64,000 bases of DNA from Alishewanella jeotgali KCTC 22429 (GTDB lineage: Bacteria > Pseudomonadota > Gammaproteobacteria > Enterobacterales > Alteromonadaceae), in contig NZ_AHTH01000013.1 in the NCBI RefSeq assembly GCF_000245735.1, positions 1-64,000 of the forward strand. Reading direction: 5' to 3'. The position numbers were made by a program, and so were the translations under genes. Under the pieces are notes generated by a model. That model saw nothing but the letters and a program-made list of their open reading frames with translations, was not told the origin of the DNA and made no database searches. Position 1 is the stretch's first letter; every line of letters begins with the position of its first letter. Below are positions 1 to 64,000 of this stretch, piece by piece.

Positions 1-1361
1 ATAAAAAAGCGATAAAAAGGCCAGCAAGGCCATTTTCTTGATGTTTTGCGCTACCGCCGCCAGTAAACACTGCATCTGCACTTTCGCCAGACCACGGAAC
101 CGTGCATAGCGATGGCCATGATGCTGTTTTGCGTCTGCGAAGCTGCGTTCAACCGTCTCTTTTCGTCGGTTGTAAATCTTCTTACCCCACGGACAGCAGC
201 CGCAAACCACTCACATGCTCTTTATCCTCTTCCCAGACATGCCGGGTTATCGTTTTCTTATACTGCTTGTTCTTCGTGCAGTCCTGACGTAGCGGGCAAT
301 CCTGACACACTTTAGGGTTAGATTGATAATGCCGGTAGCCCTGACGGTCTGTCGTGCTGTAAGTCAGGATTTCACCTTGGGGGCAACGATAGGTATCGGT
401 TGTTTTATCGTAGGTAAATTGCTTCTTCTTAATCGGATTAGCGGTGACATTGGGACGACGGTAGGCAATAACCGGTGCAATTTGCCGCTCCCGGATTAAA
501 TGGCAAAGCGGTGCAGTAAAGTAGCCCGCATCCAAACCAACGGCTATCGGACTAAACTTAAAGCGCTCAAGCTGACGGTCTAATCTGGCCAGATAGGGCT
601 GGCTATCATGCACATTCCCCGGCGTCACGAAGGTATCCGTGATGATGCCGTGGCGGCCATCCACGGTGCGATGGTCCAAGGTAGAAGAAGCCCTGTGGTT
701 TGCCTTCCCGCGTCATAAAGCCACTGTCAGGGTCGGTTGTGCTGACCTTTTGATTTTTGGTTTCGGGCTCCTTCGAGTCATCTTGCTTCAGTGGCGCTTT
801 GCCATGGGCTAACCGGTCCTCTTCAACCGCCTTGTTGAGCTCAGCGATATACGCCGATGCACTGACCGCCACCTCTTTGTTCACCGCCTTGCGCTTATTG
901 GCATTGGCTTTTAAATGTGTGCTGTCAGTGTAAAGCGTGTGACCACCAATCAGACGCTGCTCATACGCCTGTTCAACTATCCGGTCGAAGATACGCTGAA
1001 ACACATCCGTGCCGTTAAAACGACGAATACGATTCTGGCTCAGCGTGGAGGCATCAGGCACTTTCTCGGTTAATCCCATCCGCAAAAACCAGCGATAAGC
1101 CACATTAACCTGAATTTCCTGTACCAGACGACGCTCACTGGGAATGCCAAACAGATAGCCGAGGATCATCATCTTAAACAAACGGACAGGGTCAATCGGC
1201 GGACGGCCATTATCTTTGCAGTAGAGATGTTCGACTTCAGCACGAATGAACTCGAAATCAATGGCGGCATCGACCTTGCGAACCAAATGGTTCTTCGGTA
1301 CCAGCTCTTCGAGCGTGACCATTTCTAACTGATATTGTTGAGGAGAGGGAGTTTTGAGCAT
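1..1361 (-). pseudogene. IS1182-family transposase, broken by two frame changes and cut by the window edge
   Basis: Three minus-strand frames join into one DDE transposase of about 450 residues. The N-terminal part starts at 1361 ([11 protein letters not shown]) and holds the first catalytic Asp in [12 protein letters not shown]. It leaves frame after FFYL near 672, where one extra G separates it from the continuation DHRTVDG. The middle part carries the second Asp in GLDAGYF and hits a stop at 182. The third frame (WGKKIYNRRKETVERSF, with the catalytic Glu in ERSF) stays open to base 1, so the 3' end is outside the window. Two separate breaks argue for a dead copy rather than programmed frameshifting, which normally occurs once per element. 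A sequencing error in the G runs is the alternative. Confidence 0.85.
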
Positions 1362-1390
1362 GTTGGTTAGCCTTCAAATCAACTAACCCT
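1..1390 (-). mobile_element. IS1182-type insertion sequence, partial
   Basis: The element is recognised from its transposase only. Its other end lies outside the window, so terminal inverted repeats and a target duplication cannot be compared and the boundary near 1390 is a guess. Just upstream of the transposase start there is an imperfect hairpin, GGTTAG (1365-1370) and CTAACC (1383-1388). The element sits directly downstream of the rpsI terminator and does not interrupt a host gene that can be seen. Confidence 0.55.
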
Positions 1391-1398
1391 ATTAGATC

Positions 1399-1426
1399 AA
1401 AGTCCTGGATCGGCGTCCAGGACTTT
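1399..1426. repeat. Inverted repeat between the IS and rpsI terminator
   Basis: AAAGTCCTGGA (1399-1409) is the exact reverse complement of TCCAGGACTTT (1416-1426), with a six-base loop. It could be a second, weaker terminator for rpsI or lie close to the IS end. There is no strong T tract on either strand. Confidence 0.5.
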
Positions 1427-1438
1427 GTCAGCAGTCTG

Positions 1439-1463
1439 AAAAACCCGGTAATACCGGGTTTTT
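1439..1463 (-). terminator. rpsI rho-independent terminator
   Basis: AAAAACCCGGT - AAT - ACCGGGTTTTT gives an 11-bp stem with a three-base loop and a T run on either strand. It begins 16 bases after the rpsI stop codon and closes the rplM-rpsI operon. Confidence 0.85.
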
Positions 1464-1478
1464 CTGTACAAAACGAAA

Positions 1479-1871
1479 TTAACGCTTTGAGTACTGTGGA
1501 CGTTTACGTGCTTTACGCAGACCCACTTTCTTACGCTCAACCTGACGGGCGTCACGGGTAACGAAGCCAGCTTTACGCAGGGCTGGACGCAGTGACTCGT
1601 CAAATTCCATCAGTGCACGGGTGATACCGTGACGGATAGCGCCGGCCTGACCAGAAATACCACCGCCTTTAACAGTGATGTACAGGTCAAACTTTTCTAC
1701 CATATCAACCAGTTCTAACGGCTGCTTTACTACCATGCAGGCAGTTTCACGGCCGAAGTACTCTTTCAGGCCACGTTGGTTAACAACGATGTTACCTGAA
1801 CCAGCTTTTAAGAAAACACGCGCCGTTGAGCTCTTACGACGACCAGTTCCGTAGTATTGATTCTGTGCCAT
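1479..1871 (-). CDS. rpsI: 30S ribosomal protein S9
   Basis: Small-subunit protein S9 of 130 residues, the usual length. It binds the 16S rRNA head, and its basic C-terminal tail reaches the P-site tRNA. The tail is intact here ([17 protein letters not shown] at the end), as is the glycine-rich [15 protein letters not shown] segment near residues 68-82. It follows rplM by 12 bases, the normal L13-S9 operon, and is closed by a strong terminator. Nothing unusual apart from the IS remnant downstream. Confidence 0.98.
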
Positions 1872-1883
1872 GTTATGCTCCGA

Positions 1884-2312
1884 TTAAATATCTAAAACTT
1901 GCGGTTGCTGAGCAGCGTGCTGATGCTCTGCGCCGGCGTAAACTTTTAACTTACGGAACATAGCGCGACCCAGTGGGCCTTTAGGCAACATGCCTTTGAT
2001 AGCTGATTCCAGAACCATTTCCGGCTTCTTAGCAATCAACTTCTCGAAGTTGATTTCTTTGATACCGCCTGGGAAACCAGTGTGCGAGTAATACATTTTC
2101 GCCTGAGCTTTGTTACCGGTAACAACCACTTTGTCCGCGTTTACCACGATGATGTAGTCACCAGTGTCAACGTGCGGCGTGAATTCCGGCTTATGCTTAC
2201 CACGCAGACGCGCAGCGATCTCAGTAGCGATACGACCTAATGTCTTACCGTTTGCATCAACAACGTACCAGTCGCGAGTTACGCTTTCTGGTTTTGCAGT
2301 AAAAGTTTTCAT
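1884..2312 (-). CDS. rplM: 50S ribosomal protein L13
   Basis: Large-subunit protein L13, an early assembly protein. The start at 2312 ([11 protein letters not shown]) gives 142 residues, the family length. An ATG nine bases upstream is also in frame, but GGA lies directly against it, whereas GGAATGA lies properly spaced from the second ATG. Conserved segments include [32 protein letters not shown] and [19 protein letters not shown]. It is first in the rplM-rpsI operon. In E. coli L13 represses its own operon at the leader, and the leader here is structured (see 2397-2477). Confidence 0.97.
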
Positions 2313-2396
2313 TAAACTCATTCCAAAATAACTAAAGTTACACCTGACAAAGTGCAGGGCTGATGCACAGTGTCGTTATCGCACCCCTTCGAATGC

Positions 2397-2420
2397 AAAA
2401 ACTGCCGGGCTAACGGCAGT
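2397..2420 (-). terminator. Intrinsic terminator between zapE and rplM
   Basis: On the minus strand CTGCCG - TTAGCC - CGGCAG is followed by TTTTT. It lies about 80 bases after the zapE stop and ends its transcript. Because the best rplM promoter candidate (-10 at 2449-2454) is upstream of it, it may also act as an attenuator in the rplM-rpsI leader. Confidence 0.8.
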
Positions 2421-2448
2421 ATAAGGCTGTAACGTTGGCCGGGCGCGG

Positions 2449-2477
2449 ATTATATATTAAACAGCAATAAAGATCAG
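2449..2477 (-). promoter_or_regulatory. Candidate sigma-70 promoter for rplM-rpsI
   Basis: On the minus strand a perfect TATAAT (2454-2449) is followed by a GC-rich discriminator CCGCGCCC, as in growth-rate-controlled ribosomal promoters. The -35 (CTGATC, 17-bp spacer) is weak. The predicted start near 2442 would give a leader of about 130 bases that includes the 2397-2420 terminator. Confidence 0.45.
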
Positions 2478-2501
2478 CAGTCTGACGCGAAATTTTTTAG
2501 C

Positions 2502-3593
2502 TTAGGGTAAATGTTCGCTGGCCAGATAATCATGCGACTGCATTTCCTGTAACCGGCTGATACAGCGTTTAAATTCAAAACTGAGTAAACCGCCCTGATA
2601 TAGCTGTTCCAGCGGTACCGCGGCCGAGATAATTAACTTAACGTGCCGCTCGTAGAATTCGTCAACCAGCGCAATAAAGCGGCGCGCCACATCGTCATTA
2701 TGCTGCCCCATGGGCTGCACACCGGATAACAGCACGGTATGGTATAACTTGCTCAATTCCATATAGTCATACTGACTACGGGCGGTTTCACACAGCTCAT
2801 AAAAACTAAACCAGACAATGCCATCGGCCTCGGCACGGGTTTGCAGTTTACGGTTCGCCACTTCGATACTGACCGCGCTTTGCCGCGGCTCAACTGACAG
2901 TACCAGAAAGTACTGTTCCAGATTGGTATCAGCTTGCGGGTCAAGTGGGTAGTGATAAATCTCGGCTTGTTCCAGGGTGCGTAGCCGGTAATCAATACCG
3001 CTGTCGACATTAACCACCTTGGTGTAGCGTTTTATCAGTTCAATTGCCGGCAGAAAGCGCGCCCGCTGCAGGCCATTGCGATACAGGCCATCGGGTTCAA
3101 TATTTGAGGTTGCTACCAGCGTGATACCCCGGGCGAACAGTGCCTGCATTAGCGTACCCAGGATCATCGCATCGGTAATATCAGAGACAAAGAACTCATC
3201 AAAACAGATAATATCGGTTTGCGCCTTAAAGCGATCGGCCACTTTTTCCAGCGGATCACTGACGCCTTTCAGCTGTTTTAGCTCTTCATGCACCCGGTGC
3301 ATAAAACGGTGGAAATGCACGCGCAGCTTGCGCTCGCCTGGCAGGCATTCGTAGAAGGTGTCCACCAGATAGGTTTTACCACGCCCGACACCGCCCCAGA
3401 AATATAAGCCCAGCAATGGCTGCGGTAGCTGCACCTTACCACTCAAGCGCTGCCATAAACTGGGTTTGTAAGGCGGGCGGTTGATATAATCATCGAACAG
3501 GCGCTGCAGTTGCTTAACCGCAAACTCCTGCGCAGCATCATAATGAAAATCAGCACGTTTCAGATCTTGCTGATATTTTTCCAGTGGCGTCAT
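2502..3593 (-). CDS. zapE: Cell division AAA+ ATPase ZapE (AFG1-like)
   Basis: Cytoplasmic ATPase of 363 residues in the AFG1/ZapE family. In E. coli it acts at the constricting Z-ring and destabilises FtsZ polymers under some conditions. Walker A GGVGRGKT is at residues 67-74 and Walker B CFDEFFV near 130-136, with ATSNI after sheet 3 as sensor 1. The gene sits back to back with zapG and downstream of the rplM promoter region, the E. coli order (yhcM next to yhcB-degQ-degS). The start at 3593 (MTPLEKYQQDL) is the family start. Confidence 0.93.
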   Translation of the reverse strand: MTPLEKYQQDLKRADFHYDAAQEFAVKQLQRLFDDYINRPPYKPSLWQRLSGKVQLPQPLLGLYFWGGVGRGKTYLVDTFYECLPGERKLRVHFHRFMHRVHEELKQLKGVSDPLEKVADRFKAQTDIICFDEFFVSDITDAMILGTLMQALFARGITLVATSNIEPDGLYRNGLQRARFLPAIELIKRYTKVVNVDSGIDYRLRTLEQAEIYHYPLDPQADTNLEQYFLVLSVEPRQSAVSIEVANRKLQTRAEADGIVWFSFYELCETARSQYDYMELSKLYHTVLLSGVQPMGQHNDDVARRFIALVDEFYERHVKLIISAAVPLEQLYQGGLLSFEFKRCISRLQEMQSHDYLASEHLP

Positions 3594-3715
3594 AAGTTTT
3601 ACTTGAAAGTCTGCTGGTTAACCTCTAATTAAGGTTCATAATCTTAACATGCCTTACCACCTTGTATAAGAAGTTAGGGTAGACTACGCCATATTTTTGT
3701 AATTAAGGAGTTAGC

Positions 3716-4156
3716 ATGGACTTAACGACGTCTCTGGTCTGGTTAGTTGTTGGCATCATCGTCGGTGGCGTAACCACCCGTTTAATCAGTATCCGCCAAT
3801 TCGGGCAAAGCAAGTTACAACAGGAACTGGATGAAAGTAAGAAACAGTTGGCGCAATATCGCCAGGATGTGTCTGAACATCTGGACACCACGCACCAGTT
3901 AATGAGTCAGCTGCAGGATAACTACGCCAAGATCGCCCGTCATGTGCAGCAATCCAAGATGCAACTGGTTGAGCAACCGGTTAATCCGCGGGATGAAATT
4001 AATTTCTTTTCGGCCGACACCCACCGCCAGATCAAACAGTCGTTACATCAGCTGGATGAGCGTCGCCGTCAGCACTCGGTAACGGAACAGCAACCACGCG
4101 ACTACTCCGGTGAGGCCAGCGGGCTGATTAAGGAAAAACCGCGTAAGGACGACTAA
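3716..4156 (+). CDS. zapG: Z-ring associated protein ZapG (YhcB, DUF1043)
   Basis: Inner-membrane protein of 146 residues linked in E. coli to coordination of cell division, cell shape and envelope synthesis. One N-terminal membrane helix (about residues 6-22, VWLVVGIIVGGVTTRL) is followed by a long charged coiled coil (about 30-95). The C-terminus is polar and probably disordered. AAGGAG lies eight bases before the ATG. It is divergent from zapE and precedes degQ, the standard arrangement. Confidence 0.9.
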   Translation: MDLTTSLVWLVVGIIVGGVTTRLISIRQFGQSKLQQELDESKKQLAQYRQDVSEHLDTTHQLMSQLQDNYAKIARHVQQSKMQLVEQPVNPRDEINFFSADTHRQIKQSLHQLDERRRQHSVTEQQPRDYSGEASGLIKEKPRKDD

Positions 4157-4166
4157 GTTCGTCCTT
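4145..4166 (+). terminator. Hairpin spanning the zapG stop codon
   Basis: AAGGACGA (4145-4152) and TCGTCCTT (4159-4166) form an 8-bp stem with the zapG stop in the loop. The following T run is short (CTTTACA), so termination would be weak; it may instead protect the mRNA end. Confidence 0.4.
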
Positions 4167-4194
4167 TACAGCAATAAATTTCGGCGATTAATTC

Positions 4195-4222
4195 AGAACT
4201 TTTTTATCTAAAACGCCTCTTA
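4195..4222 (+). promoter_or_regulatory. Possible sigma-E promoter for degQ
   Basis: AGAACTT (4195-4201), a 16-base spacer and TCTTA (4218-4222) resemble the sigma-E consensus GGAACTT-N16-TCNNA. It lies 33 bases before the degQ start. The downstream gene degS encodes the protease that triggers the sigma-E response, which makes the match meaningful but not proven. Confidence 0.4.
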
Positions 4223-4254
4223 GTCTCACCTTTTCTTGAGGAGTCTATCAGACG

Positions 4255-5616
4255 ATGAATAAAAAACTGTCTTTGCTTAGCGCTGCAGTTTTTGCAGCAT
4301 TCACCCTCACTGCGGTAACGCCGGCGAATGCCGCCCTACCCTTTCTCAATCGCGCCAATCAGCAGGAAATGCCGACCCTGGCGCCGATGCTGGAACAAGC
4401 AACGCCAGCCGTAGTTTATATTTCAGTGGCTGGTAGTCGCGAAGTCCGGCAGCGGGTACCCGATGCATTCCGGCATTTCTTTGGGCCGCGCGGTCCGGGT
4501 GAACTGCGTGAAGAGCGGCCGTTCCGTGGCCTGGGTTCCGGCGTAATTATCGATGCCGCCAAAGGCTATATTGTTACCAATAACCATGTGGTACAGGACG
4601 CCAGTGAAATTCAGGTACGGCTGAAAGACGGCCGCACCTTTAGCGCGAAAAAACTCGGTGCCGATCCGGAAAGCGATATCGCACTGTTACAGATTGAAGC
4701 CAAAGATCTGGTGCAACTGCCGCTGGCCGACTCTGATCAATTGCGGGTTGGTGATTTTGCCATCGCCATCGGTAACCCCTTTGGACTGGAGCAAACCGTA
4801 ACCTCCGGTATCATCAGTTCACTAAGCCGCAGTGGCCTGAACCGCGGTGATGCCTTTGAAGACTTTATTCAGACCGATGCCGCCATTAACAGCGGTAACT
4901 CGGGCGGCGCTCTGGTGAACCTGCGTGGTGAGCTGATCGGTATTAATACTGCTATCCTTGGCCCCAACGGCGGCAATATTGGTATTGGTTTCGCCATTCC
5001 CAGTAATATGATGAAAAATCTGGTTGATCAGATCCTGGAGTTTGGTGAAGTGCGCCGTGGCAGCCTCGGGGTGCGTGGCTCCAATGTCACAGCTGAATTG
5101 ACCAAGGCGTTAAATCTGAACGTCAACCGTGGCGCCTTTGTCGGTGAAGTTCTGCCCGACAGTGCGGCTGCCAAGGCGGGGCTGCAATCCGGCGATGTGA
5201 TTGTCAGCATTAACAGCAACCGCATTCAGAGTTTTGATGAGTTGCGCGCCAAAATTGCTACCCTGGGTGCCGGTCGGGAAGTGACGCTTGGCGTACTGCG
5301 GGATGGCCGTGAGCGTAATATCAAAGTCACGCTGCAAGAAGCGGCCAGCACCACGGTTGAAGCGACTGAGCTGCACCCGATGCTCAGAGGGGCAACCCTC
5401 AGTAATACCGAGCGCGGCATTGAAATTACCGCAATTGAAGCCAATTCAGCCGCTGCGCAGGTGGGTTTACGCCAGGGCGACCTGATTGTTGGCGTTAACC
5501 GGCAACGCGTTAGCAATATGAATGAGCTACGCCGTTTACTGGAACAACGTGACGGCGGTGTGGCGGCGCTGAATATCCAGCGTGGAGATAGCCTGCTCTA
5601 TATCCTGATCCGCTAA
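4255..5616 (+). CDS. degQ: Periplasmic serine endoprotease DegQ/DegP family
   Basis: Exported HtrA-family protease and chaperone of 453 residues that degrades or refolds damaged envelope proteins. A signal peptide ends at ANA (residues 24-26). The trypsin-like triad is visible: His111 in TNNHVV, Asp141 in ESDIALL, Ser216 in NSGNSGGAL. Two PDZ domains follow (about 265-355 and 370-450). The position upstream of degS matches E. coli degQ; degP has the same domain plan, so the Q assignment rests on synteny. GAGGAG-like SD precedes the ATG. A separate terminator follows. Confidence 0.93.
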   Translation: MNKKLSLLSAAVFAAFTLTAVTPANAALPFLNRANQQEMPTLAPMLEQATPAVVYISVAGSREVRQRVPDAFRHFFGPRGPGELREERPFRGLGSGVIIDAAKGYIVTNNHVVQDASEIQVRLKDGRTFSAKKLGADPESDIALLQIEAKDLVQLPLADSDQLRVGDFAIAIGNPFGLEQTVTSGIISSLSRSGLNRGDAFEDFIQTDAAINSGNSGGALVNLRGELIGINTAILGPNGGNIGIGFAIPSNMMKNLVDQILEFGEVRRGSLGVRGSNVTAELTKALNLNVNRGAFVGEVLPDSAAAKAGLQSGDVIVSINSNRIQSFDELRAKIATLGAGREVTLGVLRDGRERNIKVTLQEAASTTVEATELHPMLRGATLSNTERGIEITAIEANSAAAQVGLRQGDLIVGVNRQRVSNMNELRRLLEQRDGGVAALNIQRGDSLLYILIR

Positions 5617-5624
5617 AAATCTTC

Positions 5625-5664
5625 GCGGGCAACAGTCGCTTAGCGCTACTGTCTGCCCGCTTTT
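5625..5664 (+). terminator. degQ rho-independent terminator
   Basis: GCGGGC...ACAGT and ACTGT...GCCCGC form an interrupted stem (5625-5660) followed by TTTT. It begins eight bases after the degQ stop and separates degQ from degS. Confidence 0.7.
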
Positions 5665-5707
5665 AATGCTATGCTAGCGCTATTAATTCTCGTTCAGAAA
5701 TGAAACT

Positions 5708-6793
5708 GTGCGCACCAGCCTGCTGTTTATCCTGCGAAGCATTGCCTATGGCCTGGCCCTGGCATTTATCCTGGTTTGGTTTTTCCCGAACCTGGCCGGT
5801 ATCAGCTTGCCCAGTTTCCAGTCCCAGGCTGAAGAACAAAGCACTGCGCCGGTATCCTATAGCCGCGCCGTTAGACGGGCTGCCCCCGCCGTCGTCAATG
5901 TCTATACACGTAGCCGCATCGTCGATCCCCGCTCGCTGCGCCCCCGTACTATTGAACGCCAGGAGCTGGGCTCAGGCGTCATTATGTCGGCTGAAGGCTA
6001 TATTCTGACTAACTATCATGTCGTTTATGGCGCCGACCATATTGAAGTGGCGCTGCAGGATGGCCGCTGGCTGGAAGCAGTATTAATTGGCCAGGATGAA
6101 ATCTCTGATTTAGCCGTGCTATACGTGCAGGCAGATAATCTGCCGGTGATCCCGCAGGATCCGTCAATTGAGCCCCAGGTCGGTGATCTGGTGCTGGCCA
6201 TTGGCAACCCACTCAATTTAGGTCAGACCATCACTCAGGGTATTATCAGTGCTAATGGCAATACCGGCTTGAGCTCGCGCGGTTATCCGGATTTTATGCG
6301 GATGGACGCTGCCATCAACAAAGGGAACTCAGGGGGCGCCCTGGTGAACAGTAATGGCGTGCTGGTTGGCATTAATGCAGCAGCCTTTCAGGTACAGAAT
6401 CAGGACATTCAGGGTATCTTTTTTGCTGTGCCCTACCAGCTGGCGCGCAATATTATGGAAAAACTGATCAAATATGGCCGGGTTACCCGCAGCTACCTTG
6501 GCGTGTCTGGCGAAGCAGTGGTGAACTCTGCCGGTGATCGTCTGTTTTCTACCGGACAACCGCTATACGGCTTGATGCTAACGGAAGTCGCCGCAGGCGG
6601 TCCAGCCGCCGTTGCAGGTTTGCAAAGCGGCGATATTATTCTGGAAATAGCAGGCCAACAATTCAGTGATATGCGCCAGGCGATGAACTTTATTGCTGAA
6701 ACCAAACCGGATACTGAGCTACCTATCACTATCGATCGCGGCGGTCAGCGCCTGACTATCGCGACCACAGTGCGGGAACAACGCCGCCGTTAA
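5708..6793 (+). CDS. degS: Sigma-E regulatory protease DegS
   Basis: Inner-membrane-anchored periplasmic protease of 361 residues. In the sigma-E pathway it senses unfolded porin C-termini through its PDZ domain and makes the first cut in RseA. One N-terminal membrane helix (about 5-27) is not followed by a cleavage site. The triad is His104 (TNYHVV), Asp134 (ISDLAVL) and Ser208 (NKGNSGGAL), with a single PDZ domain at about 255-355, which distinguishes it from DegQ. The start is GTG at 5708 with a poor SD; an alternative start was not found in frame. Confidence 0.92.
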   Translation: MRTSLLFILRSIAYGLALAFILVWFFPNLAGISLPSFQSQAEEQSTAPVSYSRAVRRAAPAVVNVYTRSRIVDPRSLRPRTIERQELGSGVIMSAEGYILTNYHVVYGADHIEVALQDGRWLEAVLIGQDEISDLAVLYVQADNLPVIPQDPSIEPQVGDLVLAIGNPLNLGQTITQGIISANGNTGLSSRGYPDFMRMDAAINKGNSGGALVNSNGVLVGINAAAFQVQNQDIQGIFFAVPYQLARNIMEKLIKYGRVTRSYLGVSGEAVVNSAGDRLFSTGQPLYGLMLTEVAAGGPAAVAGLQSGDIILEIAGQQFSDMRQAMNFIAETKPDTELPITIDRGGQRLTIATTVREQRRR

Positions 6794-6864
6794 TTCACCT
6801 TGACCTCACCGACTCAGCGCTACCAGTCAGCAGCCAACATCAGTGCCATACAAAGCGTCGCCAA

Positions 6865-6894
6865 AAAAATACCCGGCTCAAACCGGGTATTTTT
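6865..6894. terminator. Bidirectional terminator between degS and murA
   Basis: AAAAATACCCGG - CTCAAA - CCGGGTATTTTT is a 12-bp perfect stem with A and T flanks, so it can stop transcription of both convergent genes. Confidence 0.85.
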
Positions 6895-6915
6895 CGTTGG
6901 CTAAACAGCTCGCTA

Positions 6916-8438
<1,523 letters not shown>

Positions 8439-8447
8439 CTGAGCACC

Positions 8448-8741
8448 TTAATCGACTATCGGCAATAGATCGGCAACGGCGCTAACTCGTGCCAATGACA
8501 GGAGTTGTGCCGGAGCCTGGCGGATCTGCAACTGCAGATCCCGCTGTTGTGCCAGCGCCAGCTGTTCGATCAGCCAGGCTAACCCGGCTGAGTCTACATT
8601 GGTTAGGGCGGAGAAATCAAAAACAACCTGCCCTGATAAGCTTTTTAACAGCGTAAAAGGCAAATAGTCGAGCAGGGTTTCCCGATCCAGCTCACCGCGA
8701 AAAACGAGAACCTGCCCCTGCTGGGTAATGGTTAGTGCCAC
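8448..8741 (-). CDS. mlaB: Phospholipid transport protein MlaB (STAS domain)
   Basis: Cytoplasmic STAS-domain subunit of 97 residues that binds the MlaF ATPase and is needed for assembly and activity of the MlaFEDB complex. The STAS core VFDFSALTNVDSAGLAWL (about residues 40-57) holds the conserved D-S-A-G-L. It is placed three bases after mlaC. Confidence 0.9.
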   Translation of the reverse strand: MALTITQQGQVLVFRGELDRETLLDYLPFTLLKSLSGQVVFDFSALTNVDSAGLAWLIEQLALAQQRDLQLQIRQAPAQLLSLARVSAVADLLPIVD

Positions 8742-8744
8742 AAT

Positions 8745-9410
8745 TTACTCCGCCGTACCAGCTGGCTCAGCTTCCGGGATCTTCACCGGATCTTTGGCTT
8801 TTTCGCGCAACATCACGGTTACCCGCTCCAAGCCTTGCTGGCGGATTAAATTACTTAACTCAGCACGCTTGCTATCCAGTAATGAGATACCTTCGGCAAT
8901 CATATCGATCACCAGCCAGGTTTCCGCATTACGCGGCCGGCGTAATTTAAAATCAATCACAATATCCGGCTTGCCCGGATCAATGACCCGGGTACGTACT
9001 GTGGTGATCAGGTTATTGCCAATGGCGCGTGATGGCTCAATCATCACCTTCTGCTCTTTATAGTAAGTTAAAGCACCAGCATAAGAGCCAATCATATACT
9101 GCTCAAAAGCACTGACAAACTCATTAAAGGCTTCTTGATTGGCACGGATATCTACGCTGCGGCCGACAATAGTGGCAGCGGCATAGCGGCTATCGACATA
9201 GGGCAGCAGCTCTTCAATCACGATAGTGCGCAGATGCTCTAAATCCTGCTGGATCAGTGGCTGATCAGCCTTGATCCGACTAAAGGTTTTATCGGCAACC
9301 ACTTCAATCAGTTTGTTCGGATCGCTAAAGGTTTCCGTTGCCTGCGCCGGCGCTAACCAGAGCGTGGTAACCGCAAGCAGGGCTGTAAGATTTTTCAGTA
9401 AGGCGTTCAT
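8745..9410 (-). CDS. mlaC: Periplasmic phospholipid-binding protein MlaC
   Basis: Soluble periplasmic shuttle of 221 residues that carries phospholipid between the MlaA-porin complex at the outer membrane and MlaFEDB at the inner membrane. A signal peptide ends at AQA (about residue 24). The mature part shows the family pattern, including the VRTRVI/VDFKLRR strands and WLVIDMIAEGISLL. The C-terminal tail (PVKIPEAEPAGTAE) is Pro/Glu-rich. Its start overlaps the mlaD stop by one base. Confidence 0.94.
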   Translation of the reverse strand: MNALLKNLTALLAVTTLWLAPAQATETFSDPNKLIEVVADKTFSRIKADQPLIQQDLEHLRTIVIEELLPYVDSRYAAATIVGRSVDIRANQEAFNEFVSAFEQYMIGSYAGALTYYKEQKVMIEPSRAIGNNLITTVRTRVIDPGKPDIVIDFKLRRPRNAETWLVIDMIAEGISLLDSKRAELSNLIRQQGLERVTVMLREKAKDPVKIPEAEPAGTAE

Positions 9411-9874
9411 TAGTTCCCCCGGTTAAATAAAAACTGACCAATTAACTCTTCCAGCACGATGGCAGAACGGGTGTCTTCAATCATGTCGCCATCTGCCAGC
9501 ATCTCGACCGTATCGTCGACAAAGCCCGGTATCAAGCCAATATACTGCTCACCTAACAGACCTGAAGTCAGGATGGCAACAGAACTGGTTTCCGGAAAGT
9601 TGCTGTATTCGGTATTAATCGCCAGGCGAACCACCGGCGTGTAAGTGACCCGATCCAGCTCGATCGAGCTGACACGACCTACGATGACGCCACCGACTTT
9701 GACCGGTGACCGCACTTTCAGACCACCTATGTTGTCGAATTTAGCGAACAGGGTATAGGTTTGCGAATTACCGCCAAAGCCGGTATCCGCTACCCGTAAC
9801 GCCAACATCACAAAGGCGGCAAACGCCAGCACAATAAAGCCACCTACCAGTATTTCCATTTTACGTGTGGTCAT
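9410..9874 (-). CDS. mlaD: Phospholipid transport MCE-domain protein MlaD
   Basis: Inner-membrane-anchored MCE protein of 154 residues that forms the hexameric ring above MlaE. A membrane helix (about 8-27) is followed by one MCE domain (about 38-118), including VRSPVKVGGVIVGRVSSI and ILTSGLLGEQYIGL. A short tail follows. Part of the tightly packed mla operon; three bases separate it from mlaE. Confidence 0.94.
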   Translation of the reverse strand: MTTRKMEILVGGFIVLAFAAFVMLALRVADTGFGGNSQTYTLFAKFDNIGGLKVRSPVKVGGVIVGRVSSIELDRVTYTPVVRLAINTEYSNFPETSSVAILTSGLLGEQYIGLIPGFVDDTVEMLADGDMIEDTRSAIVLEELIGQFLFNRGN

Positions 9875-9877
9875 CTT

Positions 9878-10660
9878 TTATCCACCAAACATTACTGCAG
9901 TTAATATGAAATCAAAACCCAAAACAGCCAGCGACGCCGTCACTACCGTCTCAGTCGTCGCCCGGCTGATCCCCTCAGAGGTTGGCACGGCATCATAGCC
10001 TTTGTGTAAAGCAATCCAGATCACCACCAGCGCAAACACCAGACTTTTAATGACACCATTCATCACATCCTGATACAAATCGACATTAGCCTGCATCGCT
10101 GACCAGTAGCTACCGGCATCAACACCTAACCATTCCACACCTACCAGGTGGCCACCTAAGATACCAACAGCATTAAAAATTAATGCTAACAACGGCATAC
10201 AGATCACACCGGCCCAGAATCTTGGGGCGATAATGCGGCGTAAAGGGTCAACAGCCATCATTTCCATACTGGACAGCTGTTCCGTTGCCTTCATCAGGCC
10301 GATCTCGGCCGTTAAAGCACTGCCCGCCCGACCGGCAAACAACAAGGCTGTCACCACCGGGCCGAGTTCACGTAGTAAACTGAGCGAAACCAAAGGCCCA
10401 AGCATGCCCTCAGCGCCAAACTTCACCAGTACGTTGTACCCCTGCAGTGCCAGTACCATACCGATAAAGAGGCCTGATACCAGAATAATCAGCAGTGAAA
10501 GAACCCCTATCACATAGAGCTGTTTCACCAGTAGCGGAAAGCCCTTGCGGAAGTCTGGCTTACCCAGTAAGGCACCAAACAACATAAAGCCGGCGCGGCC
10601 AAAACCGGCTACTGTGCTGATGGTGCTATGACCTATTCGTTGTAATCTGTCAGCAATCAC
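9878..10660 (-). CDS. mlaE: Phospholipid ABC transporter permease MlaE
   Basis: Integral inner-membrane permease of the Mla system, 260 residues with about five to six hydrophobic segments. It has the MlaE-family stretches [20 protein letters not shown] and [15 protein letters not shown]. It pairs with the ATPase MlaF, whose gene overlaps it by four bases. Confidence 0.95.
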
Positions 10661-11463
10661 CTTGTCAGCTCCATTAATTCATCCTGATAGGCCGCGGCTT
10701 TAAAGTGGAAAGGTACCGGACCATCTGCTTCACCGCGCAGGAACTGTTGCACCAGCGGCGAAGGGTCATTACGTAGTTGTTCCGGAGTGCCCTCGCCAAT
10801 CACCGTTTTATCCGCCACCACATAGACATAATCAGCGATACTCATCACTTCAGTCACATCATGCGATACCACCACTGAGGTCAGACCCAGTGCATTATTC
10901 AGCTCACGGATCAGACGGACAATCACGCCCATCGAAATCGGATCCTGCCCGGCAAAGGGCTCATCGTACATAATCAGCTCAGGATCAAGTGCTATAGCCC
11001 TGGCCAGCGCCGCACGACGTGCCATACCACCGGACAATTCAGCTGGCATCAAGTCACGGGCACCACGTAAGCCAACAGCTTCCAGCTTCATCAGCACAAT
11101 GCGGCGGATCAGCGACTCCGGTAGCTTGGTATGTTCGCGCAGCGGAAAGGCCACGTTGTCAAAAACGGTCATTTCGGTAAACAAGGCACCGCTTTGAAAC
11201 AGCATGCTCATTTTTTTGCGCGCCTGATACAGCTCGCTGCGTGACAGGCGAGGAATATCCCGGCCTTCAAACAGAATTTTCCCACTGTCAGGTTTGAGCT
11301 GGCCGCCAATCAGCTTGAGCAGTGTGGTTTTGCCAATGCCACTTGGCCCCATAATGGCAGTGACCTTACCGCGCTGCACCTGCATATTCATGGCCCGGTA
11401 GATCGGGCGATCACCGCGCGAAAAGCTTAGCCCCTGAATATCTATTAATATCTCAGACAACAT
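10657..11463 (-). CDS. mlaF: Phospholipid ABC transporter ATPase MlaF
   Basis: Cytoplasmic ATPase driving Mla phospholipid transport. The start at 11463 ([10 protein letters not shown]) gives 268 residues and has GGAG five bases upstream; the frame is open further upstream, but that extension (MQTYSYVCKH) has no family match. Walker [10 protein letters not shown] is at residues 39-47, signature [14 protein letters not shown] in the middle, Walker [11 protein letters not shown] and the switch His in VVSHDV. First gene of the operon; a divergent 276-base region separates it from yrbG. Confidence 0.95.
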
Positions 11464-11739
11464 CGTTCTCCATGAATTAACCGTGATACCGGCTACGGCT
11501 AACTTAAGTGTCAGACTGGCATGTTTACATACATAACTGTATGTTTGCAATCATTGCCAGACGTCAAGGTTGTATTATTGTAAACGGAATCACCTGCGGA
11601 GTGGTTACAAAAATTCGTAACAAAGTATGCGCAAATTCGAAAAGCCGTACCTGACTGCACTAAAGCCGAGGTTTTTTTGCATTTGTTGACAAGAAGCGGG
11701 AAAATACCTGCTCGTTGTTTACACCTAAAACCGGACACT

Positions 11740-12717
11740 ATGATATCACCTTTGTCGTTAGCCATCATCTTTGTTATCGTCGGCCTGGTCTTGTTGATTT
11801 GGAGCGCCGACCGTTTTGTCTATGGTGCTTCTTCAATTGCCCGTAATAGCGGTATCTCGCCAATGATTATCGGCTTAACCATCGTTGCCATGGGTTCATC
11901 CGCCCCGGAAATGCTGGTTTCCGCCACTGCTGCCGCTCAGGGCCGGTTAGATACCTCGGTCGGCAACGCCCTGGGTTCAAACATCACCAATATCCTGCTG
12001 GTGATTGGCGTCGCAGCCTTACTTAAACCTATTGCTGTCGCCTCTCTTACCCTGAAACGCGAATTTCCAATGTTGCTGCTGTTTACCTTTCTGGGCTTTT
12101 ACTTAATATCAGACCATAACTTAACGCGGGCTGAAGGCTTGATATTACTGGGGTGCTTTGTTGGTTTTATCGCCACACTGGTGTATTGGGGTAAACATGC
12201 CACGCCAGACGATCCGTTAATTGCCGAAATTGAAGCGGAATTGCCGGAACCGACCTCCAACGTTAAAGCCATTTTCTGGATCGTCGCCGGTTTAGTATTG
12301 CTGTTGGCCAGTTCGCAACTGCTGGTTCATGGTGCAGTCACTATTGCCCGCTATGCTGGCTTAAGCGATCTGGTGATTGGTTTAACCATTATTGCCATCG
12401 GCACCAGCCTGCCAGAACTGGCAGCCAGTGTGATTGGTATTTTAAAAGGTGAAGATGATTTAGCGCTGGGTAATATTATCGGCTCCAATATCTTTAATAT
12501 TTTAGCGGTGCTGGGCTTAGGCGCAGTAATTGGCCCGGGCAGCCTGGATATTAACGCAGGTACCCGTGATAGCTATGTGATGATTGCTGCCACCCTGCTG
12601 ATGTTGCTGATGTCACTGCGACTTGGGCGCCAGCAACGGATTAACCGGCTGGAAGGTGGTCTATTGCTAAGCGGCTTTGTCGGTTATCAATATTTATTAT
12701 TTACTCAACTTGCGTAA
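11740..12717 (+). CDS. yrbG: Calcium/sodium antiporter YrbG
   Basis: Inner-membrane K+-independent Na+/Ca2+ exchanger family protein (CaCA). Starting at 11740 (MISPLSLAII) it has 325 residues, equal to the E. coli protein. The two inverted alpha repeats are visible as IVAMGSSAPEML near the N-terminus and IIAIGTSLPELAAS near residue 220, each with the ion-binding Glu. About ten membrane segments with a charged central loop. It leads the yrbG-kdsD-kdsC-lptCAB run; a TTGACA at 11686-11691 is a possible -35 but has no good -10. Confidence 0.92.
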   Translation: MISPLSLAIIFVIVGLVLLIWSADRFVYGASSIARNSGISPMIIGLTIVAMGSSAPEMLVSATAAAQGRLDTSVGNALGSNITNILLVIGVAALLKPIAVASLTLKREFPMLLLFTFLGFYLISDHNLTRAEGLILLGCFVGFIATLVYWGKHATPDDPLIAEIEAELPEPTSNVKAIFWIVAGLVLLLASSQLLVHGAVTIARYAGLSDLVIGLTIIAIGTSLPELAASVIGILKGEDDLALGNIIGSNIFNILAVLGLGAVIGPGSLDINAGTRDSYVMIAATLLMLLMSLRLGRQQRINRLEGGLLLSGFVGYQYLLFTQLA

Positions 12718-12727
12718 GACAGGAACT

Positions 12728-13699
12728 ATGGCCTCTCAGACTTTTCGTGATCAGGCACTGCAAGTACTGCGAATAGAAGCTCAGGCGGTGCAGCAACTGG
12801 AACAATACCTTGATCAGCACTTTGAACGTGCCTGCCAGCTGATTCTGGACGCCAGCGGCAAGGTGATTGTCAGTGGTATTGGTAAGTCAGGTCATATTGC
12901 CAATAAGATCGCAGCGACCCTGGCTTCGACCGGTACGCCGGCGTTTTTTGTCCATCCCGGAGAAGCCAGCCATGGCGATCTGGGCATGCTTTCAGCCGGT
13001 GATATTATGATTGCCATTTCAAACTCCGGCGAAACAGCGGAAGTCTTGACCATAGTACCGGTGATCAAACGCCTGGGCATTCCGCTGATTGCGATGACCG
13101 GCAAACCTGACTCTACTCTGGCACAAGTTGCCGATGTGCATATTTGTGTCGCTGTAGCACAGGAAGCCTGCCCACTGGGTTTGGCACCAACCGCCAGCAC
13201 TACCGCCACCCTCGCTATGGGTGATGCCATTGCCGTCGCGGTGCTGGATGCCAGAGGCTTTTCTGCTGATGATTTCGCGCTGTCACACCCCGGTGGAAGT
13301 CTCGGCCGCAAGCTGTTGCTGCGCCTGTCAGATATTATGCATCAGGGCGAGCAGGTCCCTATCGTTGCCCGGCAAGCCAGTATTAAAGACGCCTTACTGG
13401 AGATATCAAAGAAAGGCCTGGGGATGACCACTATCGTCAATCCCGATGGCAGTTTGGCCGGTATTTTCACGGATGGTGATTTGCGACGTATTCTGGACCA
13501 ACGCCTGGATATCCATACCGTAGCCATTGAACAGGTTATGACGGCGAATTGCATTACTGCCAAAGCCGATATGTTAGCGGCAGAAGCACTGAATATTATG
13601 CAGCAAAAGAAGATTAACGGCTTGATCGTAGTCGATGAGCAGCGCCAGCCGGTAGGCGCCTTAAATATGCATGATTTATTAAAAGCCGGGGTGCTATAA
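12728..13699 (+). CDS. kdsD: Arabinose-5-phosphate isomerase KdsD
   Basis: Converts ribulose-5-phosphate to arabinose-5-phosphate, the first step to Kdo for LPS. The start at 12728 has AGGAA five bases upstream and gives 323 residues. An N-terminal SIS domain (VIVSGIGKSGHIANKIAATL, then ISNSGETAEV) is followed by two CBS domains (about residues 205-320). The next gene starts directly at its stop codon. Confidence 0.95.
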   Translation: MASQTFRDQALQVLRIEAQAVQQLEQYLDQHFERACQLILDASGKVIVSGIGKSGHIANKIAATLASTGTPAFFVHPGEASHGDLGMLSAGDIMIAISNSGETAEVLTIVPVIKRLGIPLIAMTGKPDSTLAQVADVHICVAVAQEACPLGLAPTASTTATLAMGDAIAVAVLDARGFSADDFALSHPGGSLGRKLLLRLSDIMHQGEQVPIVARQASIKDALLEISKKGLGMTTIVNPDGSLAGIFTDGDLRRILDQRLDIHTVAIEQVMTANCITAKADMLAAEALNIMQQKKINGLIVVDEQRQPVGALNMHDLLKAGVL

Positions 13700-14254
13700 A
13701 TGGAGCTGTATCAGCAACTTTATCAACCACTCAGTGACCAGCAAGCAAACCTGGCCCGTCAAATCCGCTTATTAATATGTGATGTAGACGGCGTATTCTC
13801 GGATGGCAGGATCTATCTTGGCAACGCCGGCGAAGAGTTAAAAGCGTTTCACACCCGCGATGGCTATGGCATCAAAGCATTGCGCCAGGCCGGTATTGAG
13901 GTGGCGGTCATCACCGGCCGGCGTTCAGCTATTGTAGAACAGCGCATGAAGGCACTGACTGTAAAGCACATCTATCAGGGCCAGGAAAATAAAATGGCCG
14001 CCTTTGCGGAAATTCTGGCACTGTTGCAACTTCAGCCAGATCAGGTTGCCTATATAGGTGATGATCTGGCCGACTGGCAGGTAATGCAGCACTGTGGCCT
14101 GGCTGTCGCTGTGCGGGATGCCCATCCCTATCTGCAACAACAGGCGCACCTTTGCACCAGTTTACCCGGTGGCTATGGCGCGGTACGGGAACTGTGTGAT
14201 TTGTTACTGATTGCACAGCAGCGCTTTCTGCAATTTGATGGTAGCAGCACATGA
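13700..14254 (+). CDS. kdsC: Kdo-8-phosphate phosphatase KdsC
   Basis: HAD-superfamily phosphatase of 184 residues that removes phosphate from Kdo-8-phosphate in the cytoplasm. The DxD motif is seen in ICDVDGVFSDGRIYL (nucleophile about residue 32), motif II in VITGRRS, and motif IV in YIGDDLADWQVM. There is no cap domain, as in other tetrameric KdsC enzymes. It overlaps lptC by four bases. Confidence 0.95.
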   Translation: MELYQQLYQPLSDQQANLARQIRLLICDVDGVFSDGRIYLGNAGEELKAFHTRDGYGIKALRQAGIEVAVITGRRSAIVEQRMKALTVKHIYQGQENKMAAFAEILALLQLQPDQVAYIGDDLADWQVMQHCGLAVAVRDAHPYLQQQAHLCTSLPGGYGAVRELCDLLLIAQQRFLQFDGSST

Positions 14255-14805
14255 GAAAGTTTTTCGTATTAAGTGTCACCGCCCTGGTACTGCTTGCGGC
14301 CTACTTATGGTTTGCGCCGCAAGGCGGCGATACCGATCGCCAGGCCGACCGCGAATTCCTGCCCGATTATATTGCGGAAAACCTGACCTTGCGTGTTTAT
14401 GACCAGCAGGGCTATATTGCGGATCATCTACAAGCCAAACGGCTGGAACATTTTGAGCAACTGGGTTTTACGCAGTTTGAATTGCCGCGCTACACCCTGT
14501 TTAACGATGAACATCAAGCCGCTTGGGAAATCAGCAGTCAGCAAGGTATTTGGTTTCCGGAAGATAAAATTATTCTGGAACAGCAAGTCCTGCTCAGAAA
14601 TTTGCTGCCTGGCGAGTTTATTGAACAGGTTGAAACAGCCTCATTACAAATGCTGTTGCCAGAAAAAACGCTGCAAACGCATGAGCGGGTGCGGCTTAGC
14701 GGACCAGGCTTTTATATTCTGGGCATCGGCCTGCAGGCCGACCTCACGGCACAACATTTAGTGCTGCAAAAACATCTGGAAACGGTATACGCCAATGAAA
14801 ACTAA
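14251..14805 (+). CDS. lptC: LPS export protein LptC
   Basis: Bitopic inner-membrane protein of 184 residues that receives LPS from the LptB2FG extractor and passes it to LptA. An N-terminal membrane helix (about 4-22) precedes a periplasmic beta-jellyroll (LptC/YrbK family). It lies between kdsC and lptA and overlaps both, which supports the assignment. Confidence 0.9.
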   Translation: MRKFFVLSVTALVLLAAYLWFAPQGGDTDRQADREFLPDYIAENLTLRVYDQQGYIADHLQAKRLEHFEQLGFTQFELPRYTLFNDEHQAAWEISSQQGIWFPEDKIILEQQVLLRNLLPGEFIEQVETASLQMLLPEKTLQTHERVRLSGPGFYILGIGLQADLTAQHLVLQKHLETVYANEN

Positions 14806-15286
14806 GTTATTAATCGCTGCAGTATTTTTTAGTTCGCAAGCTCTGGCAGCGACGAAGCCAGATCATACTTTGCCGATTGCGATTAACGCAGATAATACTG
14901 AGGCGTCCATTCGCGATAATATCGCGGTTTACGTCAACAATGTCGAAGTCACCCAAGGCTCCTTGCTAATCAAAGCCGATAAGCTGGAGATCAATGCCAG
15001 TGCCGGTAAAGGTAATGAGGTGTTTATTTTTACCGGTCGTCCGGCTACCTATTCCCAATTACTGGAAGGCGACCGGCCGGTAACGGCTCAGGCGAATGAG
15101 ATCCGCTACGATTTGGCCAGCCGGACCCTGACGCTGACTGCGGATGCCGAGCTTACCCAAAGCGGTTCTCTGGTGCGTGGTGATGTGATTCGTTATAACA
15201 TCGAGTTACAACAGTTAACGGCCGGCAGTGAACAAAACCGGCGGGTAACCACCATTTTCACGCCAGAAACCAAGGAAAATCAATGA
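14795..15286 (+). CDS. lptA: LPS periplasmic bridge protein LptA
   Basis: Periplasmic beta-jellyroll protein of 163 residues; copies stack head to tail to bridge the periplasm for LPS transport. The signal peptide [19 protein letters not shown] is cleaved after ALA. The OstA-like core contains [10 protein letters not shown] and [15 protein letters not shown]. It overlaps lptC by eleven bases and lptB by four. Confidence 0.93.
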
Positions 15287-16005
15287 AGTTAGTGGTTTCA
15301 CATCTGGCCAAAAGCTATAAAGGCCGGCAGGTGGTAAAAGATGTCAGTCTGGAAGTCAAAGCAGGTCAGATCGTTGGCTTGTTGGGACCCAATGGTGCCG
15401 GCAAAACCACCACTTTTTATATGATTGTTGGTCTGGTGCCATCCGATAAAGGTCAGATCACGTTAAACGAGCAAGATATCACCTTCGCCCCTATTCATCA
15501 GCGTGCCCGGGCGGGTATTGGTTATTTACCGCAGGAAAGTTCGATTTTCCGCAAATTGACGGTATACGACAATTTGCTGGCAATTCTGGAAACCCGAAAG
15601 GAACTTAACCGCCAGCAAAGGGAAGAAATCGCCGATGACCTGCTGGAAGAATTTCATATTGGCCATATTAAAAATAGCCTTGGCATGGCGCTGTCTGGTG
15701 GTGAGCGGCGGCGGGTAGAGATCGCACGCGCCCTGGCCGCAGATCCGGCTTTTATTTTGCTGGATGAGCCCTTTGCCGGTGTGGACCCGATTTCGGTGCT
15801 GGATATTAAAAAAATTATTCAACACCTATGCCATCGCGGCATTGGGGTACTGATCACTGACCATAATGTGCGGGAAACCCTCGATGTCTGTGAAATAGCC
15901 TATATTGTCAGCCATGGTGAATTAATTGCCGCCGGCTCGCCGCAGGAAGTGTTAGCGAATCAACAGGTCCGCGATGTATACCTGGGTGAGCAATTCAGGC
16001 TATAG
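15283..16005 (+). CDS. lptB: LPS export ABC transporter ATPase LptB
   Basis: Cytoplasmic ATPase powering LPS extraction by LptB2FG, 240 residues. Walker [10 protein letters not shown] is at 35-43, the Q-loop in YLPQESSIF, signature [15 protein letters not shown], Walker [13 protein letters not shown], and switch His in ITDHNVRE. lptF and lptG are not in the window. The next gene is rpoN, after 115 bases. Confidence 0.97.
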
Positions 16006-16120
16006 TAGGGCAATCAGCGTCAAGTCCTCCACCCGCTGACACGGAAGGCGCAATCAGGCGGCACAGACCGCAGCCACTTCCTGGATGGAGGGGATATACT
16101 CAGGAGAGAATCAGACTTAC

Positions 16121-17638
16121 ATGAAGCCGTCTTTACAACTTCGCCTTGGCCAACAGCTAACAATGACGCCACAGCTGCAGCAAGCGATCCGCTTGTTACA
16201 GCTCTCAACCATTGAGCTGCAGCAGGAAATCCAGGAAGCGCTGGATGCCAACCCCTTGCTTGAGCCCGACGACGACTTCGAACCGGGCACGCCCGAGACG
16301 GACCTGAGCCTGTCGAATATCAACCGTGAAGACAGCAGTGGGTCAACGTCTGACAGTGAAGACTACCAAGCTGGTAATGACGATTATCCGGAATTTAATG
16401 ACGTTAGTGAGCGCGATACCAGCGAGGCAATGGCCGAGCAGAATATTCAGGAAGACCTACCACTGGACAATAACTGGGACGATTTAGTCAGTGCCGCCCC
16501 GGTCAGCAATGGCACTCTGCCAGACGAGGATCTGGTATATCAGGGCGAAACCACCGAAACCTTACAGGACTATTTGCGTTGGCAAATGGACCTAACGCCC
16601 TTTTCTGAGACAGACCGCGCCATTGCCGAAGTCATTATCGAAGCCGTTGATGAAGCCGGTTTGCTGACCATAGATGTGGAAGATATCTTAGCTTCACTGC
16701 AGTTGCCGGATGTCGAAGCCGATGAAGTCGAAGCCGTATTAAAACGGATCCAATTGTTTGATCCTGTTGGTGTGGCGGCCCGCTCGGTGAAAGAGTGTTT
16801 GCTGATCCAATTACGGCAGTTTGATCCTGCCACCCCCTATTTAAATGACGCAAAACAAATAATCAGCGAATATACCGACTTTTTAGCTAACCGGGACTTT
16901 CGTTCTTTGATGCGGGTGACTAAACTCAAAGAAGATGAGTTAAAAGAAGTGATGCGCTTGATCCACAGCCTGAACCCGCGCCCCGGCGCCGATGTGATCA
17001 GGCAGGAACAACAATATGTGATTCCTGATGTGGTGGTAACCAAGGTTAAAGGTCGTTGGCAGGTGGAGCTGAATCCGGATGCCATGCCCAAAGTGAAAAT
17101 CAACCAGCAGTATGCCGCGCTGTCCAGAACGGTCAGAAGCAGCGCCGACAGCCAGTTTATCCGCTCACATCTGCAGGAGGCAAAATGGTTTTTGAAAAGT
17201 CTGGAAAGCCGCAACGAAACCTTGCTAAAGGTCGCCAACTGTATCGTGCAACAACAACAAGCCTTTTTTGAGCATGGCGAAGAAGCCATGAAACCCATGG
17301 TATTAAATGATGTGGCAGAAATGGTAAGTATGCATGAGTCGACAATATCCCGGGTTACTACCCAAAAGTACATGCATACGCCGCGCGGAATTTTTGAACT
17401 TAAATTCTTCTTCTCCAGTCATGTTAGTACAGAGAGTGGTGGTGAATGTTCATCCACCGCCATCCGTGCCTTTATCAAGAAATTGGTGGCAGCAGAGAAT
17501 CCGGCTAAGCCACTGAGTGACAGTAAGATGGCAGAAATCTTATCCGAACAGGGGATCAATGTCGCAAGGCGTACCATCGCCAAGTACCGTGAATCGCTGT
17601 TTATTGCGCCATCTAATCAACGAAAGACCTTGCTGTAA
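16121..17638 (+). CDS. rpoN: RNA polymerase sigma-54 factor
   Basis: Sigma factor for enhancer-dependent promoters. The start at 16121 ([13 protein letters not shown]) gives 505 residues; AGGAGA lies 13 bases upstream, a rather long spacing. Region I is Gln/Leu-rich (about 1-50), region II is acidic (about 50-130), then the core-binding domain, the HTH, and the RpoN box [10 protein letters not shown] at about 482-491. The operon order rpoN-hpf-ptsN-rapZ-npr is the classical one. Confidence 0.96.
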
Positions 17639-17663
17639 GTGTCTTAACAAGAAGGAAGAGTCT

Positions 17664-17951
17664 ATGCAAATCAACTTAACTGGCCGTCATGTAGAAATTA
17701 CCGACTCTCTGAGAGAATATGTAGACAGTAAATTTTCCAAGTTGGAGCGTCATTTCGAGAATATTAATAATGTGCATGTCATTCTGAACGTTGAAAAACT
17801 GAAGCAAATCGCTGAAGCCAAAGTACATTTAAACGGCGGTGAAGTCTTTGCGGTGTCAGAAGATGAAAATATGTATGCTGCAATTGACCAGTTAATTGAT
17901 AAACTGGACCGGCAAGTGATTAAACACAAAGAAAAGTTGTCGCGACACTAA
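17664..17951 (+). CDS. hpf: Ribosome hibernation promoting factor (short HPF)
   Basis: Binds the 30S subunit in stationary phase and stabilises inactive 100S ribosomes. The start at 17664 (MQINLTGRHVEIT) has AAGGAAG upstream and gives 95 residues, so this is the short form without the C-terminal dimerisation domain. The frame is open farther upstream inside the rpoN end but without family similarity. It lies 25 bases after rpoN and two before ptsN. Confidence 0.95.
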   Translation: MQINLTGRHVEITDSLREYVDSKFSKLERHFENINNVHVILNVEKLKQIAEAKVHLNGGEVFAVSEDENMYAAIDQLIDKLDRQVIKHKEKLSRH

Positions 17952-17953
17952 CC

Positions 17954-18427
17954 ATGATAAATTTAAGCGCTATGCTGGAGAAGAACTGCACCAAGAGTGC
18001 AGTTCTTTTTAACAGCAAAAAACGGATCCTCGAATATATTGCCGAACTGGCTCATCAACAGCTGCCAGAGATGTCTGAGTACAGCATTCTGGAAGCCCTG
18101 ATGACCCGGGAAAAGCTGGGTTCAACCGGTATTGGTGGTGGTATTGCCATTCCCCATGGCAAGCTGGACTGTGTTACCTCACCGATCCTGATATTTGTGG
18201 TAAGCCAGGATCCGATCCCCTTTGACGCCATCGATAACCAGGGCGTCGATATTTTTTGTGCCATCCTGATCCCGAAAGATCAGTGTCAGGCTCACTTAAC
18301 TACACTTTCTGGTATTGCAAAACTGCTGACTCAAAAAGATCTGACCAAAAAGATCCGACATGCCAGTTCTGATCAGGAGCTGTATCAGTTATTAATGGAC
18401 TATAGCCAACAAACGGGTGAAAAATGA
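17954..18427 (+). CDS. ptsN: Nitrogen PTS IIA component (EIIA-Ntr)
   Basis: Phosphocarrier at the end of the PTS-Ntr chain; it controls potassium transport and other targets rather than moving sugar. It has 157 residues. The phosphorylated His is His68 in GIAIPHGK. It overlaps rapZ by four bases. The partner npr lies two genes on; ptsP is not in the window. Confidence 0.95.
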   Translation: MINLSAMLEKNCTKSAVLFNSKKRILEYIAELAHQQLPEMSEYSILEALMTREKLGSTGIGGGIAIPHGKLDCVTSPILIFVVSQDPIPFDAIDNQGVDIFCAILIPKDQCQAHLTTLSGIAKLLTQKDLTKKIRHASSDQELYQLLMDYSQQTGEK

Positions 18428-19281
18428 AACTGCTGGTAGTCAGTGGCCGCTCAGGTTCAGGAAAATCGGTGGCGCTGAGAGTAATGGAAGATTTGGGCTA
18501 CTACTGCGTCGACAATATTCCGGTTAATTTATTACCGACTCTCGCTAATGCGGTGATGGGTCAGTATGAGCGGGTTGCCGTCAGTATTGACGTACGTAAT
18601 CTGCCGAATGAACCGGAAGAGCTGGCGGAGATCCTGTCTTACCTGCCGCGTAAGCTGGAACTGACTATCCTGTATCTGGATGCGGACCACACTACCCTGA
18701 TTAAACGCTTTAGCGAAACCCGGCGTTTACATCCGCTATCTCACCAGGCGATGTCACTGGATGAAGCGATCTCCCGCGAACAGCAACTGTTAGATCCTAT
18801 TGCCAGCCGCGCCGATCTCTATATTGATACCACTGACCTTAACGTACACCAACTGGCAGAAGTATTGCGTGAACGGATCCTTGGCCAGAAAACCGGTCGC
18901 CTGGTGATCCTGTTTGAGTCCTTTGGCTTTAAATATGGCATTCCCAAGGATGCCGACTTTGTGTTTGATGCCCGTTTTCTGCCCAATCCGCATTGGGAAC
19001 CAGAGTTAAAGCCCCTGACGGGTCTGGATCAGCCAGTAAAGGACTATCTGGCGGCAGAAGCCATAGTAGGTAAATATATCTGGCAAATTAACAGCTTTAT
19101 CAGCAGTTGGTTACCGCATCTGGAGCGTAATAGCCGCAGCTACCTGACGATCGCTATCGGTTGCACCGGTGGCCAACACCGTTCGGTTTATATCGCGGAA
19201 AGTCTGGCGGAAAGCTATCGCAGTCAACGTGATGATGTGCAAATCCGGCACCGGGAGTTAAAACGTCATCATGGCCGCTAA
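18424..19281 (+). CDS. rapZ: RNase adaptor protein RapZ
   Basis: P-loop protein of 285 residues. In E. coli it binds GlmZ/GlmY small RNAs and glucosamine-6-phosphate, and brings GlmZ to RNase E. Walker A GRSGSGKS is at residues 8-15, and the C-terminal RNA-binding domain contains IAIGCTGGQHRSVYIAE, the conserved Cys/His segment. The last eleven bases overlap npr. Confidence 0.95.
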   Translation: MKLLVVSGRSGSGKSVALRVMEDLGYYCVDNIPVNLLPTLANAVMGQYERVAVSIDVRNLPNEPEELAEILSYLPRKLELTILYLDADHTTLIKRFSETRRLHPLSHQAMSLDEAISREQQLLDPIASRADLYIDTTDLNVHQLAEVLRERILGQKTGRLVILFESFGFKYGIPKDADFVFDARFLPNPHWEPELKPLTGLDQPVKDYLAAEAIVGKYIWQINSFISSWLPHLERNSRSYLTIAIGCTGGQHRSVYIAESLAESYRSQRDDVQIRHRELKRHHGR

Positions 19282-19549
19282 ACTCAGTCAACAGGTTACC
19301 ATCATCAATCAGCTGGGGTTACATGCCAGGGCTGCCACTAAGTTGGTACAACTGTGCCAGAAATTTTCGGCTAAGGTTGAACTGATGCAGGATGACGGTA
19401 AAACCGCCGATGCCGGTAGTGTGCTGGCACTGCTGATGCTGGCCAGTAGCAAGGGCAAAACCCTGACTGTTACCACTGAAGGGCCTGATGCTGCAGCAGC
19501 GCTAGAGGCGATAGTGGCGTTAATAGACGCCGGCTTTGACGAGCTCTGA
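19271..19549 (+). CDS. npr: Phosphocarrier protein NPr (HPr-like)
   Basis: Nitrogen-branch HPr of 92 residues that passes phosphate from EI-Ntr to EIIA-Ntr. The phosphorylated His is His18 in LGLHARAATK. Last gene of the rpoN operon; a terminator overlaps its stop codon. Confidence 0.93.
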   Translation: MAAKLSQQVTIINQLGLHARAATKLVQLCQKFSAKVELMQDDGKTADAGSVLALLMLASSKGKTLTVTTEGPDAAAALEAIVALIDAGFDEL

Positions 19550-19574
19550 ACCGGCGATTTCGGCCGGTTTTTCT
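19549..19574 (+). terminator. rpoN operon terminator
   Basis: AACCGGC - GATTTCG - GCCGGTT followed by TTTCTTT. The stem begins at the last base of the npr stop codon. Confidence 0.8.
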
Positions 19575-19635
19575 TTATTCCCCCCCCTAAATCTGCTACC
19601 TTTACTGCCTTGTTCAGTTCTTTTAATTGAAAATT

Positions 19636-19721
19636 AGTAGCTTGAACTACTCTTAAACAGCAATCCGCGCCACGCCGGGGTGCGTATCAACCGCAATTTC
19701 AGGCTATCTAAACAGGAGTAG
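19636..19721 (+). promoter_or_regulatory. Structured leader of the first mrp operon, possible riboswitch
   Basis: The mrpA SD sequence AGGAGTAG (19714-19721) is complementary over eight positions (one G-U) to CTACTCTT at 19647-19654. CTACT (19647-19651) can instead pair with AGTAG at 19636-19640. The two pairings exclude each other, as in translational riboswitch platforms. Between them lies a hairpin CGCGCC (19666-19671)/GGTGCG (19679-19684). Ligand and class are unknown; an alkali-cation-sensing RNA would fit the gene it controls. Confidence 0.45.
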
Positions 19722-19724
19722 CTT

Positions 19725-22082
19725 ATGTTAAATGTGGTCCTCTCGATCTTTTTGCTCGCCTGTATCGCGCCACATCTGTATCGACTGCTCGGTAAACATA
19801 CTGGTCTGGTGCTAGCGTTGTTACCCGCTACGCTATTTATCTATTTCGCCAGCCAACTCAGTGCCGTCAGTCAGGGGCAGCCGCTGCTGCAAAGCTGGCC
19901 ATGGTTTCCGGGGCTGGGTATTCAGCTCAGCTTTATGCTGGATGGCTTGTCGTTACTCTTTGCCTTACTGATCACCGGTATCGGCACCTTTATCCTCTGC
20001 TATGCCGGCCAATATCTGCAAGGGCATCCGGCACTGGGGCGCTTTTTTTTATTCTTGCTCAGCTTTATGGGCGCCATGCTCGGCCTGGTATTATCCGATA
20101 ATCTGATCACCTTATTTGTGTTCTGGGAACTGACCACCGTCAGCTCCTTTATGCTGATTGGCTTTAATCACGAAGATAGCGAGTCACGCCAAAAAGCCCA
20201 TCAGGGGTTGATGGTAACAGTGCTGGGTGGTTTGGCGCTGATGACAGGGCTGATTATGCTGGGTATGGCCGCGGGCAGCTATCAACTGAGTGATGTGCTG
20301 CAACAGGATTTGACCGGTCACAGCCTCTATCTACCGATGCTGATCCTGATCCTGCTGGGAGCCTTTACCAAATCAGCGCAAACACCTTTTCATTTCTGGC
20401 TACCGAATGCGATGGCAGCTCCAACACCGGTAAGTGCTTACTTACACTCTGCAACTATGGTAAAGGCCGGGGTTTATCTGCTGGCGCGCCTGCAACCCAG
20501 CCTGGGAGGCAGTGAAGTCTGGTTGCTGACCTTAAGTGCAGTGGGAGCACTCACTATGCTGACCGGTATTTTCCTGGCCAGCCGCGCCACCGGCATCAAA
20601 AAAGTGTTGGCCTATTCCACTGTGATGGCGCTGGGTACCCTCACCATGTTACTGGGGTTAGGTACCGAAAAGGCGGCGCTGGCCGCAGTCACCTTCTTAT
20701 TGGCGCATGCGCTGTATAAAGGGGCACTGTTTATGATTGCCGGTATTCTCGACCATGAAGCCGGCATCAAGGACTTTGAAAAAGCATCCGGCTTACGCAA
20801 GCTGATGCCTCGCACTACCCTGGTTGCGGTAGTGGCGGCTCTGTCTCTGGCCGGCGTGATCCCGCTATTTGGTTTTGTCGGTAAAGAGCTGCTGCTGGAG
20901 GCAGTGTTAAGCGGCTCGCAGTGGCAGTTGGGACTGACCGCCGCTACGGTACTGGCGAATATCTTTGTGGTGCTGGTTGCTGCGCTGTTGGCGATTAAAC
21001 CCTGGTTTGGTCAGGCGTTACCGACACCTAAGCCGGCGCATGATCCGGGCTGGCAAATGTTAGCCGGGCCCGCCGTACTCGCTACGCTTGGTTTGATTTT
21101 CGGTCTGTTACCGATGCTGCCGGACCAGTACTTATTAAATGCGGCAGCAACCGCGGTCTATGGCCAACCTATTAGCGGTTATCTGGCACTGTGGCATGGC
21201 ATTAACCTGCCATTAATGCTTAGCCTTGGCAGTCTGGTGTTGGGTTTATTACTATTCCGCTTCTGGCAGCCGTGGCGCAAACTTACCGCCGTGGTGGAGA
21301 CGCTGAGTAAAGCCGGGCCGGAAGCCGGCTACAACAAACTGATGGCAGCGCTGGTCAGCTTTGCCGCCTGGCAAACCCGGGTGCTACAGAACGGTTATTT
21401 ACGCAATTATCTGCTGACGACGATGGCGACAGTGGTACTGTTGGTCGGCTGGGCGATGCTAAGGCTGGAGCACTTTGAGCTAAACTGGCAATTTAGCGAT
21501 GTCCGGGTGCAGGAAGCCGTGATTTTTCTGGTCTTGCTAACCACCATTATCAGCGCTGTGGTACTGAATTCTTTCCTTGGCGTAGTGGCGCTGCTTGGCG
21601 CACTGGGTTTTGCGGTGGCGCTGATTTATGTGTTCTTTAGCGCGGTCGATGTCGGTATTACCCAGGTGTTGGTCGAAACGATCACTGTGTTGCTGCTGGT
21701 GTTGGTACTGTACCGGTTACCCGAATTCCGTCGCCTATCTTCCACCGCCCACCGTGCCCGCGACGCTCTGATTGCAATTGCCAGTGGCACCGTTATTACC
21801 CTGTTGATTTTGCTGGTTACCGCCTCCCGCTCCATGGAAGGGATAGCCTGGTACTTTCTGGAGAAGAGCGTCCCGGAGGGTTATGGCCGCAACGTGGTTA
21901 ACGTGATCCTGGTTGATTTCCGGGCCCTGGATACGCTGGGCGAGATCTTCGTATTAGCGCTGGTGGCGATCGGTGTCTATGCCATGGTACACCTGCGAAC
22001 CGGCGCCAAGCCGGTAACCAATGCCGATAAAAGGTTGACCGCCGAACAGAAGCGGCAACAATCTGTTAAAGGAGAGCTGTAA
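19725..22082 (+). CDS. mrpA: Na+/H+ antiporter subunit MrpA
   Basis: Largest subunit of a seven-subunit Mrp (Mnh/Pha) cation/proton antiporter in the inner membrane, related to complex I NuoL. It has 785 residues with about twenty membrane segments. The complex I-like proton channel region contains [15 protein letters not shown], the [28 protein letters not shown] region and [12 protein letters not shown]. The C-terminal part holds the MbhD/MbhE-like segment ([16 protein letters not shown]). It lacks a fused MrpB, which is encoded next. SD AGGAG lies six bases before the ATG. Confidence 0.94.
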
Positions 22083-22519
22083 TGAGCCGTCAGTTTAATA
22101 TGCGCTCACTGATCCTGAGCACCGGCACCACTATTATATTGCCGCTATTGTTATTGTTTTCTTTGTTCTTGCTGTTACGCGGTCACAATGAACCCGGCGG
22201 CGGCTTTATCGGTGGTCTGGTAGCCGCAGCAGCTATCGCGTTAAAATTATTTGCCGATGATTACCCCTCTGCCAAAGCCCTGCTCAGGGTGCATCCGCTG
22301 CAACTGGTTGGCATTGGCCTGGCTTTGGCAGCCTTATCTTCACTGCCCTCGTTGTTGGTAGGCGATAACTTCTTTACTGCTCAATGGTGGACACTGCCAC
22401 TGCCAATTTTTGGTGAGTTAAAACTCAGCACGCCGCTGATCTTCGATATCGGTGTTTTTCTTGGCGTGATTGGCACCGTGCTTACTGTTATTTTTACTCT
22501 GGTGGAGGCTGAACACTAA
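22082..22519 (+). CDS. mrpB: Na+/H+ antiporter subunit MrpB
   Basis: Small membrane subunit of 145 residues with four hydrophobic segments. The family motif [16 protein letters not shown] is at about residues 27-42. It overlaps mrpA by one base and mrpC by one base, so translation is coupled. Confidence 0.92.
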
Positions 22520-22863
22520 TGACCACCATGATGGCTATTCTGATTGGCTGCCTCTACGCAGCCGCCATTTATATGATGCTGCGCCGCTCAATGGTAAAGC
22601 TGTTAATCGGTCTGATCTTACTGTCGAACGCGGCAAACCTGCTAATTTTCACAGTCGCTGGCCTGGAACGTGGCGTGCCGCCACTGATTGCTAAAGGGGC
22701 AGAAACAGTGGTCGGTGGCTCGGCTGACCCATTAGCACAAGCGTTAATTCTCACCGCTATCGTTATTGGTTTCGGTGTACTGGCTTTTGCCGTGGTATTG
22801 CTGCACCGAGCCTATGAGGTGATCCGTACCGACGATATGAACGAAATGAAAGGGACCGACTAA
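22519..22863 (+). CDS. mrpC: Na+/H+ antiporter subunit MrpC
   Basis: NuoK-like membrane subunit of 114 residues with three helices. Conserved stretches are [16 protein letters not shown] and [16 protein letters not shown]. One-base overlaps join it to mrpB and mrpD. Confidence 0.92.
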
Positions 22864-24362
22864 TGGATATGTCAGTTCTGATTGCGTTACCGGTTATTAT
22901 TCCGCTGATTATCGGCGCGCTGTCGCTGGTGGCGCTGAATAACCATGGTGTACAGCGTATTCTGGGCGTACTGGGCACAGCTGCAGTGCTGGTCGCGGCG
23001 ATAGTACTGCTTTGGCAAACCTGGCTTAACGGCATTAAGGTGCTGGAGGTGGGTTCCTGGCCGGCGCCCTTTGGCATAGTGCTGGTGTCGGATTTACTGG
23101 GTGCCATTATGGTGTTGCTGGCCGCCATTACCGGCTTCGCCACCGCAGTTTACAGCCTGAAAACGGTGCGTAAGCGCTTTGAGCGCTTTGGCTACTACCC
23201 GCTGTTACACCTGCTGCTGGCCGGCGTGAACGGTGCCTTTTTAACCGGCGATATCTTCAACCTCTACGTCTGGTTTGAAGTCTTGCTGGTGGCCTCTTTT
23301 GCACTGCTGATCCAGGGCGGCGAGCGGGCACAAATGGAAGGCGCCATCAAATATGTGACGCTCAACCTGTTGTCCTCTGCTCTGTTCCTGACCGCGATCG
23401 GCCTGCTGTATGGTCTGGTCGGCTCCCTGAATATGGCAGATATCGCAGTACGGTTACAGCAGGTTGAAGATCCGAAAATGGTGACGCTGGTGGCAATGCT
23501 GTTTTTGATCGCTTTCTCGATCAAGGCGGCGGCCTTCCCGCTGTTTTTCTGGTTGCCTGCCTCTTATCACACGCCTCAGGTTGCCGTGTCAGCGGTGTTT
23601 GCCGGCCTGCTCACCAAGGTCGGAGTTTATGCGCTGTACCGGGTGTTTACGCTGATGTTTACCGGCGAAGTCGACTTTACGCATCAGATCCTGCTGTGGA
23701 TGGCGGTCTTTACCATGCTAACCGGGGTGCTGGGAGCAGCATCGCAGTATGAAGTGCGCCGCATCCTTAGTTTCCATATTATCAGCCAGATTGGTTATAT
23801 GATGCTTGGCCTGGCGCTCTTTACGCCGCTGGCACTGATTGGCGGTGTGTTCTATATCATGCACCATATTATCGTGAAGGCGAACCTGTTCTTTGTCGCC
23901 GGTATGATGTACCGGCTGGGTGGCAGTTTTGAATTAAAGCAGCTGGGTGGACTTTATAAGAAACACCCCGGACTGGCGCTACTCTTTATGATCCCGGCGT
24001 TTTCTCTGGCCGGGGTGCCGCCGCTCTCCGGCTTTTTCGCCAAGTTTATTCTGATTAAAGCCGGTGTCGAAGCACAAGCCTGGTGGGCGGTGGCCATAGC
24101 GCTGTTTGTTGGTCTCTTTACCTTGTTCTCAATGATCAAGATCTGGAATGAGGCGTTCTGGAAGAAAGCGCCAGAGCCAGCAATTGAAGTGCCGGCACCG
24201 TACCGCAATACTGCCCTGTACTGGACCACCGGTCTGCTGGCGGCGATGACAGTGGCCATTGGTATCTTTGCCCAGCCAATCTATGTGCTGGCCGAAACCG
24301 CCGCGCAGCAGTTACTGGAGCCGCAGCGCTATATTGAGGCTGTGTTGGGAGGCGCGAAATGA
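22863..24362 (+). CDS. mrpD: Na+/H+ antiporter subunit MrpD
   Basis: NuoN/NuoM-like proton channel subunit of 499 residues and about fourteen helices. Conserved regions include NLYVWFEVLLVASFALL, AAAFPLFFWLPASYHTPQVAVSAVFAGLLTK split by the key Lys, and a second half with IMHHIIVKANLFF. It overlaps mrpE by four bases. Confidence 0.94.
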   Translation: MDMSVLIALPVIIPLIIGALSLVALNNHGVQRILGVLGTAAVLVAAIVLLWQTWLNGIKVLEVGSWPAPFGIVLVSDLLGAIMVLLAAITGFATAVYSLKTVRKRFERFGYYPLLHLLLAGVNGAFLTGDIFNLYVWFEVLLVASFALLIQGGERAQMEGAIKYVTLNLLSSALFLTAIGLLYGLVGSLNMADIAVRLQQVEDPKMVTLVAMLFLIAFSIKAAAFPLFFWLPASYHTPQVAVSAVFAGLLTKVGVYALYRVFTLMFTGEVDFTHQILLWMAVFTMLTGVLGAASQYEVRRILSFHIISQIGYMMLGLALFTPLALIGGVFYIMHHIIVKANLFFVAGMMYRLGGSFELKQLGGLYKKHPGLALLFMIPAFSLAGVPPLSGFFAKFILIKAGVEAQAWWAVAIALFVGLFTLFSMIKIWNEAFWKKAPEPAIEVPAPYRNTALYWTTGLLAAMTVAIGIFAQPIYVLAETAAQQLLEPQRYIEAVLGGAK

Positions 24363-24832
24363 ATCCATTATTAGCGAATCTGGTGATGGCCCTGATCTGG
24401 GCCGCCCTGACCGATACCATGAGTGGTGTCGGCTTGCTGGTCGGCTTTATCGTGTCTTATCTGGTGTTGATCTTCGTTTTTCGCGGTCAGCCAGAGGTGC
24501 GTAAATACCGGTTACAGGTACCACGTTTACTGAATTTTATGCTGTTCTTTACCAAAGAACTGATTATGGCCAACCTGAAGGTGGCCTGGGACGTGCTGAC
24601 ACCGACCAATTTGATGAAACCCGGCGTTATCGCGATGCCGCTTCGGGCAGAAACCGATATGGAAATTACCATGGTGGCCAATGCCATCTCGTTAACACCA
24701 GGGTCACTGAGTCTGGACGTGTCAACCGATCGCAAGGTGCTCTATGTGCATGTAATGTACCTGTACGATGAGCAACAGGTGATGTCTGAGCTAAAACGGA
24801 TGGAAGCAAAAATTTTAAGGGTGATGCGATGA
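24359..24832 (+). CDS. mrpE: Na+/H+ antiporter subunit MrpE
   Basis: Membrane-associated subunit of 157 residues with two N-terminal helices and a soluble C-terminal domain. The stretch ISLTPGSLSLDVS and LYVHVMYL are typical of MrpE. It overlaps both neighbours by four bases. Confidence 0.9.
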   Translation: MNPLLANLVMALIWAALTDTMSGVGLLVGFIVSYLVLIFVFRGQPEVRKYRLQVPRLLNFMLFFTKELIMANLKVAWDVLTPTNLMKPGVIAMPLRAETDMEITMVANAISLTPGSLSLDVSTDRKVLYVHVMYLYDEQQVMSELKRMEAKILRVMR

Positions 24833-25113
24833 ATAGCATTTTGGATTATGCCGTGCTGGCCGGCTTTGTCATTCTGGGGTTAGCCTTACTGTTAGCCATG
24901 GTAAGGCTGCTACGTGGCCCGAGCCTGCCGGACCGGGTCGTGGCACTGGAACTGATCGCCTCTATCACCGTCGGTGTTATCGGTCTTTATGCCATCCGTA
25001 GTGGTAAAGATGCCTATATTGATGTCACCATGGTGCTGGCGCTTACCGCCTTTTTAACCGCCATTGGGTTTGCCCGTTATCTGGAACGAGGAGGTCAACG
25101 CCATGATCAGTGA
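24829..25113 (+). CDS. mrpF: Na+/H+ antiporter subunit MrpF
   Basis: Three-helix membrane subunit of 94 residues. LLRGPSLPDRVVALELI near residues 27-43 is the family signature. Its end overlaps mrpG by eleven bases. Confidence 0.92.
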   Translation: MNSILDYAVLAGFVILGLALLLAMVRLLRGPSLPDRVVALELIASITVGVIGLYAIRSGKDAYIDVTMVLALTAFLTAIGFARYLERGGQRHDQ

Positions 25114-25486
25114 ACTACTTGCCGCCATTTTCTTATTGGCCGGTTGCCTGTTTATGCTGGTAGCCGCACTCGGCGTGTTCCGGATGCCAGACCTGCTGAC
25201 CCGAATGCACGCCACCACCAAATCCGGGGTCTTGGGTGCCGGTTTAATTATGTGTGCCGTGATGCTGTTCTTCGGTGAAAGCAGTGTCACCTTAAAGGCG
25301 CTGGCGGTGATGGCTTTTACCACCCTCACCTCGCCGATTGCCGCCCATACTATAGGCCGCGCCGGCTACTTTATCGGTGTGCCACTGTGGGAGAAAACCT
25401 TAAAAGACGAGCTGCAAGGCCGTTATGATGAGCAAAGCCATACGCTTCGCAGTCAGGAAGCGTCGGACACCGAGCAGAAGAGTTAA
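25103..25486 (+). CDS. mrpG: Na+/H+ antiporter subunit MrpG
   Basis: Three-helix membrane subunit of 127 residues. The start at 25103 (MISELLAAIF) is preceded by GAGGAGG inside mrpF; a longer open frame to 25064 has no family similarity. FRMPDLLTRMHATTKSGVLG is the MrpG signature. Last gene of the seven-gene operon. Confidence 0.92.
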   Translation: MISELLAAIFLLAGCLFMLVAALGVFRMPDLLTRMHATTKSGVLGAGLIMCAVMLFFGESSVTLKALAVMAFTTLTSPIAAHTIGRAGYFIGVPLWEKTLKDELQGRYDEQSHTLRSQEASDTEQKS

Positions 25487-25494
25487 GTTAGGCT

Positions 25495-25526
25495 AACGCC
25501 GGATTAATCATTAATCATCCGGCGTT
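25495..25526. terminator. Inverted repeat between the two convergent mrp operons
   Basis: AACGCCGGAT (25495-25504) and ATCCGGCGTT (25517-25526) form a 10-bp perfect stem. T tracts on both strands are weak. It overlaps the stop codon of the minus-strand mrpG and is the only candidate terminator for either operon. Confidence 0.55.
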
Positions 25527-25897
25527 TCACTTCTATTGCCCTCTTTACTGGCAAACGCCTGGCCGCGTTTTAATTCCTGTTCGCCCTGGGTATGTTCCAC
25601 CGCTTTTAAACGGTGGTGCAGTGCCGTTTTAATCAACATATGAGCACTGACCGGCGCTGTGATCAGTAAAAAGATGGTGATCAGCATTTCATGCACGCTC
25701 AGCGTTTCCGGTGACATACTGAAATAGAAAATCGAGCCCAATAAGATCCCTCCCATGCCAAGGGTCGTGGCCTTAGTTGGGCCGTGCAAGCGGGTAAAGA
25801 AATCCGGCATCCGTACCAGACCAATAGAGCCAATCAACACAAAGCTGCCGCCGAGTAATAAAAAGAAGGCAACAGCCCACTCAAGCCAATGGTTCAT
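25511..25897 (-). CDS. mrpG: Na+/H+ antiporter subunit MrpG (second operon)
   Basis: Three-helix subunit of 128 residues. LVRMPDFFTRLHGPTKATTLG matches the MrpG signature but differs clearly from the other copy (MHATTKSGVLG), so the two operons are not a recent duplication. Last gene of the minus-strand operon, eight bases after mrpF. Confidence 0.92.
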   Translation of the reverse strand: MNHWLEWAVAFFLLLGGSFVLIGSIGLVRMPDFFTRLHGPTKATTLGMGGILLGSIFYFSMSPETLSVHEMLITIFLLITAPVSAHMLIKTALHHRLKAVEHTQGEQELKRGQAFASKEGNRSETPDD

Positions 25898-25905
25898 GCT
25901 TCCTC

Positions 25906-26175
25906 CTATTCAATAATGTCGCCACGAAGTAAGAACTTACATACCGCGACGGTACTCACAAAACCAATCATCGCAATCAGCAGCGCCGCTTCAAAATACA
26001 GCGGCGAGCCCATCAGCAAGCCATAAAGGATAATCAGCGCGATACTGTTGATATACATGGTATCCAGCGCCAGGATCCGATCGGGCAGGCTGGGACCACG
26101 CATCAGCCGCCATAGATTAAGCAGCAATGCCAGGCTAATCATCCCGAACACTAAAAAAATCACCTGCGCTAACAT
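25906..26175 (-). CDS. mrpF: Na+/H+ antiporter subunit MrpF (second operon)
   Basis: Three-helix subunit of 89 residues with the signature RLMRGPSLPDRILALD. The start overlaps mrpE by seven bases. Confidence 0.91.
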   Translation of the reverse strand: MLAQVIFLVFGMISLALLLNLWRLMRGPSLPDRILALDTMYINSIALIILYGLLMGSPLYFEAALLIAMIGFVSTVAVCKFLLRGDIIE

Positions 26176-26705
26176 TGGAAGATCTCCTTCAGTGGTGCTT
26201 CATAGCGGCTTTTGATGGTGGCAATCAGCTCGGCTTCATTATCCATATCCAAGACGTGGATCAGTAACCAGCGCTGTGGCTGCGGTTCGTCGGGTGCCAG
26301 ATGCTCGATGCTGGGGTAAATGTCGGCACTTACCGTTCCCGGGGTCATCGATACTGACGCTGCGAGAATGGTCAGCGGTAAATTATGTTGTAAATCCAGC
26401 GGGATCCGGACAAAGGCAGGGCGCAGCTTCTTAACAGGTCCCAGGATCAACACCGCCACCTGTGCATTAGCGGTAATAATGTCGGCAAACACCCGCAGAA
26501 TATAACGCAGCGCCAGGCCCGGGCGTTCAATTAATGGCTGCGGATCGCGGAAGCGGTAACAGATCCAGGGAATACCAATCGCCAATACTGTTGCAAAAAA
26601 CAAATGCAGCAGCGCCAGACTCTGGTTCAGCAATAACCAGATCACAAATAACAGCAGGCTACGATAAGGCGTCGGCAACCAGCTAAAGCGGGGTGTCATT
26701 CTCAT
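26169..26705 (-). CDS. mrpE: Na+/H+ antiporter subunit MrpE (second operon)
   Basis: Subunit of 178 residues with two N-terminal helices and a soluble C-terminal domain containing VSMTPGTVSADI and LLIHVLDMD. It is 21 residues longer than the first MrpE. It overlaps mrpD by four bases. Confidence 0.9.
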   Translation of the reverse strand: MRMTPRFSWLPTPYRSLLLFVIWLLLNQSLALLHLFFATVLAIGIPWICYRFRDPQPLIERPGLALRYILRVFADIITANAQVAVLILGPVKKLRPAFVRIPLDLQHNLPLTILAASVSMTPGTVSADIYPSIEHLAPDEPQPQRWLLIHVLDMDNEAELIATIKSRYEAPLKEIFQC

Positions 26706-28216
26706 GGTAAGACTCCTGAGCCGGGAAGAATGCTTTGGATGGTACCCAGCACATCTGCCAGTTGGCGGGCGGCAGCAAAGCTAAGTTCTGTCAGCGGGCC
26801 GGCGAATACCATTAGCAGCAGGCTGGCACTGAGTAACCATAACACGGCAAATAATTGTAAAGGTTGCACCCGCTCTTCGGCTTTTTGCATACCACTTACC
26901 CGCCAGAACAGGGTACTACCGGCACGTGACAGACCAATCAGTACTAATAGGCTGGATAACAACAGAATAGCCCACAGCCAGTATTGACCATTGGCGCCAA
27001 AGGCCGCCTGCAGCAGCATCACCTTGCCGATAAAGCCTGATAACGGCGGTAGGCCAGCGACAGAAATAGCACACAGCACAAAGAGCGTGCCCAACAACAC
27101 CGGTTGATTCACCCGCCGCGCGGCGACCAGTCGATCCTGTGCCTTGCCACGCTGGGTCGCAATCAAATCTGCCAGCAGGAATAAGGCGCCACAGATCAAG
27201 GTCGAGTGTACGGTATAATACAGTACCGCAGCATGGGCAGCGGTATTTTGTACTGCCACCAGCACCACCAGACTGCCAACCGAAACCAGCACCAGATTGG
27301 CAACCAGCTTACGGAAATCCTGACTGGCCAGCACACCAATGGCGCCAAGCAGCATCGTCGCTAAGCCAAAGGGCCACAACCAACTGTTCGCTAACCCTTG
27401 TAGTGGGCCAGCTTGCTCGCCAAAAATGGTGGTAAACACCCGCAGCAGTGCATAAACACCAATCTTGGTCATTACCGCAAACAGGGCGGCAACAGGCGCC
27501 GAGGCGGAGGCATAGGTAGCCGGTAACCAGAACTGCAGCGGCAAAATAGCCGCCTTCAGCGCAAAGACTATCAACAGCATTAAGGCGCCGGCTTTAACCA
27601 GCATCAGGTTATCATCCGGCAACTGGGTGACTTTCAGTGCCATGTCGGCAATATTCAGCGTGCCCAGGGTACCGTACAGGATCGCCAGGGCCAGCAAGAA
27701 CACTGCCGAGCCGGTCAAGTTTAGTATCACATAATGCACAGTCGCACGGGTTTTATTTTTGCCACCGGCATGGATCAACAACGCATAAGAGGCAATTAGC
27801 AGCACTTCAAAAAATACGAACAGGTTAAACAGGTCGCCGGTAAGGAAGGCGCCGTTAATCCCCATTAGTTGGAACTGAAACAGCGGGTGGAAGAATGAGC
27901 CTTTTTCATCTTCACCGGCACTGCCATAGCTGATGGCGCCCAGAGCCAGAAAGGCAGTTAGACACAGCATAATGCAGCTGACCAGATCAGCCACCATTAT
28001 GATACCAAAAGGCGGTTGCCAATTGCCCAAAGCATAAAAGGTAAGCCCTTGCTGCTTAATAGTGAGCAGCAAGACGACGGATACCACCAGCAACAGCGCG
28101 GTGGAGATCATACTGAGCCAGCGCCGGCGCTGCGCTGAGTAGTGGATTGGTGGCAGCATAATCAGCAGCGCCGTTAAAAACGGCAGTAAAATCGGCACCA
28201 GGATCAAATGATTCAT
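26702..28216 (-). CDS. mrpD: Na+/H+ antiporter subunit MrpD (second operon)
   Basis: NuoN-like subunit of 504 residues and about fourteen helices. Channel motifs include NLFVFFEVLLIASYALL and AAILPLQFWLPATYASASAPVAALF with the following Lys. It resembles the other MrpD in plan but diverges along its length. Overlaps mrpC and mrpE by four bases each. Confidence 0.93.
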   Translation of the reverse strand: MNHLILVPILLPFLTALLIMLPPIHYSAQRRRWLSMISTALLLVVSVVLLLTIKQQGLTFYALGNWQPPFGIIMVADLVSCIMLCLTAFLALGAISYGSAGEDEKGSFFHPLFQFQLMGINGAFLTGDLFNLFVFFEVLLIASYALLIHAGGKNKTRATVHYVILNLTGSAVFLLALAILYGTLGTLNIADMALKVTQLPDDNLMLVKAGALMLLIVFALKAAILPLQFWLPATYASASAPVAALFAVMTKIGVYALLRVFTTIFGEQAGPLQGLANSWLWPFGLATMLLGAIGVLASQDFRKLVANLVLVSVGSLVVLVAVQNTAAHAAVLYYTVHSTLICGALFLLADLIATQRGKAQDRLVAARRVNQPVLLGTLFVLCAISVAGLPPLSGFIGKVMLLQAAFGANGQYWLWAILLLSSLLVLIGLSRAGSTLFWRVSGMQKAEERVQPLQLFAVLWLLSASLLLMVFAGPLTELSFAAARQLADVLGTIQSILPGSGVLP

Positions 28217-28569
28217 TTGGTGCGCTCCCGCTTGGCGTGGCGCGGTGCCGGCATACTGCCATCCACGTGGTCATTCCCCAGATCGGCCCGGGCCCGGATC
28301 GCCAGGATCACTAAAAAGGCTGTCATCGCAAAACCTATTACTATCGCAGTTAATACTAAGGCCTGCGGCAAGGGATCCGCATAACTATCTGAGGTTCCTA
28401 ACACCACAGCGCCTTTCAGATTTAAGCGGCCGGAGGCAAAGATAAACAAATTGACCGCATAAGACAGCATGGTCAAACCTACCACGACCGGGAAGGTACG
28501 GCCACGCAGCATTAAAAACACGCCACAGGCGGTTAAAAAACCGATACATAAGGCAAACAGGGTTTCCAT
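28213..28569 (-). CDS. mrpC: Na+/H+ antiporter subunit MrpC (second operon)
   Basis: NuoK-like subunit of 118 residues with three helices and a charged tail. Conserved VVGLTMLSYAVNLFIFASG and [18 protein letters not shown]. The start overlaps the mrpAB stop by one base. Confidence 0.92.
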   Translation of the reverse strand: METLFALCIGFLTACGVFLMLRGRTFPVVVGLTMLSYAVNLFIFASGRLNLKGAVVLGTSDSYADPLPQALVLTAIVIGFAMTAFLVILAIRARADLGNDHVDGSMPAPRHAKRERTK

Positions 28570-31364
28570 TACAATTGCTCCTTATGAGTTGGCCGGTACG
28601 AAGTGGTCATCTTACCCAGGCTGGCCAGGATCAGCAGGGTCGCGCCAACAACAGTGACATAGACGCCCAAATCAAAAGCAATAGCACTGGCCAGTTCGAT
28701 TTCTCCGAATAGCGGCAGCTGGAAGTAGTCGAACCAGGACGTCAGATAAGGGCGACCAAACAGCCAGCTTGCTAACCCGGTCATAAAGGCAATCAATAGA
28801 CCCACTGCCACCACCCGCTGATACTCGATATTCATCCGCGCTTTAACCCAGTCCACCCCCTGCGAGATATAGAGCAGGATAATTGCCACCGCAGTAATCA
28901 AGCCGGCGATAAAGCCACCACCCGGCAAATTATGACCACGGAAGAAAATATAGATAGACACCATCAGCGCCAGCGGCAGGATACTCTGGGCCACGGTGGC
29001 CAGCAGTAACGGGTGCCGCTCACGGGCCCAGGGCCGGCCTTCGCCGTCGCTGCTCGGTTTAAATACCGGAATACGGGTTAGTAATTTAAAGATCCCCAGC
29101 GCAGCGATCCCCAGCACCGCGATTTCACCCAGCGTATCAAAGCCGCGGAAATCGACCAGGATCACATTCACGACATTGGTGCCGCCACCGCCGGTTTTGG
29201 CATTCGCAATAAAGAAATCAGAAATGGTGGTAAAGGGCCGCGTCATAATGGCATAGCTCAGACTACCAACAATAATACCGACCAGGGAGGCCAGTCCCAG
29301 ATCCCGCACTACTTTAGATGGCTCAGATTGTTTTGGCGTTTTGTGCGGCAGGAAGAACAGTGCCAGCATCAACAGAATAATGGTCACCACTTCTACACTT
29401 AATTGCGTCAGTGCCAGATCAGGGGCCGAAAAGCGGGTAAAGGCAATCGACACCATCAGACCCACCACTGAAATCATCAGTAAGGCCACGACCCGTTTGC
29501 GATGCCAGACCACAGTGGCAAAGGCACTGATCAGCAGCATAGCAGCACCGGTCGCGTTAACGGCATCGATAGGAATTTCTGCCCGGCCGCCGCCCAGTGC
29601 ATCCATCTGGATCAGCGGCAAGCCGGCCAGGATCACAAAGGCGGTTAACAGCAGCGCCATATAGCGCTGCAATGAGCCGTTATCAATCCAGTTATACAGC
29701 TTTTCAGCGCCGCGGGTCAGCTGCTTCATCAGCTGCTCGAAAATATTCAGCGTATCAACACCAGGCAGCGCACTCTGAAAATCAAACAGTTGCTTGCGTT
29801 TTACATACATCAGCACACCACCGGCCAGCGCGATGGCGCTCATCAGCAGCGGCAGATTGAAGCCATGCCAGATCGCCAGGCTATACTCCGGTAAATTACC
29901 GGCGAGCACCGCTGCGGCCGCACTATTTAATAAACCACCGACCAACATCGCGGGTGCTATCCCAACCAGAATACAGAGCAGTACCAATACCTCAACCGGT
30001 AAGCGCATATAGCGCGGCGGCTCATGCGGTGTCTTGGTCAGGCCTTTCGGCTGACCATTAAAGAACACATCATGAATTAAGCGTAGCGAATACGCGACCG
30101 AGAAAATTGCCGCCACCGTTGCCAGTAGCGGAATAATCCAGGATAAGGCGCCCAACAGGTGCTGTTGCAATGTTTCAGCGAAAAACATTTCTTTCGACAG
30201 GAAACCATTCAGCAGCGGCACCCCGGCCATGGCCGCAGCGGCTACCATCATCAGGGTCGCGGTGATCGGCATAAATTGCCACAGACCATTTAGGCGCCGC
30301 ATATCGCGCGAACCGGATTCATGGTCAATAATACCGGCGGCCATAAAAAGTGAGGCTTTAAAGGTCGCATGGTTAATAATATGAAAAACGCCGGCCACCG
30401 CCGCCAACGGCGCATTCAGACCAAATAATAAGGTGATCAACCCCAGATGGCTGATGGTGGAATAGGCCAGCAAGCCCTTTAAATCATGTTTAAACAGCGC
30501 CAGATAAGCACCAACCAATAAGGTCGTCAGGCCGGTTAAGCTAACCAGCAAGAACCAGAGCTCGGTGCCGGACAACGCCGGGTAAAAACGTGCCAGCAGG
30601 AAAATACCGGCTTTAACCATAGTAGCAGAGTGCAGATAGGCACTGACCGGCGTCGGGGCCGCCATGGCATTAGGTAACCAGAAATGAAACGGAAACTGTG
30701 CTGACTTGGTAAAACAGCCCAGTAAGAACAGCACCAGCAACAGCGGATACAGACTGTGCTGCTGAATTAAGGCACCCTGCTCTAAGATATCAGCCAATTG
30801 GTAACTGCCGGCAATATTGCCCAGCAGTAAAAACGCCGCCAACAAACAAAGCCCGCCACCACCGGTAATGGTTAATGCCATGCGGGCGCCGCGGCGCGCT
30901 TCAGACTTATGCCACCAGAAGCTGATCAGTAAAAAGGAACTGATGCTGGTGAGCTCCCAAAACAACCAGATTTGCAGAATATTACCCGACAGCACTATCC
31001 CCAGCATCGCGGTCATAAACAGCATCAGAAAACTGTAAAAGCGCGGCATCGAGTCCTGCTCAGACAAATAATAACGGGCATACAAAATAATCAGCAGGCC
31101 AATGGCCAGGATCAGCAAGGAAAACAGGTACGCCAGACCGTCCAGCCGCAGCGTCAGATCCAGCCCCAGCAGCGGGATCCATTGCCATTGCTGCAGCAGT
31201 ACCTCGCCGGAAAACACGCTTTGAGTAGTGCTTAATAAGATCGCCAGCGCGAGAGCTGGCGCCGCCGCGGTACCCCAGGCATTACGGCTGCGGGATTGTT
31301 TGGCCAGCAATAACGGCACCAGGGTCCCCAGCATCGGTAGCAGCAAAATCCATAACACATTCAT
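28569..31364 (-). CDS. mrpA: Na+/H+ antiporter subunit MrpA-MrpB fusion
   Basis: Fused subunit of 931 residues. The N-terminal part (about 1-760) is NuoL/MrpA-like, with [35 protein letters not shown] and the MbhE-like [16 protein letters not shown]. The C-terminal part (about 790-931) is an MrpB domain with [16 protein letters not shown]. This six-gene layout (A'CDEFG) is the group 2 Mrp type known from Vibrio. The operon lacks a separate mrpB, consistent with the fusion. SD AGGA is 12 bases upstream of the ATG. Confidence 0.93.
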
Positions 31365-31370
31365 AGCGCA

Positions 31371-31432
31371 GTAAGTTCCTGTAAGTGATTAAGTGGCTGA
31401 CCTGAGTAACAGCAGCACCCCGCCACCCTTAC
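31371..31432 (-). promoter_or_regulatory. Structured leader of the second mrp operon
   Basis: On the minus strand GTAAG (31432-31428) can pair with CTTAC at 31385-31381 or at 31375-31371, which flank the SD AGGA (31380-31377). GTGGC and GCCAC lie inside. The octamer CGGGGTGC (31422-31415) and CAGG (31404-31401) also occur, in the same order, in the leader of the other mrp operon (19676-19683 and 19700-19703). Confidence 0.35.
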
Positions 31433-31591
31433 GACAGCAGCTGGCACCGATTTGACTTCAGCATAGAGGATGTCTGGGAATTCCGACATGGCAGGTAAAA
31501 TAATTTATTATTATGCTTATAGTTATACCTGTAGCGCTGAAAAAAGTCTATCGCTGGCAGGCTAAAGCGAGGCAGGGAGCGCGAAATGCAG

Positions 31592-31621
31592 GGGCAACGA
31601 CCGGCAATGCAGCCGTTGCCC
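31592..31621 (-). terminator. Hairpin after the oligopeptidase gene
   Basis: GGGCAACG and CGTTGCCC pair as an 8-bp stem 13 bases past the stop codon. There is no T tract, so it may be a factor-dependent terminator or mRNA end stabiliser. Bases 31433-31591 between it and the mrp leader hold no gene I can support; a 64-codon frame there has no recognisable features. Confidence 0.4.
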
Positions 31622-31633
31622 AAAACGCAGCGG

Positions 31634-33754
31634 CTATTTTGCCAGCAGATTCAGAATAAAGGCATATTCTTCAGCCGTTTCCGCCAGACGGGCAAAACGC
31701 CCTGACTTACCACCGTGTCCGGCTTCCATATTGGTGCGGAACAGCAAGGGGTTGTTGTCGGTTTTCAGCTCGCGCAGGCGGGCGACCCACTTCGCCGGCT
31801 CAAAATATTGCACCTGGGAGTCATGTAAGCCTGTGGTCACCAGCATAGCCGGATAGGCCTGAGCAGAAACCTGATCATAGGGCGAGTACGACAGCATATA
31901 ATCGTAAAAAGGTTGCTGTTTCGGGTTACCCCATTCATCAAACTCGTTGGTGGTCAGTGGAATGCTTTCATCCAGCATGGTAGTCACCACATCGACGAAC
32001 GGCACATGTGCGACCAGCGCCCGGTATTTCTGCGGTGCCATATTCGCCACTGCACCCATTAGCAAGCCGCCGGCGCTGCCACCCATACCAATCACCTTAT
32101 CTTTGGCGGCATATTTTTCGGCTACCAGATAATCAGTAACGGCAATAAAATCAGTAAAGGTATTGATTTTATTCAGCAGTTTACCCTGTTCATACCAATG
32201 CCGGCCCATTTCCTGACCGCCACGAATATGTGCAATGGCATAAACAAAGCCGCGGTCCACCAGCGATAACACGCTAGCCCGGAACCAGGGATCCATCGAC
32301 ATACCATAAGAGCCATAGGCATATTGATACAGGGGGGCAGAGCCATCCCGTTTAAAGCCTTTGCGATACAGCAGTGATACCGGGATCCGGGTACCATCCT
32401 GCGCCGTTGCCCATACCCGCTCTGTCACATAGTTGGCTTTATCGAAGCCACCTAACACTTCCTGTTGTTTCAACAGCGTCTTCTCACCGCTTGTCATATC
32501 CAGCTGATAGACGCTGGGCGGCGTGGTCAAAGAGGTATAGGTATAACGCAGCAGAGTGGTATTCTGCTCGGCATTCATGTCAAAGCCGGTTACGTACGCC
32601 GCTTCATCAGAGCTGATATAATAGGCCTTGCTCGGATCCTGCCATGGCATCACCCGGATCCGCTGTAAACCGTCACTGCGCTCACTGATCGCCAGATAAT
32701 CATTAAACAGCTCAAAATTTTGGATAAAAATCTGCTCGCTGTGCGCCAGCAGTGGCTGCCAGTGTGCACGATCACCGATTTTATCAGCCGCCACTGTCAT
32801 TAGCCGATAGTTCGGCGCTTCCCAGTCAGTACGGATAATCCAGCGGCCGTTCAAATGCTCAGCACCGTACTTAAAATCACGCTGTCTTGGCGCTAACACC
32901 TGAAACTGACCATCAGTTTTGGCCGCGTCCAGCACTCTAAGCTCGTCAGATACGGTACTACCAAGCTGAATCATTACATAGCGGTTATCCTGACTATTGC
33001 TGACCCACATATAGAAACTGTTGTCTGACTCTTCATAAACCAGCGCCGCCTTGGCCGGGTCCTGACCCAGGGTATGCCGCAGCACCTTGTTACTAAGCAA
33101 GGTCACCGGATCGTTTTGTACCACAAACAGCTGTTTACTATCCGCCGACCAGGCAATGGCTGCCGAGAGTCCGCTTAAAGAATCCGTTAATTCTTTGCCG
33201 GTACGCAGATCCCGTACCCGCAGCGTATACTGACGCCGGCCATTCAGATCTTCCATATAGGCCAGTAACTGCTGGTCCGGGCTGATCGCCAGATTAGCGA
33301 CCTGATAAAAATCCTTACCCTCAGCCAGTTGATTCACATCCAGCAGCACCTGTTCGGCACCGCCGCTCGCCGCCTTACGGGCATAGATTGGGTATTCTTT
33401 ACCGGTTTCATAACGGCTGTAGTACAGGTAATCGCCTTTGCGGTATGGAACTGAGCTGTCATCCTGCTTTACCCGACCAATAATTTCTTCCGTCAGTTGC
33501 GTCGTCAGTTGTTGGTAGCCCGCGCTATATTGGCGGTACCAGGCATTTTCCTGCTCTAAATACGCCAGGACTTTCGGATCAGAGCGCGTATCATCACGCA
33601 ACCAATAATAAGGATCGTTACGGGTACCATGGGGTGACACCACCTGAAAATCCACTTTGGCGGCTCGTGGCGCCTCCGTTAATACTGCTGAGCTGGCCAT
33701 CACCGGAACGCTGAGGATGGCGACAAACCACAGCAGCGGCTGTTTCAGAAACAT
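31634..33754 (-). CDS. ptrB: Oligopeptidase B-like S9A peptidase with signal peptide
   Basis: Serine peptidase of the prolyl oligopeptidase family, 706 residues, cleaving short peptides after basic residues if it behaves like oligopeptidase B. The triad is Ser in MGGSAGGLLMG, Asp in TGLHDSQVQYFEP and His in MEAGHGGKSGRF; a beta-propeller precedes the hydrolase domain. An N-terminal signal peptide (MFLKQPLLWFVAILSVPVMAS) predicts export, unlike the cytosolic E. coli enzyme. It stands alone between the mrp operon and the thiamine genes. Confidence 0.93.
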   Translation of the reverse strand: MFLKQPLLWFVAILSVPVMASSAVLTEAPRAAKVDFQVVSPHGTRNDPYYWLRDDTRSDPKVLAYLEQENAWYRQYSAGYQQLTTQLTEEIIGRVKQDDSSVPYRKGDYLYYSRYETGKEYPIYARKAASGGAEQVLLDVNQLAEGKDFYQVANLAISPDQQLLAYMEDLNGRRQYTLRVRDLRTGKELTDSLSGLSAAIAWSADSKQLFVVQNDPVTLLSNKVLRHTLGQDPAKAALVYEESDNSFYMWVSNSQDNRYVMIQLGSTVSDELRVLDAAKTDGQFQVLAPRQRDFKYGAEHLNGRWIIRTDWEAPNYRLMTVAADKIGDRAHWQPLLAHSEQIFIQNFELFNDYLAISERSDGLQRIRVMPWQDPSKAYYISSDEAAYVTGFDMNAEQNTTLLRYTYTSLTTPPSVYQLDMTSGEKTLLKQQEVLGGFDKANYVTERVWATAQDGTRIPVSLLYRKGFKRDGSAPLYQYAYGSYGMSMDPWFRASVLSLVDRGFVYAIAHIRGGQEMGRHWYEQGKLLNKINTFTDFIAVTDYLVAEKYAAKDKVIGMGGSAGGLLMGAVANMAPQKYRALVAHVPFVDVVTTMLDESIPLTTNEFDEWGNPKQQPFYDYMLSYSPYDQVSAQAYPAMLVTTGLHDSQVQYFEPAKWVARLRELKTDNNPLLFRTNMEAGHGGKSGRFARLAETAEEYAFILNLLAK

Positions 33755-33933
33755 CTTAACCTCGCTTTGCTTTCGTTAATAAAGACATTTTCATTTAGCA
33801 CGTTTTTTTAACCTGTTTCCAGCAAAAAAATGTAAAACACTGTAACATCCGACCTGGCAGCCCTTGCAGCATGACTTATACTGATGCAAAGTAGCCGCTG
33901 ATCGCAAATAATAAGAAAAATAGGAGAGTCAAA

Positions 33934-34116
33934 ATGAGCTTATTAACCACTGAACAAGTGGCAGAGGTGTTGGGTATTCCGGTGATCCGGGTCGAACGCC
34001 TAACCCGCGAGCATCTGCTGGTGCCAGCAGAGACAGATGCCAGTGGTAAGCCGATGTTTGCCGAAGAAGACGTCAAACGCTACAAGGTATTAGCGGAACG
34101 GCTCGGTGGTCTCTGA
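33934..34116 (+). CDS. Small MerR/excisionase-type HTH protein
   Basis: A 60-residue protein with a strong SD (AGGAG, seven bases before the ATG). TTEQVAEVLGIPVIRVERLTREHLLVPAE resembles the winged helix-turn-helix of MerR and excisionases, and KPMFAEEDVKRYK completes the wing. No second domain, so it binds DNA or serves as an accessory factor only. Its last 27 bases overlap the 3' end of the convergent kinase gene. Target unknown; the nearest genes encode thiamine salvage and an exported peptidase. A TATACT at 33877-33882 could be its -10. Confidence 0.75.
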   Translation: MSLLTTEQVAEVLGIPVIRVERLTREHLLVPAETDASGKPMFAEEDVKRYKVLAERLGGL

Positions 34117-35001
34117 TTGCAGCAACTGCTGTAATCTCTGTTGCCAACTGTTTGCCCTGTGGTGCAGGGCAGGCGTAGCCTGATACCAAAGCCAGCAAAA
34201 GCCACTATACAGGCATTTTGCCAATTGCAGACGTTGCGGCAAGGTCGCAGCCAAACGCTCTGCGGTATGCCGGTCCGGATAGCGCCGCTGTGCGCTATAT
34301 TGACGCAACAACCTTTGCTGCTGTGCTGCTGTCAGCTCAAAATGCAGCATAATCGCCGCCAAATCAAAGCTGTTATCACACAGCTGACTGTACTCAAAAT
34401 CCAGTAACCAGATTTTATTGCCATTCCACAGTAAGTTATCGGCGTGCAAATCCAGATGACAAAGCACCAGATCCGTTGCCATCCCCGCTAATTGCTCAGC
34501 ACAACGCTGCAAGGCGGCGAAAAGGTTAGCTGCGGGTTGTAAGGTGATCTGCTGTCCCTGAGCCAATAACTGCCGTAAGTAACTGGCAGGCTGTAATAGT
34601 GGCGTTTGCACCCTTAGGTTATGCAAAATCCCCAATGTATCCGCCAGCAAGCTCAAACGACTGTCGGTAAGCTTAAGCGGCTCGCCACCGGGTAGAAATT
34701 CCGAAATCAGCAGTTGCTGATGATTATGCAGCAGTAAAGGTGTGGCAGCGATCTGTTTAGCAGCGGCGGCCTGTTGGCAACGGAACTCCTGCTGCCGACA
34801 TACGCCAAGTTGACGGGCATAGCGCCGCAGCACATATTCACCGCGTGCAGTACGCAGATAGTAGTTAAGATTACTCTGCCCAGCGGCCAGGGGCCGGATC
34901 TCCAGCGGCGGGTGCTGCTGAAAAAACTCCAGTTGTTCGCAAAGCTGCCTTACAGCGTCTTGCTGTGCAATGTCAGCTGCAGTTGATAATGGCTGCGCCA
35001 T
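34090..35001 (-). CDS. Phosphotransferase, probable thiamine kinase
   Basis: Choline/thiamine kinase-like phosphotransferase of 303 residues. The catalytic loop LCHLDLHADNLLW and the metal-binding IWLLDFEYSQ are intact, and an N-terminal lobe carries AAGQSNLNYYL. It is the last gene of a TPP-riboswitch operon, so phosphorylation of imported thiamine is the likely role, analogous to ThiK. Its ATG lies inside pnuT (52-base overlap) with only a weak SD. Substrate is inferred from context alone. Confidence 0.8.
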   Translation of the reverse strand: MAQPLSTAADIAQQDAVRQLCEQLEFFQQHPPLEIRPLAAGQSNLNYYLRTARGEYVLRRYARQLGVCRQQEFRCQQAAAAKQIAATPLLLHNHQQLLISEFLPGGEPLKLTDSRLSLLADTLGILHNLRVQTPLLQPASYLRQLLAQGQQITLQPAANLFAALQRCAEQLAGMATDLVLCHLDLHADNLLWNGNKIWLLDFEYSQLCDNSFDLAAIMLHFELTAAQQQRLLRQYSAQRRYPDRHTAERLAATLPQRLQLAKCLYSGFCWLWYQATPALHHRANSWQQRLQQLLQSETTEPFR

Positions 35002-35579
35002 GCAAAATATCCCACCACGGCAATAATGGTATACAGCATAAACAAGCCGGTCAGAAAATACAGATGTTTTTGCGCATAGATAAAGATCGACACGGCATCA
35101 ATCACCACCCAGTATAGCCAGTTTGATAACAGCTTTTTCGCTACCAGCCAGGTGGCAACCAGGCTAAAGGCAGTGGTCTGGGCATCCAGATAGGCAAAGT
35201 CGGCGCGGGTATAATTGGCCATCAGGTAGCCTAAAGCCAGACCGCCCATCGCGGTCAGGCTGATCAGTAATAAATGACGCTGCCAGGCCCATTCAAACAC
35301 GGTATGAGCCTGCCCGGGTTGCTGCTTCAGTTGCTGCCAGCGCCACCAACCATACAACGCCATACCGGCATAATACAGATGCAGCAGCGCATCGGATAAC
35401 AAGGCTGAATCCCACATCACATGGGTGAAAAGTAAGGTGCTGAGCAAGGCCGCCGGCCAGCACCAGATGCTTTGCTTCAGGGCCAGTAACACATAGGCTA
35501 TCGCCAGTACCGTCGCCACCAGCTCGATACTGTGTAACAGTTGCCAGTCGGCAATCAGCTTGCTCAGCAGTTCATTCAT
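34950..35579 (-). CDS. pnuT: Thiamine transporter PnuT (PnuC family)
   Basis: Inner-membrane facilitator of 209 residues with about seven helices, of the PnuC vitamin transporter family. The family's aromatic motif appears as MALYGWWRWQQL. PnuC relatives carry nicotinamide riboside, but the TPP riboswitch and thiamine-binding neighbours point to the thiamine subtype PnuT. These carriers trap the substrate by phosphorylation, which explains the kinase gene that follows. It overlaps the YkoF-like gene by four bases. Confidence 0.88.
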   Translation of the reverse strand: MNELLSKLIADWQLLHSIELVATVLAIAYVLLALKQSIWCWPAALLSTLLFTHVMWDSALLSDALLHLYYAGMALYGWWRWQQLKQQPGQAHTVFEWAWQRHLLLISLTAMGGLALGYLMANYTRADFAYLDAQTTAFSLVATWLVAKKLLSNWLYWVVIDAVSIFIYAQKHLYFLTGLFMLYTIIAVVGYFAWRSHYQLQLTLHSKTL

Positions 35580-35824
35580 GGCCGTAAATCGCCGGGAATA
35601 AACTTACAGACAAACACCAGCTTACCGTAGTGTTCCATCGACCAGCGCATACAACGTTGTAAAGCTTGCATCACAGCGTCGTATTCACCAAAGATCTGGG
35701 TGCTCATGGTATTAGTCAGCACTTCAATTTCCGCTTCCTGTGCTAACTGCCCAAGAAAAGCCAGAATAGGGCCTTTATAATCCTCGGCCAGCGGATACTT
35801 ACTAATTTCAACTGAAAGTTGCAT
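35576..35824 (-). CDS. YkoF-like thiamine-binding protein
   Basis: Small protein of 82 residues without signal peptide. The pattern VEISKYPL, TNTMSTQIFGEYD and KFIPGDL matches the thiamine/HMP-binding YkoF family, here a single domain. It sits between the outer-membrane receptor and PnuT, 11 bases after the former. A role in holding or delivering thiamine is inferred from family and operon. Confidence 0.75.
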   Translation of the reverse strand: MQLSVEISKYPLAEDYKGPILAFLGQLAQEAEIEVLTNTMSTQIFGEYDAVMQALQRCMRWSMEHYGKLVFVCKFIPGDLRP

Positions 35825-35835
35825 TCGAACCTCCG

Positions 35836-37914
35836 TTAGAAGCTATAGCTGATAGTGGCACCGAAGCGGCGCGGTTCAGCAAACTGTTCATAAACATGGG
35901 GTGCATATTCATCACGGGGATCATTGCCAAAATAGAAACCCCGTACCCCAACATCTTTATCCAGCGCATTACGCAGCCATACGGCCAGCTCCCACTGTGC
36001 CAGCTGATAGCCAAGCCGCAGATTCAGCAGTTGGCTGCTACCGGCTTTAGCATTATGACCATCTGAGTAGTAGAAACCACTGTTACCCTGCACGCCGGCC
36101 TGCAGCGTCAGCTGTTCAGTCAGATACCAGTCGGCGCCGACACTGTAGTTAACACGTGGCGCATGCGCCTGATCGCGGCCGGTCATATCCAGGCCACTGT
36201 CGGTCAGGTAACGACCCAATTTGCTTTGCAAATAGCCAAGATTGACAAAAAGTTGTGTACTTGGAGACAACAGCAGTCGGGTTTCGGCTTCCAGACCATA
36301 GTTTCGGCCACTGGCGGCATTATCGATAAAGCCGGCAAACTCCGGGCCCAGATCCGGATTTAACCAACCCTTAACCTGCATATCATCCCGCCACATATAA
36401 AACGCAGCCACCCGGGTAGTCAAACTGCCATCGGCGGCGCTGCCTTTTACACCAAATTCGGCATTCAGCAAGCTCTCTGACTTAAAGCTGGCTTTTTCAG
36501 CCAGTTGCGCAAAACGATCTTCGCCGGCTCTGGCCAGAGCTTCGCCATTGACCCCGCCCACCTTATAACCGCGCGATAACAAGCCGTACAGCATCGCTTG
36601 CTGATTTAGCTGATAATTCAGGCTGATTTTTCCGCCCCACAGGGTTTCGTCCGGGCGCAAACTAATATTACCCGAGTCCAGATAGTCATCGCGGTAGCGT
36701 TCGACACGACCACCCAGTACCAGCGTCAGCTTGTCGGTCAGTGGGCTTTGGGTTTCAGCATAAAGCGCCAGATTACGCCGCTCCAGGCTGCTATCAAAAA
36801 AACGCCAGCGACTCTCGGCCCGGCGTAATCGCGACAGAGACAGGTCGCGTTGACTGGCATAAAGCCCAACAACCCAGTCAGTTTGCCCCCATAGCTGGCC
36901 GTCGGTTTTAGAGGTTAGCCGGTAATCCAGCGTCCATTGTTCACGGCCGCGCAGGTAACGATCCTGATAGGAGTAACCCCAGGGATGGATACCAACATAA
37001 CTCCAGTCTTCATCAAAGCCATAATCCGAATCCGCGTTCAGATAGCTCAGCTGGGTAAACATATCCGCCAGCGCCAGCCCCTGATAGTCAGCTGTTACGG
37101 CTACAGCTTTGCTACGTAATTTGTCCTGCCCGGGTTCATCGGATAAGGTGGTGCGGTTACGATCCAGCGAAAAGGCGTCGTAACCATTTTGCTGATCAAT
37201 CAAATGCGCGATAAAGCCAAGTTTCAGCTCAGCTAACGCCTGATAATCAAGGCGCAGCCGGGCAGTAAATTCATCCAGATTATTGGTATCATCGCGGTTC
37301 AGATAGGCATTTTTAATAAAACCGGCTGATTTATTCTGATCCAGCGTCAGACTGTACGCCAGCTGTTCGCTGATCGGTGCGCTATAGACCCCGGTTAACT
37401 GCCAGCTATCGTAGTTAGCCACAGTGGCGTTGACCTTCCCTTCCGCTACGGCGGTAGGCGCCTTACTGGTCAGATTTACCATGCCAGCCAGCGCATTGGT
37501 ACCAAAACGGGTGGCTTCCGGGCCACGGAAGATTTCCAGTTGCTCCGGATGCGCCAGACTGCTGATCCCCAAGCCAGCATAGTCGATGCCATCAATCAGA
37601 ATGCCCACCGACGGGTTAATCACATCAATAAATTCGCTGCGCTCGCCAATACCCCGCACCTGTAAAAAACGGCCACGGGACGCCCCGGCGGCAAAGTTGA
37701 CATTGGCGAATTGCCGCAGTGCGTCATCCAGGTGTTGTACCGACTGGCGTTGTAAATCCTGCTCGGATAAAACCGCCACACTGCCCGCCAGACGTTGCAG
37801 ATCCTGTTGCCGGAAATCGCCTTTTACCGTGATATGTTCAAGTTCAGCTTCGGTTGCACTGACCGCTAGGGCAGCGCTTAACGCCAGAGATAATGCAGAA
37901 ATACGAAACAGCAT
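35836..37914 (-). CDS. TonB-dependent outer-membrane receptor, probable thiamine uptake
   Basis: Receptor of 692 residues from 37914 (MLFRISALSLALS), preceded by GGAG at eight bases; an upstream in-frame ATG at 37953 would lengthen the signal sequence and bypass that SD. A signal peptide (about 1-20) is followed by the plug domain (LQRLAGSVAVLSEQDLQ; GILIDGIDYAG; EIFRGPEATRFG) and a beta-barrel ending in ISYSF. The TPP riboswitch upstream and the downstream pnuT suggest thiamine or a thiamine ester as substrate; this class is known as OMR1-type thiamine receptors. Confidence 0.88.
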   Translation of the reverse strand: MLFRISALSLALSAALAVSATEAELEHITVKGDFRQQDLQRLAGSVAVLSEQDLQRQSVQHLDDALRQFANVNFAAGASRGRFLQVRGIGERSEFIDVINPSVGILIDGIDYAGLGISSLAHPEQLEIFRGPEATRFGTNALAGMVNLTSKAPTAVAEGKVNATVANYDSWQLTGVYSAPISEQLAYSLTLDQNKSAGFIKNAYLNRDDTNNLDEFTARLRLDYQALAELKLGFIAHLIDQQNGYDAFSLDRNRTTLSDEPGQDKLRSKAVAVTADYQGLALADMFTQLSYLNADSDYGFDEDWSYVGIHPWGYSYQDRYLRGREQWTLDYRLTSKTDGQLWGQTDWVVGLYASQRDLSLSRLRRAESRWRFFDSSLERRNLALYAETQSPLTDKLTLVLGGRVERYRDDYLDSGNISLRPDETLWGGKISLNYQLNQQAMLYGLLSRGYKVGGVNGEALARAGEDRFAQLAEKASFKSESLLNAEFGVKGSAADGSLTTRVAAFYMWRDDMQVKGWLNPDLGPEFAGFIDNAASGRNYGLEAETRLLLSPSTQLFVNLGYLQSKLGRYLTDSGLDMTGRDQAHAPRVNYSVGADWYLTEQLTLQAGVQGNSGFYYSDGHNAKAGSSQLLNLRLGYQLAQWELAVWLRNALDKDVGVRGFYFGNDPRDEYAPHVYEQFAEPRRFGATISYSF

Positions 37915-37920
37915 GTGATC

Positions 37921-37995
37921 AACTCCGAATAGATGTAGCGGATCACACAGCATGGCTCAGGACAGGAAAGTCACAGGCGCGCTTTTTGGGGAGTT
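37921..37995 (-). promoter_or_regulatory. TPP riboswitch expression platform (translational)
   Basis: On the minus strand AACTCC (37995-37990), two bases after the aptamer, is the exact complement of GGAGTT (37926-37921), the receptor's SD. ACTCC can instead pair with GGAGT inside the aptamer (38067-38063). This fits TPP-controlled release or masking of the ribosome binding site; no terminator hairpin with T tract was seen. Confidence 0.55.
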
Positions 37996-37996
37996 A

Positions 37997-38100
37997 GCAC
38001 CATCCCTCCGCCGGTATGATCCGGATCAGGTTCTAAGGGTTTACCTAAAAAGGTATCTCAGCACTCCGTTACAAAACGTAACGAGGCACCCCTTGGTAGC
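37997..38100 (-). promoter_or_regulatory. TPP riboswitch (THI element)
   Basis: Read on the minus strand the conserved core appears in order: GGGGTGCC, GCTGAGA, ACCCTT, GAACCTGATC, then CCGGATCATACCGGCG and GAGGGATGG. P1 pairs GCtACCA with TGGTGC; a variable stem CGTTAC/GTAACG sits in the P3 position. All signature elements of a thiamin pyrophosphate aptamer are present. It controls the receptor-YkoF-pnuT-kinase operon. Confidence 0.96.
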
Positions 38101-38106
38101 GGGAGC

Positions 38107-38135
38107 AGTCTAGACGTTCTTTGACTAAAATACAA
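38107..38135 (-). promoter_or_regulatory. Sigma-70 promoter of the thiamine operon
   Basis: TTGTAT (38135-38130), 17-base spacer, TAGACT (38112-38107) on the minus strand. The predicted start is at about 38100, exactly where the aptamer's P1 begins, which supports the call. Confidence 0.6.
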
Positions 38136-38141
38136 TATGCG

Positions 38142-40517
38142 CTAACGCCATTGCCCGTCTTGGTCTAATCCATCCTGCAATCGTTGAACAATATCCTTTG
38201 CAGGAATAGGTTTTGAGAAAAGATAACCTTGTCCGATATCACAGGCATGCTGCGTCAGCGTCTTGGCCTGGGCCTGAGTTTCAACACCCTCAGCAACAAC
38301 TTCCAACCCTAGCTTACGCACCATGGCGATAGTGGAGGTGATAATATCGAAATCTGCCTGATTATCGAGCATGCCAAACACAAAGCTCTTATCAATTTTG
38401 ATGATATCCACCGGCATTTGCCGTAAATAGCTAAGCGATGAATATCCCGTACCAAAATCGTCGATCGCCAGCCGGAAGCCTCGTGCCTTGAGCAGTTGCA
38501 TGCTGGCAATGGTGGCCGGGATATTGTTGGCAAGCAGGCTTTCTGTTAATTCGAACTCAAGATAACCCGCTGCTTGCGGATAGCGCTGGTTGAGTCTATC
38601 CAGTAACGCAGGTAATGCCGGATCATTTAACTGGGCTGTCGACAGGTTTATCGCTATCGTCAACTCACTAAAGCCCTGTTGTTGTAATTCTGTTAGTAGC
38701 TGATAACTCTTTTCAATCACCCAGTAGCCGACCGGAATCATTAGCTGCGCATACTCCAGCACAGAAATAAATTCATCCGGCGGAACCATCCCTCTACTAG
38801 GGCTTTGCCAACGTAACAAAGCTTCCAGCCCAATCAGCTTGCGATCAGCGAACCGGATCTGTGGTTGTAAATGCAGATCAAATTGTTGATGCAAAAGCGC
38901 CAATTTTAAATCTGCCTCCAGAGCCAAACGGTTTTGGAATGCATCAAACATTTGCTGGCTATAAAAGTGGACCACATTACCGCCACGGGCTTTCGCCTGA
39001 TACATTGCCAGATCCGCCTGACGCACCAGATCATCCGTTTTCAGTCTCGGATTACGGGTACAACTGATGCCGATACTGACATTTAGGCCATACTCTTCTT
39101 GTTCTAACTGCATTGGCACGCTAAATACGTCAATCAGACGCAATGCCAGTTCTTCCAGCTCATTCGGACTAGTGACCTCGGTGACCACGACGAACTCGTC
39201 GCCACCAAAGCGACAAATCAAATCCGTCTTAGTCAGAGCGGCTCGTAAGCGGTGCGCCGCTTCAATTAACAGCTGATCACCATGTTCATGGCCTTTAATA
39301 TCATTGACCCGCTTAAACTGGTCGAGGTCAAGAAATAACAGACCGAGCCAAAAACCTCCACCGGATAAAGCAGCAATACGTTTCTTCAGCTGAAATTGCA
39401 ACATGTTGCGATTTGCCAGACCGGTTAGCAGGTCAAACATCGCCATATTTTCCAGCTCTCGGGTTTGAGATTGAATCGCATCCTGCAATTTTTCCAGCTG
39501 ATGACTCAAGGTCTGACTTACCGCACTTAACTTATCAACCTCGTCGGTTAACATCGGGCTGGCCACGGGTAAGGTTTCTCGGAATAAACGGAACTTACTC
39601 TCTGCCAACAAGGGTAGCGCGCGCGAAACCTGGAGTAAACGTCCACTCAGCCGGCGGGTAAGCCAGAAAGTTAACCAGGCAAATAGCAGAAAACATAATG
39701 ATGCAAACATAACCAACTGCCATTGAAAACGTTGATTGGCACGCTGATACTCACTAATATCTTCCAGTAAAATTAATTGGTAACGTTTGTTCTCTTGTTC
39801 TGACAGCACCAAACGATATACCGAATAAGTTCCCGCGACGGAGGCCACTTGGCTGGCCAGCTCAGAACTTTGCAGAAAAAGGCTTAAATCAGGCTTACTC
39901 AAGCTCGCGGTAGCAGAGAGTAGCGCCGTACCAGTTTTATCCTGGCTAACAATAACGATTTCACTTTGTAACGCCTGCCCGAGTGCAACCACGACATCAG
40001 CCAGTGTTTGGCTGGCAAGCAATACCGCTATTTGCCCGCTAGCATCGGCAAGCGGCACACTGATCACGTTACTGCAATGTTCAGCGCAGTAAATGCGGGA
40101 CAGCGCCCGCTGCTGCAGACGCGTATCATCAACCAAAGTGCGTAATTCAATGGGGAAGCTCTGGTTCGCAAAAGACGGCTGCTCGGCTTGTTCAAACAAC
40201 CATAACGCATCAATCTTCAGATAAAGACTGAAACTCTCCTGCTGTGTTGCTAACTGCTGCAGAAAATGCGTAAAACCATCTTGCCGCTGTAACTCAACTT
40301 GCTCAGCAAAGCTTTCAAACCAGGCATGTTGCTGGCTTGAAAGTAATTGCAGATACTGTTTGAAGTGCTGTTCTACCTGCAGCTGCTTTAGTTGTTGCTG
40401 CCCGGCAAAACTGTCGCTTAAGCGTTGCAGCGATAAGCTGGTGACTAAAATCAGCAATATCAGCATTAATGCCAGCGTCAGCAGTAGAATTTTCGATGGG
40501 AAACTCAAAAAACGCAT
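38142..40517 (-). CDS. Membrane GGDEF/EAL cyclic-di-GMP protein
   Basis: Protein of 791 residues starting at 40517 (MRFLSFPSK) where TGATG links it to the upstream gene. Two membrane helices (about 10-30 and 268-287) enclose a periplasmic sensor of about 235 residues with a Cys pair (YCAEHC). A HAMP-like segment leads to GGDEF (RFGGDEF at about 436-442) and EAL (EALLRW near 565; DDFGTGYSSL later). Both signature motifs are intact, but the inhibitory RxxD site before GGDEF reads TKTD, so product inhibition is probably absent. Either activity could dominate. Confidence 0.9.
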   Translation of the reverse strand: MRFLSFPSKILLLTLALMLILLILVTSLSLQRLSDSFAGQQQLKQLQVEQHFKQYLQLLSSQQHAWFESFAEQVELQRQDGFTHFLQQLATQQESFSLYLKIDALWLFEQAEQPSFANQSFPIELRTLVDDTRLQQRALSRIYCAEHCSNVISVPLADASGQIAVLLASQTLADVVVALGQALQSEIVIVSQDKTGTALLSATASLSKPDLSLFLQSSELASQVASVAGTYSVYRLVLSEQENKRYQLILLEDISEYQRANQRFQWQLVMFASLCFLLFAWLTFWLTRRLSGRLLQVSRALPLLAESKFRLFRETLPVASPMLTDEVDKLSAVSQTLSHQLEKLQDAIQSQTRELENMAMFDLLTGLANRNMLQFQLKKRIAALSGGGFWLGLLFLDLDQFKRVNDIKGHEHGDQLLIEAAHRLRAALTKTDLICRFGGDEFVVVTEVTSPNELEELALRLIDVFSVPMQLEQEEYGLNVSIGISCTRNPRLKTDDLVRQADLAMYQAKARGGNVVHFYSQQMFDAFQNRLALEADLKLALLHQQFDLHLQPQIRFADRKLIGLEALLRWQSPSRGMVPPDEFISVLEYAQLMIPVGYWVIEKSYQLLTELQQQGFSELTIAINLSTAQLNDPALPALLDRLNQRYPQAAGYLEFELTESLLANNIPATIASMQLLKARGFRLAIDDFGTGYSSLSYLRQMPVDIIKIDKSFVFGMLDNQADFDIITSTIAMVRKLGLEVVAEGVETQAQAKTLTQHACDIGQGYLFSKPIPAKDIVQRLQDGLDQDGQWR

Positions 40518-41689
40518 CAGAACCAGTACATCAGTTGCAGCGCCCAAACCTGCCAGTGACGCTGATTATTCAAAGCCAGGTCGGGCATTAAACTGGGTGA
40601 CAGACGGCCAGTTCCCTCAACCCAGTGCTGTTCTGCCTGTAGGCGCCAACGCGTCGCAAAATCATAACTTAGCCCCAGCATCAAGGTATGCTGATAACCA
40701 AAATGGGCTGGTATCCCTGCCGTCTGCAAGTTGCTGCCATGACGGTCGTCTTTATCCCGGGTGTAATAATCAACGCTGGCTATCGCTGTCAGCCCATGCT
40801 GAAAACGATATCGCGCTAAAACGTATCCGCCCCAGCCAAATTGCGTTTGCGCAAACCCTGACTGATAAAATCCATTGATTGACAAGCGTTCCTGCGTAAC
40901 TTCGGCGGCTAATTCCCAATTTTCCAGCTGGTAACGCCAGTTCAGCATAACACGTTGCACTGTCATATCCCCCGATGAGAACAGATCACTCTCTGCGGGT
41001 TTATACTCAAACTCAGAATCCAACAGTGATATACCGTAAGTTGCCTGACTATCTGCCGGCTGCCAAAACACGCTGGCCTGATGCACATATTTCTGACGCG
41101 CCCTGCCACGGATCAGGGGGCCAAGTAATAACTGTCCCTGCGCATCACTAATGCTGGTTGCGCCGAAACTCCAGTTATATTCTAATTCACCATACTGATG
41201 TTGCCGGTATCCTTTAACTGCTATGCCATCACTGGCTACTGCGATATCACGAAATACATCGTAATAAACGGACTGTGGCAAAATAATGCTTGGACGGGTA
41301 AAAGGAACATCACGGGTGCTGGAATACAACCAGTGCTGATTTTTATAACGACCTAAATATAAGTTAAGCTGATGATCAAAACGATCAATCACACTGATAT
41401 CAGCAAACAAGTAATCCAGTCGAACACCCTCTGGATAACGGTTACCGCCATTCAGGTAAACGACTTGTCCAGCGATTTTAAATTTATCGTATCGTTGCCA
41501 CTTGGCGTTTAAACCCAGCTCAGTTAGTGCAGCCGAAGCATTACCACTATTGTTAACCGCATTACTGTCTGCTGCTTGCACCAATCCCTGGGCAACAAAG
41601 CCATGCCAATCCAGATCGCTTGCAGCCAGAGAACCACTTAATAGTAAGCTGCTGACACTGAGTACTGTTACGGTAATGTTACTTTTCAT
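40517..41689 (-). CDS. Outer-membrane porin-like beta-barrel protein
   Basis: Protein of 390 residues with a signal peptide cleaved after SLA (about residue 22). The rest is alternating beta-strand sequence rich in aromatic residues and ends in LQLMYWF, the C-terminal aromatic of outer-membrane barrels. No named porin family was recognised with certainty. Its start overlaps the PstS-like gene by eleven bases and its stop overlaps the GGDEF/EAL start, so the three genes act as one unit. Confidence 0.75.
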   Translation of the reverse strand: MKSNITVTVLSVSSLLLSGSLAASDLDWHGFVAQGLVQAADSNAVNNSGNASAALTELGLNAKWQRYDKFKIAGQVVYLNGGNRYPEGVRLDYLFADISVIDRFDHQLNLYLGRYKNQHWLYSSTRDVPFTRPSIILPQSVYYDVFRDIAVASDGIAVKGYRQHQYGELEYNWSFGATSISDAQGQLLLGPLIRGRARQKYVHQASVFWQPADSQATYGISLLDSEFEYKPAESDLFSSGDMTVQRVMLNWRYQLENWELAAEVTQERLSINGFYQSGFAQTQFGWGGYVLARYRFQHGLTAIASVDYYTRDKDDRHGSNLQTAGIPAHFGYQHTLMLGLSYDFATRWRLQAEQHWVEGTGRLSPSLMPDLALNNQRHWQVWALQLMYWF

Positions 41690-42095
41690 GAAGTGTCACC
41701 ACCCTGAGTTCGGCAGATCTGGTACTCTGCGGCAGATAGCCAATAGCGCCGGGCGTCTGCTCAAGCGCATTTAATAAGGCGTCGACTGATGGAAAAAGTT
41801 GAGGAGTACCACCGATACCCGAATACCGCTGCCGATGCCAGATTGCATCAAGCTGATAAGGAAACATTTTCAGGTAATTGCGAGTGAAACTATTATGCTC
41901 TGCAGTATCTGAAGGCAATACCAACACCTGGATAGCCTGACCGTCTGCCCACCGCGTTTGCCGCATACTAAAAATGGCTCTTAACTGCGCTGTGGTCAAC
42001 TGCGTCTCACTAACCGAAGGATGCACTACGACTTCAACCGCCCTGCAAGGCAGTGCTAAAAGTAGCAAACAGCAAAATCCATACAACAATCTCAT
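41679..42095 (-). CDS. Small PstS-like periplasmic binding protein
   Basis: Protein of 138 residues with a signal peptide ending at CRA (about residue 19). TTAQLRAIFSMRQTRWADG and GAIGYLPQS match the phosphate-binding PstS-like superfamily, but the length covers only one lobe of that fold. No ABC permease or ATPase is nearby. First gene of a three-gene cassette with a barrel protein and a GGDEF/EAL protein, suggesting a ligand sensor for the latter rather than a transporter part. Confidence 0.75.
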   Translation of the reverse strand: MRLLYGFCCLLLLALPCRAVEVVVHPSVSETQLTTAQLRAIFSMRQTRWADGQAIQVLVLPSDTAEHNSFTRNYLKMFPYQLDAIWHRQRYSGIGGTPQLFPSVDALLNALEQTPGAIGYLPQSTRSAELRVVTLHEK

Positions 42096-42134
42096 TGTTT
42101 ATCCGTTTAATCAGCGCCAACCAAGTGCCCGCCC

Positions 42135-42158
42135 AAAAAAGCCGGCATTTAAACCGGC
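42135..42158 (-). terminator. mgtE rho-independent terminator
   Basis: On the minus strand GCCGG - TTTAAATG - CCGGC followed by TTTTTT, 77 bases beyond the mgtE stop and 40 bases before the PstS-like gene. Confidence 0.7.
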
Positions 42159-42234
42159 GTATCTAAGTCTAAGATATTGAATACACAATATTTAAGCAAT
42201 AGTACCTTTGGGTTGTTACCAACAGATAAAAAAT

Positions 42235-43578
42235 TTATAACCCCAAATACCAGGTAGCAATCGAAAAATACAGCACTACCCCTGCCACGTCCGCAATAGA
42301 GGTAATTAAGGGGCCACTGGCGGTGGCCGGGTCGAGATTAAAACGGCTCAGTAAAAACGGCAGCGACATACCTATTAAGCTACCAACCAACACCACCAGC
42401 ATCATAGTGGACGCGACGACGACGGCAATATCAGCGCCACCGCGCCAAAAACCAAGACCAACTACAGCGGCGGACATAGTTAAACCCAGCAAACCGGCAA
42501 CCAGGCACTCTTTGCCCAGCAAATAGCCCCAGTCGCGCAGTTTGATATCACCGGTGGCCAGGGCCCGAACCATTAGCGTACCGGATTGGGCGCCGGCGTT
42601 ACCGCTACTGGCAATAAGTAACGGCAAAAAGAATAATAAAGCCAGATAACTGGAAATGGTTTCTTCATAAAAGGCGATACCGGCACCGGAAAAAATATTG
42701 CCAAACACCAGCACAACCAACCAGAACACCCGCTTGCGGTACAGCAGGCCGATACCCGCCTCTTTTACGCTACTTTCCAGCTTGCCGATAGTGGCCGTTT
42801 TATGGAAGTCTTCGGTGGCCTCTTCTTCGGCGACGTCCATCGCATCATCGTAGGTTACGATGCCAACCATCTGCTCCAGCTCATTGACAATCGGCAGGGC
42901 CAGTAAGTCATATTTGGCGATCAGTGCTGCTACCTCTTCCTGCGGCATTTCAACGCTGGCACAGATCGGATCGTGATTCATTAAATCATCCACCCGCATA
43001 CTGACTGGTGCCAGGATCAGGTCACGTAAGCTGACCACGCCAATCAGTTTTCGCGCTTTATCTACAACATAGGCAGAATAGATAGTTTCTTTATCCGGCG
43101 CTTCACGGCGCAGTACTTCAATCGCCTCCCGCACGGTCAACTCCGGCTGCAGGATTGCGTAATCCGACGTCATAATGGCACCGGCAGTGCCCTCCTCGTA
43201 GGAGGTCAGACGCAGCAGATCCTCACGTTCAGCCTGAGCCAGTGCCGGTAATAACGTATCACGCTGTTCATCAGTTAAGCGGTTAAACAGATCGGCGCGT
43301 TCATCAGACGACATTTGCCGGATAATCGGTGACAGTTTGCGCCGGCTGACCCGAATCGCCAGCCGCACTTGCTCTTCGGCGGGTAAGTAGCCAAACACCT
43401 CAGCTTGCTCAGCCCGTGGCAGTGCCGTCAGTAAGATCCATTGATCCTGAATTGAAAACTCAGTTAAGGCCGCGGCATAGTCAGCCGGGTGTACGTCTTC
43501 CAGTTGGTCACGGACCAGATGTACCGTATCACGCTCCAGAGCGGTGCGCAGGGTATCGATAAGAACGGGTAATTCCAT
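42235..43578 (-). CDS. mgtE: Magnesium transporter MgtE
   Basis: Mg2+ channel of 447 residues. The cytosolic N domain (superhelical, about 1-125) and two CBS domains (about 130-250) sense Mg2+; five C-terminal helices form the pore, with the conserved LIASSGNAGAQSGTLMVRALA region and FLLSRFNLDPATASGPLITS. All domains are present. The gene is transcribed toward the GGDEF cassette and away from DUF432-mscS. A hairpin covers its SD (43585-43613). Confidence 0.95.
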   Translation of the reverse strand: MELPVLIDTLRTALERDTVHLVRDQLEDVHPADYAAALTEFSIQDQWILLTALPRAEQAEVFGYLPAEEQVRLAIRVSRRKLSPIIRQMSSDERADLFNRLTDEQRDTLLPALAQAEREDLLRLTSYEEGTAGAIMTSDYAILQPELTVREAIEVLRREAPDKETIYSAYVVDKARKLIGVVSLRDLILAPVSMRVDDLMNHDPICASVEMPQEEVAALIAKYDLLALPIVNELEQMVGIVTYDDAMDVAEEEATEDFHKTATIGKLESSVKEAGIGLLYRKRVFWLVVLVFGNIFSGAGIAFYEETISSYLALLFFLPLLIASSGNAGAQSGTLMVRALATGDIKLRDWGYLLGKECLVAGLLGLTMSAAVVGLGFWRGGADIAVVVASTMMLVVLVGSLIGMSLPFLLSRFNLDPATASGPLITSIADVAGVVLYFSIATWYLGL

Positions 43579-43584
43579 AACGGC

Positions 43585-43613
43585 CTCTTATCAGCTCGGG
43601 CGCTTGATAAGAG
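43585..43613 (-). promoter_or_regulatory. Hairpin masking the mgtE ribosome binding site
   Basis: On the minus strand CTCTTATC (43613-43606) pairs with GATAAGAG (43592-43585), with an inner AGC/GCT. The AAGAG SD, five to seven bases before the ATG, lies in the 3' arm. This could make translation conditional. Confidence 0.5.
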
Positions 43614-43864
43614 ACATTATAGCGTCAGCTTATTAAGCGCAGATTAATTCGAATCTTGGGAATATGCAGGCCAGGCCTGCTACTGGGTAAGTCCATAAAG
43701 GATGCAAACTCCACAAGGATAAGGGTTAAGTTGCCAGGTAAAGACTGGCTAAATTGCTGGTTATTTTATAGTTTAACTTAGCTTAACTCAACCTGAGCGG
43801 GAAAAAGTTTTCTGGTGCAACTGCGACTTTCTGCTAGCATAGGGGTCACCAACAGGAGTGTATT

Positions 43865-44671
43865 ATGTCAACATCTGAGCACGCTTCACCTTTACAGTGG
43901 TGGTTACCTCAGGCACTAGAGCTGGAGCAATGCTGGCAAGTCGCTATAGGTCCACTTACCTTATACCTAAAGCGTAATTTGCAGGAATGGTTGTTTAGCT
44001 TCGAGCGCGATAATGAATCAGAACTGCAATGCAGATTAGAAAGCAACGGTGCGGTCTGTTTACCTGAATTACTCGCCACACAGCGCTTTATGTTCCGCCA
44101 CAGCCCTACTACTTTTCAGCTTAAACCCAAACTACTGGATCGGTCCGTGGTAATTAAAACCCGGCAGCGGGTAAGTATTCCCCCCGGAGAAAACAGTGTG
44201 TTTTACATTAGCTCACCGGTGGTGATCGATATCACAGTGCAACAACCTGAATTGAGTTTGCTCCAGCTCCCTGTGCAACGTTTATCTGATACCTGGTTTG
44301 GGCCACCAACGCATCATGGGGAGCTTTGCTACGCCGATAAAACTCAGGCCAGACACTGTTTAGAGGAAATTCCGCCACGCCCGCACCGGGCAATCACTGC
44401 TGTGACCATTGAAAACCGCTCCACAGCCATATTAACCTTGGATAAGCTAAGTATTCCTTTACCCTATCTGGCACTGTATGGCCATCAGGACGGCAGCTTA
44501 TGGACCGATCCGATAGTATTAAGACATGAAAACCTGCAAAGCCTGAGCCATTTTCAACTGGGTCAAACCTTACCAGTAGGTTTGACCAGCCAACAGCAAC
44601 TCGCACCGGCGCAGTTTAAAACGGATTCCAGAGGCCTGGTCCGTGCGTTCACCGACATTTTTCAGCACTAA
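43865..44671 (+). CDS. DUF432 family protein
   Basis: Protein of 268 residues without signal peptide or membrane helix. It looks like DUF432, a beta-rich family of unknown function often found beside small mechanosensitive channels. Characteristic parts are VSIPPGENSVFYISSPVVIDI in the centre and ITAVTIENRSTAILTLDKLSIPLPYLALYG. GGAG lies eight bases before the ATG. It is nine bases upstream of the mscS gene, so co-translation is likely; a regulator of the channel is a guess. The 286-base region upstream holds the mgtE leader hairpin and a palindrome at 43666-43680 but no gene. Confidence 0.8.
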   Translation: MSTSEHASPLQWWLPQALELEQCWQVAIGPLTLYLKRNLQEWLFSFERDNESELQCRLESNGAVCLPELLATQRFMFRHSPTTFQLKPKLLDRSVVIKTRQRVSIPPGENSVFYISSPVVIDITVQQPELSLLQLPVQRLSDTWFGPPTHHGELCYADKTQARHCLEEIPPRPHRAITAVTIENRSTAILTLDKLSIPLPYLALYGHQDGSLWTDPIVLRHENLQSLSHFQLGQTLPVGLTSQQQLAPAQFKTDSRGLVRAFTDIFQH

Positions 44672-44680
44672 GGAGTTGCT

Positions 44681-45541
44681 ATGCTAGACAAACTCTGGCT
44701 ATTTTTAAATTCACCTACTGTGATAAATGGCTTGCAAGCACTGTTATTTGTCGGCATCGGCTTTGTGTTGGCGCGCCAGGTGTCACGGGCTGCCGAAAAA
44801 CTGATCAGTAAAAACTTTTCCCGCCATCATGCCGCACTATTTAAACGTCTGATTTACTGGCTCATCCTGGCATTATTCAGCGCATCGGCATTACATCAGT
44901 TGGGCTTTTCGCTGGGCGTGTTACTCGGGGCCGCTGGGGTACTATCTGTCGCTATTGGCTTTGCCTCACAAACATCTGCCTCAAACCTGATTAGCGGCCT
45001 GTTTTTAATTGGCGAGCAACCTTTTCAGGTCGGTGATGTGATTAAAGTGGGTAATACTACCGGTGAGGTGCTGTCGATCGATTTACTTTCTGTAAAACTG
45101 CGTACCTTTGATAATCTCTTTGTAAGGCTGCCGAATGAAAGCCTGATTAAATCTGAAGTGACTAATCTGACCCGGTTCCCGATCCGGCGGTTTGATATAT
45201 TGTTGGGCGTCGCCTATAAAGAAAATATCTCCAAAGTACGACAAGTGTTGTTTGCCGTTGCTGAGAACAATCCGTTATGTCTGGATGAACCGGCGCCAGC
45301 GTTTTTATTCACCGGCTTTGGCGATTCAGCACTGAATCTGCAATTTTCAGTGTGGAGTACGTCAGAAAATTTCCGGGCTTTGCGTAATAGTTTGCAAGAG
45401 GAGATCAAACTCGCCTTTGAAGCAGAAAATATTGAAATACCCTATCCACAACGTACGGTATATCTTTCGGCCGAGGGCATGACGCCAATGCAATTTACAA
45501 GCGGCACTGCCAGTAGCGAGGCAAAATCCGGACGCAGTTAA
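44681..45541 (+). CDS. mscS: Small-conductance mechanosensitive channel (MscS family)
   Basis: Channel protein of 286 residues. Three N-terminal helices lead into the MscS beta domain: VLSVAIGFASQTSASNLISGLFLIGE split by the pore helix, then QPFQVGDVIKVGNTTGEVLSIDL. A vestibule domain and short polar tail follow. It releases solutes on osmotic downshock. Middle gene of DUF432-mscS-beta-barrel; the next gene follows after 13 bases. Confidence 0.92.
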   Translation: MLDKLWLFLNSPTVINGLQALLFVGIGFVLARQVSRAAEKLISKNFSRHHAALFKRLIYWLILALFSASALHQLGFSLGVLLGAAGVLSVAIGFASQTSASNLISGLFLIGEQPFQVGDVIKVGNTTGEVLSIDLLSVKLRTFDNLFVRLPNESLIKSEVTNLTRFPIRRFDILLGVAYKENISKVRQVLFAVAENNPLCLDEPAPAFLFTGFGDSALNLQFSVWSTSENFRALRNSLQEEIKLAFEAENIEIPYPQRTVYLSAEGMTPMQFTSGTASSEAKSGRS

Positions 45542-45554
45542 AGGGAGAAGTGTA

Positions 45555-47192
45555 ATGTGGCGTCAGTTTGGTCTGCTCGGTATCGGTCTGTGCAGTCTGC
45601 CCCTTGCGGCAGATTGTCAGTCTGACTTCGATCCGACAGAACTAAAAACACGCCAACCGATAATTGCTACAATTCAATTTCAACAAGAAAACGTCTTTGA
45701 TCTTGATGAGCCTGGTATATTTTGGCTACATCGCTTTGCTAACCACACCCACATTATTACCACCGAACAAACCATCCGCGATGACTTACTGTTTCTGCAG
45801 GATGCCCCGCTGAACCTATCAGAGCTGGCCGAGACCGAGCGTCTATTACGTAGCCGCCGTTATCTGCGTGATGCCAGGGTAGAGGTTGTACAGTATTGCC
45901 CTGGAGCGAATACCGCGACCGTGCGCGTCACCACCTGGGATAACTGGTCACTCCTGCCAAAAATCGATTTTTCCAGCGAGGGGGGTGAAACCAAGTACTC
46001 GTTGGGCGTTGCCGAGGATAACCTGCTGGGTTCAGGTAATCAGATCCAGCTTGATTACGCCAAAGACAGTGAGCGCAGCGGCTATTTGCTTAGTTTTGCC
46101 AGCCCGAATATCTTCGGTAGCCACTGGAATACCCTGCTGAGCTATGCCGATAACTCTGATGGTGAAAACTATCGCTTCGCAGTACAGCGGCCGTTCTACC
46201 GGCTGGATTCGAACTGGGCCTTTAATGCTGACCTGGTAAAAAACAAAGAGCAGGTCACTGATTACTTATTATCGGAAACCGTTAACGAATATAACCGCAC
46301 CCGGCACCAGTTTGATGCTTCTGCCGGTTTTAAACTGGCACTGCGCGGTCACACCATCCAACGGCTAAATATTGGTATGCAACTGGAGGATGTTGATTTT
46401 AATGAACTGGACAGTACGGTTTTAAGCTTGCCTGAGCAGCGCAACCTGTCTTACCTCTATCTGGAATACCAGTTACTGCAGGATGACTTCTACAAGCTGT
46501 ATAACATCAATCAGTTTAACCGGGTTGAGGATATTAATGCCGGCTGGCAACTGCGGCTGCGGTTGGGCTTTTTGCAACCCTGGCTGGGCGCCGATGAAGA
46601 TGGTTTAAGGCTGGAAGCGGAGGTAAGCAAAGCCTGGCAACTGAACGACCGCACCTGGCTCTTTTCAGATCTGGCCTATCAACAGCTGGACTGGCAGCAG
46701 CGCAAGCAAGAGTTGTGGCATCTGGGTTTACAGCTTAATCATCAGCTCAACGCCCGCAATAGTCTGGTCGGCAGTATCTCCGCCGAACGCGGCCGCAACT
46801 TGTTTGCCGACGAAGCCCTGTATCTCGGCGGAGATAGTGGCCTGCGCGCCTTCCCGCTGTATTATCAGCGTGGCGATAACCGCATGGTGGCCACCGCAGA
46901 GTATCGCCACTATACCGACTGGAATTTATGGCAGATTTTTGATGTCGGCTTTGCCGCCTTTGGTGATGTCGGCCGCAGCTGGGGCGGCCGCTCCGCAGAG
47001 GATTTGGCCGCATTAAACGGTAAAGCCGGTATCGATGATGAAATTCTGTTTGGCCTGGGCGTCGGCATTCGCTTACTGTCCAGCCACTCCAGCCGCGGCA
47101 CCATGATTCATCTGGATCTGACGCGGCCAATCAGTGATAACCCGGATCTAGGCAGCTGGCAGTGGCGTGTGACTGCCAAGCGCCGTTTTTAA
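45555..47192 (+). CDS. POTRA/beta-barrel outer-membrane protein (Omp85 superfamily)
   Basis: Protein of 545 residues with a signal peptide ending at LAA (about residue 19). Residues about 35-125 look like one POTRA domain (LAETERLLRSRRYLRDARVEV), followed by a 16-strand-like barrel (about 135-545) with GGDSGLRAFPLYYQRGDNRM, the surface-antigen (D15) strand region, and a C-terminal Phe. One POTRA is fewer than in BamA or TamA and the partner is unknown. Position after DUF432-mscS suggests a shared envelope-stress role. Confidence 0.82.
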   Translation: MWRQFGLLGIGLCSLPLAADCQSDFDPTELKTRQPIIATIQFQQENVFDLDEPGIFWLHRFANHTHIITTEQTIRDDLLFLQDAPLNLSELAETERLLRSRRYLRDARVEVVQYCPGANTATVRVTTWDNWSLLPKIDFSSEGGETKYSLGVAEDNLLGSGNQIQLDYAKDSERSGYLLSFASPNIFGSHWNTLLSYADNSDGENYRFAVQRPFYRLDSNWAFNADLVKNKEQVTDYLLSETVNEYNRTRHQFDASAGFKLALRGHTIQRLNIGMQLEDVDFNELDSTVLSLPEQRNLSYLYLEYQLLQDDFYKLYNINQFNRVEDINAGWQLRLRLGFLQPWLGADEDGLRLEAEVSKAWQLNDRTWLFSDLAYQQLDWQQRKQELWHLGLQLNHQLNARNSLVGSISAERGRNLFADEALYLGGDSGLRAFPLYYQRGDNRMVATAEYRHYTDWNLWQIFDVGFAAFGDVGRSWGGRSAEDLAALNGKAGIDDEILFGLGVGIRLLSSHSSRGTMIHLDLTRPISDNPDLGSWQWRVTAKRRF

Positions 47193-47244
47193 CACTACGT
47201 CAGACTAAAAACTAAGCAGCAAACGTCAACACGCTCTAGTTCTT

Positions 47245-48060
47245 TTACAGCAGCGGCTGACAGAGCGGGCAAAATACCGTACTGCGCTGGCCCAACCGCA
47301 CTTCTGACAGCGCAATGCCGCAGTTAACGCAGGGCTGGCCACCGCGGCCATATACCAGCAACTCCTGCTTAAAATAGCCGGGTTTACCATCTACCTGACT
47401 AAAATCACGCAGCGTGGTGCCCCCCTGCACTATTGCCGCGACCAGCGTTTCTTTGACGATGGTACAAAGCAGCGCCAGCTTATCAGCACTGACGTCGCGT
47501 GCCGGTTGCTGTGGATTAATGCCGGCTTTAAATAAGGCTTCATTGGCATAAATATTCCCAACACCCACCACCACATGGTTATCCATTAATACCAGTTTGA
47601 TCGCGCTGCCGCGGCGCTGACAAGCCTGGATCAGGGTTTCAGCGGTAAAATCTGCTGTTAACGGCTCTGGGCCTAACTGTGCCAGCAATGGATGCTGCTC
47701 GCCTTGCGCCTGCCACAGCACGGCACCAAAGCGCCGGGTATCGTTTAAGCGCAGTGCGGTACCGTTTGCGAATAGCAAATCCAGATGATCATGTTTACCC
47801 GGCGCCAGATCCGCAGGCACTACCTTTAAATGCCCCGACATACCCAAATGCAGAATAATACTTCCGCCGGGCAAATCCAGCAGTAAGTACTTGGCACGCC
47901 GTCTTACCGCTAAAATCGGTTGCTGCTGTTGCTGCAGCACCTCATCCGGCACCCACCAACGCAACTGACGCTGCCGGGCGACAACCTTGGTTAGCTGTTG
48001 TCCTTGCAAATGCGGGCTGATCCCCAAACGCGAGACCTCAACTTCAGGTAACTCTGGCAT
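47245..48060 (-). CDS. mutM: Formamidopyrimidine-DNA glycosylase
   Basis: Base-excision repair enzyme for 8-oxoguanine and Fapy lesions, 271 residues. The N-terminus PELPEVE gives the catalytic Pro and Glu after Met removal, Lys near residue 57 is in RRAKYLLL, and the zinc finger is CVNCGIALSEV...TVFCPLCQ. Length and motifs are normal. It follows a small hypothetical gene by 32 bases. Confidence 0.96.
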   Translation of the reverse strand: MPELPEVEVSRLGISPHLQGQQLTKVVARQRQLRWWVPDEVLQQQQQPILAVRRRAKYLLLDLPGGSIILHLGMSGHLKVVPADLAPGKHDHLDLLFANGTALRLNDTRRFGAVLWQAQGEQHPLLAQLGPEPLTADFTAETLIQACQRRGSAIKLVLMDNHVVVGVGNIYANEALFKAGINPQQPARDVSADKLALLCTIVKETLVAAIVQGGTTLRDFSQVDGKPGYFKQELLVYGRGGQPCVNCGIALSEVRLGQRSTVFCPLCQPLL

Positions 48061-48092
48061 CTTATACTCCGGTACTCAGGTTCTCTAAGGGG

Positions 48093-48548
48093 TTAATCAA
48101 TTAAAAACAGCAGCCGTGCCTGCGCGGCAGGCAGCAAATAAAGCTGGGGCTGCCCTACCTGTTGTAGTAAATAATCCTGCTGTGCGGGATAGAGCAACCA
48201 GATCTGAGGTGCAAACTCGCCGGCTAGCTGCACACTGGCCTGGGCAACCGGCGCCTGAGTGGGCTTGGTAACACCAACGGCTGGCTGCAGCGGTGTATAG
48301 AGCCAGGCATTCAGCATTTGCTGGGCACTGACACTGCTGTTGCTGCGTGGTTGCAACTGCCATTGCCCGGCCGCCTGCACTAAACGCACCTCTCCTACCG
48401 CAATACTCAGCAGCTGCGATTGTTCCGGTAATAAGCTGGCCGTGACCGGTGCCTGGCCGGTACCCCGCCAGTCATACAGACTAAACATCAGTAACAGCAC
48501 TATAAAAATCAGCACATTATTCCAGTTACGGCGTGACAGTTTCAGCAT
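48093..48548 (-). CDS. Hypothetical single-pass membrane protein
   Basis: Protein of 151 residues that I do not recognise. A basic N-terminus (KLSRRNW) and one helix (about 11-26) place it in the inner membrane, with the rest probably periplasmic: Gln-, Leu- and Ala-rich beta-like sequence ending in LLFLID. Codon use matches its neighbours. It lies between the rpmBG terminator and mutM and may share a transcript with mutM. Confidence 0.65.
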   Translation of the reverse strand: MLKLSRRNWNNVLIFIVLLLMFSLYDWRGTGQAPVTASLLPEQSQLLSIAVGEVRLVQAAGQWQLQPRSNSSVSAQQMLNAWLYTPLQPAVGVTKPTQAPVAQASVQLAGEFAPQIWLLYPAQQDYLLQQVGQPQLYLLPAAQARLLFLID

Positions 48549-48626
48549 AATGATATGAGCAGAAGAACGCAGCGGTTCGTTATTGATAAGGCGTGGTGCA
48601 GATAGTAACGGCAGCAGGGCTAAAAA

Positions 48627-48651
48627 GCAAAAACCCGGCAGCGCCGGGTTT
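48627..48651 (-). terminator. rpmBG rho-independent terminator
   Basis: On the minus strand AAACCCGGC - GCT - GCCGGGTTT followed by TTGC, 12 bases after the rpmG stop. Confidence 0.8.
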
Positions 48652-48662
48652 CTGGGGTTCGA

Positions 48663-48818
48663 TTACTTGATTTTCGCTTCTTTGAAAATCACGTGCTTGC
48701 GCACTTTAGGATCGAACTTTTTGATTTCCATCTTTTCTGGCATGGTGCGCTTGTTCTTCGTTGTCGTGTAGAAGAAGCCAGTGCCAGCAGAAGAAACTAA
48801 ACGGATTTTATCGCGCAT
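48663..48818 (-). CDS. rpmG: 50S ribosomal protein L33
   Basis: Protein of 51 residues ([20 protein letters not shown] at the start, [14 protein letters not shown] at the end). It has no CxxC pairs, so it is the zinc-independent form of L33. It follows rpmB by 11 bases, the normal rpmBG operon, and is too short for usual ORF cut-offs. Confidence 0.96.
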
Positions 48819-48829
48819 TTGTTAATTCC

Positions 48830-49066
48830 TTATACCTTGTGACCGTTGGCACGAACTTCTGCTAACACAGCGTCGATACCTTTCTTGTCAATGATACGCA
48901 TACCCTTGGTAGAGGTACGTAAAGTGACGAAACGGTTTTCGCTTTCAACCCAGAAACGGTGCGTTTGCAGGTTAGGCAGGAAACGGCGCTTAGTCGCGTT
49001 GTTGGCGTGCGAACGACGGTTACCTACCATCGGACCTTTGCCAGTTACTTGGCATACTCTAGACAT
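48830..49066 (-). CDS. rpmB: 50S ribosomal protein L28
   Basis: Large-subunit protein of 78 residues, family length ([20 protein letters not shown]; ends in VRANGHKV). First gene of rpmBG. A good sigma-70 promoter lies about 90 bases upstream. Confidence 0.97.
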
Positions 49067-49154
49067 GTCAATATTTCTCCAAAATTACGTCAGCTCGAGC
49101 TATCTTTCACCCTTCTGGCCTTGAAGGTTGCCCCGAAAATGGATGAGGGCGCAC

Positions 49155-49183
49155 TTTATACACGAAAGTACGGTTAAACTCAA
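49155..49183 (-). promoter_or_regulatory. Sigma-70 promoter of rpmBG
   Basis: On the minus strand TTGAGT (49183-49178), 17-base spacer, TATAAA (49160-49155), preceded by TG as in an extended -10. The remaining bases up to radC hold no gene. Confidence 0.7.
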
Positions 49184-49272
49184 GACAAATTCATTTTCCC
49201 GGCCAGCGGGCAGCGCTGCGAAAACGCCTTGCATCGAGACTCACGCCGGGCTGTACTCAGGTGCATTACCTG

Positions 49273-49947
49273 CTACAACCAGCCACGCTCTGCAAAAGAC
49301 ACCACTTCCGCATCACCTACCACAAAATGGTCCAGCACCCGGATATCAACCAGTGCTAAAGCCTGGGTCAGGCGCTCCGTTATTGCCCGGTCGGCGCGGC
49401 TTGGCTCAGCCACCCCAGAGGGGTGATTATGCGCCAGAATAACGGCGGCGGCATTATGCTTCAAAGCGTGCTGAACTACAATACGCGGGTACACCGGGGA
49501 GGCATCAATAGTGCCGTAAAATAATGGCTCGGAACCAATCATACGATGTTGATTATCAAGATAAAGTACCAGAAAGACTTCGCGCAGTTCACCACTGAGC
49601 TGGTGAGCTAAATATTTTCGCACTACCGCCGGCTCTGAGCAGACGGTATCGCGTTTTAACTGCTGCTGCAGAAAACGCCGGCTTAACTCCAGTACCGCCT
49701 GCAACTGTACGTACTTGGCCTCACCTAAACCGCGGGCATTGCAAAATTCGCTGCGACTGGCGCCGAGCAAGGCGCGTAAATCACCGAACTGCTGCAACAA
49801 CTGCCTGGCCAGACTCACCGCGTCGGTACCGGCAATACCGGTGCGTAAGAAAATCGCCAGCAGCTCCGCATCCGATAAGGTGGCCGGCCCCAATGTTAAC
49901 AGTTTCTCCCGTGGTCGCTCACTGAGCGGCCAGTCTGTAATTGCCAT
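49273..49947 (-). CDS. radC: DNA repair protein RadC family (JAB/MPN domain)
   Basis: Protein of 224 residues with an N-terminal helix-hairpin-helix region and a C-terminal JAMM metalloprotease-like domain. The metal site is [14 protein letters not shown] with an upstream Glu. The biological role of RadC is unsettled; the name is historical. The neighbourhood rpmB-radC-coaBC (divergent) is as in E. coli. Confidence 0.93.
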
Positions 49948-50055
49948 CCTGACCTCCTGTTGTTGATGTTGTCAGCGCTTAGCAGCTGAACGGGTGCTGA
50001 ATTGGAGTTTCCGTGCTATCTTATGCCGACCGAGGCTGGAGCAGGACCAGAAATC

Positions 50056-51264
50056 ATGTTGCAAACCCTTGCTGATAAACGCATTTTACTTGGCATTAGC
50101 GGCGGTATTGCTGCCTATAAAAGTGCCGATCTGGTGCGGCGCTTAACCGAACGCGGCGCCGACGTCCGGGTTATTCTGACCAGCGCAGCGCAGGAATTTA
50201 TTACCCCACTGACACTACAAGCCGTCTCCGGTAATCCGGTTAGCCACAGCCTGCTCGACCCGGCCGCAGAAGCGGCGATGGGCCATATTGAACTGGCCAA
50301 ATGGGCCGATTTAATCCTGATAGCCCCGGCCAGTGCCGATGTCATTGCCCGGCTGGCGCATGGCTTAGCCAATGATCTGCTTACTACCTGTGTACTTGCC
50401 AGTAGTGCCCCTGTTGCGGTAGCGCCGGCGATGAATCAGCAGATGTATAAAAATATAGCTACCCAAAAGAATCTTGCAACATTAAAAGAACATAATTTTC
50501 ACATCTTCGGCCCGGGTGTGGGCGCACAAGCCTGTGGCGATACCGGCGCTGGCCGCATGCTGGAACCGCTGGAGCTGGTCGCACTGACCGAGCAATTATT
50601 TAGCCCGGTCAAAAATCTGCAAGGTTTACGCATTACCATTACCGCCGGCCCGACCCGCGAAGCTATTGATCCGGTGCGCTATATCAGTAATCACAGCTCT
50701 GGCAAGATGGGCTTTGCGCTGGCTCAGGCCGCTGCGGCTATGGGCGCCGAGGTCACGCTAATCAGCGGCCCGGTGCAACTTACAACCCCCGCCGGCGTAA
50801 CACGGATTGATGTGCAAAGTGCCGAGCAGATGCATCAGGCGGCGCTCTCTGCCGCGGTGCAGTCGGATATTTTTATTGGCTGTGCCGCCGTTGCCGACTA
50901 TCGGGTAGCGGAAATCGCGGCCGATAAACTAAAAAAAGGCGCCGAAGCTGAGATGCAGCTGACACTGGTAAAAAACCCGGACATTATTGCCGCCGTCGCC
51001 GCCCTGCCGCAGCAGCGGCCCTTTACCGTCGGCTTTGCCGCCGAAACCCGTAACGTACTGGAATATGCGCGGCAAAAGCTGCTGAATAAGCGGCTGGATA
51101 TGATTTGCGCCAATGATGTATCGGCCAGCGATCGTGGCTTTAACAGCGATGACAATGCCCTTAGCGTGATCTGGCGCGGCGGCGAACTGGATTTGCCGAA
51201 GGCACCAAAGCAAAAGTTAGCCACACAGCTGATCACCCTGATCAGCGAACATTATAAAAACTAA
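50056..51264 (+). CDS. coaBC: Bifunctional phosphopantothenoylcysteine decarboxylase/synthetase
   Basis: Makes 4'-phosphopantetheine for coenzyme A. The start at 50056 ([17 protein letters not shown]) gives 402 residues; the upstream open frame to 50002 lacks family similarity. The flavin-binding CoaC domain (about 1-185) has [10 protein letters not shown] and the catalytic region VSHSLL; the CoaB domain (about 190-402) has [24 protein letters not shown] split across its nucleotide site and GFAAET. dut follows 36 bases later. Confidence 0.96.
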
Positions 51265-51300
51265 ATTCTTAACTTATAACGCAGCGAAGCAGTAAAACCG

Positions 51301-51759
51301 ATGAAAAAAGCTATAGATCTGAAAATTCTCGACCCGCGGATCGGCCGCGACTTCCCGTTACCGGCCTACGCCACACCCGGCTCAGCGGGCCTGGATTTAC
51401 GTGCTTGTCTGGAGCAAACACTGGTACTGGCACCGGGCCAAACCGTGCTGATCCCAACCGGTATTGCCATTCATATTGGCGATGCCAACCTGTGCGCAAC
51501 CATCCTGCCGCGCTCGGGCCTGGGGCATAAACATGGCATCGTACTGGGCAATTTGGTGGGGCTGATTGATTCGGACTATCAGGGGCCCTTGATGGTGTCG
51601 ATGTGGAACCGCGGCAGCGACAGCTTTAGCATTGAACCGGGCGACCGCATCGCCCAGCTGGTGTTTATGCCGGTGGTACAGGCCGAATTTAATCTGGTCG
51701 AGGGCTTTGACAGCTCAGAGCGTGGTGAAGGTGGCTTTGGTCACTCTGGCAAGCAGTAA
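51301..51759 (+). CDS. dut: dUTP diphosphatase
   Basis: Trimeric enzyme of 152 residues that hydrolyses dUTP to dUMP, keeping uracil out of DNA. Motifs 1-5 are visible: [39 protein letters not shown], and the C-terminal [10 protein letters not shown] that closes over the nucleotide. Normal coaBC-dut-slmA order. Confidence 0.97.
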
Positions 51760-51810
51760 GGGCGCGACAACGCCCCTACTTCTGAATTAGCTAAGGATCT
51801 GAGCAGTCGC

Positions 51811-52404
51811 ATGGCAACAATAAAAAAATCAAACCGTAAAGAAGATATCCTGCAGGCGTTAGCGGCAATGCTGCAAAGCCACAGCAATGGCCAGCGCATT
51901 ACTACCGCCGCCCTGGCAGAGCAGGTTGGCGTGTCGGAAGCGGCGCTGTACCGGCATTTCCCTAGCAAAGCGCGGATGTACGAAGGGCTGATAGAATTTA
52001 TTGAAGATACGCTGCTATCGCGCATTAACGCCATTACCGAAGAGCACAAGGATACCCAAACCCGTATCAGCCTGATGCTGCAGCTGGTACTGGTATTTGC
52101 CGAGCGTAACCCGGGCTTTTGCCGTATTCTGACCGGCGATGCGCTACAAGGCGAGCAAGAGCGCCTGCTGGAGCGCGTCGCGGCACTGTTTGAAAGGCTG
52201 GAAACCCAGTTTAAACAGTGTTTACGCGAGCGCAAATTACGCGAAGGTAAAAGCTTTACTATCGATGAGGCGGAACTGGCAAACCTGCTGCTGGCCACCA
52301 TAGAAGGCAAGATCAGCCAGTTTGTCCGTTCCGGCTTTAAACGCCTGCCAACCCAGTATTGGGCGGCGCAGTGGGCGTTACTCGAGCAAAGCCTGTTTGC
52401 GTAA
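51811..52404 (+). CDS. slmA: Nucleoid occlusion factor SlmA
   Basis: TetR-family DNA-binding protein of 197 residues that blocks FtsZ assembly over the chromosome when bound to its sites. The [34 protein letters not shown] is at about residues 31-61. Synteny with dut and pyrE supports SlmA rather than another TetR protein. The 150-base region downstream holds an inverted repeat and two ACTCAC half-sites like those of the SlmA site. Confidence 0.95.
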
Positions 52405-52411
52405 TGCTGTC

Positions 52412-52470
52412 TTGGTTAGTGCGGCTGTACTCACGATGGCACTCACGACAGTGCTGACGACACTAACCAA
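52412..52470. repeat. Nested inverted repeat downstream of slmA
   Basis: TTGGTTAGTG (52412-52421) and CACTAACCAA (52461-52470) are exact inverted repeats. Inside lie GCACT/AGTGC (52439-52443 and 52450-52454) and a direct repeat ACTCACGA (52429 and 52441, twelve bases apart). No T tract follows. It may be a structured mRNA end or a protein-binding site. Confidence 0.6.
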
Positions 52471-52558
52471 ACAGAGCCCAAGCAGACACCCAACAGAGTG
52501 AGCTACGGAACGCGATCAATGGAACCTGAGTCACACCTGTACCGCCGCTATAGCAGCA

Positions 52559-52930
52559 TCAGGTTAGTTTCTGCCATAGGGCCGCACCCCAAACCAGCGC
52601 TACTATCACTAAACTGACAAAAACCGCTGCCGAGCCCATATCTTTGGCCCGGCCAGATAGCTCATGCCGCTCTAAACCTACCCTATCGGTTAATGACTCA
52701 ATGGCCGAATTCAGTAACTCCACTACCAGTACCAGGCACCATACCGCCAGCAGCAGGGCAAACTGCGCCACTGAGTCTGCCAGCCAGATAGCAGCAGGAA
52801 TGGAAAGCAGCGTGAGCGTCGCTTCCTGACGAAAGGCCGACTCATAGCGCCAGCTGGCACTAAAACCCTGCATTGAACAACGGGCCGCTTTAATAATGCG
52901 CCCGATGCCAGTCCCATTTGGTTTTTGCAT
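52559..52930 (-). CDS. dgkA: Diacylglycerol kinase DgkA
   Basis: Small integral-membrane kinase of 123 residues with three helices that recycles diacylglycerol to phosphatidic acid. The catalytic stretch ELLNSAIESLTDR, with the Glu and Asn of the active site, is intact. It sits between slmA and pyrE, a place where E. coli has no gene, downstream of the pyrE terminator. Confidence 0.94.
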   Translation of the reverse strand: MQKPNGTGIGRIIKAARCSMQGFSASWRYESAFRQEATLTLLSIPAAIWLADSVAQFALLLAVWCLVLVVELLNSAIESLTDRVGLERHELSGRAKDMGSAAVFVSLVIVALVWGAALWQKLT

Positions 52931-52991
52931 ACTTAATCCTATTCCCTGTTGCTAATGCTAATACCTGCAAGAATGCGCCAATGCTGGGCGC

Positions 52992-53020
52992 AAACAATAC
53001 GGCCAGCAAAGAGCTGGCCG
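52992..53020 (-). terminator. rph-pyrE operon terminator
   Basis: On the minus strand CGGCCAGC - TCTTT - GCTGGCCG followed by TATTGTTTG, 17 bases after the pyrE stop. Confidence 0.75.
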
Positions 53021-53036
53021 CAGATAAGAGATTTAA

Positions 53037-53681
53037 TCAGGCTATACCGTACTGGGCACGGTAAGCCTTTACCGCCGCCAGATGCTCGGCCAGCTCGGGC
53101 TTATCCGCCAAATAGCTAATTAAGTCCGGCAGGCTGATAATTGAAATCACCTTAGTATTAAAGTCGCGCTCGACTTCCTGAATTGCCGACAACTCACCCT
53201 GACCGCGCTCCTGCCGGTCCAGTGCAATCAGCACGCCGGTCAGCTCTGCGCCCTGCGCCTGGATCAGCTGCATAGATTCGCGGATCGCCGTACCGGCAGT
53301 GATCACATCATCCACCAGCATAATACGGCCTTTTAGTGCTGCGCCGACTAAATTGCCGCCTTCACCATGGGTTTTGGCTTCTTTGCGGTTAAAGCAGTAT
53401 GGCAGGTCGCGCTGATAGTGCTCGGCCAACGCCACAGCAGTGGTAGTAGCAATAGGAATGCCTTTATAGGCCGGGCCAAACAGCACATCAAATTCGATAC
53501 CCGAGTCCTGCAGCGCAGCCGCATAAAAGCGGCCCAGTTTTGCCAGATCGCCACCGGTATTAAATAAGCCGGCATTAAAAAAATACGGGCTAATCCGGCC
53601 AGATTTCAGCGTAAAGCTACCAAATTTCAGTACATTGCGTGATAACGCAAATTCAATAAATTCCCGTTGAAAGGCTTTCAT
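53037..53681 (-). CDS. pyrE: Orotate phosphoribosyltransferase
   Basis: Pyrimidine synthesis enzyme of 214 residues joining orotate to PRPP. The PRPP loop [17 protein letters not shown] and the flexible loop [13 protein letters not shown] are present. Only two bases separate it from rph, so the attenuator found between rph and pyrE in E. coli is absent here. Confidence 0.97.
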
Positions 53682-53683
53682 CG

Positions 53684-54403
53684 TTACTCCTTCGCCAATA
53701 CCCGTTTTTGCTCGGCCACAATTTCAGTAATGGCCGCCGCACCCAGCTCCAGCATTTGCTGCATCTGCGCAAAACTAAAGGGCGCCTCTTCGGCGGTGCC
53801 CTGAATTTCAATCACTTCGCCCTGCTCGGTCATCACCAGATTCATATCGGTTTCGGCAGCCGAGTCTTCAGCATAATCCAGATCGGCAACGGCTGTACCC
53901 TGATAGATCCCCACCGACACCGCCGCCACCATATAACGCAGCGGGTTCTTTTTAATCAGGCCTTTGGCCAGCATAAAGTTCAGCGCATCAACCAGTGCCA
54001 CACAGGCACCGGTAATCGAAGCGGTACGGGTACCGCCGTCGGCCTGAATCACATCACAGTCGATGGTAATGGTATTTTCGCCGAGCAGGCTTAAATCGAC
54101 GGCGGTGCGCAGAGCGCGGCCAATCAGTCGTTGGATTTCCATAGTGCGGCCGCCCTGCTTACCACGGGCAGCTTCCCGGTCATTGCGGCTATGCGTCGCG
54201 CGCGGCAGCATGCCGTATTCCGCGGTAATCCAACCCTGGCCCTTACCTTTTAAAAAACGTGGTACGCCTTCGGTAACACTGGCAGTACAGATCACCTTGG
54301 TATTACCAAACTCAACTAACACTGAGCCTTCGGCATGGGCAGTGAACTGACGGGTAAAAGCGAGCGGGCGGATTTGACTGGCGGTACGGCCACTTGGACG
54401 CAT
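53684..54403 (-). CDS. rph: Ribonuclease PH
   Basis: Phosphorolytic 3'-exonuclease that trims tRNA precursors. The start at 54403 ([13 protein letters not shown]) with AGGAG seven bases upstream gives 239 residues; the open frame to 54436 is not part of the family. RNase PH motifs [18 protein letters not shown] and [15 protein letters not shown] are intact, so it is full length, unlike the frameshifted E. coli K-12 allele. Confidence 0.96.
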
Positions 54404-54614
54404 TGGGCTACTCCTGACTGATAAATTAGCCACCATTATAGGGGCTATAGCCGCTGACGGCTATCTTTGTAACAGCTGACTTCGGCTTTAAACCCGGCGC
54501 ATGGCCATGCCTAAGGCCGCGCTTAAGTACCATAATTTATGAATTTGGCAGCATGCCCCCAAATTCGCCAAACTCAGGTATACTCCCATTTATTTGCCGT
54601 TTTGGAACCGCCTT

Positions 54615-55475
54615 ATGATCCACAGTATGACTGCCTTTGCCCGCCACGAAACCAAAGCCAGCTGGGGCACCGCCCAGTGGGAGATCCGCTCGGTTAACCA
54701 GCGTTATTTAGAATCCTACTTTCGCTTACCAGAACAGTTCCGCGGTTTAGAAAGCCTGCTGCGCGACAAGCTGCGTAACAGCCTGCAACGCGGCAAAATT
54801 GAGGTGAATTTACGCTATCAGGCCAACCAGGCCGCCGGCGAACTGCAATTAAATGATGTGTTTGCCGAACAACTGCTGCAAAAAGCGCAGCAATTACTGC
54901 AAAAAGCACCGCAAGCAACGCTAAATATTGCCGACATTCTACGTTGGCCCGGCGTAATGGAAACCCCAAGCGAAGACTTAGACACCCTGCAAGCCGAACT
55001 GCTGGCCGGTTTCGACACCGCTTTACAAGACTTTTTAGCCGGCCGTGGCCGTGAAGGCGATGCTATAGAAGAGATGATCCAGCAGCGCTTAAGCGCCATC
55101 AGCGAACAAGTCGCTTTTGTGCGTAGTCATTTGCCACAAGCCATGCAGTGGCAGCGCGATCGTATTGTAAACCGCTTAAATGAAATCAAAACCGATTTAG
55201 ACCAAAGCCGCTTAGAACAGGAAATGGCGTTTTTAGCCTCGAAATCTGACGTCGCTGAAGAGCTCGACCGCCTCGATGCGCACATCAAAGAAACCCGCCA
55301 TACGCTGAAAAAAGGCGGCGCCTGCGGAAGGCGGTTAGATTTTATGATGCAGGAATTTAACCGCGAAGCGAATACGCTGTCTTCAAAAGCTATCAGCACC
55401 GAGATAACCAATGCCGCGGTAGAGCTTAAGGTGTTAATCGAGCAGATGCGTGAGCAGATCCAAAACGTGGAATAA
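54615..55475 (+). CDS. yicC: YicC family endoribonuclease
   Basis: Protein of 286 residues from 54615 (MIHSMTAFARHE). The N-terminal YicC domain (SVNQRYLESYFRLPEQFR) and the C-terminal DUF1732 part (HIKETRHTLKKGGACGRRLDFM) are present. YicC proteins are RNases linked to small-RNA turnover. It is divergent from rph, as in E. coli, and marks the end of the conserved block: the defence genes begin 91 bases downstream. Confidence 0.93.
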   Translation: MIHSMTAFARHETKASWGTAQWEIRSVNQRYLESYFRLPEQFRGLESLLRDKLRNSLQRGKIEVNLRYQANQAAGELQLNDVFAEQLLQKAQQLLQKAPQATLNIADILRWPGVMETPSEDLDTLQAELLAGFDTALQDFLAGRGREGDAIEEMIQQRLSAISEQVAFVRSHLPQAMQWQRDRIVNRLNEIKTDLDQSRLEQEMAFLASKSDVAEELDRLDAHIKETRHTLKKGGACGRRLDFMMQEFNREANTLSSKAISTEITNAAVELKVLIEQMREQIQNVE

Positions 55476-55523
55476 CATCGATTTATCTGGCCAAGCTCTG
55501 TATTGCCAAAATCGCCAGTATCA

Positions 55524-55550
55524 ATTTTGCCCATCGCAAAGATGGGCAAA
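55524..55550. terminator. Bidirectional terminator between yicC and hsdM
   Basis: TTTTGCCCATC - GCAAA - GATGGGCAAAA is an 11-bp perfect stem between convergent genes. T runs are only four bases long on each side. Confidence 0.65.
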
Positions 55551-55566
55551 AGGCAACCAGAACTAA

Positions 55567-57111
55567 CTAACTTTTGCTACTGACAGGCAAGCCTGCTGCT
55601 ACATCTTTAAAGGCTAATAATGCCGCTTCTAAATGATCGATGATTTCTTGCTGTAAGACATCTGGTGGTGGCAAGTTATCCAAATTATCCAGGCTGTCAT
55701 CTTTAAGCCAAAACACATCAAGGCTGGCTTTATCGCGGTTTATTAACTCGTCATAACTGTAGTATTTGAATCGCTCGGTCTCTTTGCGCTCATGGCGGTT
55801 TTCAGGATTGTAGCACTGAATAAATTCTTTAAGATCGCTCAACATCATTGGGCGCTGCTTAAGCGTAAAGTGTTTATTGGTTCTTAAATCGTAGAACCAA
55901 ATACCTTTGGTATGTACTTTTTCATCACGAGCCGCGTTATCAAAAAATACTACGTTCGCTTTTACGCCATTGGCATAAAAGATCCCTGTAGGTAAGCGCA
56001 AAATAGTGTGCACATCACAGTTATTTAACCATTTACGACGAATGCGCTCACCTGCACCGCCTTCAAATAACACGTTATCCGGTAATACTACTGCCGCTTT
56101 GCCGGTGTCTTTTAAGCTCGCGACAATATGCTGCAAAAAGTTAAGCTGCTTGTTGGTGGTGGTGGCCCAAAAGTCTTGCCGCTCATAGGTTAAGGCTTCT
56201 TTGTCTTCGCCACCTTCGGCATTGGTAATGGTCATGCTGCTTTTCTTACCAAATGGCGGGTTGGCTAATACGTAATCTACCTTATCCTCACCTTTGATTG
56301 CCGTTAGCAAGGCATCGGCGCGGGCCACTTTGGGCTCGCCATCAATACTGCCAATATTGTGTAAAAACAAATTCATTAAACACATGCGGCGGGTTGACGG
56401 CACTATCTCATTACCAAAGAAGGTCTCATCACGTAAAAATTTTACCTGATCTTTATTCAGCTTGGATTTGGCAATTGCGCTGGCATTATCTTTAGCCGGG
56501 TTCCAATGGCTCATGCCTTTTTCAATCCACTGTGCATCACCATAGGTGATCCAGTCATAGGCGCTTAAAAAGAACCCGCCGGTACCACAGGCAGGATCTA
56601 AAATTGTTTTCTTAGGTTCAGGACGCACACACGCCAGCATGGCATCAATTAATGGCCGTGGAGTAAAGTACTGGCCCGCTCCACTTTTGGTATCTTCTGC
56701 GTTCTTTTGTAGCAAACCTTCGTATAAATCACCTTTGGCATCGGCATCAAGGCTGATCCAGCTCTCTTCATCAATCATTTTAACAATGCGTGACAACTTA
56801 GCAGGATCGGGGATTTTATTTTCTGACTTATAAAAAATAGCGCCCAGCATGCCGGGGGCATCGGCAAGCTTTTTTAACACTCGACGGTATTGGTTTTCTA
56901 ACGCTTCACCCGTTAGGCCAGTTAAAGACTCCCAGTTGTAAGCGCCCGGTACTTTGGTATCGCGTAAGTACGGCGGCTGCGAGTATTCGTGGGCCATTTT
57001 TAAAAACAGCAAGTAAGTTAACTGCTCTAAATAATCTCCATAGCCAACACCGTCATCACGCAAGGTATGACAATAATTCCAAACTTTTTGTACTAAAGCG
57101 GGAGCGTTCAT
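55567..57111 (-). CDS. hsdM: Type I restriction-modification methyltransferase HsdM
   Basis: N6-adenine methyltransferase subunit of 514 residues. An N-terminal helical domain precedes the catalytic core, with motif I DPACGTGGFF at 172-181 and motif IV NPPFG at 284-288. It needs HsdS for specificity. Here it is the last gene of the operon, whereas type I operons usually keep hsdM next to hsdS. It overlaps the DUF1016 gene by four bases. Confidence 0.95.
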   Translation of the reverse strand: MNAPALVQKVWNYCHTLRDDGVGYGDYLEQLTYLLFLKMAHEYSQPPYLRDTKVPGAYNWESLTGLTGEALENQYRRVLKKLADAPGMLGAIFYKSENKIPDPAKLSRIVKMIDEESWISLDADAKGDLYEGLLQKNAEDTKSGAGQYFTPRPLIDAMLACVRPEPKKTILDPACGTGGFFLSAYDWITYGDAQWIEKGMSHWNPAKDNASAIAKSKLNKDQVKFLRDETFFGNEIVPSTRRMCLMNLFLHNIGSIDGEPKVARADALLTAIKGEDKVDYVLANPPFGKKSSMTITNAEGGEDKEALTYERQDFWATTTNKQLNFLQHIVASLKDTGKAAVVLPDNVLFEGGAGERIRRKWLNNCDVHTILRLPTGIFYANGVKANVVFFDNAARDEKVHTKGIWFYDLRTNKHFTLKQRPMMLSDLKEFIQCYNPENRHERKETERFKYYSYDELINRDKASLDVFWLKDDSLDNLDNLPPPDVLQQEIIDHLEAALLAFKDVAAGLPVSSKS

Positions 57112-58190
57112 TTTTTACTGTCCAAACCTGATTGACTGCACTCAGGTGTGCTGCTGTCTAAAAGCGTGCGATTATAGCGATTTTTGGCAGAATTAATCGC
57201 CTCTTGTAAGCGTTGATGTAATATTTCCCGTTTCGGCAACACGGCCAGGTACTCTGCGACGTGAATACCGGCATCATCCATTTCCAGCAATTCGATTTGC
57301 TCTTGGTTTTTTTGCGCACACAAAATAATACCAAGCGGTGCTTGCTCACCCGCTTGTCGCTCGTGTTTATCCAGCCAGCGCAGGTATAGTTCCATTTGGC
57401 CTTTGTAGTGGGGTTTGAATTTCCCCAGCTTTAAATCAATGGCCACTAAGCGTTTGAGCTGGCGATTATAAAATAATAAGTCGATGTAAAAATCATCGCC
57501 ATCAAGCTGAATGCGCTTTTGCCGCGCGATAAACGAAAAGCCGGCGCCAAGCTCCAGCAGAAATTGTTCAAGCTCGCGCAAAATGGCATCTTCTAAATCT
57601 TTTTCCAGGTAGTGATCATTCAGCCCCAAAAAGTCCAGCACATAGGGGTCTTTCAGTATCAGGTTAGCTGATACTTGCTTGTGCTCAGCTAATTGCTGTA
57701 ATTCAAGCTTAATGGTTTCAGCGGGCTTTTTTGACAGCGCTGTGCGCTCAAACAGCATACTATCGATACGCTCATTCAGCGTGCGCACACTCCAGGTTTC
57801 GGCTACGCACATCTGGGCATAAAACTCGCGGGCCAGCGGCTCTTTTAAACTAATCAGTAGCCTAAAATGGCTCCAGCTCAATTTTGCACACAGTGAGTGC
57901 AAAATCTCCTGCTGCGGGAATTGCTCATTAAGCTGCATCATGTAAGCAATGTTGCGCGCGCTCCAGCCTTTGCCAAAGCTTTCGGTAAGCTGCTTGGCTA
58001 AATTGGCCACTATTTGTTTGCCATATTCGGCACGCTCACCCTTTAACAACTCTTGGTTAATACGCTGGCCAATTTGCCAATACATCATGGTTAGCGCGGC
58101 ATTAACTGCCACCGCCGTTTGTTGTTTGGTTTGGATTATGAGGGTTTGGATATCTGAATACAGTTCAGGTGCGGCAGTAAGTGTTGGCAT
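57108..58190 (-). CDS. DUF1016 PD-(D/E)XK nuclease family protein (YhcG-like)
   Basis: Protein of 360 residues. The N-terminal DUF1016_N part (about 10-160, with YWQIGQRINQELLKGERAEYGK and GWSARNIAYMMQL) is followed by a nuclease domain. The predicted active site is Asp237 in DFYIDLLFYN, then Asp252 and Lys254 in AIDLKLGKFKP. Family members occur often in type I restriction loci, but their role is unclear. TAATG couples it to the HNH gene upstream and ATGA to hsdM downstream. The C-terminal tail is polar. Confidence 0.88.
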   Translation of the reverse strand: MPTLTAAPELYSDIQTLIIQTKQQTAVAVNAALTMMYWQIGQRINQELLKGERAEYGKQIVANLAKQLTESFGKGWSARNIAYMMQLNEQFPQQEILHSLCAKLSWSHFRLLISLKEPLAREFYAQMCVAETWSVRTLNERIDSMLFERTALSKKPAETIKLELQQLAEHKQVSANLILKDPYVLDFLGLNDHYLEKDLEDAILRELEQFLLELGAGFSFIARQKRIQLDGDDFYIDLLFYNRQLKRLVAIDLKLGKFKPHYKGQMELYLRWLDKHERQAGEQAPLGIILCAQKNQEQIELLEMDDAGIHVAEYLAVLPKREILHQRLQEAINSAKNRYNRTLLDSSTPECSQSGLDSKK

Positions 58191-59248
58191 TAGGCTGCCT
58201 CAATTTGTGGTAGAGCATCTCTAATTAAAGCTACAACTAGCGGATTACCAGATTCAAAATGAAATCTTAACATCCCAACTACCTTGTCTTTAAGGTACCC
58301 AAGGCCTTGCTCAGGGTTCCTTTTTTTGTGCCGCTCAAATTTCTTTAACCCCAACAAAACTTGTGCATCAGTACTTTGGCGATCTAGATCTAGGCACTGT
58401 AAGAAATCACTTGTTTCACTTAACACAGCTTCATAATTTGGCGAAAGCACAGTCTCTTTAAGACGCTGTTCTATTGAGAAAACTTCATTCCACGTTCTTG
58501 TCTCTTCAATATCGGGTGAAATGGATATATTCCAATTAGGTTTATCATCTAACAGTGTTATTGGATTTGTGTTGATTAAGCTAATTTCCGCATTGATAGT
58601 TCCGTAGGGATTTAATGCTTTTCTTCTGATATTATTTTTGAAAAGCAAATCCTGTTGGAGTTTATAGCTCTTATTACATTTTCCACCCATAGGGACTAAG
58701 TTAAAAAAGTTGGCTGCAGAAGTTACATACTTATCCTTCAGCAAATAATGATCTTCGTCTTCTCTTTTTTGGTCTGGTGCTTCAAAAGGCTCATAACCAC
58801 AAAATGGACAAGTTTTCACAGCCAGAGAATCGTAAATAGCCTTGTAGTGGGCATCTCTTGAGCCTGTTTCTTTAAGTAGCCTAAAACCTTCAATAAAGAC
58901 TAATTTCAAGCAATCAATAATCGGATTAAGTTCATCCTCGACTGCTAAGGGTGTGACTTCTCCAGCTAAAAGCCCCGCTATATTGTTTTGACTATCAATT
59001 AATAATAATGCCTTGTTTCTCTGCTCTTCGGTAAGTTGTACCGCTATATTTTCAAAATTTGCCAACAAGCCTTTTATCGTTTTTCGACTTGTTAATTTAT
59101 CTCTGTGTATTGGTGGCAAAATATCAGGCCAATCAGGTATCGCCGTTGCGCTATTTAAATTGTTAACAATAAGCGAAATTGCTTCGTAGATGCATTCATG
59201 CACCCAATTATTTTCTTGTGCAGCACTTAAAGGATAGTTAACTAGCAT
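58190..59248 (-). CDS. HNH nuclease-like protein, PtuB-like partner of the ATPase
   Basis: Protein of 352 residues. An N-terminal helical half of unknown kind precedes a treble-clef HNH region at about 147-195: CPFC (147-150), DEDHYLLKDKY with Asp166-His167, and NLVPMGGKCNKSYK with Cys191-Asn192. This order matches the PtuB-type HNH of Septu systems. The second zinc Cys pair is reduced to one Cys (GGKC where CxxC is expected), so zinc binding may differ. AT-richer than hsdM. It starts at the ATPase stop (TAATG). Confidence 0.75.
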   Translation of the reverse strand: MLVNYPLSAAQENNWVHECIYEAISLIVNNLNSATAIPDWPDILPPIHRDKLTSRKTIKGLLANFENIAVQLTEEQRNKALLLIDSQNNIAGLLAGEVTPLAVEDELNPIIDCLKLVFIEGFRLLKETGSRDAHYKAIYDSLAVKTCPFCGYEPFEAPDQKREDEDHYLLKDKYVTSAANFFNLVPMGGKCNKSYKLQQDLLFKNNIRRKALNPYGTINAEISLINTNPITLLDDKPNWNISISPDIEETRTWNEVFSIEQRLKETVLSPNYEAVLSETSDFLQCLDLDRQSTDAQVLLGLKKFERHKKRNPEQGLGYLKDKVVGMLRFHFESGNPLVVALIRDALPQIEAA

Positions 59249-60858
59249 TAATTATCCTCACTGGAAATATATGCTAACTTAGCAGCTAATTTCATTCGTT
59301 CTGGTGACTCACCAAGATTAGCGATAGCCTGCTGAATTTGATCTGCTGTTCCTTCTGCCATTAATTCTTTAATCTGATCTCTTGGCAACCCTGATATCTG
59401 TGGAGAAATATCAAAACATTCCGCAAGAATTGCATCAAATTTACTGCCATAAGTCTGAATTCTTGGCAATCTCGATTCAATCTCACCTTTTTCATTTTTA
59501 CTAAATATCAGGACATTATTCCGGTCCATATCAGATGGAACAAATGGTGAGTGAGTTGTTATTAAGCAGTCTTGCATTGCAGCCAGTGATTTTTCTGAGC
59601 GCTTTCCTTCGTTCTGACATTGCACTTTACTTGTAGTCGGCAGATTCATGATTTTGGAAATAAATTCCACTCGCCATTTGGGGTTAAAGTGGCTTTCTGG
59701 TTCATCCAGTAAAAATAAAACGTTAGGAAATGATGCCATGCAAAGGGTACCTAACAATTGCGTTAATTGATGTTCCCCATCTGATAGCGATACGTAGTCA
59801 ACAGGCGCTTCGCTTTTTTGTGAAATAAACTCAACACGCTCAAAACGAAATACTTTCTGCCGCTCCATGGGTTCAGGCAATCGCGATGCAAACCGGCGCT
59901 GCTCAACGCCTTTTTTAAAGGCCTCTCTATCTTGTTTGGGGATGATAAGATCATTAAGCATAGCGAGCTTATGGAAGCAAGAATATAGCTCCAAAGCACC
60001 TGACGCCCAATAGTGTCCAAAAGCTTGGTAGGTTGCATCTTGAACGAAAAAATCAAAAATGTAAGTTAGATTTTTAGCATCGTAATTAAAGCTAGTCGCT
60101 GAGCGCTGTAAATACTCTACATACTGCTGAAGCTCTTTGGTCAGCTGAACTTGGCTCTTTGCAGCTGAGCCATATTTTAGTTGTACAACACAGCGAAAAG
60201 AACGCAGCTTTTTAAGATTGGGTTCATGTATCAAGTGCTCACGCACATTTTTTGGGTTTAACAATAAATTTGCAATTAATACTTCTAGATTAGTACTGTA
60301 ATCAATTAGTAGCATTCTTGAGTCTAGAATAGGTAAAGCTGATTTATCTTTATCTAGAGCATTTTCGCTAACCTGTTTAGCATATCCAGCACGGCTAACA
60401 AAAAAAGGAATACTTAGCGTTTCATTATCGCCAGATGTATAACCGATTATCTTTGATGGTAACAGGGATTCAATTTTACTTAAGTCAGTCACCAAAGCCC
60501 ATTCGCCATCTACCAATGTTTCAATGACAATATCCATTTTTTTGCTCGCCACTTTACGGCGATACAGTTTAACCTTCTTAGCCTCCCCTTCAGAGATCAC
60601 AGAGTATTCCAGTTCAAACTGGATTTGATTATTGGGCGTACCTTGCTCTTCATTTGGCAAATACTTCCGAAATACGGCTTGAAATATTTCCGCAATAATT
60701 TGTAGAACTTGTGACTTACCCGTGCCATTTGGGCCAATTAAACATAGTGGTGAAAAAGAGCTTGTTTCAACCAAGCCATTACGAAAATTGATTGTCACGC
60801 CGTTGAGTAAACCACCGCAGGTATCAGCGTCAATTATATTTAATCGGATAAGTTTCAT
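59248..60858 (-). CDS. Restriction-associated AAA/ABC-type ATPase, PtuA-like
   Basis: Protein of 536 residues of the SMC/ABC-like AAA class. Walker A GPNGTGKS is at 42-49, an ABC-signature-like YVSLSDGEHQL at 355-365, Walker B LFLLDEPESHF at 381-391 and a switch His in ITTHSPF at 433-439. There is no TOPRIM nuclease domain, which separates it from OLD/Gabija proteins and fits PtuA-like ATPases that work with an HNH partner. It is nested between hsdS and the HNH gene, overlapping hsdS by four bases. An ATPase family tied to restriction systems has been named before, so the family itself is probably known. Confidence 0.82.
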   Translation of the reverse strand: MKLIRLNIIDADTCGGLLNGVTINFRNGLVETSSFSPLCLIGPNGTGKSQVLQIIAEIFQAVFRKYLPNEEQGTPNNQIQFELEYSVISEGEAKKVKLYRRKVASKKMDIVIETLVDGEWALVTDLSKIESLLPSKIIGYTSGDNETLSIPFFVSRAGYAKQVSENALDKDKSALPILDSRMLLIDYSTNLEVLIANLLLNPKNVREHLIHEPNLKKLRSFRCVVQLKYGSAAKSQVQLTKELQQYVEYLQRSATSFNYDAKNLTYIFDFFVQDATYQAFGHYWASGALELYSCFHKLAMLNDLIIPKQDREAFKKGVEQRRFASRLPEPMERQKVFRFERVEFISQKSEAPVDYVSLSDGEHQLTQLLGTLCMASFPNVLFLLDEPESHFNPKWRVEFISKIMNLPTTSKVQCQNEGKRSEKSLAAMQDCLITTHSPFVPSDMDRNNVLIFSKNEKGEIESRLPRIQTYGSKFDAILAECFDISPQISGLPRDQIKELMAEGTADQIQQAIANLGESPERMKLAAKLAYISSEDN

Positions 60859-62615
60859 TTATCTTCCTTGATAAACGTTATGGTATTCAATTTTTGGTCA
60901 AATACTTGTTTGAATAATGGTTTCTTAGCACTCAGAATTTCAAACACACAATCTTTTAACTGATCGTAGTCACCTTGAAAGGCTGTTTGTAATTCATCAA
61001 ACGTAAAGCTGTTGCCTTTGTAATTACCAACCCATTTGGCAAGTTCTTCAATTGTGATTTTTTTCATGGCTGATTTTGTCTTAATTTGCTTAGTTTTGGG
61101 CTTTTTTGCCAAGGCTTCACGTTCTCGTTTGATTTTTTCAAGCAATACCGAAGCAGGTTCGTCATTAGGGTCTTGCGACACCAATTGACCGGAAAAAGCC
61201 GACTTTAAGATATTTTTACGTTGGGCTTCAGATTGTTTTAAACCAAGTGCTGTTGCTTCAATTTGACGGTCAATCGAATCAAACTCGTTAGTGATGCCTT
61301 GTATCAAAGCAAGCTGCTCAGCAAAAGGTGGAAGAGGTATTGCTAGTTCACCTAACTTAGTACCATTCACATTTGCCTGTCCGGCTGTTTGATTCATTAC
61401 TTCAGCTAACCACTTTTTACCCAGAACAGAATTTATATAGTGTGCGGCTATTTCAGGTAAAAAATGCTCCGTGAATGTAACAGATATCAGATATGAAGCA
61501 TAAGAAACAGGCTTACCAATGTCTCTGTAAACTGCTGATTTACCGACTAACTCAGCACTGTTGGTTCGATTAAATAGTAAATCGCCATTATTTAGTAATA
61601 AGTCCGGAAACTCTTTATGATCAACAGGTAAATACTTTAGATTACTGTAATCGAGCTTCCCATCTTGAATGTTACCCATACGCAGTACAGGCACCCCTGA
61701 ACTATCATCATTCGTTTTTGATGATGAACCATAGCGTTTATTTAGAGCTAATTGATCAACACTCGCCCACACCCAGCCTTCTGGTAGCTTTGGTAAATCG
61801 GTAGTATCTGGCTGAACCGGTTCGGGGTATGCGTCTTGCCAGTTTTTAGGTGGCGTTTTGCCTTTTTCGGCAAACTCAGCGAGCTTTTGTTGCTGCCACT
61901 GCTCGCGGCGCTGTTTTAAAATACGCGCTAATAGTTGCTCACCTGTTTCTTGCACTTGGGCGCGGTTTTCAGCGCGCCATCGCTCGGTCAGTGATCCTTC
62001 AACCGCACTTTTTAATAGCGATTGGCGGTATTGGCTAAGTTTGGTTTGTGCGGCTTTGAGTTCTTCAATCCCGTTGTCAAACTCGGAAAATAGCTCCTCT
62101 AGCTTTTCTACCAATCTATCTTGTTCTTTTCTTGTTGGTAGCGGTAATGGGATACTCTGAATAGTTTTTGAAGAAAGATGCTTTACTGTCACAGCAGATG
62201 TGCTTTGATTTATTGCACCTAAATAACCTGGTAGTAGGTACGCTAAAAATTTTTGATTATAAAAATTTTCATTTGCAGTCAATTTGCAAACGCGTTGATT
62301 TAACAGTGCAATGCCGCTTCGCCAAAATGCTGAGTGGAAGTCACCATCCATTCCGACCAGTAAATCGCCACTATTCACAATGTAGTCTTTAGAGTAATCA
62401 CCTTCGTAAGTTGTATCGGTTTTACCTGAAACGATATCTCTGATTCTGATGAGAGGTAAACCTTTTCCGGTGTTAAAACCACTTGATGAGAATGCATAGC
62501 CATTGACGACTTCCACAACATCTTGAAGCGTTACTCTTTCCCATGATTCATGTTTGTTCAGCAACCCTGTTGTGTCTTCTGTAACTAATTCATTTATATC
62601 TTTAGAAAATGCCAT
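60855..62615 (-). CDS. hsdS: Type I restriction-modification specificity subunit HsdS
   Basis: DNA-recognition subunit of 586 residues. Two target recognition domains (about 20-165 and 280-425) each end in a helical conserved region (KEQDRLVEKLEELFSEFDNG; AEQLALIQGITNEFDSIDRQ). Residues about 500-586 form a Lys-rich linker plus a small helical domain (TIEELAKWVGNYKGNSFTFD). The ATG at 62615 is one base after the hsdR stop; a TTG at 62624 has a better spaced AGGA and could be the true start. Confidence 0.92.
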   Translation of the reverse strand: MAFSKDINELVTEDTTGLLNKHESWERVTLQDVVEVVNGYAFSSSGFNTGKGLPLIRIRDIVSGKTDTTYEGDYSKDYIVNSGDLLVGMDGDFHSAFWRSGIALLNQRVCKLTANENFYNQKFLAYLLPGYLGAINQSTSAVTVKHLSSKTIQSIPLPLPTRKEQDRLVEKLEELFSEFDNGIEELKAAQTKLSQYRQSLLKSAVEGSLTERWRAENRAQVQETGEQLLARILKQRREQWQQQKLAEFAEKGKTPPKNWQDAYPEPVQPDTTDLPKLPEGWVWASVDQLALNKRYGSSSKTNDDSSGVPVLRMGNIQDGKLDYSNLKYLPVDHKEFPDLLLNNGDLLFNRTNSAELVGKSAVYRDIGKPVSYASYLISVTFTEHFLPEIAAHYINSVLGKKWLAEVMNQTAGQANVNGTKLGELAIPLPPFAEQLALIQGITNEFDSIDRQIEATALGLKQSEAQRKNILKSAFSGQLVSQDPNDEPASVLLEKIKREREALAKKPKTKQIKTKSAMKKITIEELAKWVGNYKGNSFTFDELQTAFQGDYDQLKDCVFEILSAKKPLFKQVFDQKLNTITFIKEDK

Positions 62616-62616
62616 A

Positions 62617-64000
62617 CTATGCAATTAATTCCTGATTCATTTCAGCCAATAGGCTATCTAACTCGTTATTTTGGTCGCTGCTGTTTGGGTTGCTAACAGC
62701 AAACAAGCTCCAGGCTTTTTGCAGCCCGCCGTGGTCAGCAAAGGGGCTGTAGTCAAAATCATCCCGCTCAATGGCGCAGCTGGCGGCAATATGATCTTTG
62801 ATCAAACGTAACCACTGGGTTTGCTGCTCGGTAAATGCGGTGGAGCGCTGGGCATTATGGCGGAAAATCCACTTTTTAAACTTGGCATCAACGTGTTCGG
62901 CAAAGGGTTTTAGCTCGGTATCTAAACCAATGGCAAAGCGGATCAGCGAGATGATATCAGTCAGTTGCCTTTGGCTGTTTACTTTCTTATTGGTATTTTT
63001 ACCCGCTGTTTGCTGATTGCCTTGGCTGTTACTGTGGCTGTTATTCAGGCGCTCATAAGCGCTCCACAACTTTTCGGTGGTCAGTAATAGTGGTGGTTTG
63101 CTTAAGGCCTGGTGCAAATCTTCTAACATGGCAAAGGTTAAGCCCCTGCGCTGGTAAGGCTGCTGGTAAAAAAAGCTTAACGCTTGAATATCGTCTTTAT
63201 GCTGCTCGATAAAGTCTTTAAAGCTTTGAATAACTTTTGCTGCATTATCAGCAGCCTGGCTGCTATAACCCGAATAGGTCACCGTATCTAAGTTGATATG
63301 GTCGATAAGCTGCTCACGCTGTCGGCGGGCAGATTCTATACCTTCCCGTGTGGCGGGGTTATCAAGCGTCTGACAGGCTTGATCAATCAATTGCTCTTTA
63401 GCAGTTTGGCGCTCGCTATCGGTTAAAGTCTCTTCGCCGCGGGTAATGCCTGCGGCTTTGGCATTAGCAAGCGCTTGTGTGTTTATCGCATCCGGATCGA
63501 GGGCGGTGAGTAGCTCTCTGGCTACTTCCGGCAGTGGTTTACCGGTGAGCTTTTCAATTGCTGCCAGCCCGCGTTTATCAAGTTGTTTACTTAAACGGGT
63601 TAAACGGTTGGCCAGGCTTTGAATGGTGTCATCATCGCGATGGCCCATCGCCACGCCTTGCAATAAGTCTTTCAGTGATAGGTTTGGACTGCGCTCTAGC
63701 GGCCGGCTTTCGGTTTTGAGTGATTTTTCCACGCCGACAGCATCAATCAGCACAAAGCGGTCTTTATCGCTGGTGGCGCTTTTGCTAACATTGTGCAGGT
63801 CTTCATAGCTTAAGCTGCGCACGCCACGGCCTTTCATTTGTTCGTAATAGCCTTTGCTGCGCACATCGCGCATAAACAGCAATATCTCAAGTGGTTTTAC
63901 GTCTGTGCCTGTGGCAATCATATCCACCGTTACGGCAATGCGCGGATTAAAGTCGTTGCGAAAATCATTCAAAATGCCATCAGGATCTTTGGTGTTATAG
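62617..64000 (-). CDS. hsdR: Type I restriction subunit HsdR, C-terminal part (runs off window)
   Basis: The frame is open to the window edge, giving at least 460 C-terminal residues of the translocase/endonuclease. The visible part starts in the second helicase domain (DPDGILNDFRNDFNPRIAVT, then MIATGTDVKPLEILLFMRDV and YYEQMKGRGVR, helicase motifs V and VI). The rest is the EcoEI-type C-terminal domain that docks on the methylase. The nuclease and first helicase domains lie outside. It is the most upstream gene seen, so the operon promoter is not in the window. Confidence 0.93.
   Translation of the reverse strand, partial: YNTKDPDGILNDFRNDFNPRIAVTVDMIATGTDVKPLEILLFMRDVRSKGYYEQMKGRGVRSLSYEDLHNVSKSATSDKDRFVLIDAVGVEKSLKTESRPLERSPNLSLKDLLQGVAMGHRDDDTIQSLANRLTRLSKQLDKRGLAAIEKLTGKPLPEVARELLTALDPDAINTQALANAKAAGITRGEETLTDSERQTAKEQLIDQACQTLDNPATREGIESARRQREQLIDHINLDTVTYSGYSSQAADNAAKVIQSFKDFIEQHKDDIQALSFFYQQPYQRRGLTFAMLEDLHQALSKPPLLLTTEKLWSAYERLNNSHSNSQGNQQTAGKNTNKKVNSQRQLTDIISLIRFAIGLDTELKPFAEHVDAKFKKWIFRHNAQRSTAFTEQQTQWLRLIKDHIAASCAIERDDFDYSPFADHGGLQKAWSLFAVSNPNSSDQNNELDSLLAEMNQELIA

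Follow-up and report, generated by a model that had tools for sequence, protein, structure and literature searches.

A Septu-like ATPase-HNH gene pair behind hsdS in type I restriction operons and a predicted winged-helix tail on HsdS

The operon and its gene families

The window, a 64,000-nucleotide stretch of contig NZ_AHTH01000013.1 from Alishewanella jeotgali KCTC 22429, encodes on its minus strand, in this order, hsdR, hsdS, an ATPase, an HNH protein, a DUF1016 protein and hsdM. All six genes were confirmed:

hsdR, 62617..64000 in the window, minus strand: C-terminal 460 aa, with an EcoEI_R_C match
hsdR, whole gene, start 65472 (contig numbering, locus L002), stop 62617, minus strand: 951 aa, open
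hsdS, 60855..62615 (ATG at 62615), minus strand: two Methylase_S stretches
HsdS C-terminal extension, 60858..61112, minus strand: 85 aa searched, about 65 aa of which form a predicted winged helix (homology, specificity, structure prediction)
ATPase, 59248..60858, minus strand: 536 aa, PtuA-like ABC/AAA ATPase, TIGR04435
HNH protein, 58190..59248, minus strand: 352 aa, partner of the ATPase, HNH core at about residues 145-205
DUF1016, 57108..58190, minus strand: 360 aa, DUF1016/YhcG PD-(D/E)XK protein
hsdM, 55567..57111, minus strand: 514 aa, N6-adenine methyltransferase

The preliminary description of this DNA had placed three extra genes between hsdS and hsdM, with TAATG or ATGA at every junction and hsdR and hsdS one base apart, and the gene coordinates and junctions agree. 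The hsdS ATG lies one base after the hsdR stop, the hsdS/ATPase and DUF1016/hsdM junctions are ATGA (4 nt overlap), and the ATPase/HNH and HNH/DUF1016 junctions are TAATG (1 nt overlap). As in EcoEI-like type I systems, hsdR, hsdM and hsdS are open and each carries its own domains.

The ATPase belongs to the NCBIfam family TIGR04435, “restriction system-associated AAA family ATPase” (574.8 bits against an NCBI cut-off of 300, residues 1-531 of 536), and retains the residues of the Walker A, LSDGE signature, Walker B and H-loop motifs. Its closest solved relatives are PDB chains named PtuA from type I-A retrons (3.2e-20); a further chain named PtuA, 8ee4, which is presumably the Septu structure, matches at 2.5e-14, and AriA of PARIS is also a sequence relative (7e-11, PDB chain search). 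AriB of PARIS is a TOPRIM nuclease. The PADLOC PtuA1 model PDLC00293 covers residues 1-487 of the window ATPase with 157 bits and matches all 24 aligned family members at 1e-10 (alignment A4, 24 of 26 ATPase frames of at least 450 aa, the two from L039 omitted). The ATPase is thus of the PtuA type found in Septu (PtuAB), as had been proposed, and the accompanying claim that it lacks TOPRIM also held, since TOPRIM models found no match in a domain-model search while TIGR04435 spans residues 1-531. It differs from the retron Ec78 effector PtuA (NF041760), scoring 43 bits against a curated cut-off of 500.

For the HNH protein, the proposed PtuB-like motif order stood within the core but not outside it. 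The pattern C..CG...DH...CN...K is invariant across 22 aligned relatives (alignment A5, HNH frames of at least 300 aa, with L038 omitted as broken and L039, L040, L065 and L068 as short or cut), and the window protein (GGKCN) is without one cysteine present in most of them. The core matches PtuB at E≤0.001 in 19 of the 22 members; in the window protein this match covers only residues ~144-204, with 18 bits, and an hhalign comparison with three Septu-type HNH proteins aligned 62 columns. The core is flanked on both sides by helical stretches, and a Foldseek search of the PDB with the window protein gave nothing significant (best E 1.7). For the window protein, these results rule out a plain PtuB beyond the core, which alone resembles the Septu protein. 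None of the Pfam HNH models matched the window protein, and PF01844 matched 2 of the 22 relatives weakly. The protein is predicted to be a DNA- or RNA-cutting enzyme.

Recurrence of the pair beside hsd genes

The pair was followed through 27 loci, eight of which are among the matches listed in a scan of genome contigs. In all 26 that bear hsdS, the ATPase lies directly behind it on the same strand, in four phyla and on both chromosomes and plasmids, so chance adjacency is ruled out. An HNH gene follows the ATPase in each of these 26 loci, recognised by profile in 25 and by a PADLOC match in L065. Restriction genes thus adjoin the ATPase in all 26 loci, the window included, in keeping with the family name. 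The hsdS and ATPase frames overlap in 22 of the 26 (21 with the annotated start of L043). Frame overlaps alone are ordinary in operons; the part that exceeds chance is the recurrence of the ATPase beside hsdS rather than the overlaps themselves. The ATPase and HNH genes thus co-occur well beyond this genome and are tied to hsd (26 of 27 loci, four phyla). Across 21 of the 27 loci, tree distances of the ATPase correlate with those of the HNH protein at r=0.88 and with those of HsdM at r=0.63 (L034, L038, L039, L044, L065 and L070 were without a full set of long frames); for the 18 core loci the values are 0.89 and 0.81.

The sole pair without hsd genes, L039, is Septu-type by PADLOC, and two further lineages, L040 and L065, carry a Septu-type pair behind hsdS. 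L039 bears on a reading that we consider unlikely, in which the ATPase-HNH pair is an autonomous defence that exploits the hsd operon in order to be expressed and to spread. A model for such cargo is TgvAB of VPI-2 in Vibrio cholerae, which, in the parts of the literature drawn on here (PMC3874165, PMC11555353, PMC12707154, PMC2928727, PMC11411939, PMC8565338, PMC2610378), is a two-gene insert embedded in a type I operon and confers defence even without the restriction activity of HsdR; physical nesting thus does not necessarily imply regulation. RloA/RloB of Campylobacter jejuni is likewise a two-gene insert within a type I locus, for which the excerpted account infers no function. TgvAB differs from the window pair in being described there as a GmrSD-related modification-dependent enzyme. 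Against independent cargo stand the position of the pair behind hsdS in 26 of 27 loci, the exception being of Septu type, and the HsdS tail that goes with the ATPase (see below).

The DUF1016 gene behaves otherwise. The prediction of a PD-(D/E)XK DUF1016 protein between the HNH gene and hsdM was correct, both Pfam halves scoring far above their cut-offs (DUF1016_N 161.6 bits against 32.8; YhcG_C 169.4 against 32.5), but the window is the only one of the 27 ATPase loci to carry it. We also examined 32 stretches around other DUF1016 genes, taken from 34 non-window copies after exclusion of two with an internal stop; several lie on short contigs, and one, L113, has an ATPase-profile match upstream of a methylase. 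The DUF1016 profile matched in all 32 and is therefore sensitive enough. Six of these stretches have the arrangement hsdM-DUF1016-hsdS without the pair, and the HNH profile found no match in any of the 32. DUF1016 is thus a passenger of hsd operons, outside the conserved module, and would be an independently acquired nuclease sharing the operon. Because it accompanies the pair in the window only, the conserved unit is M-S-ATPase-HNH, and the earlier proposal of a six-gene unit with three nucleases fails at the level of conservation. That all six genes nevertheless act as one system of three cooperating nucleases, as their overlapping or abutting frames might suggest, is highly improbable given the 1 in 27 occurrence of DUF1016 and its separate association with hsd genes. 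Telling the true module from its passenger is relevant to counts of defence systems based on gene neighbourhoods.

A predicted winged-helix tail on HsdS

What appears to be new here is a C-terminal domain on the HsdS of most such operons, with a predicted topology of H-E-H-H-E-E, that of a winged helix. The tail was first noticed by eye in an alignment, and profiles were built afterwards. A profile of nine non-Bacteroidota tails recovered 9 of 9 Bacteroidota ones among 434 ORFs (E≤1.2e-5; next match E=0.68), and in the reverse leave-out the Bacteroidota profile recovered 7 of 9 non-Bacteroidota tails at E<1e-3, missing L033 and L041. At genome scale, where each search scores only a restricted set of first-look candidates in a genome, the same nine rows were applied to eight ATPase-bearing Bacteroidota genomes that had contributed no rows to the profile. 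The tail was the best match, beside the ATPase, in seven of them (E≤2.6e-4); the eighth, G481, gave no match at E≤1. Among 30 Bacteroidota genomes without the ATPase, which hold 44 other HsdS frames by hand count, none matched below E=0.1 (best 0.12).

An 18-row profile run against 395 Bacteroidota genomes gave strong matches only in the eight with TIGR04435 over cut-off, along with three weak ones (E 0.002-0.007), one of which, L081, is an SMC-like frame. In 185 genomes of the window's class, strong matches were confined to the window genome and G874, both ATPase-bearing. Since all strong matches are rows of the profile, these two scans measure specificity, not sensitivity. The tail is also carried by G050 and G1121, which may or may not be among the 185. 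A clear copy is missing in 8 of the 26 hsdS loci (L035, L042, L043, L038, which is broken, L040, L065, L068 and L071), and the ATPases of the tail-less L065, L068 and L071 fall below the TIGR04435 cut-off.

In the genomes searched, then, the HsdS tail is associated with the ATPase. Because the pair recurs behind hsdS in several phyla and the tail usually accompanies it, the data suggest that the pair belongs to the restriction enzyme as an integral partner and is not beside it by chance, and we propose the tail as a candidate docking domain for it. A fold search with the tail returned many winged-helix proteins, none of them significant; the best (E 0.12) is a C-terminal kleisin domain whose structure was determined together with an SMC ATPase head, a resemblance that is no more than suggestive.

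A proposed gated effector and its rivals

Our preferred reading, to which we assign a probability of about 0.62, is a type I operon with an EcoEI-like HsdR and a dedicated Septu-like effector that is docked on M-S and gated by it. The ATPase and HNH protein would form a PtuA/PtuB-like nuclease pair, docking on M-S through the winged-helix domain at the HsdS end; M-S would keep the pair silent, or position it, and let it fire on sensing infection. The trigger might be a phage inhibitor that disables the enzyme, comparable to the release of PrrC from EcoprrI, or an encounter of M-S with unmethylated target DNA, and the fired HNH enzyme could cut phage DNA or host tRNA. Docking, gating, trigger and substrate are the parts that we infer, beside the observed gene order, families, conservation and tail.

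The distribution of hsdR bears on what the pair would serve. It could be assessed in 22 of the 27 loci (L034 and L060 are on short contigs, L038 and L070 are decayed, L039 has no hsd genes; for L033, 1.5 kb of downstream sequence was covered). Sixteen operons keep hsdR, and six have none beside them while retaining M-S-ATPase-HNH. A genome-wide absence of hsdR is not upheld for these cases, as the genomes of four R-less operons (G568, G596, G721 and G398) have HSDR_N genes elsewhere; on the plasmid records L042 and L043, where the search covered the plasmids only, no HSDR_N gene was found.

One rival casts the pair as a PrrC-like guard, latent until a phage anti-restriction protein blocks the type I enzyme and then killing or arresting the cell. 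In the portions of the literature drawn on, PrrC is an ATP-binding toxin whose gene is nested in the type IC operon EcoprrI, as the window genes are nested in theirs; that enzyme keeps it silent, and the T4 Stp peptide releases it. A back-up role when restriction fails, as first suggested for this DNA, has a direct precedent there. The excerpts further describe retron Eco7 PtuAB as toxic when expressed alone, depleting tRNA-Tyr, and AriA, the ATPase relative, as recognising the anti-restriction protein Ocr. In the six operons without an adjoining hsdR there is possibly no restriction to guard; since four R-less genomes have HSDR_N elsewhere, a guard in trans could still operate. We regard the guard as a genuine, if lesser, possibility.

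More tentatively, the pair may be a target-directed effector, in which M-S finds unmethylated sites and the docked ATPase-HNH cuts, beside HsdR or replacing it. This agrees with the constant partners being M, S, ATPase and HNH rather than R, with the extra domain being carried by the target-recognition subunit, and with the DNA degradation reported, in the parts of the sources at hand, for Septu PtuAB. Against it, hsdR is kept in 16 of the 22 assessable operons and is open in the window. A still broader proposal, which we hold to be rather doubtful, is a distinct type I-like class in which M-S bears a Septu-like ATPase-HNH effector on the HsdS winged-helix tail and HsdR is an optional second effector, sometimes gone. 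Should the pair indeed take the place of HsdR in certain operons, type I systems could no longer be defined so narrowly by their R subunit.

The preferred gated effector resembles several known systems in part. Gating by the restriction complex, a property of PrrC, is for the window pair a proposal only; by description rather than sequence, PrrC is a single protein cutting tRNA-Lys, whereas here an ATPase is accompanied by a separate HNH protein and HsdS has a tail domain. Relative to Septu and retron Ec78, the ATPase is homologous to PtuA and the HNH core matches PtuB, but the flanking helical stretches lack a significant Foldseek match and the window-type pair is found with hsd genes. PARIS also combines an ATPase and a nuclease (AriA/AriB), but is located, in the excerpts seen, in a P4 satellite hotspot and not an hsd operon. 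The window ATPase is itself a TIGR04435 member; that is a single-protein family name, and the entry seen mentions neither an HNH partner nor an HsdS domain nor a function. The preliminary view of an under-described system is therefore correct in part: NCBI already names the ATPase family as restriction system-associated, the HsdS tail domain appears to be new, and the M-S-ATPase-HNH system seems undescribed in the open-access literature, among the matches listed. The coupling of a toxin to a restriction enzyme has, according to the same partial sources, been worked out for only a handful of systems, of which PrrC is the well-studied example. In a four-phylum family whose HsdS bears a recognisable candidate docking domain, the link can be tested by deleting one short stretch.

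As to origin, a phage source of the ATPase is unsupported, a scan of viral contigs that reaches only close relatives having returned none. Nor is there support for insertion between yicC and gmk: no gmk-like motif was found within up to 1.5 kb next to yicC in 12 relatives of the same genus, and among 20 loci it was found in two, which belong to other families of the order.

Conserved gene order around the ATPase–HNH pair

The frames of the minus strand read hsdR-hsdS-ATPase-HNH-DUF1016-hsdM, confirming the gene junctions from hsdR to hsdM proposed in the preliminary description, with an open hsdR frame of 951 aa that extends beyond the window.

57108..62615, minus strand: type I restriction operon region, with the ATPase-HNH pair and DUF1016 between hsdS and hsdM
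58193-59248, minus strand: HNH protein
60858..61112, minus strand: C-terminal extension (tail) of HsdS

The ATPase passes the NCBIfam model TIGR04435 (574.8 bits), whose name, 'restriction system-associated AAA family ATPase', indicates that curators had already linked the family to restriction loci; the accession was not found in the open-access papers searched. The family is rare: within the window's phylum, 2 of 398 genomes exceed the cut-off, within its class 3 of 369 (both counts include the window's own), and within Bacteroidota, the name used here for the phylum of Flavobacterium, 8 of 395. The phylum search also returned a split copy in genome G050. A scan of genome contigs for the ATPase added at least eight loci, two of them weak, and 27 neighbourhoods were read, including genome loci, contig-scan loci, and four plasmids, with plasmid hosts in Pseudomonadota, Bacteroidota, Bacillota, and Cyanobacteriota.

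In all 26 hsdS-bearing loci, the ATPase gene adjoins hsdS downstream on the same strand, and the two frames overlap in 22 when the longest frame is used. The HNH gene then follows, as identified by profile in 25 loci and by frame reading with a PADLOC match in L065. The 27th locus, L039, holds a Septu-type pair without hsd genes. Septu-type pairs are also found behind hsdS in L040 and L065, and therefore their partnership with hsdS probably had more than one origin. The pair from Ohtaekwangia koreensis (L040:1773-13526) lies in the order hsdR-x-hsdS-ATPase-HNH-hsdM, like the window, in an operon encoding an additional 1111-aa protein. In L065:5275-10600, a strong match to Septu (PtuA1 623 bits, PtuB 249 bits) comes after hsdM-hsdS, with no adjoining hsdR. 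ATPase and HNH trees correlate at r=0.88 across 21 loci and 0.89 across 18 core loci, and ATPase and hsdM trees at 0.63 and 0.81, each with a Mantel p of 0.0002, the smallest value the test can give. M-S-ATPase-HNH is a genuine, conserved variation on the theme of embedded defence, and no description of this module was found in the open-access literature searched.

DUF1016 and hsdR in the operon

The six genes had been put forward as one system, a proposal that is not supported, as DUF1016 occurs in 1 of 27 ATPase loci, that of the window. YhcG_C matches at E<=1e-20 were recovered from 26 of 143 genomes of the class, the window's among them, and neighbourhoods were read for 32 of the 34 DUF1016 copies other than the window's. 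Counted as lower bounds because several stretches are short contigs, DUF1016 stands in the order hsdM-DUF1016-hsdS in six (L116, L117, L118, L119, L136, L138), and overlaps an hsdR in one (L137); in four (L113, L127, L132, L141), another methylase precedes it or is no more than 0.4 kb away. The HNH profile has zero matches in these 32 stretches; an ATPase-profile match occurs in only one (L113:1-5471), upstream, beside the DUF1016 gene and a large methylase. DUF1016 is a passenger of the operon.

hsdR is optional: it is present beside 16 of 22 assessable operons and was not found beside the other six (L033, L042, L043, L063, L064, L065), for each of which 5 to 7 kb upstream of hsdM was examined. 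The plasmid records L042 and L043 contain zero HSDR_N matches over their whole length. Genomes of the other four encode HSDR_N genes elsewhere, so hsdR acting in trans is possible for these.

An HsdS tail that accompanies the ATPase

Most HsdS proteins of these operons end in an extension. A tail profile from nine non-Bacteroidota HsdS retrieves 9/9 Bacteroidota HsdS among 434 ORFs (E<=1.2e-5; next match E=0.68), and the reverse profile recovers 7/9 at E<1e-3, missing L033 and L041. In a whole-genome leave-out of the nine non-Bacteroidota rows against 38 Bacteroidota genomes, the best match was the HsdS tail beside the ATPase in seven of eight ATPase-bearing genomes (E 1.5e-16 to 2.6e-4); G481 was missed, though ATPase-bearing. 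No match fell below E=0.1 (best 0.12) in the 30 genomes without the ATPase, which encode 44 HsdS frames spread over 22 genomes. Searches with all 18 rows show specificity only, because the matches are rows of the profile itself: strong matches among 395 Bacteroidota genomes were confined to the eight TIGR04435 genomes, with three further matches at E 0.002-0.007, and matches among 185 genomes of the window's class to the window's genome and G874. No clear tail was seen in 8 of 26 hsdS loci, comprising L040, three with ATPases under the TIGR04435 cut-off (L065, L068, L071), three with their own, divergent C-termini (L035, L042, L043; one profile gives L042 an E of 0.011), and the broken locus L038. 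Across the searched genomes, this HsdS C-terminal domain goes with the ATPase. AlphaFold2 predicts a winged helix (H-E-H-H-E-E; pLDDT about 80 for the final 65 residues), with no significant match among solved structures.

In the most likely mechanism, the HsdS tail docks the pair on M-S, and M-S gates the pair. The existence of hsdR-less operons argues that the pair reads the state of M-S rather than of R. Two candidate triggers fit, inhibition of the restriction enzyme or recognition of unmethylated DNA; the former would follow the pattern of PrrC, which EcoprrI restrains until a T4 peptide sets it free. The main rival, that the pair is independent cargo of the hsd operon, has a precedent in TgvAB. 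Under the docking reading, the tail offers a new, testable link between the pair and the restriction enzyme. Either tRNA or DNA may be the substrate, given that retron Eco7 PtuAB depletes tRNA-Tyr and that Septu PtuAB reportedly cuts DNA.

Relatives of the pair and neighbouring genes

Among solved structures, the ATPase profile best matches PtuA from type I-A retrons (3.2e-20; 1.9e-19 for Ec78), followed by PtuA 8ee4 (2.5e-14), a Septu protein, and AriA of PARIS (7e-11). At E<=0.001, all 22 HNH proteins compared match both PDC-M62B and PDC-M01B, which are PADLOC candidates, and a PtuB model picks up 19 of them. The window HNH protein resembles PtuB in the core alone, and its profile alignment with three HNH proteins of the Septu type is likewise restricted to the core. 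Its predicted structure (mean pLDDT 87) has helices flanking the core on both sides, and a Foldseek search of the PDB gave nothing significant (best E 1.7). Both this protein and the HNH of L070 read GGKCN, lacking the second cysteine that most relatives carry a short distance ahead of the one in CN. L070:7353-13267 is a decayed copy, with ATPase and hsdM each split in two frames and no adjoining hsdR found.

In three operons, slots are taken by other genes, presumably KilA-N-like (L037:6166-6981) and Fic-like (L068:5597-6676), and in L041:7504-8427 one annotated as a GIY-YIG nuclease. Past the window, where the contig ends, the DNA directly upstream of hsdR (contig 65473-65666, L002:15474-15667) resembles the end of a restriction protein of the Mrr type and has a stop inside its frame, perhaps a decayed neighbour of hsdR. 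At the 3′ end of yicC, adjoining frames vary in length and strand among same-genus relatives, judged by frame lengths only, and window positions 54618-55570 may be a variable site.
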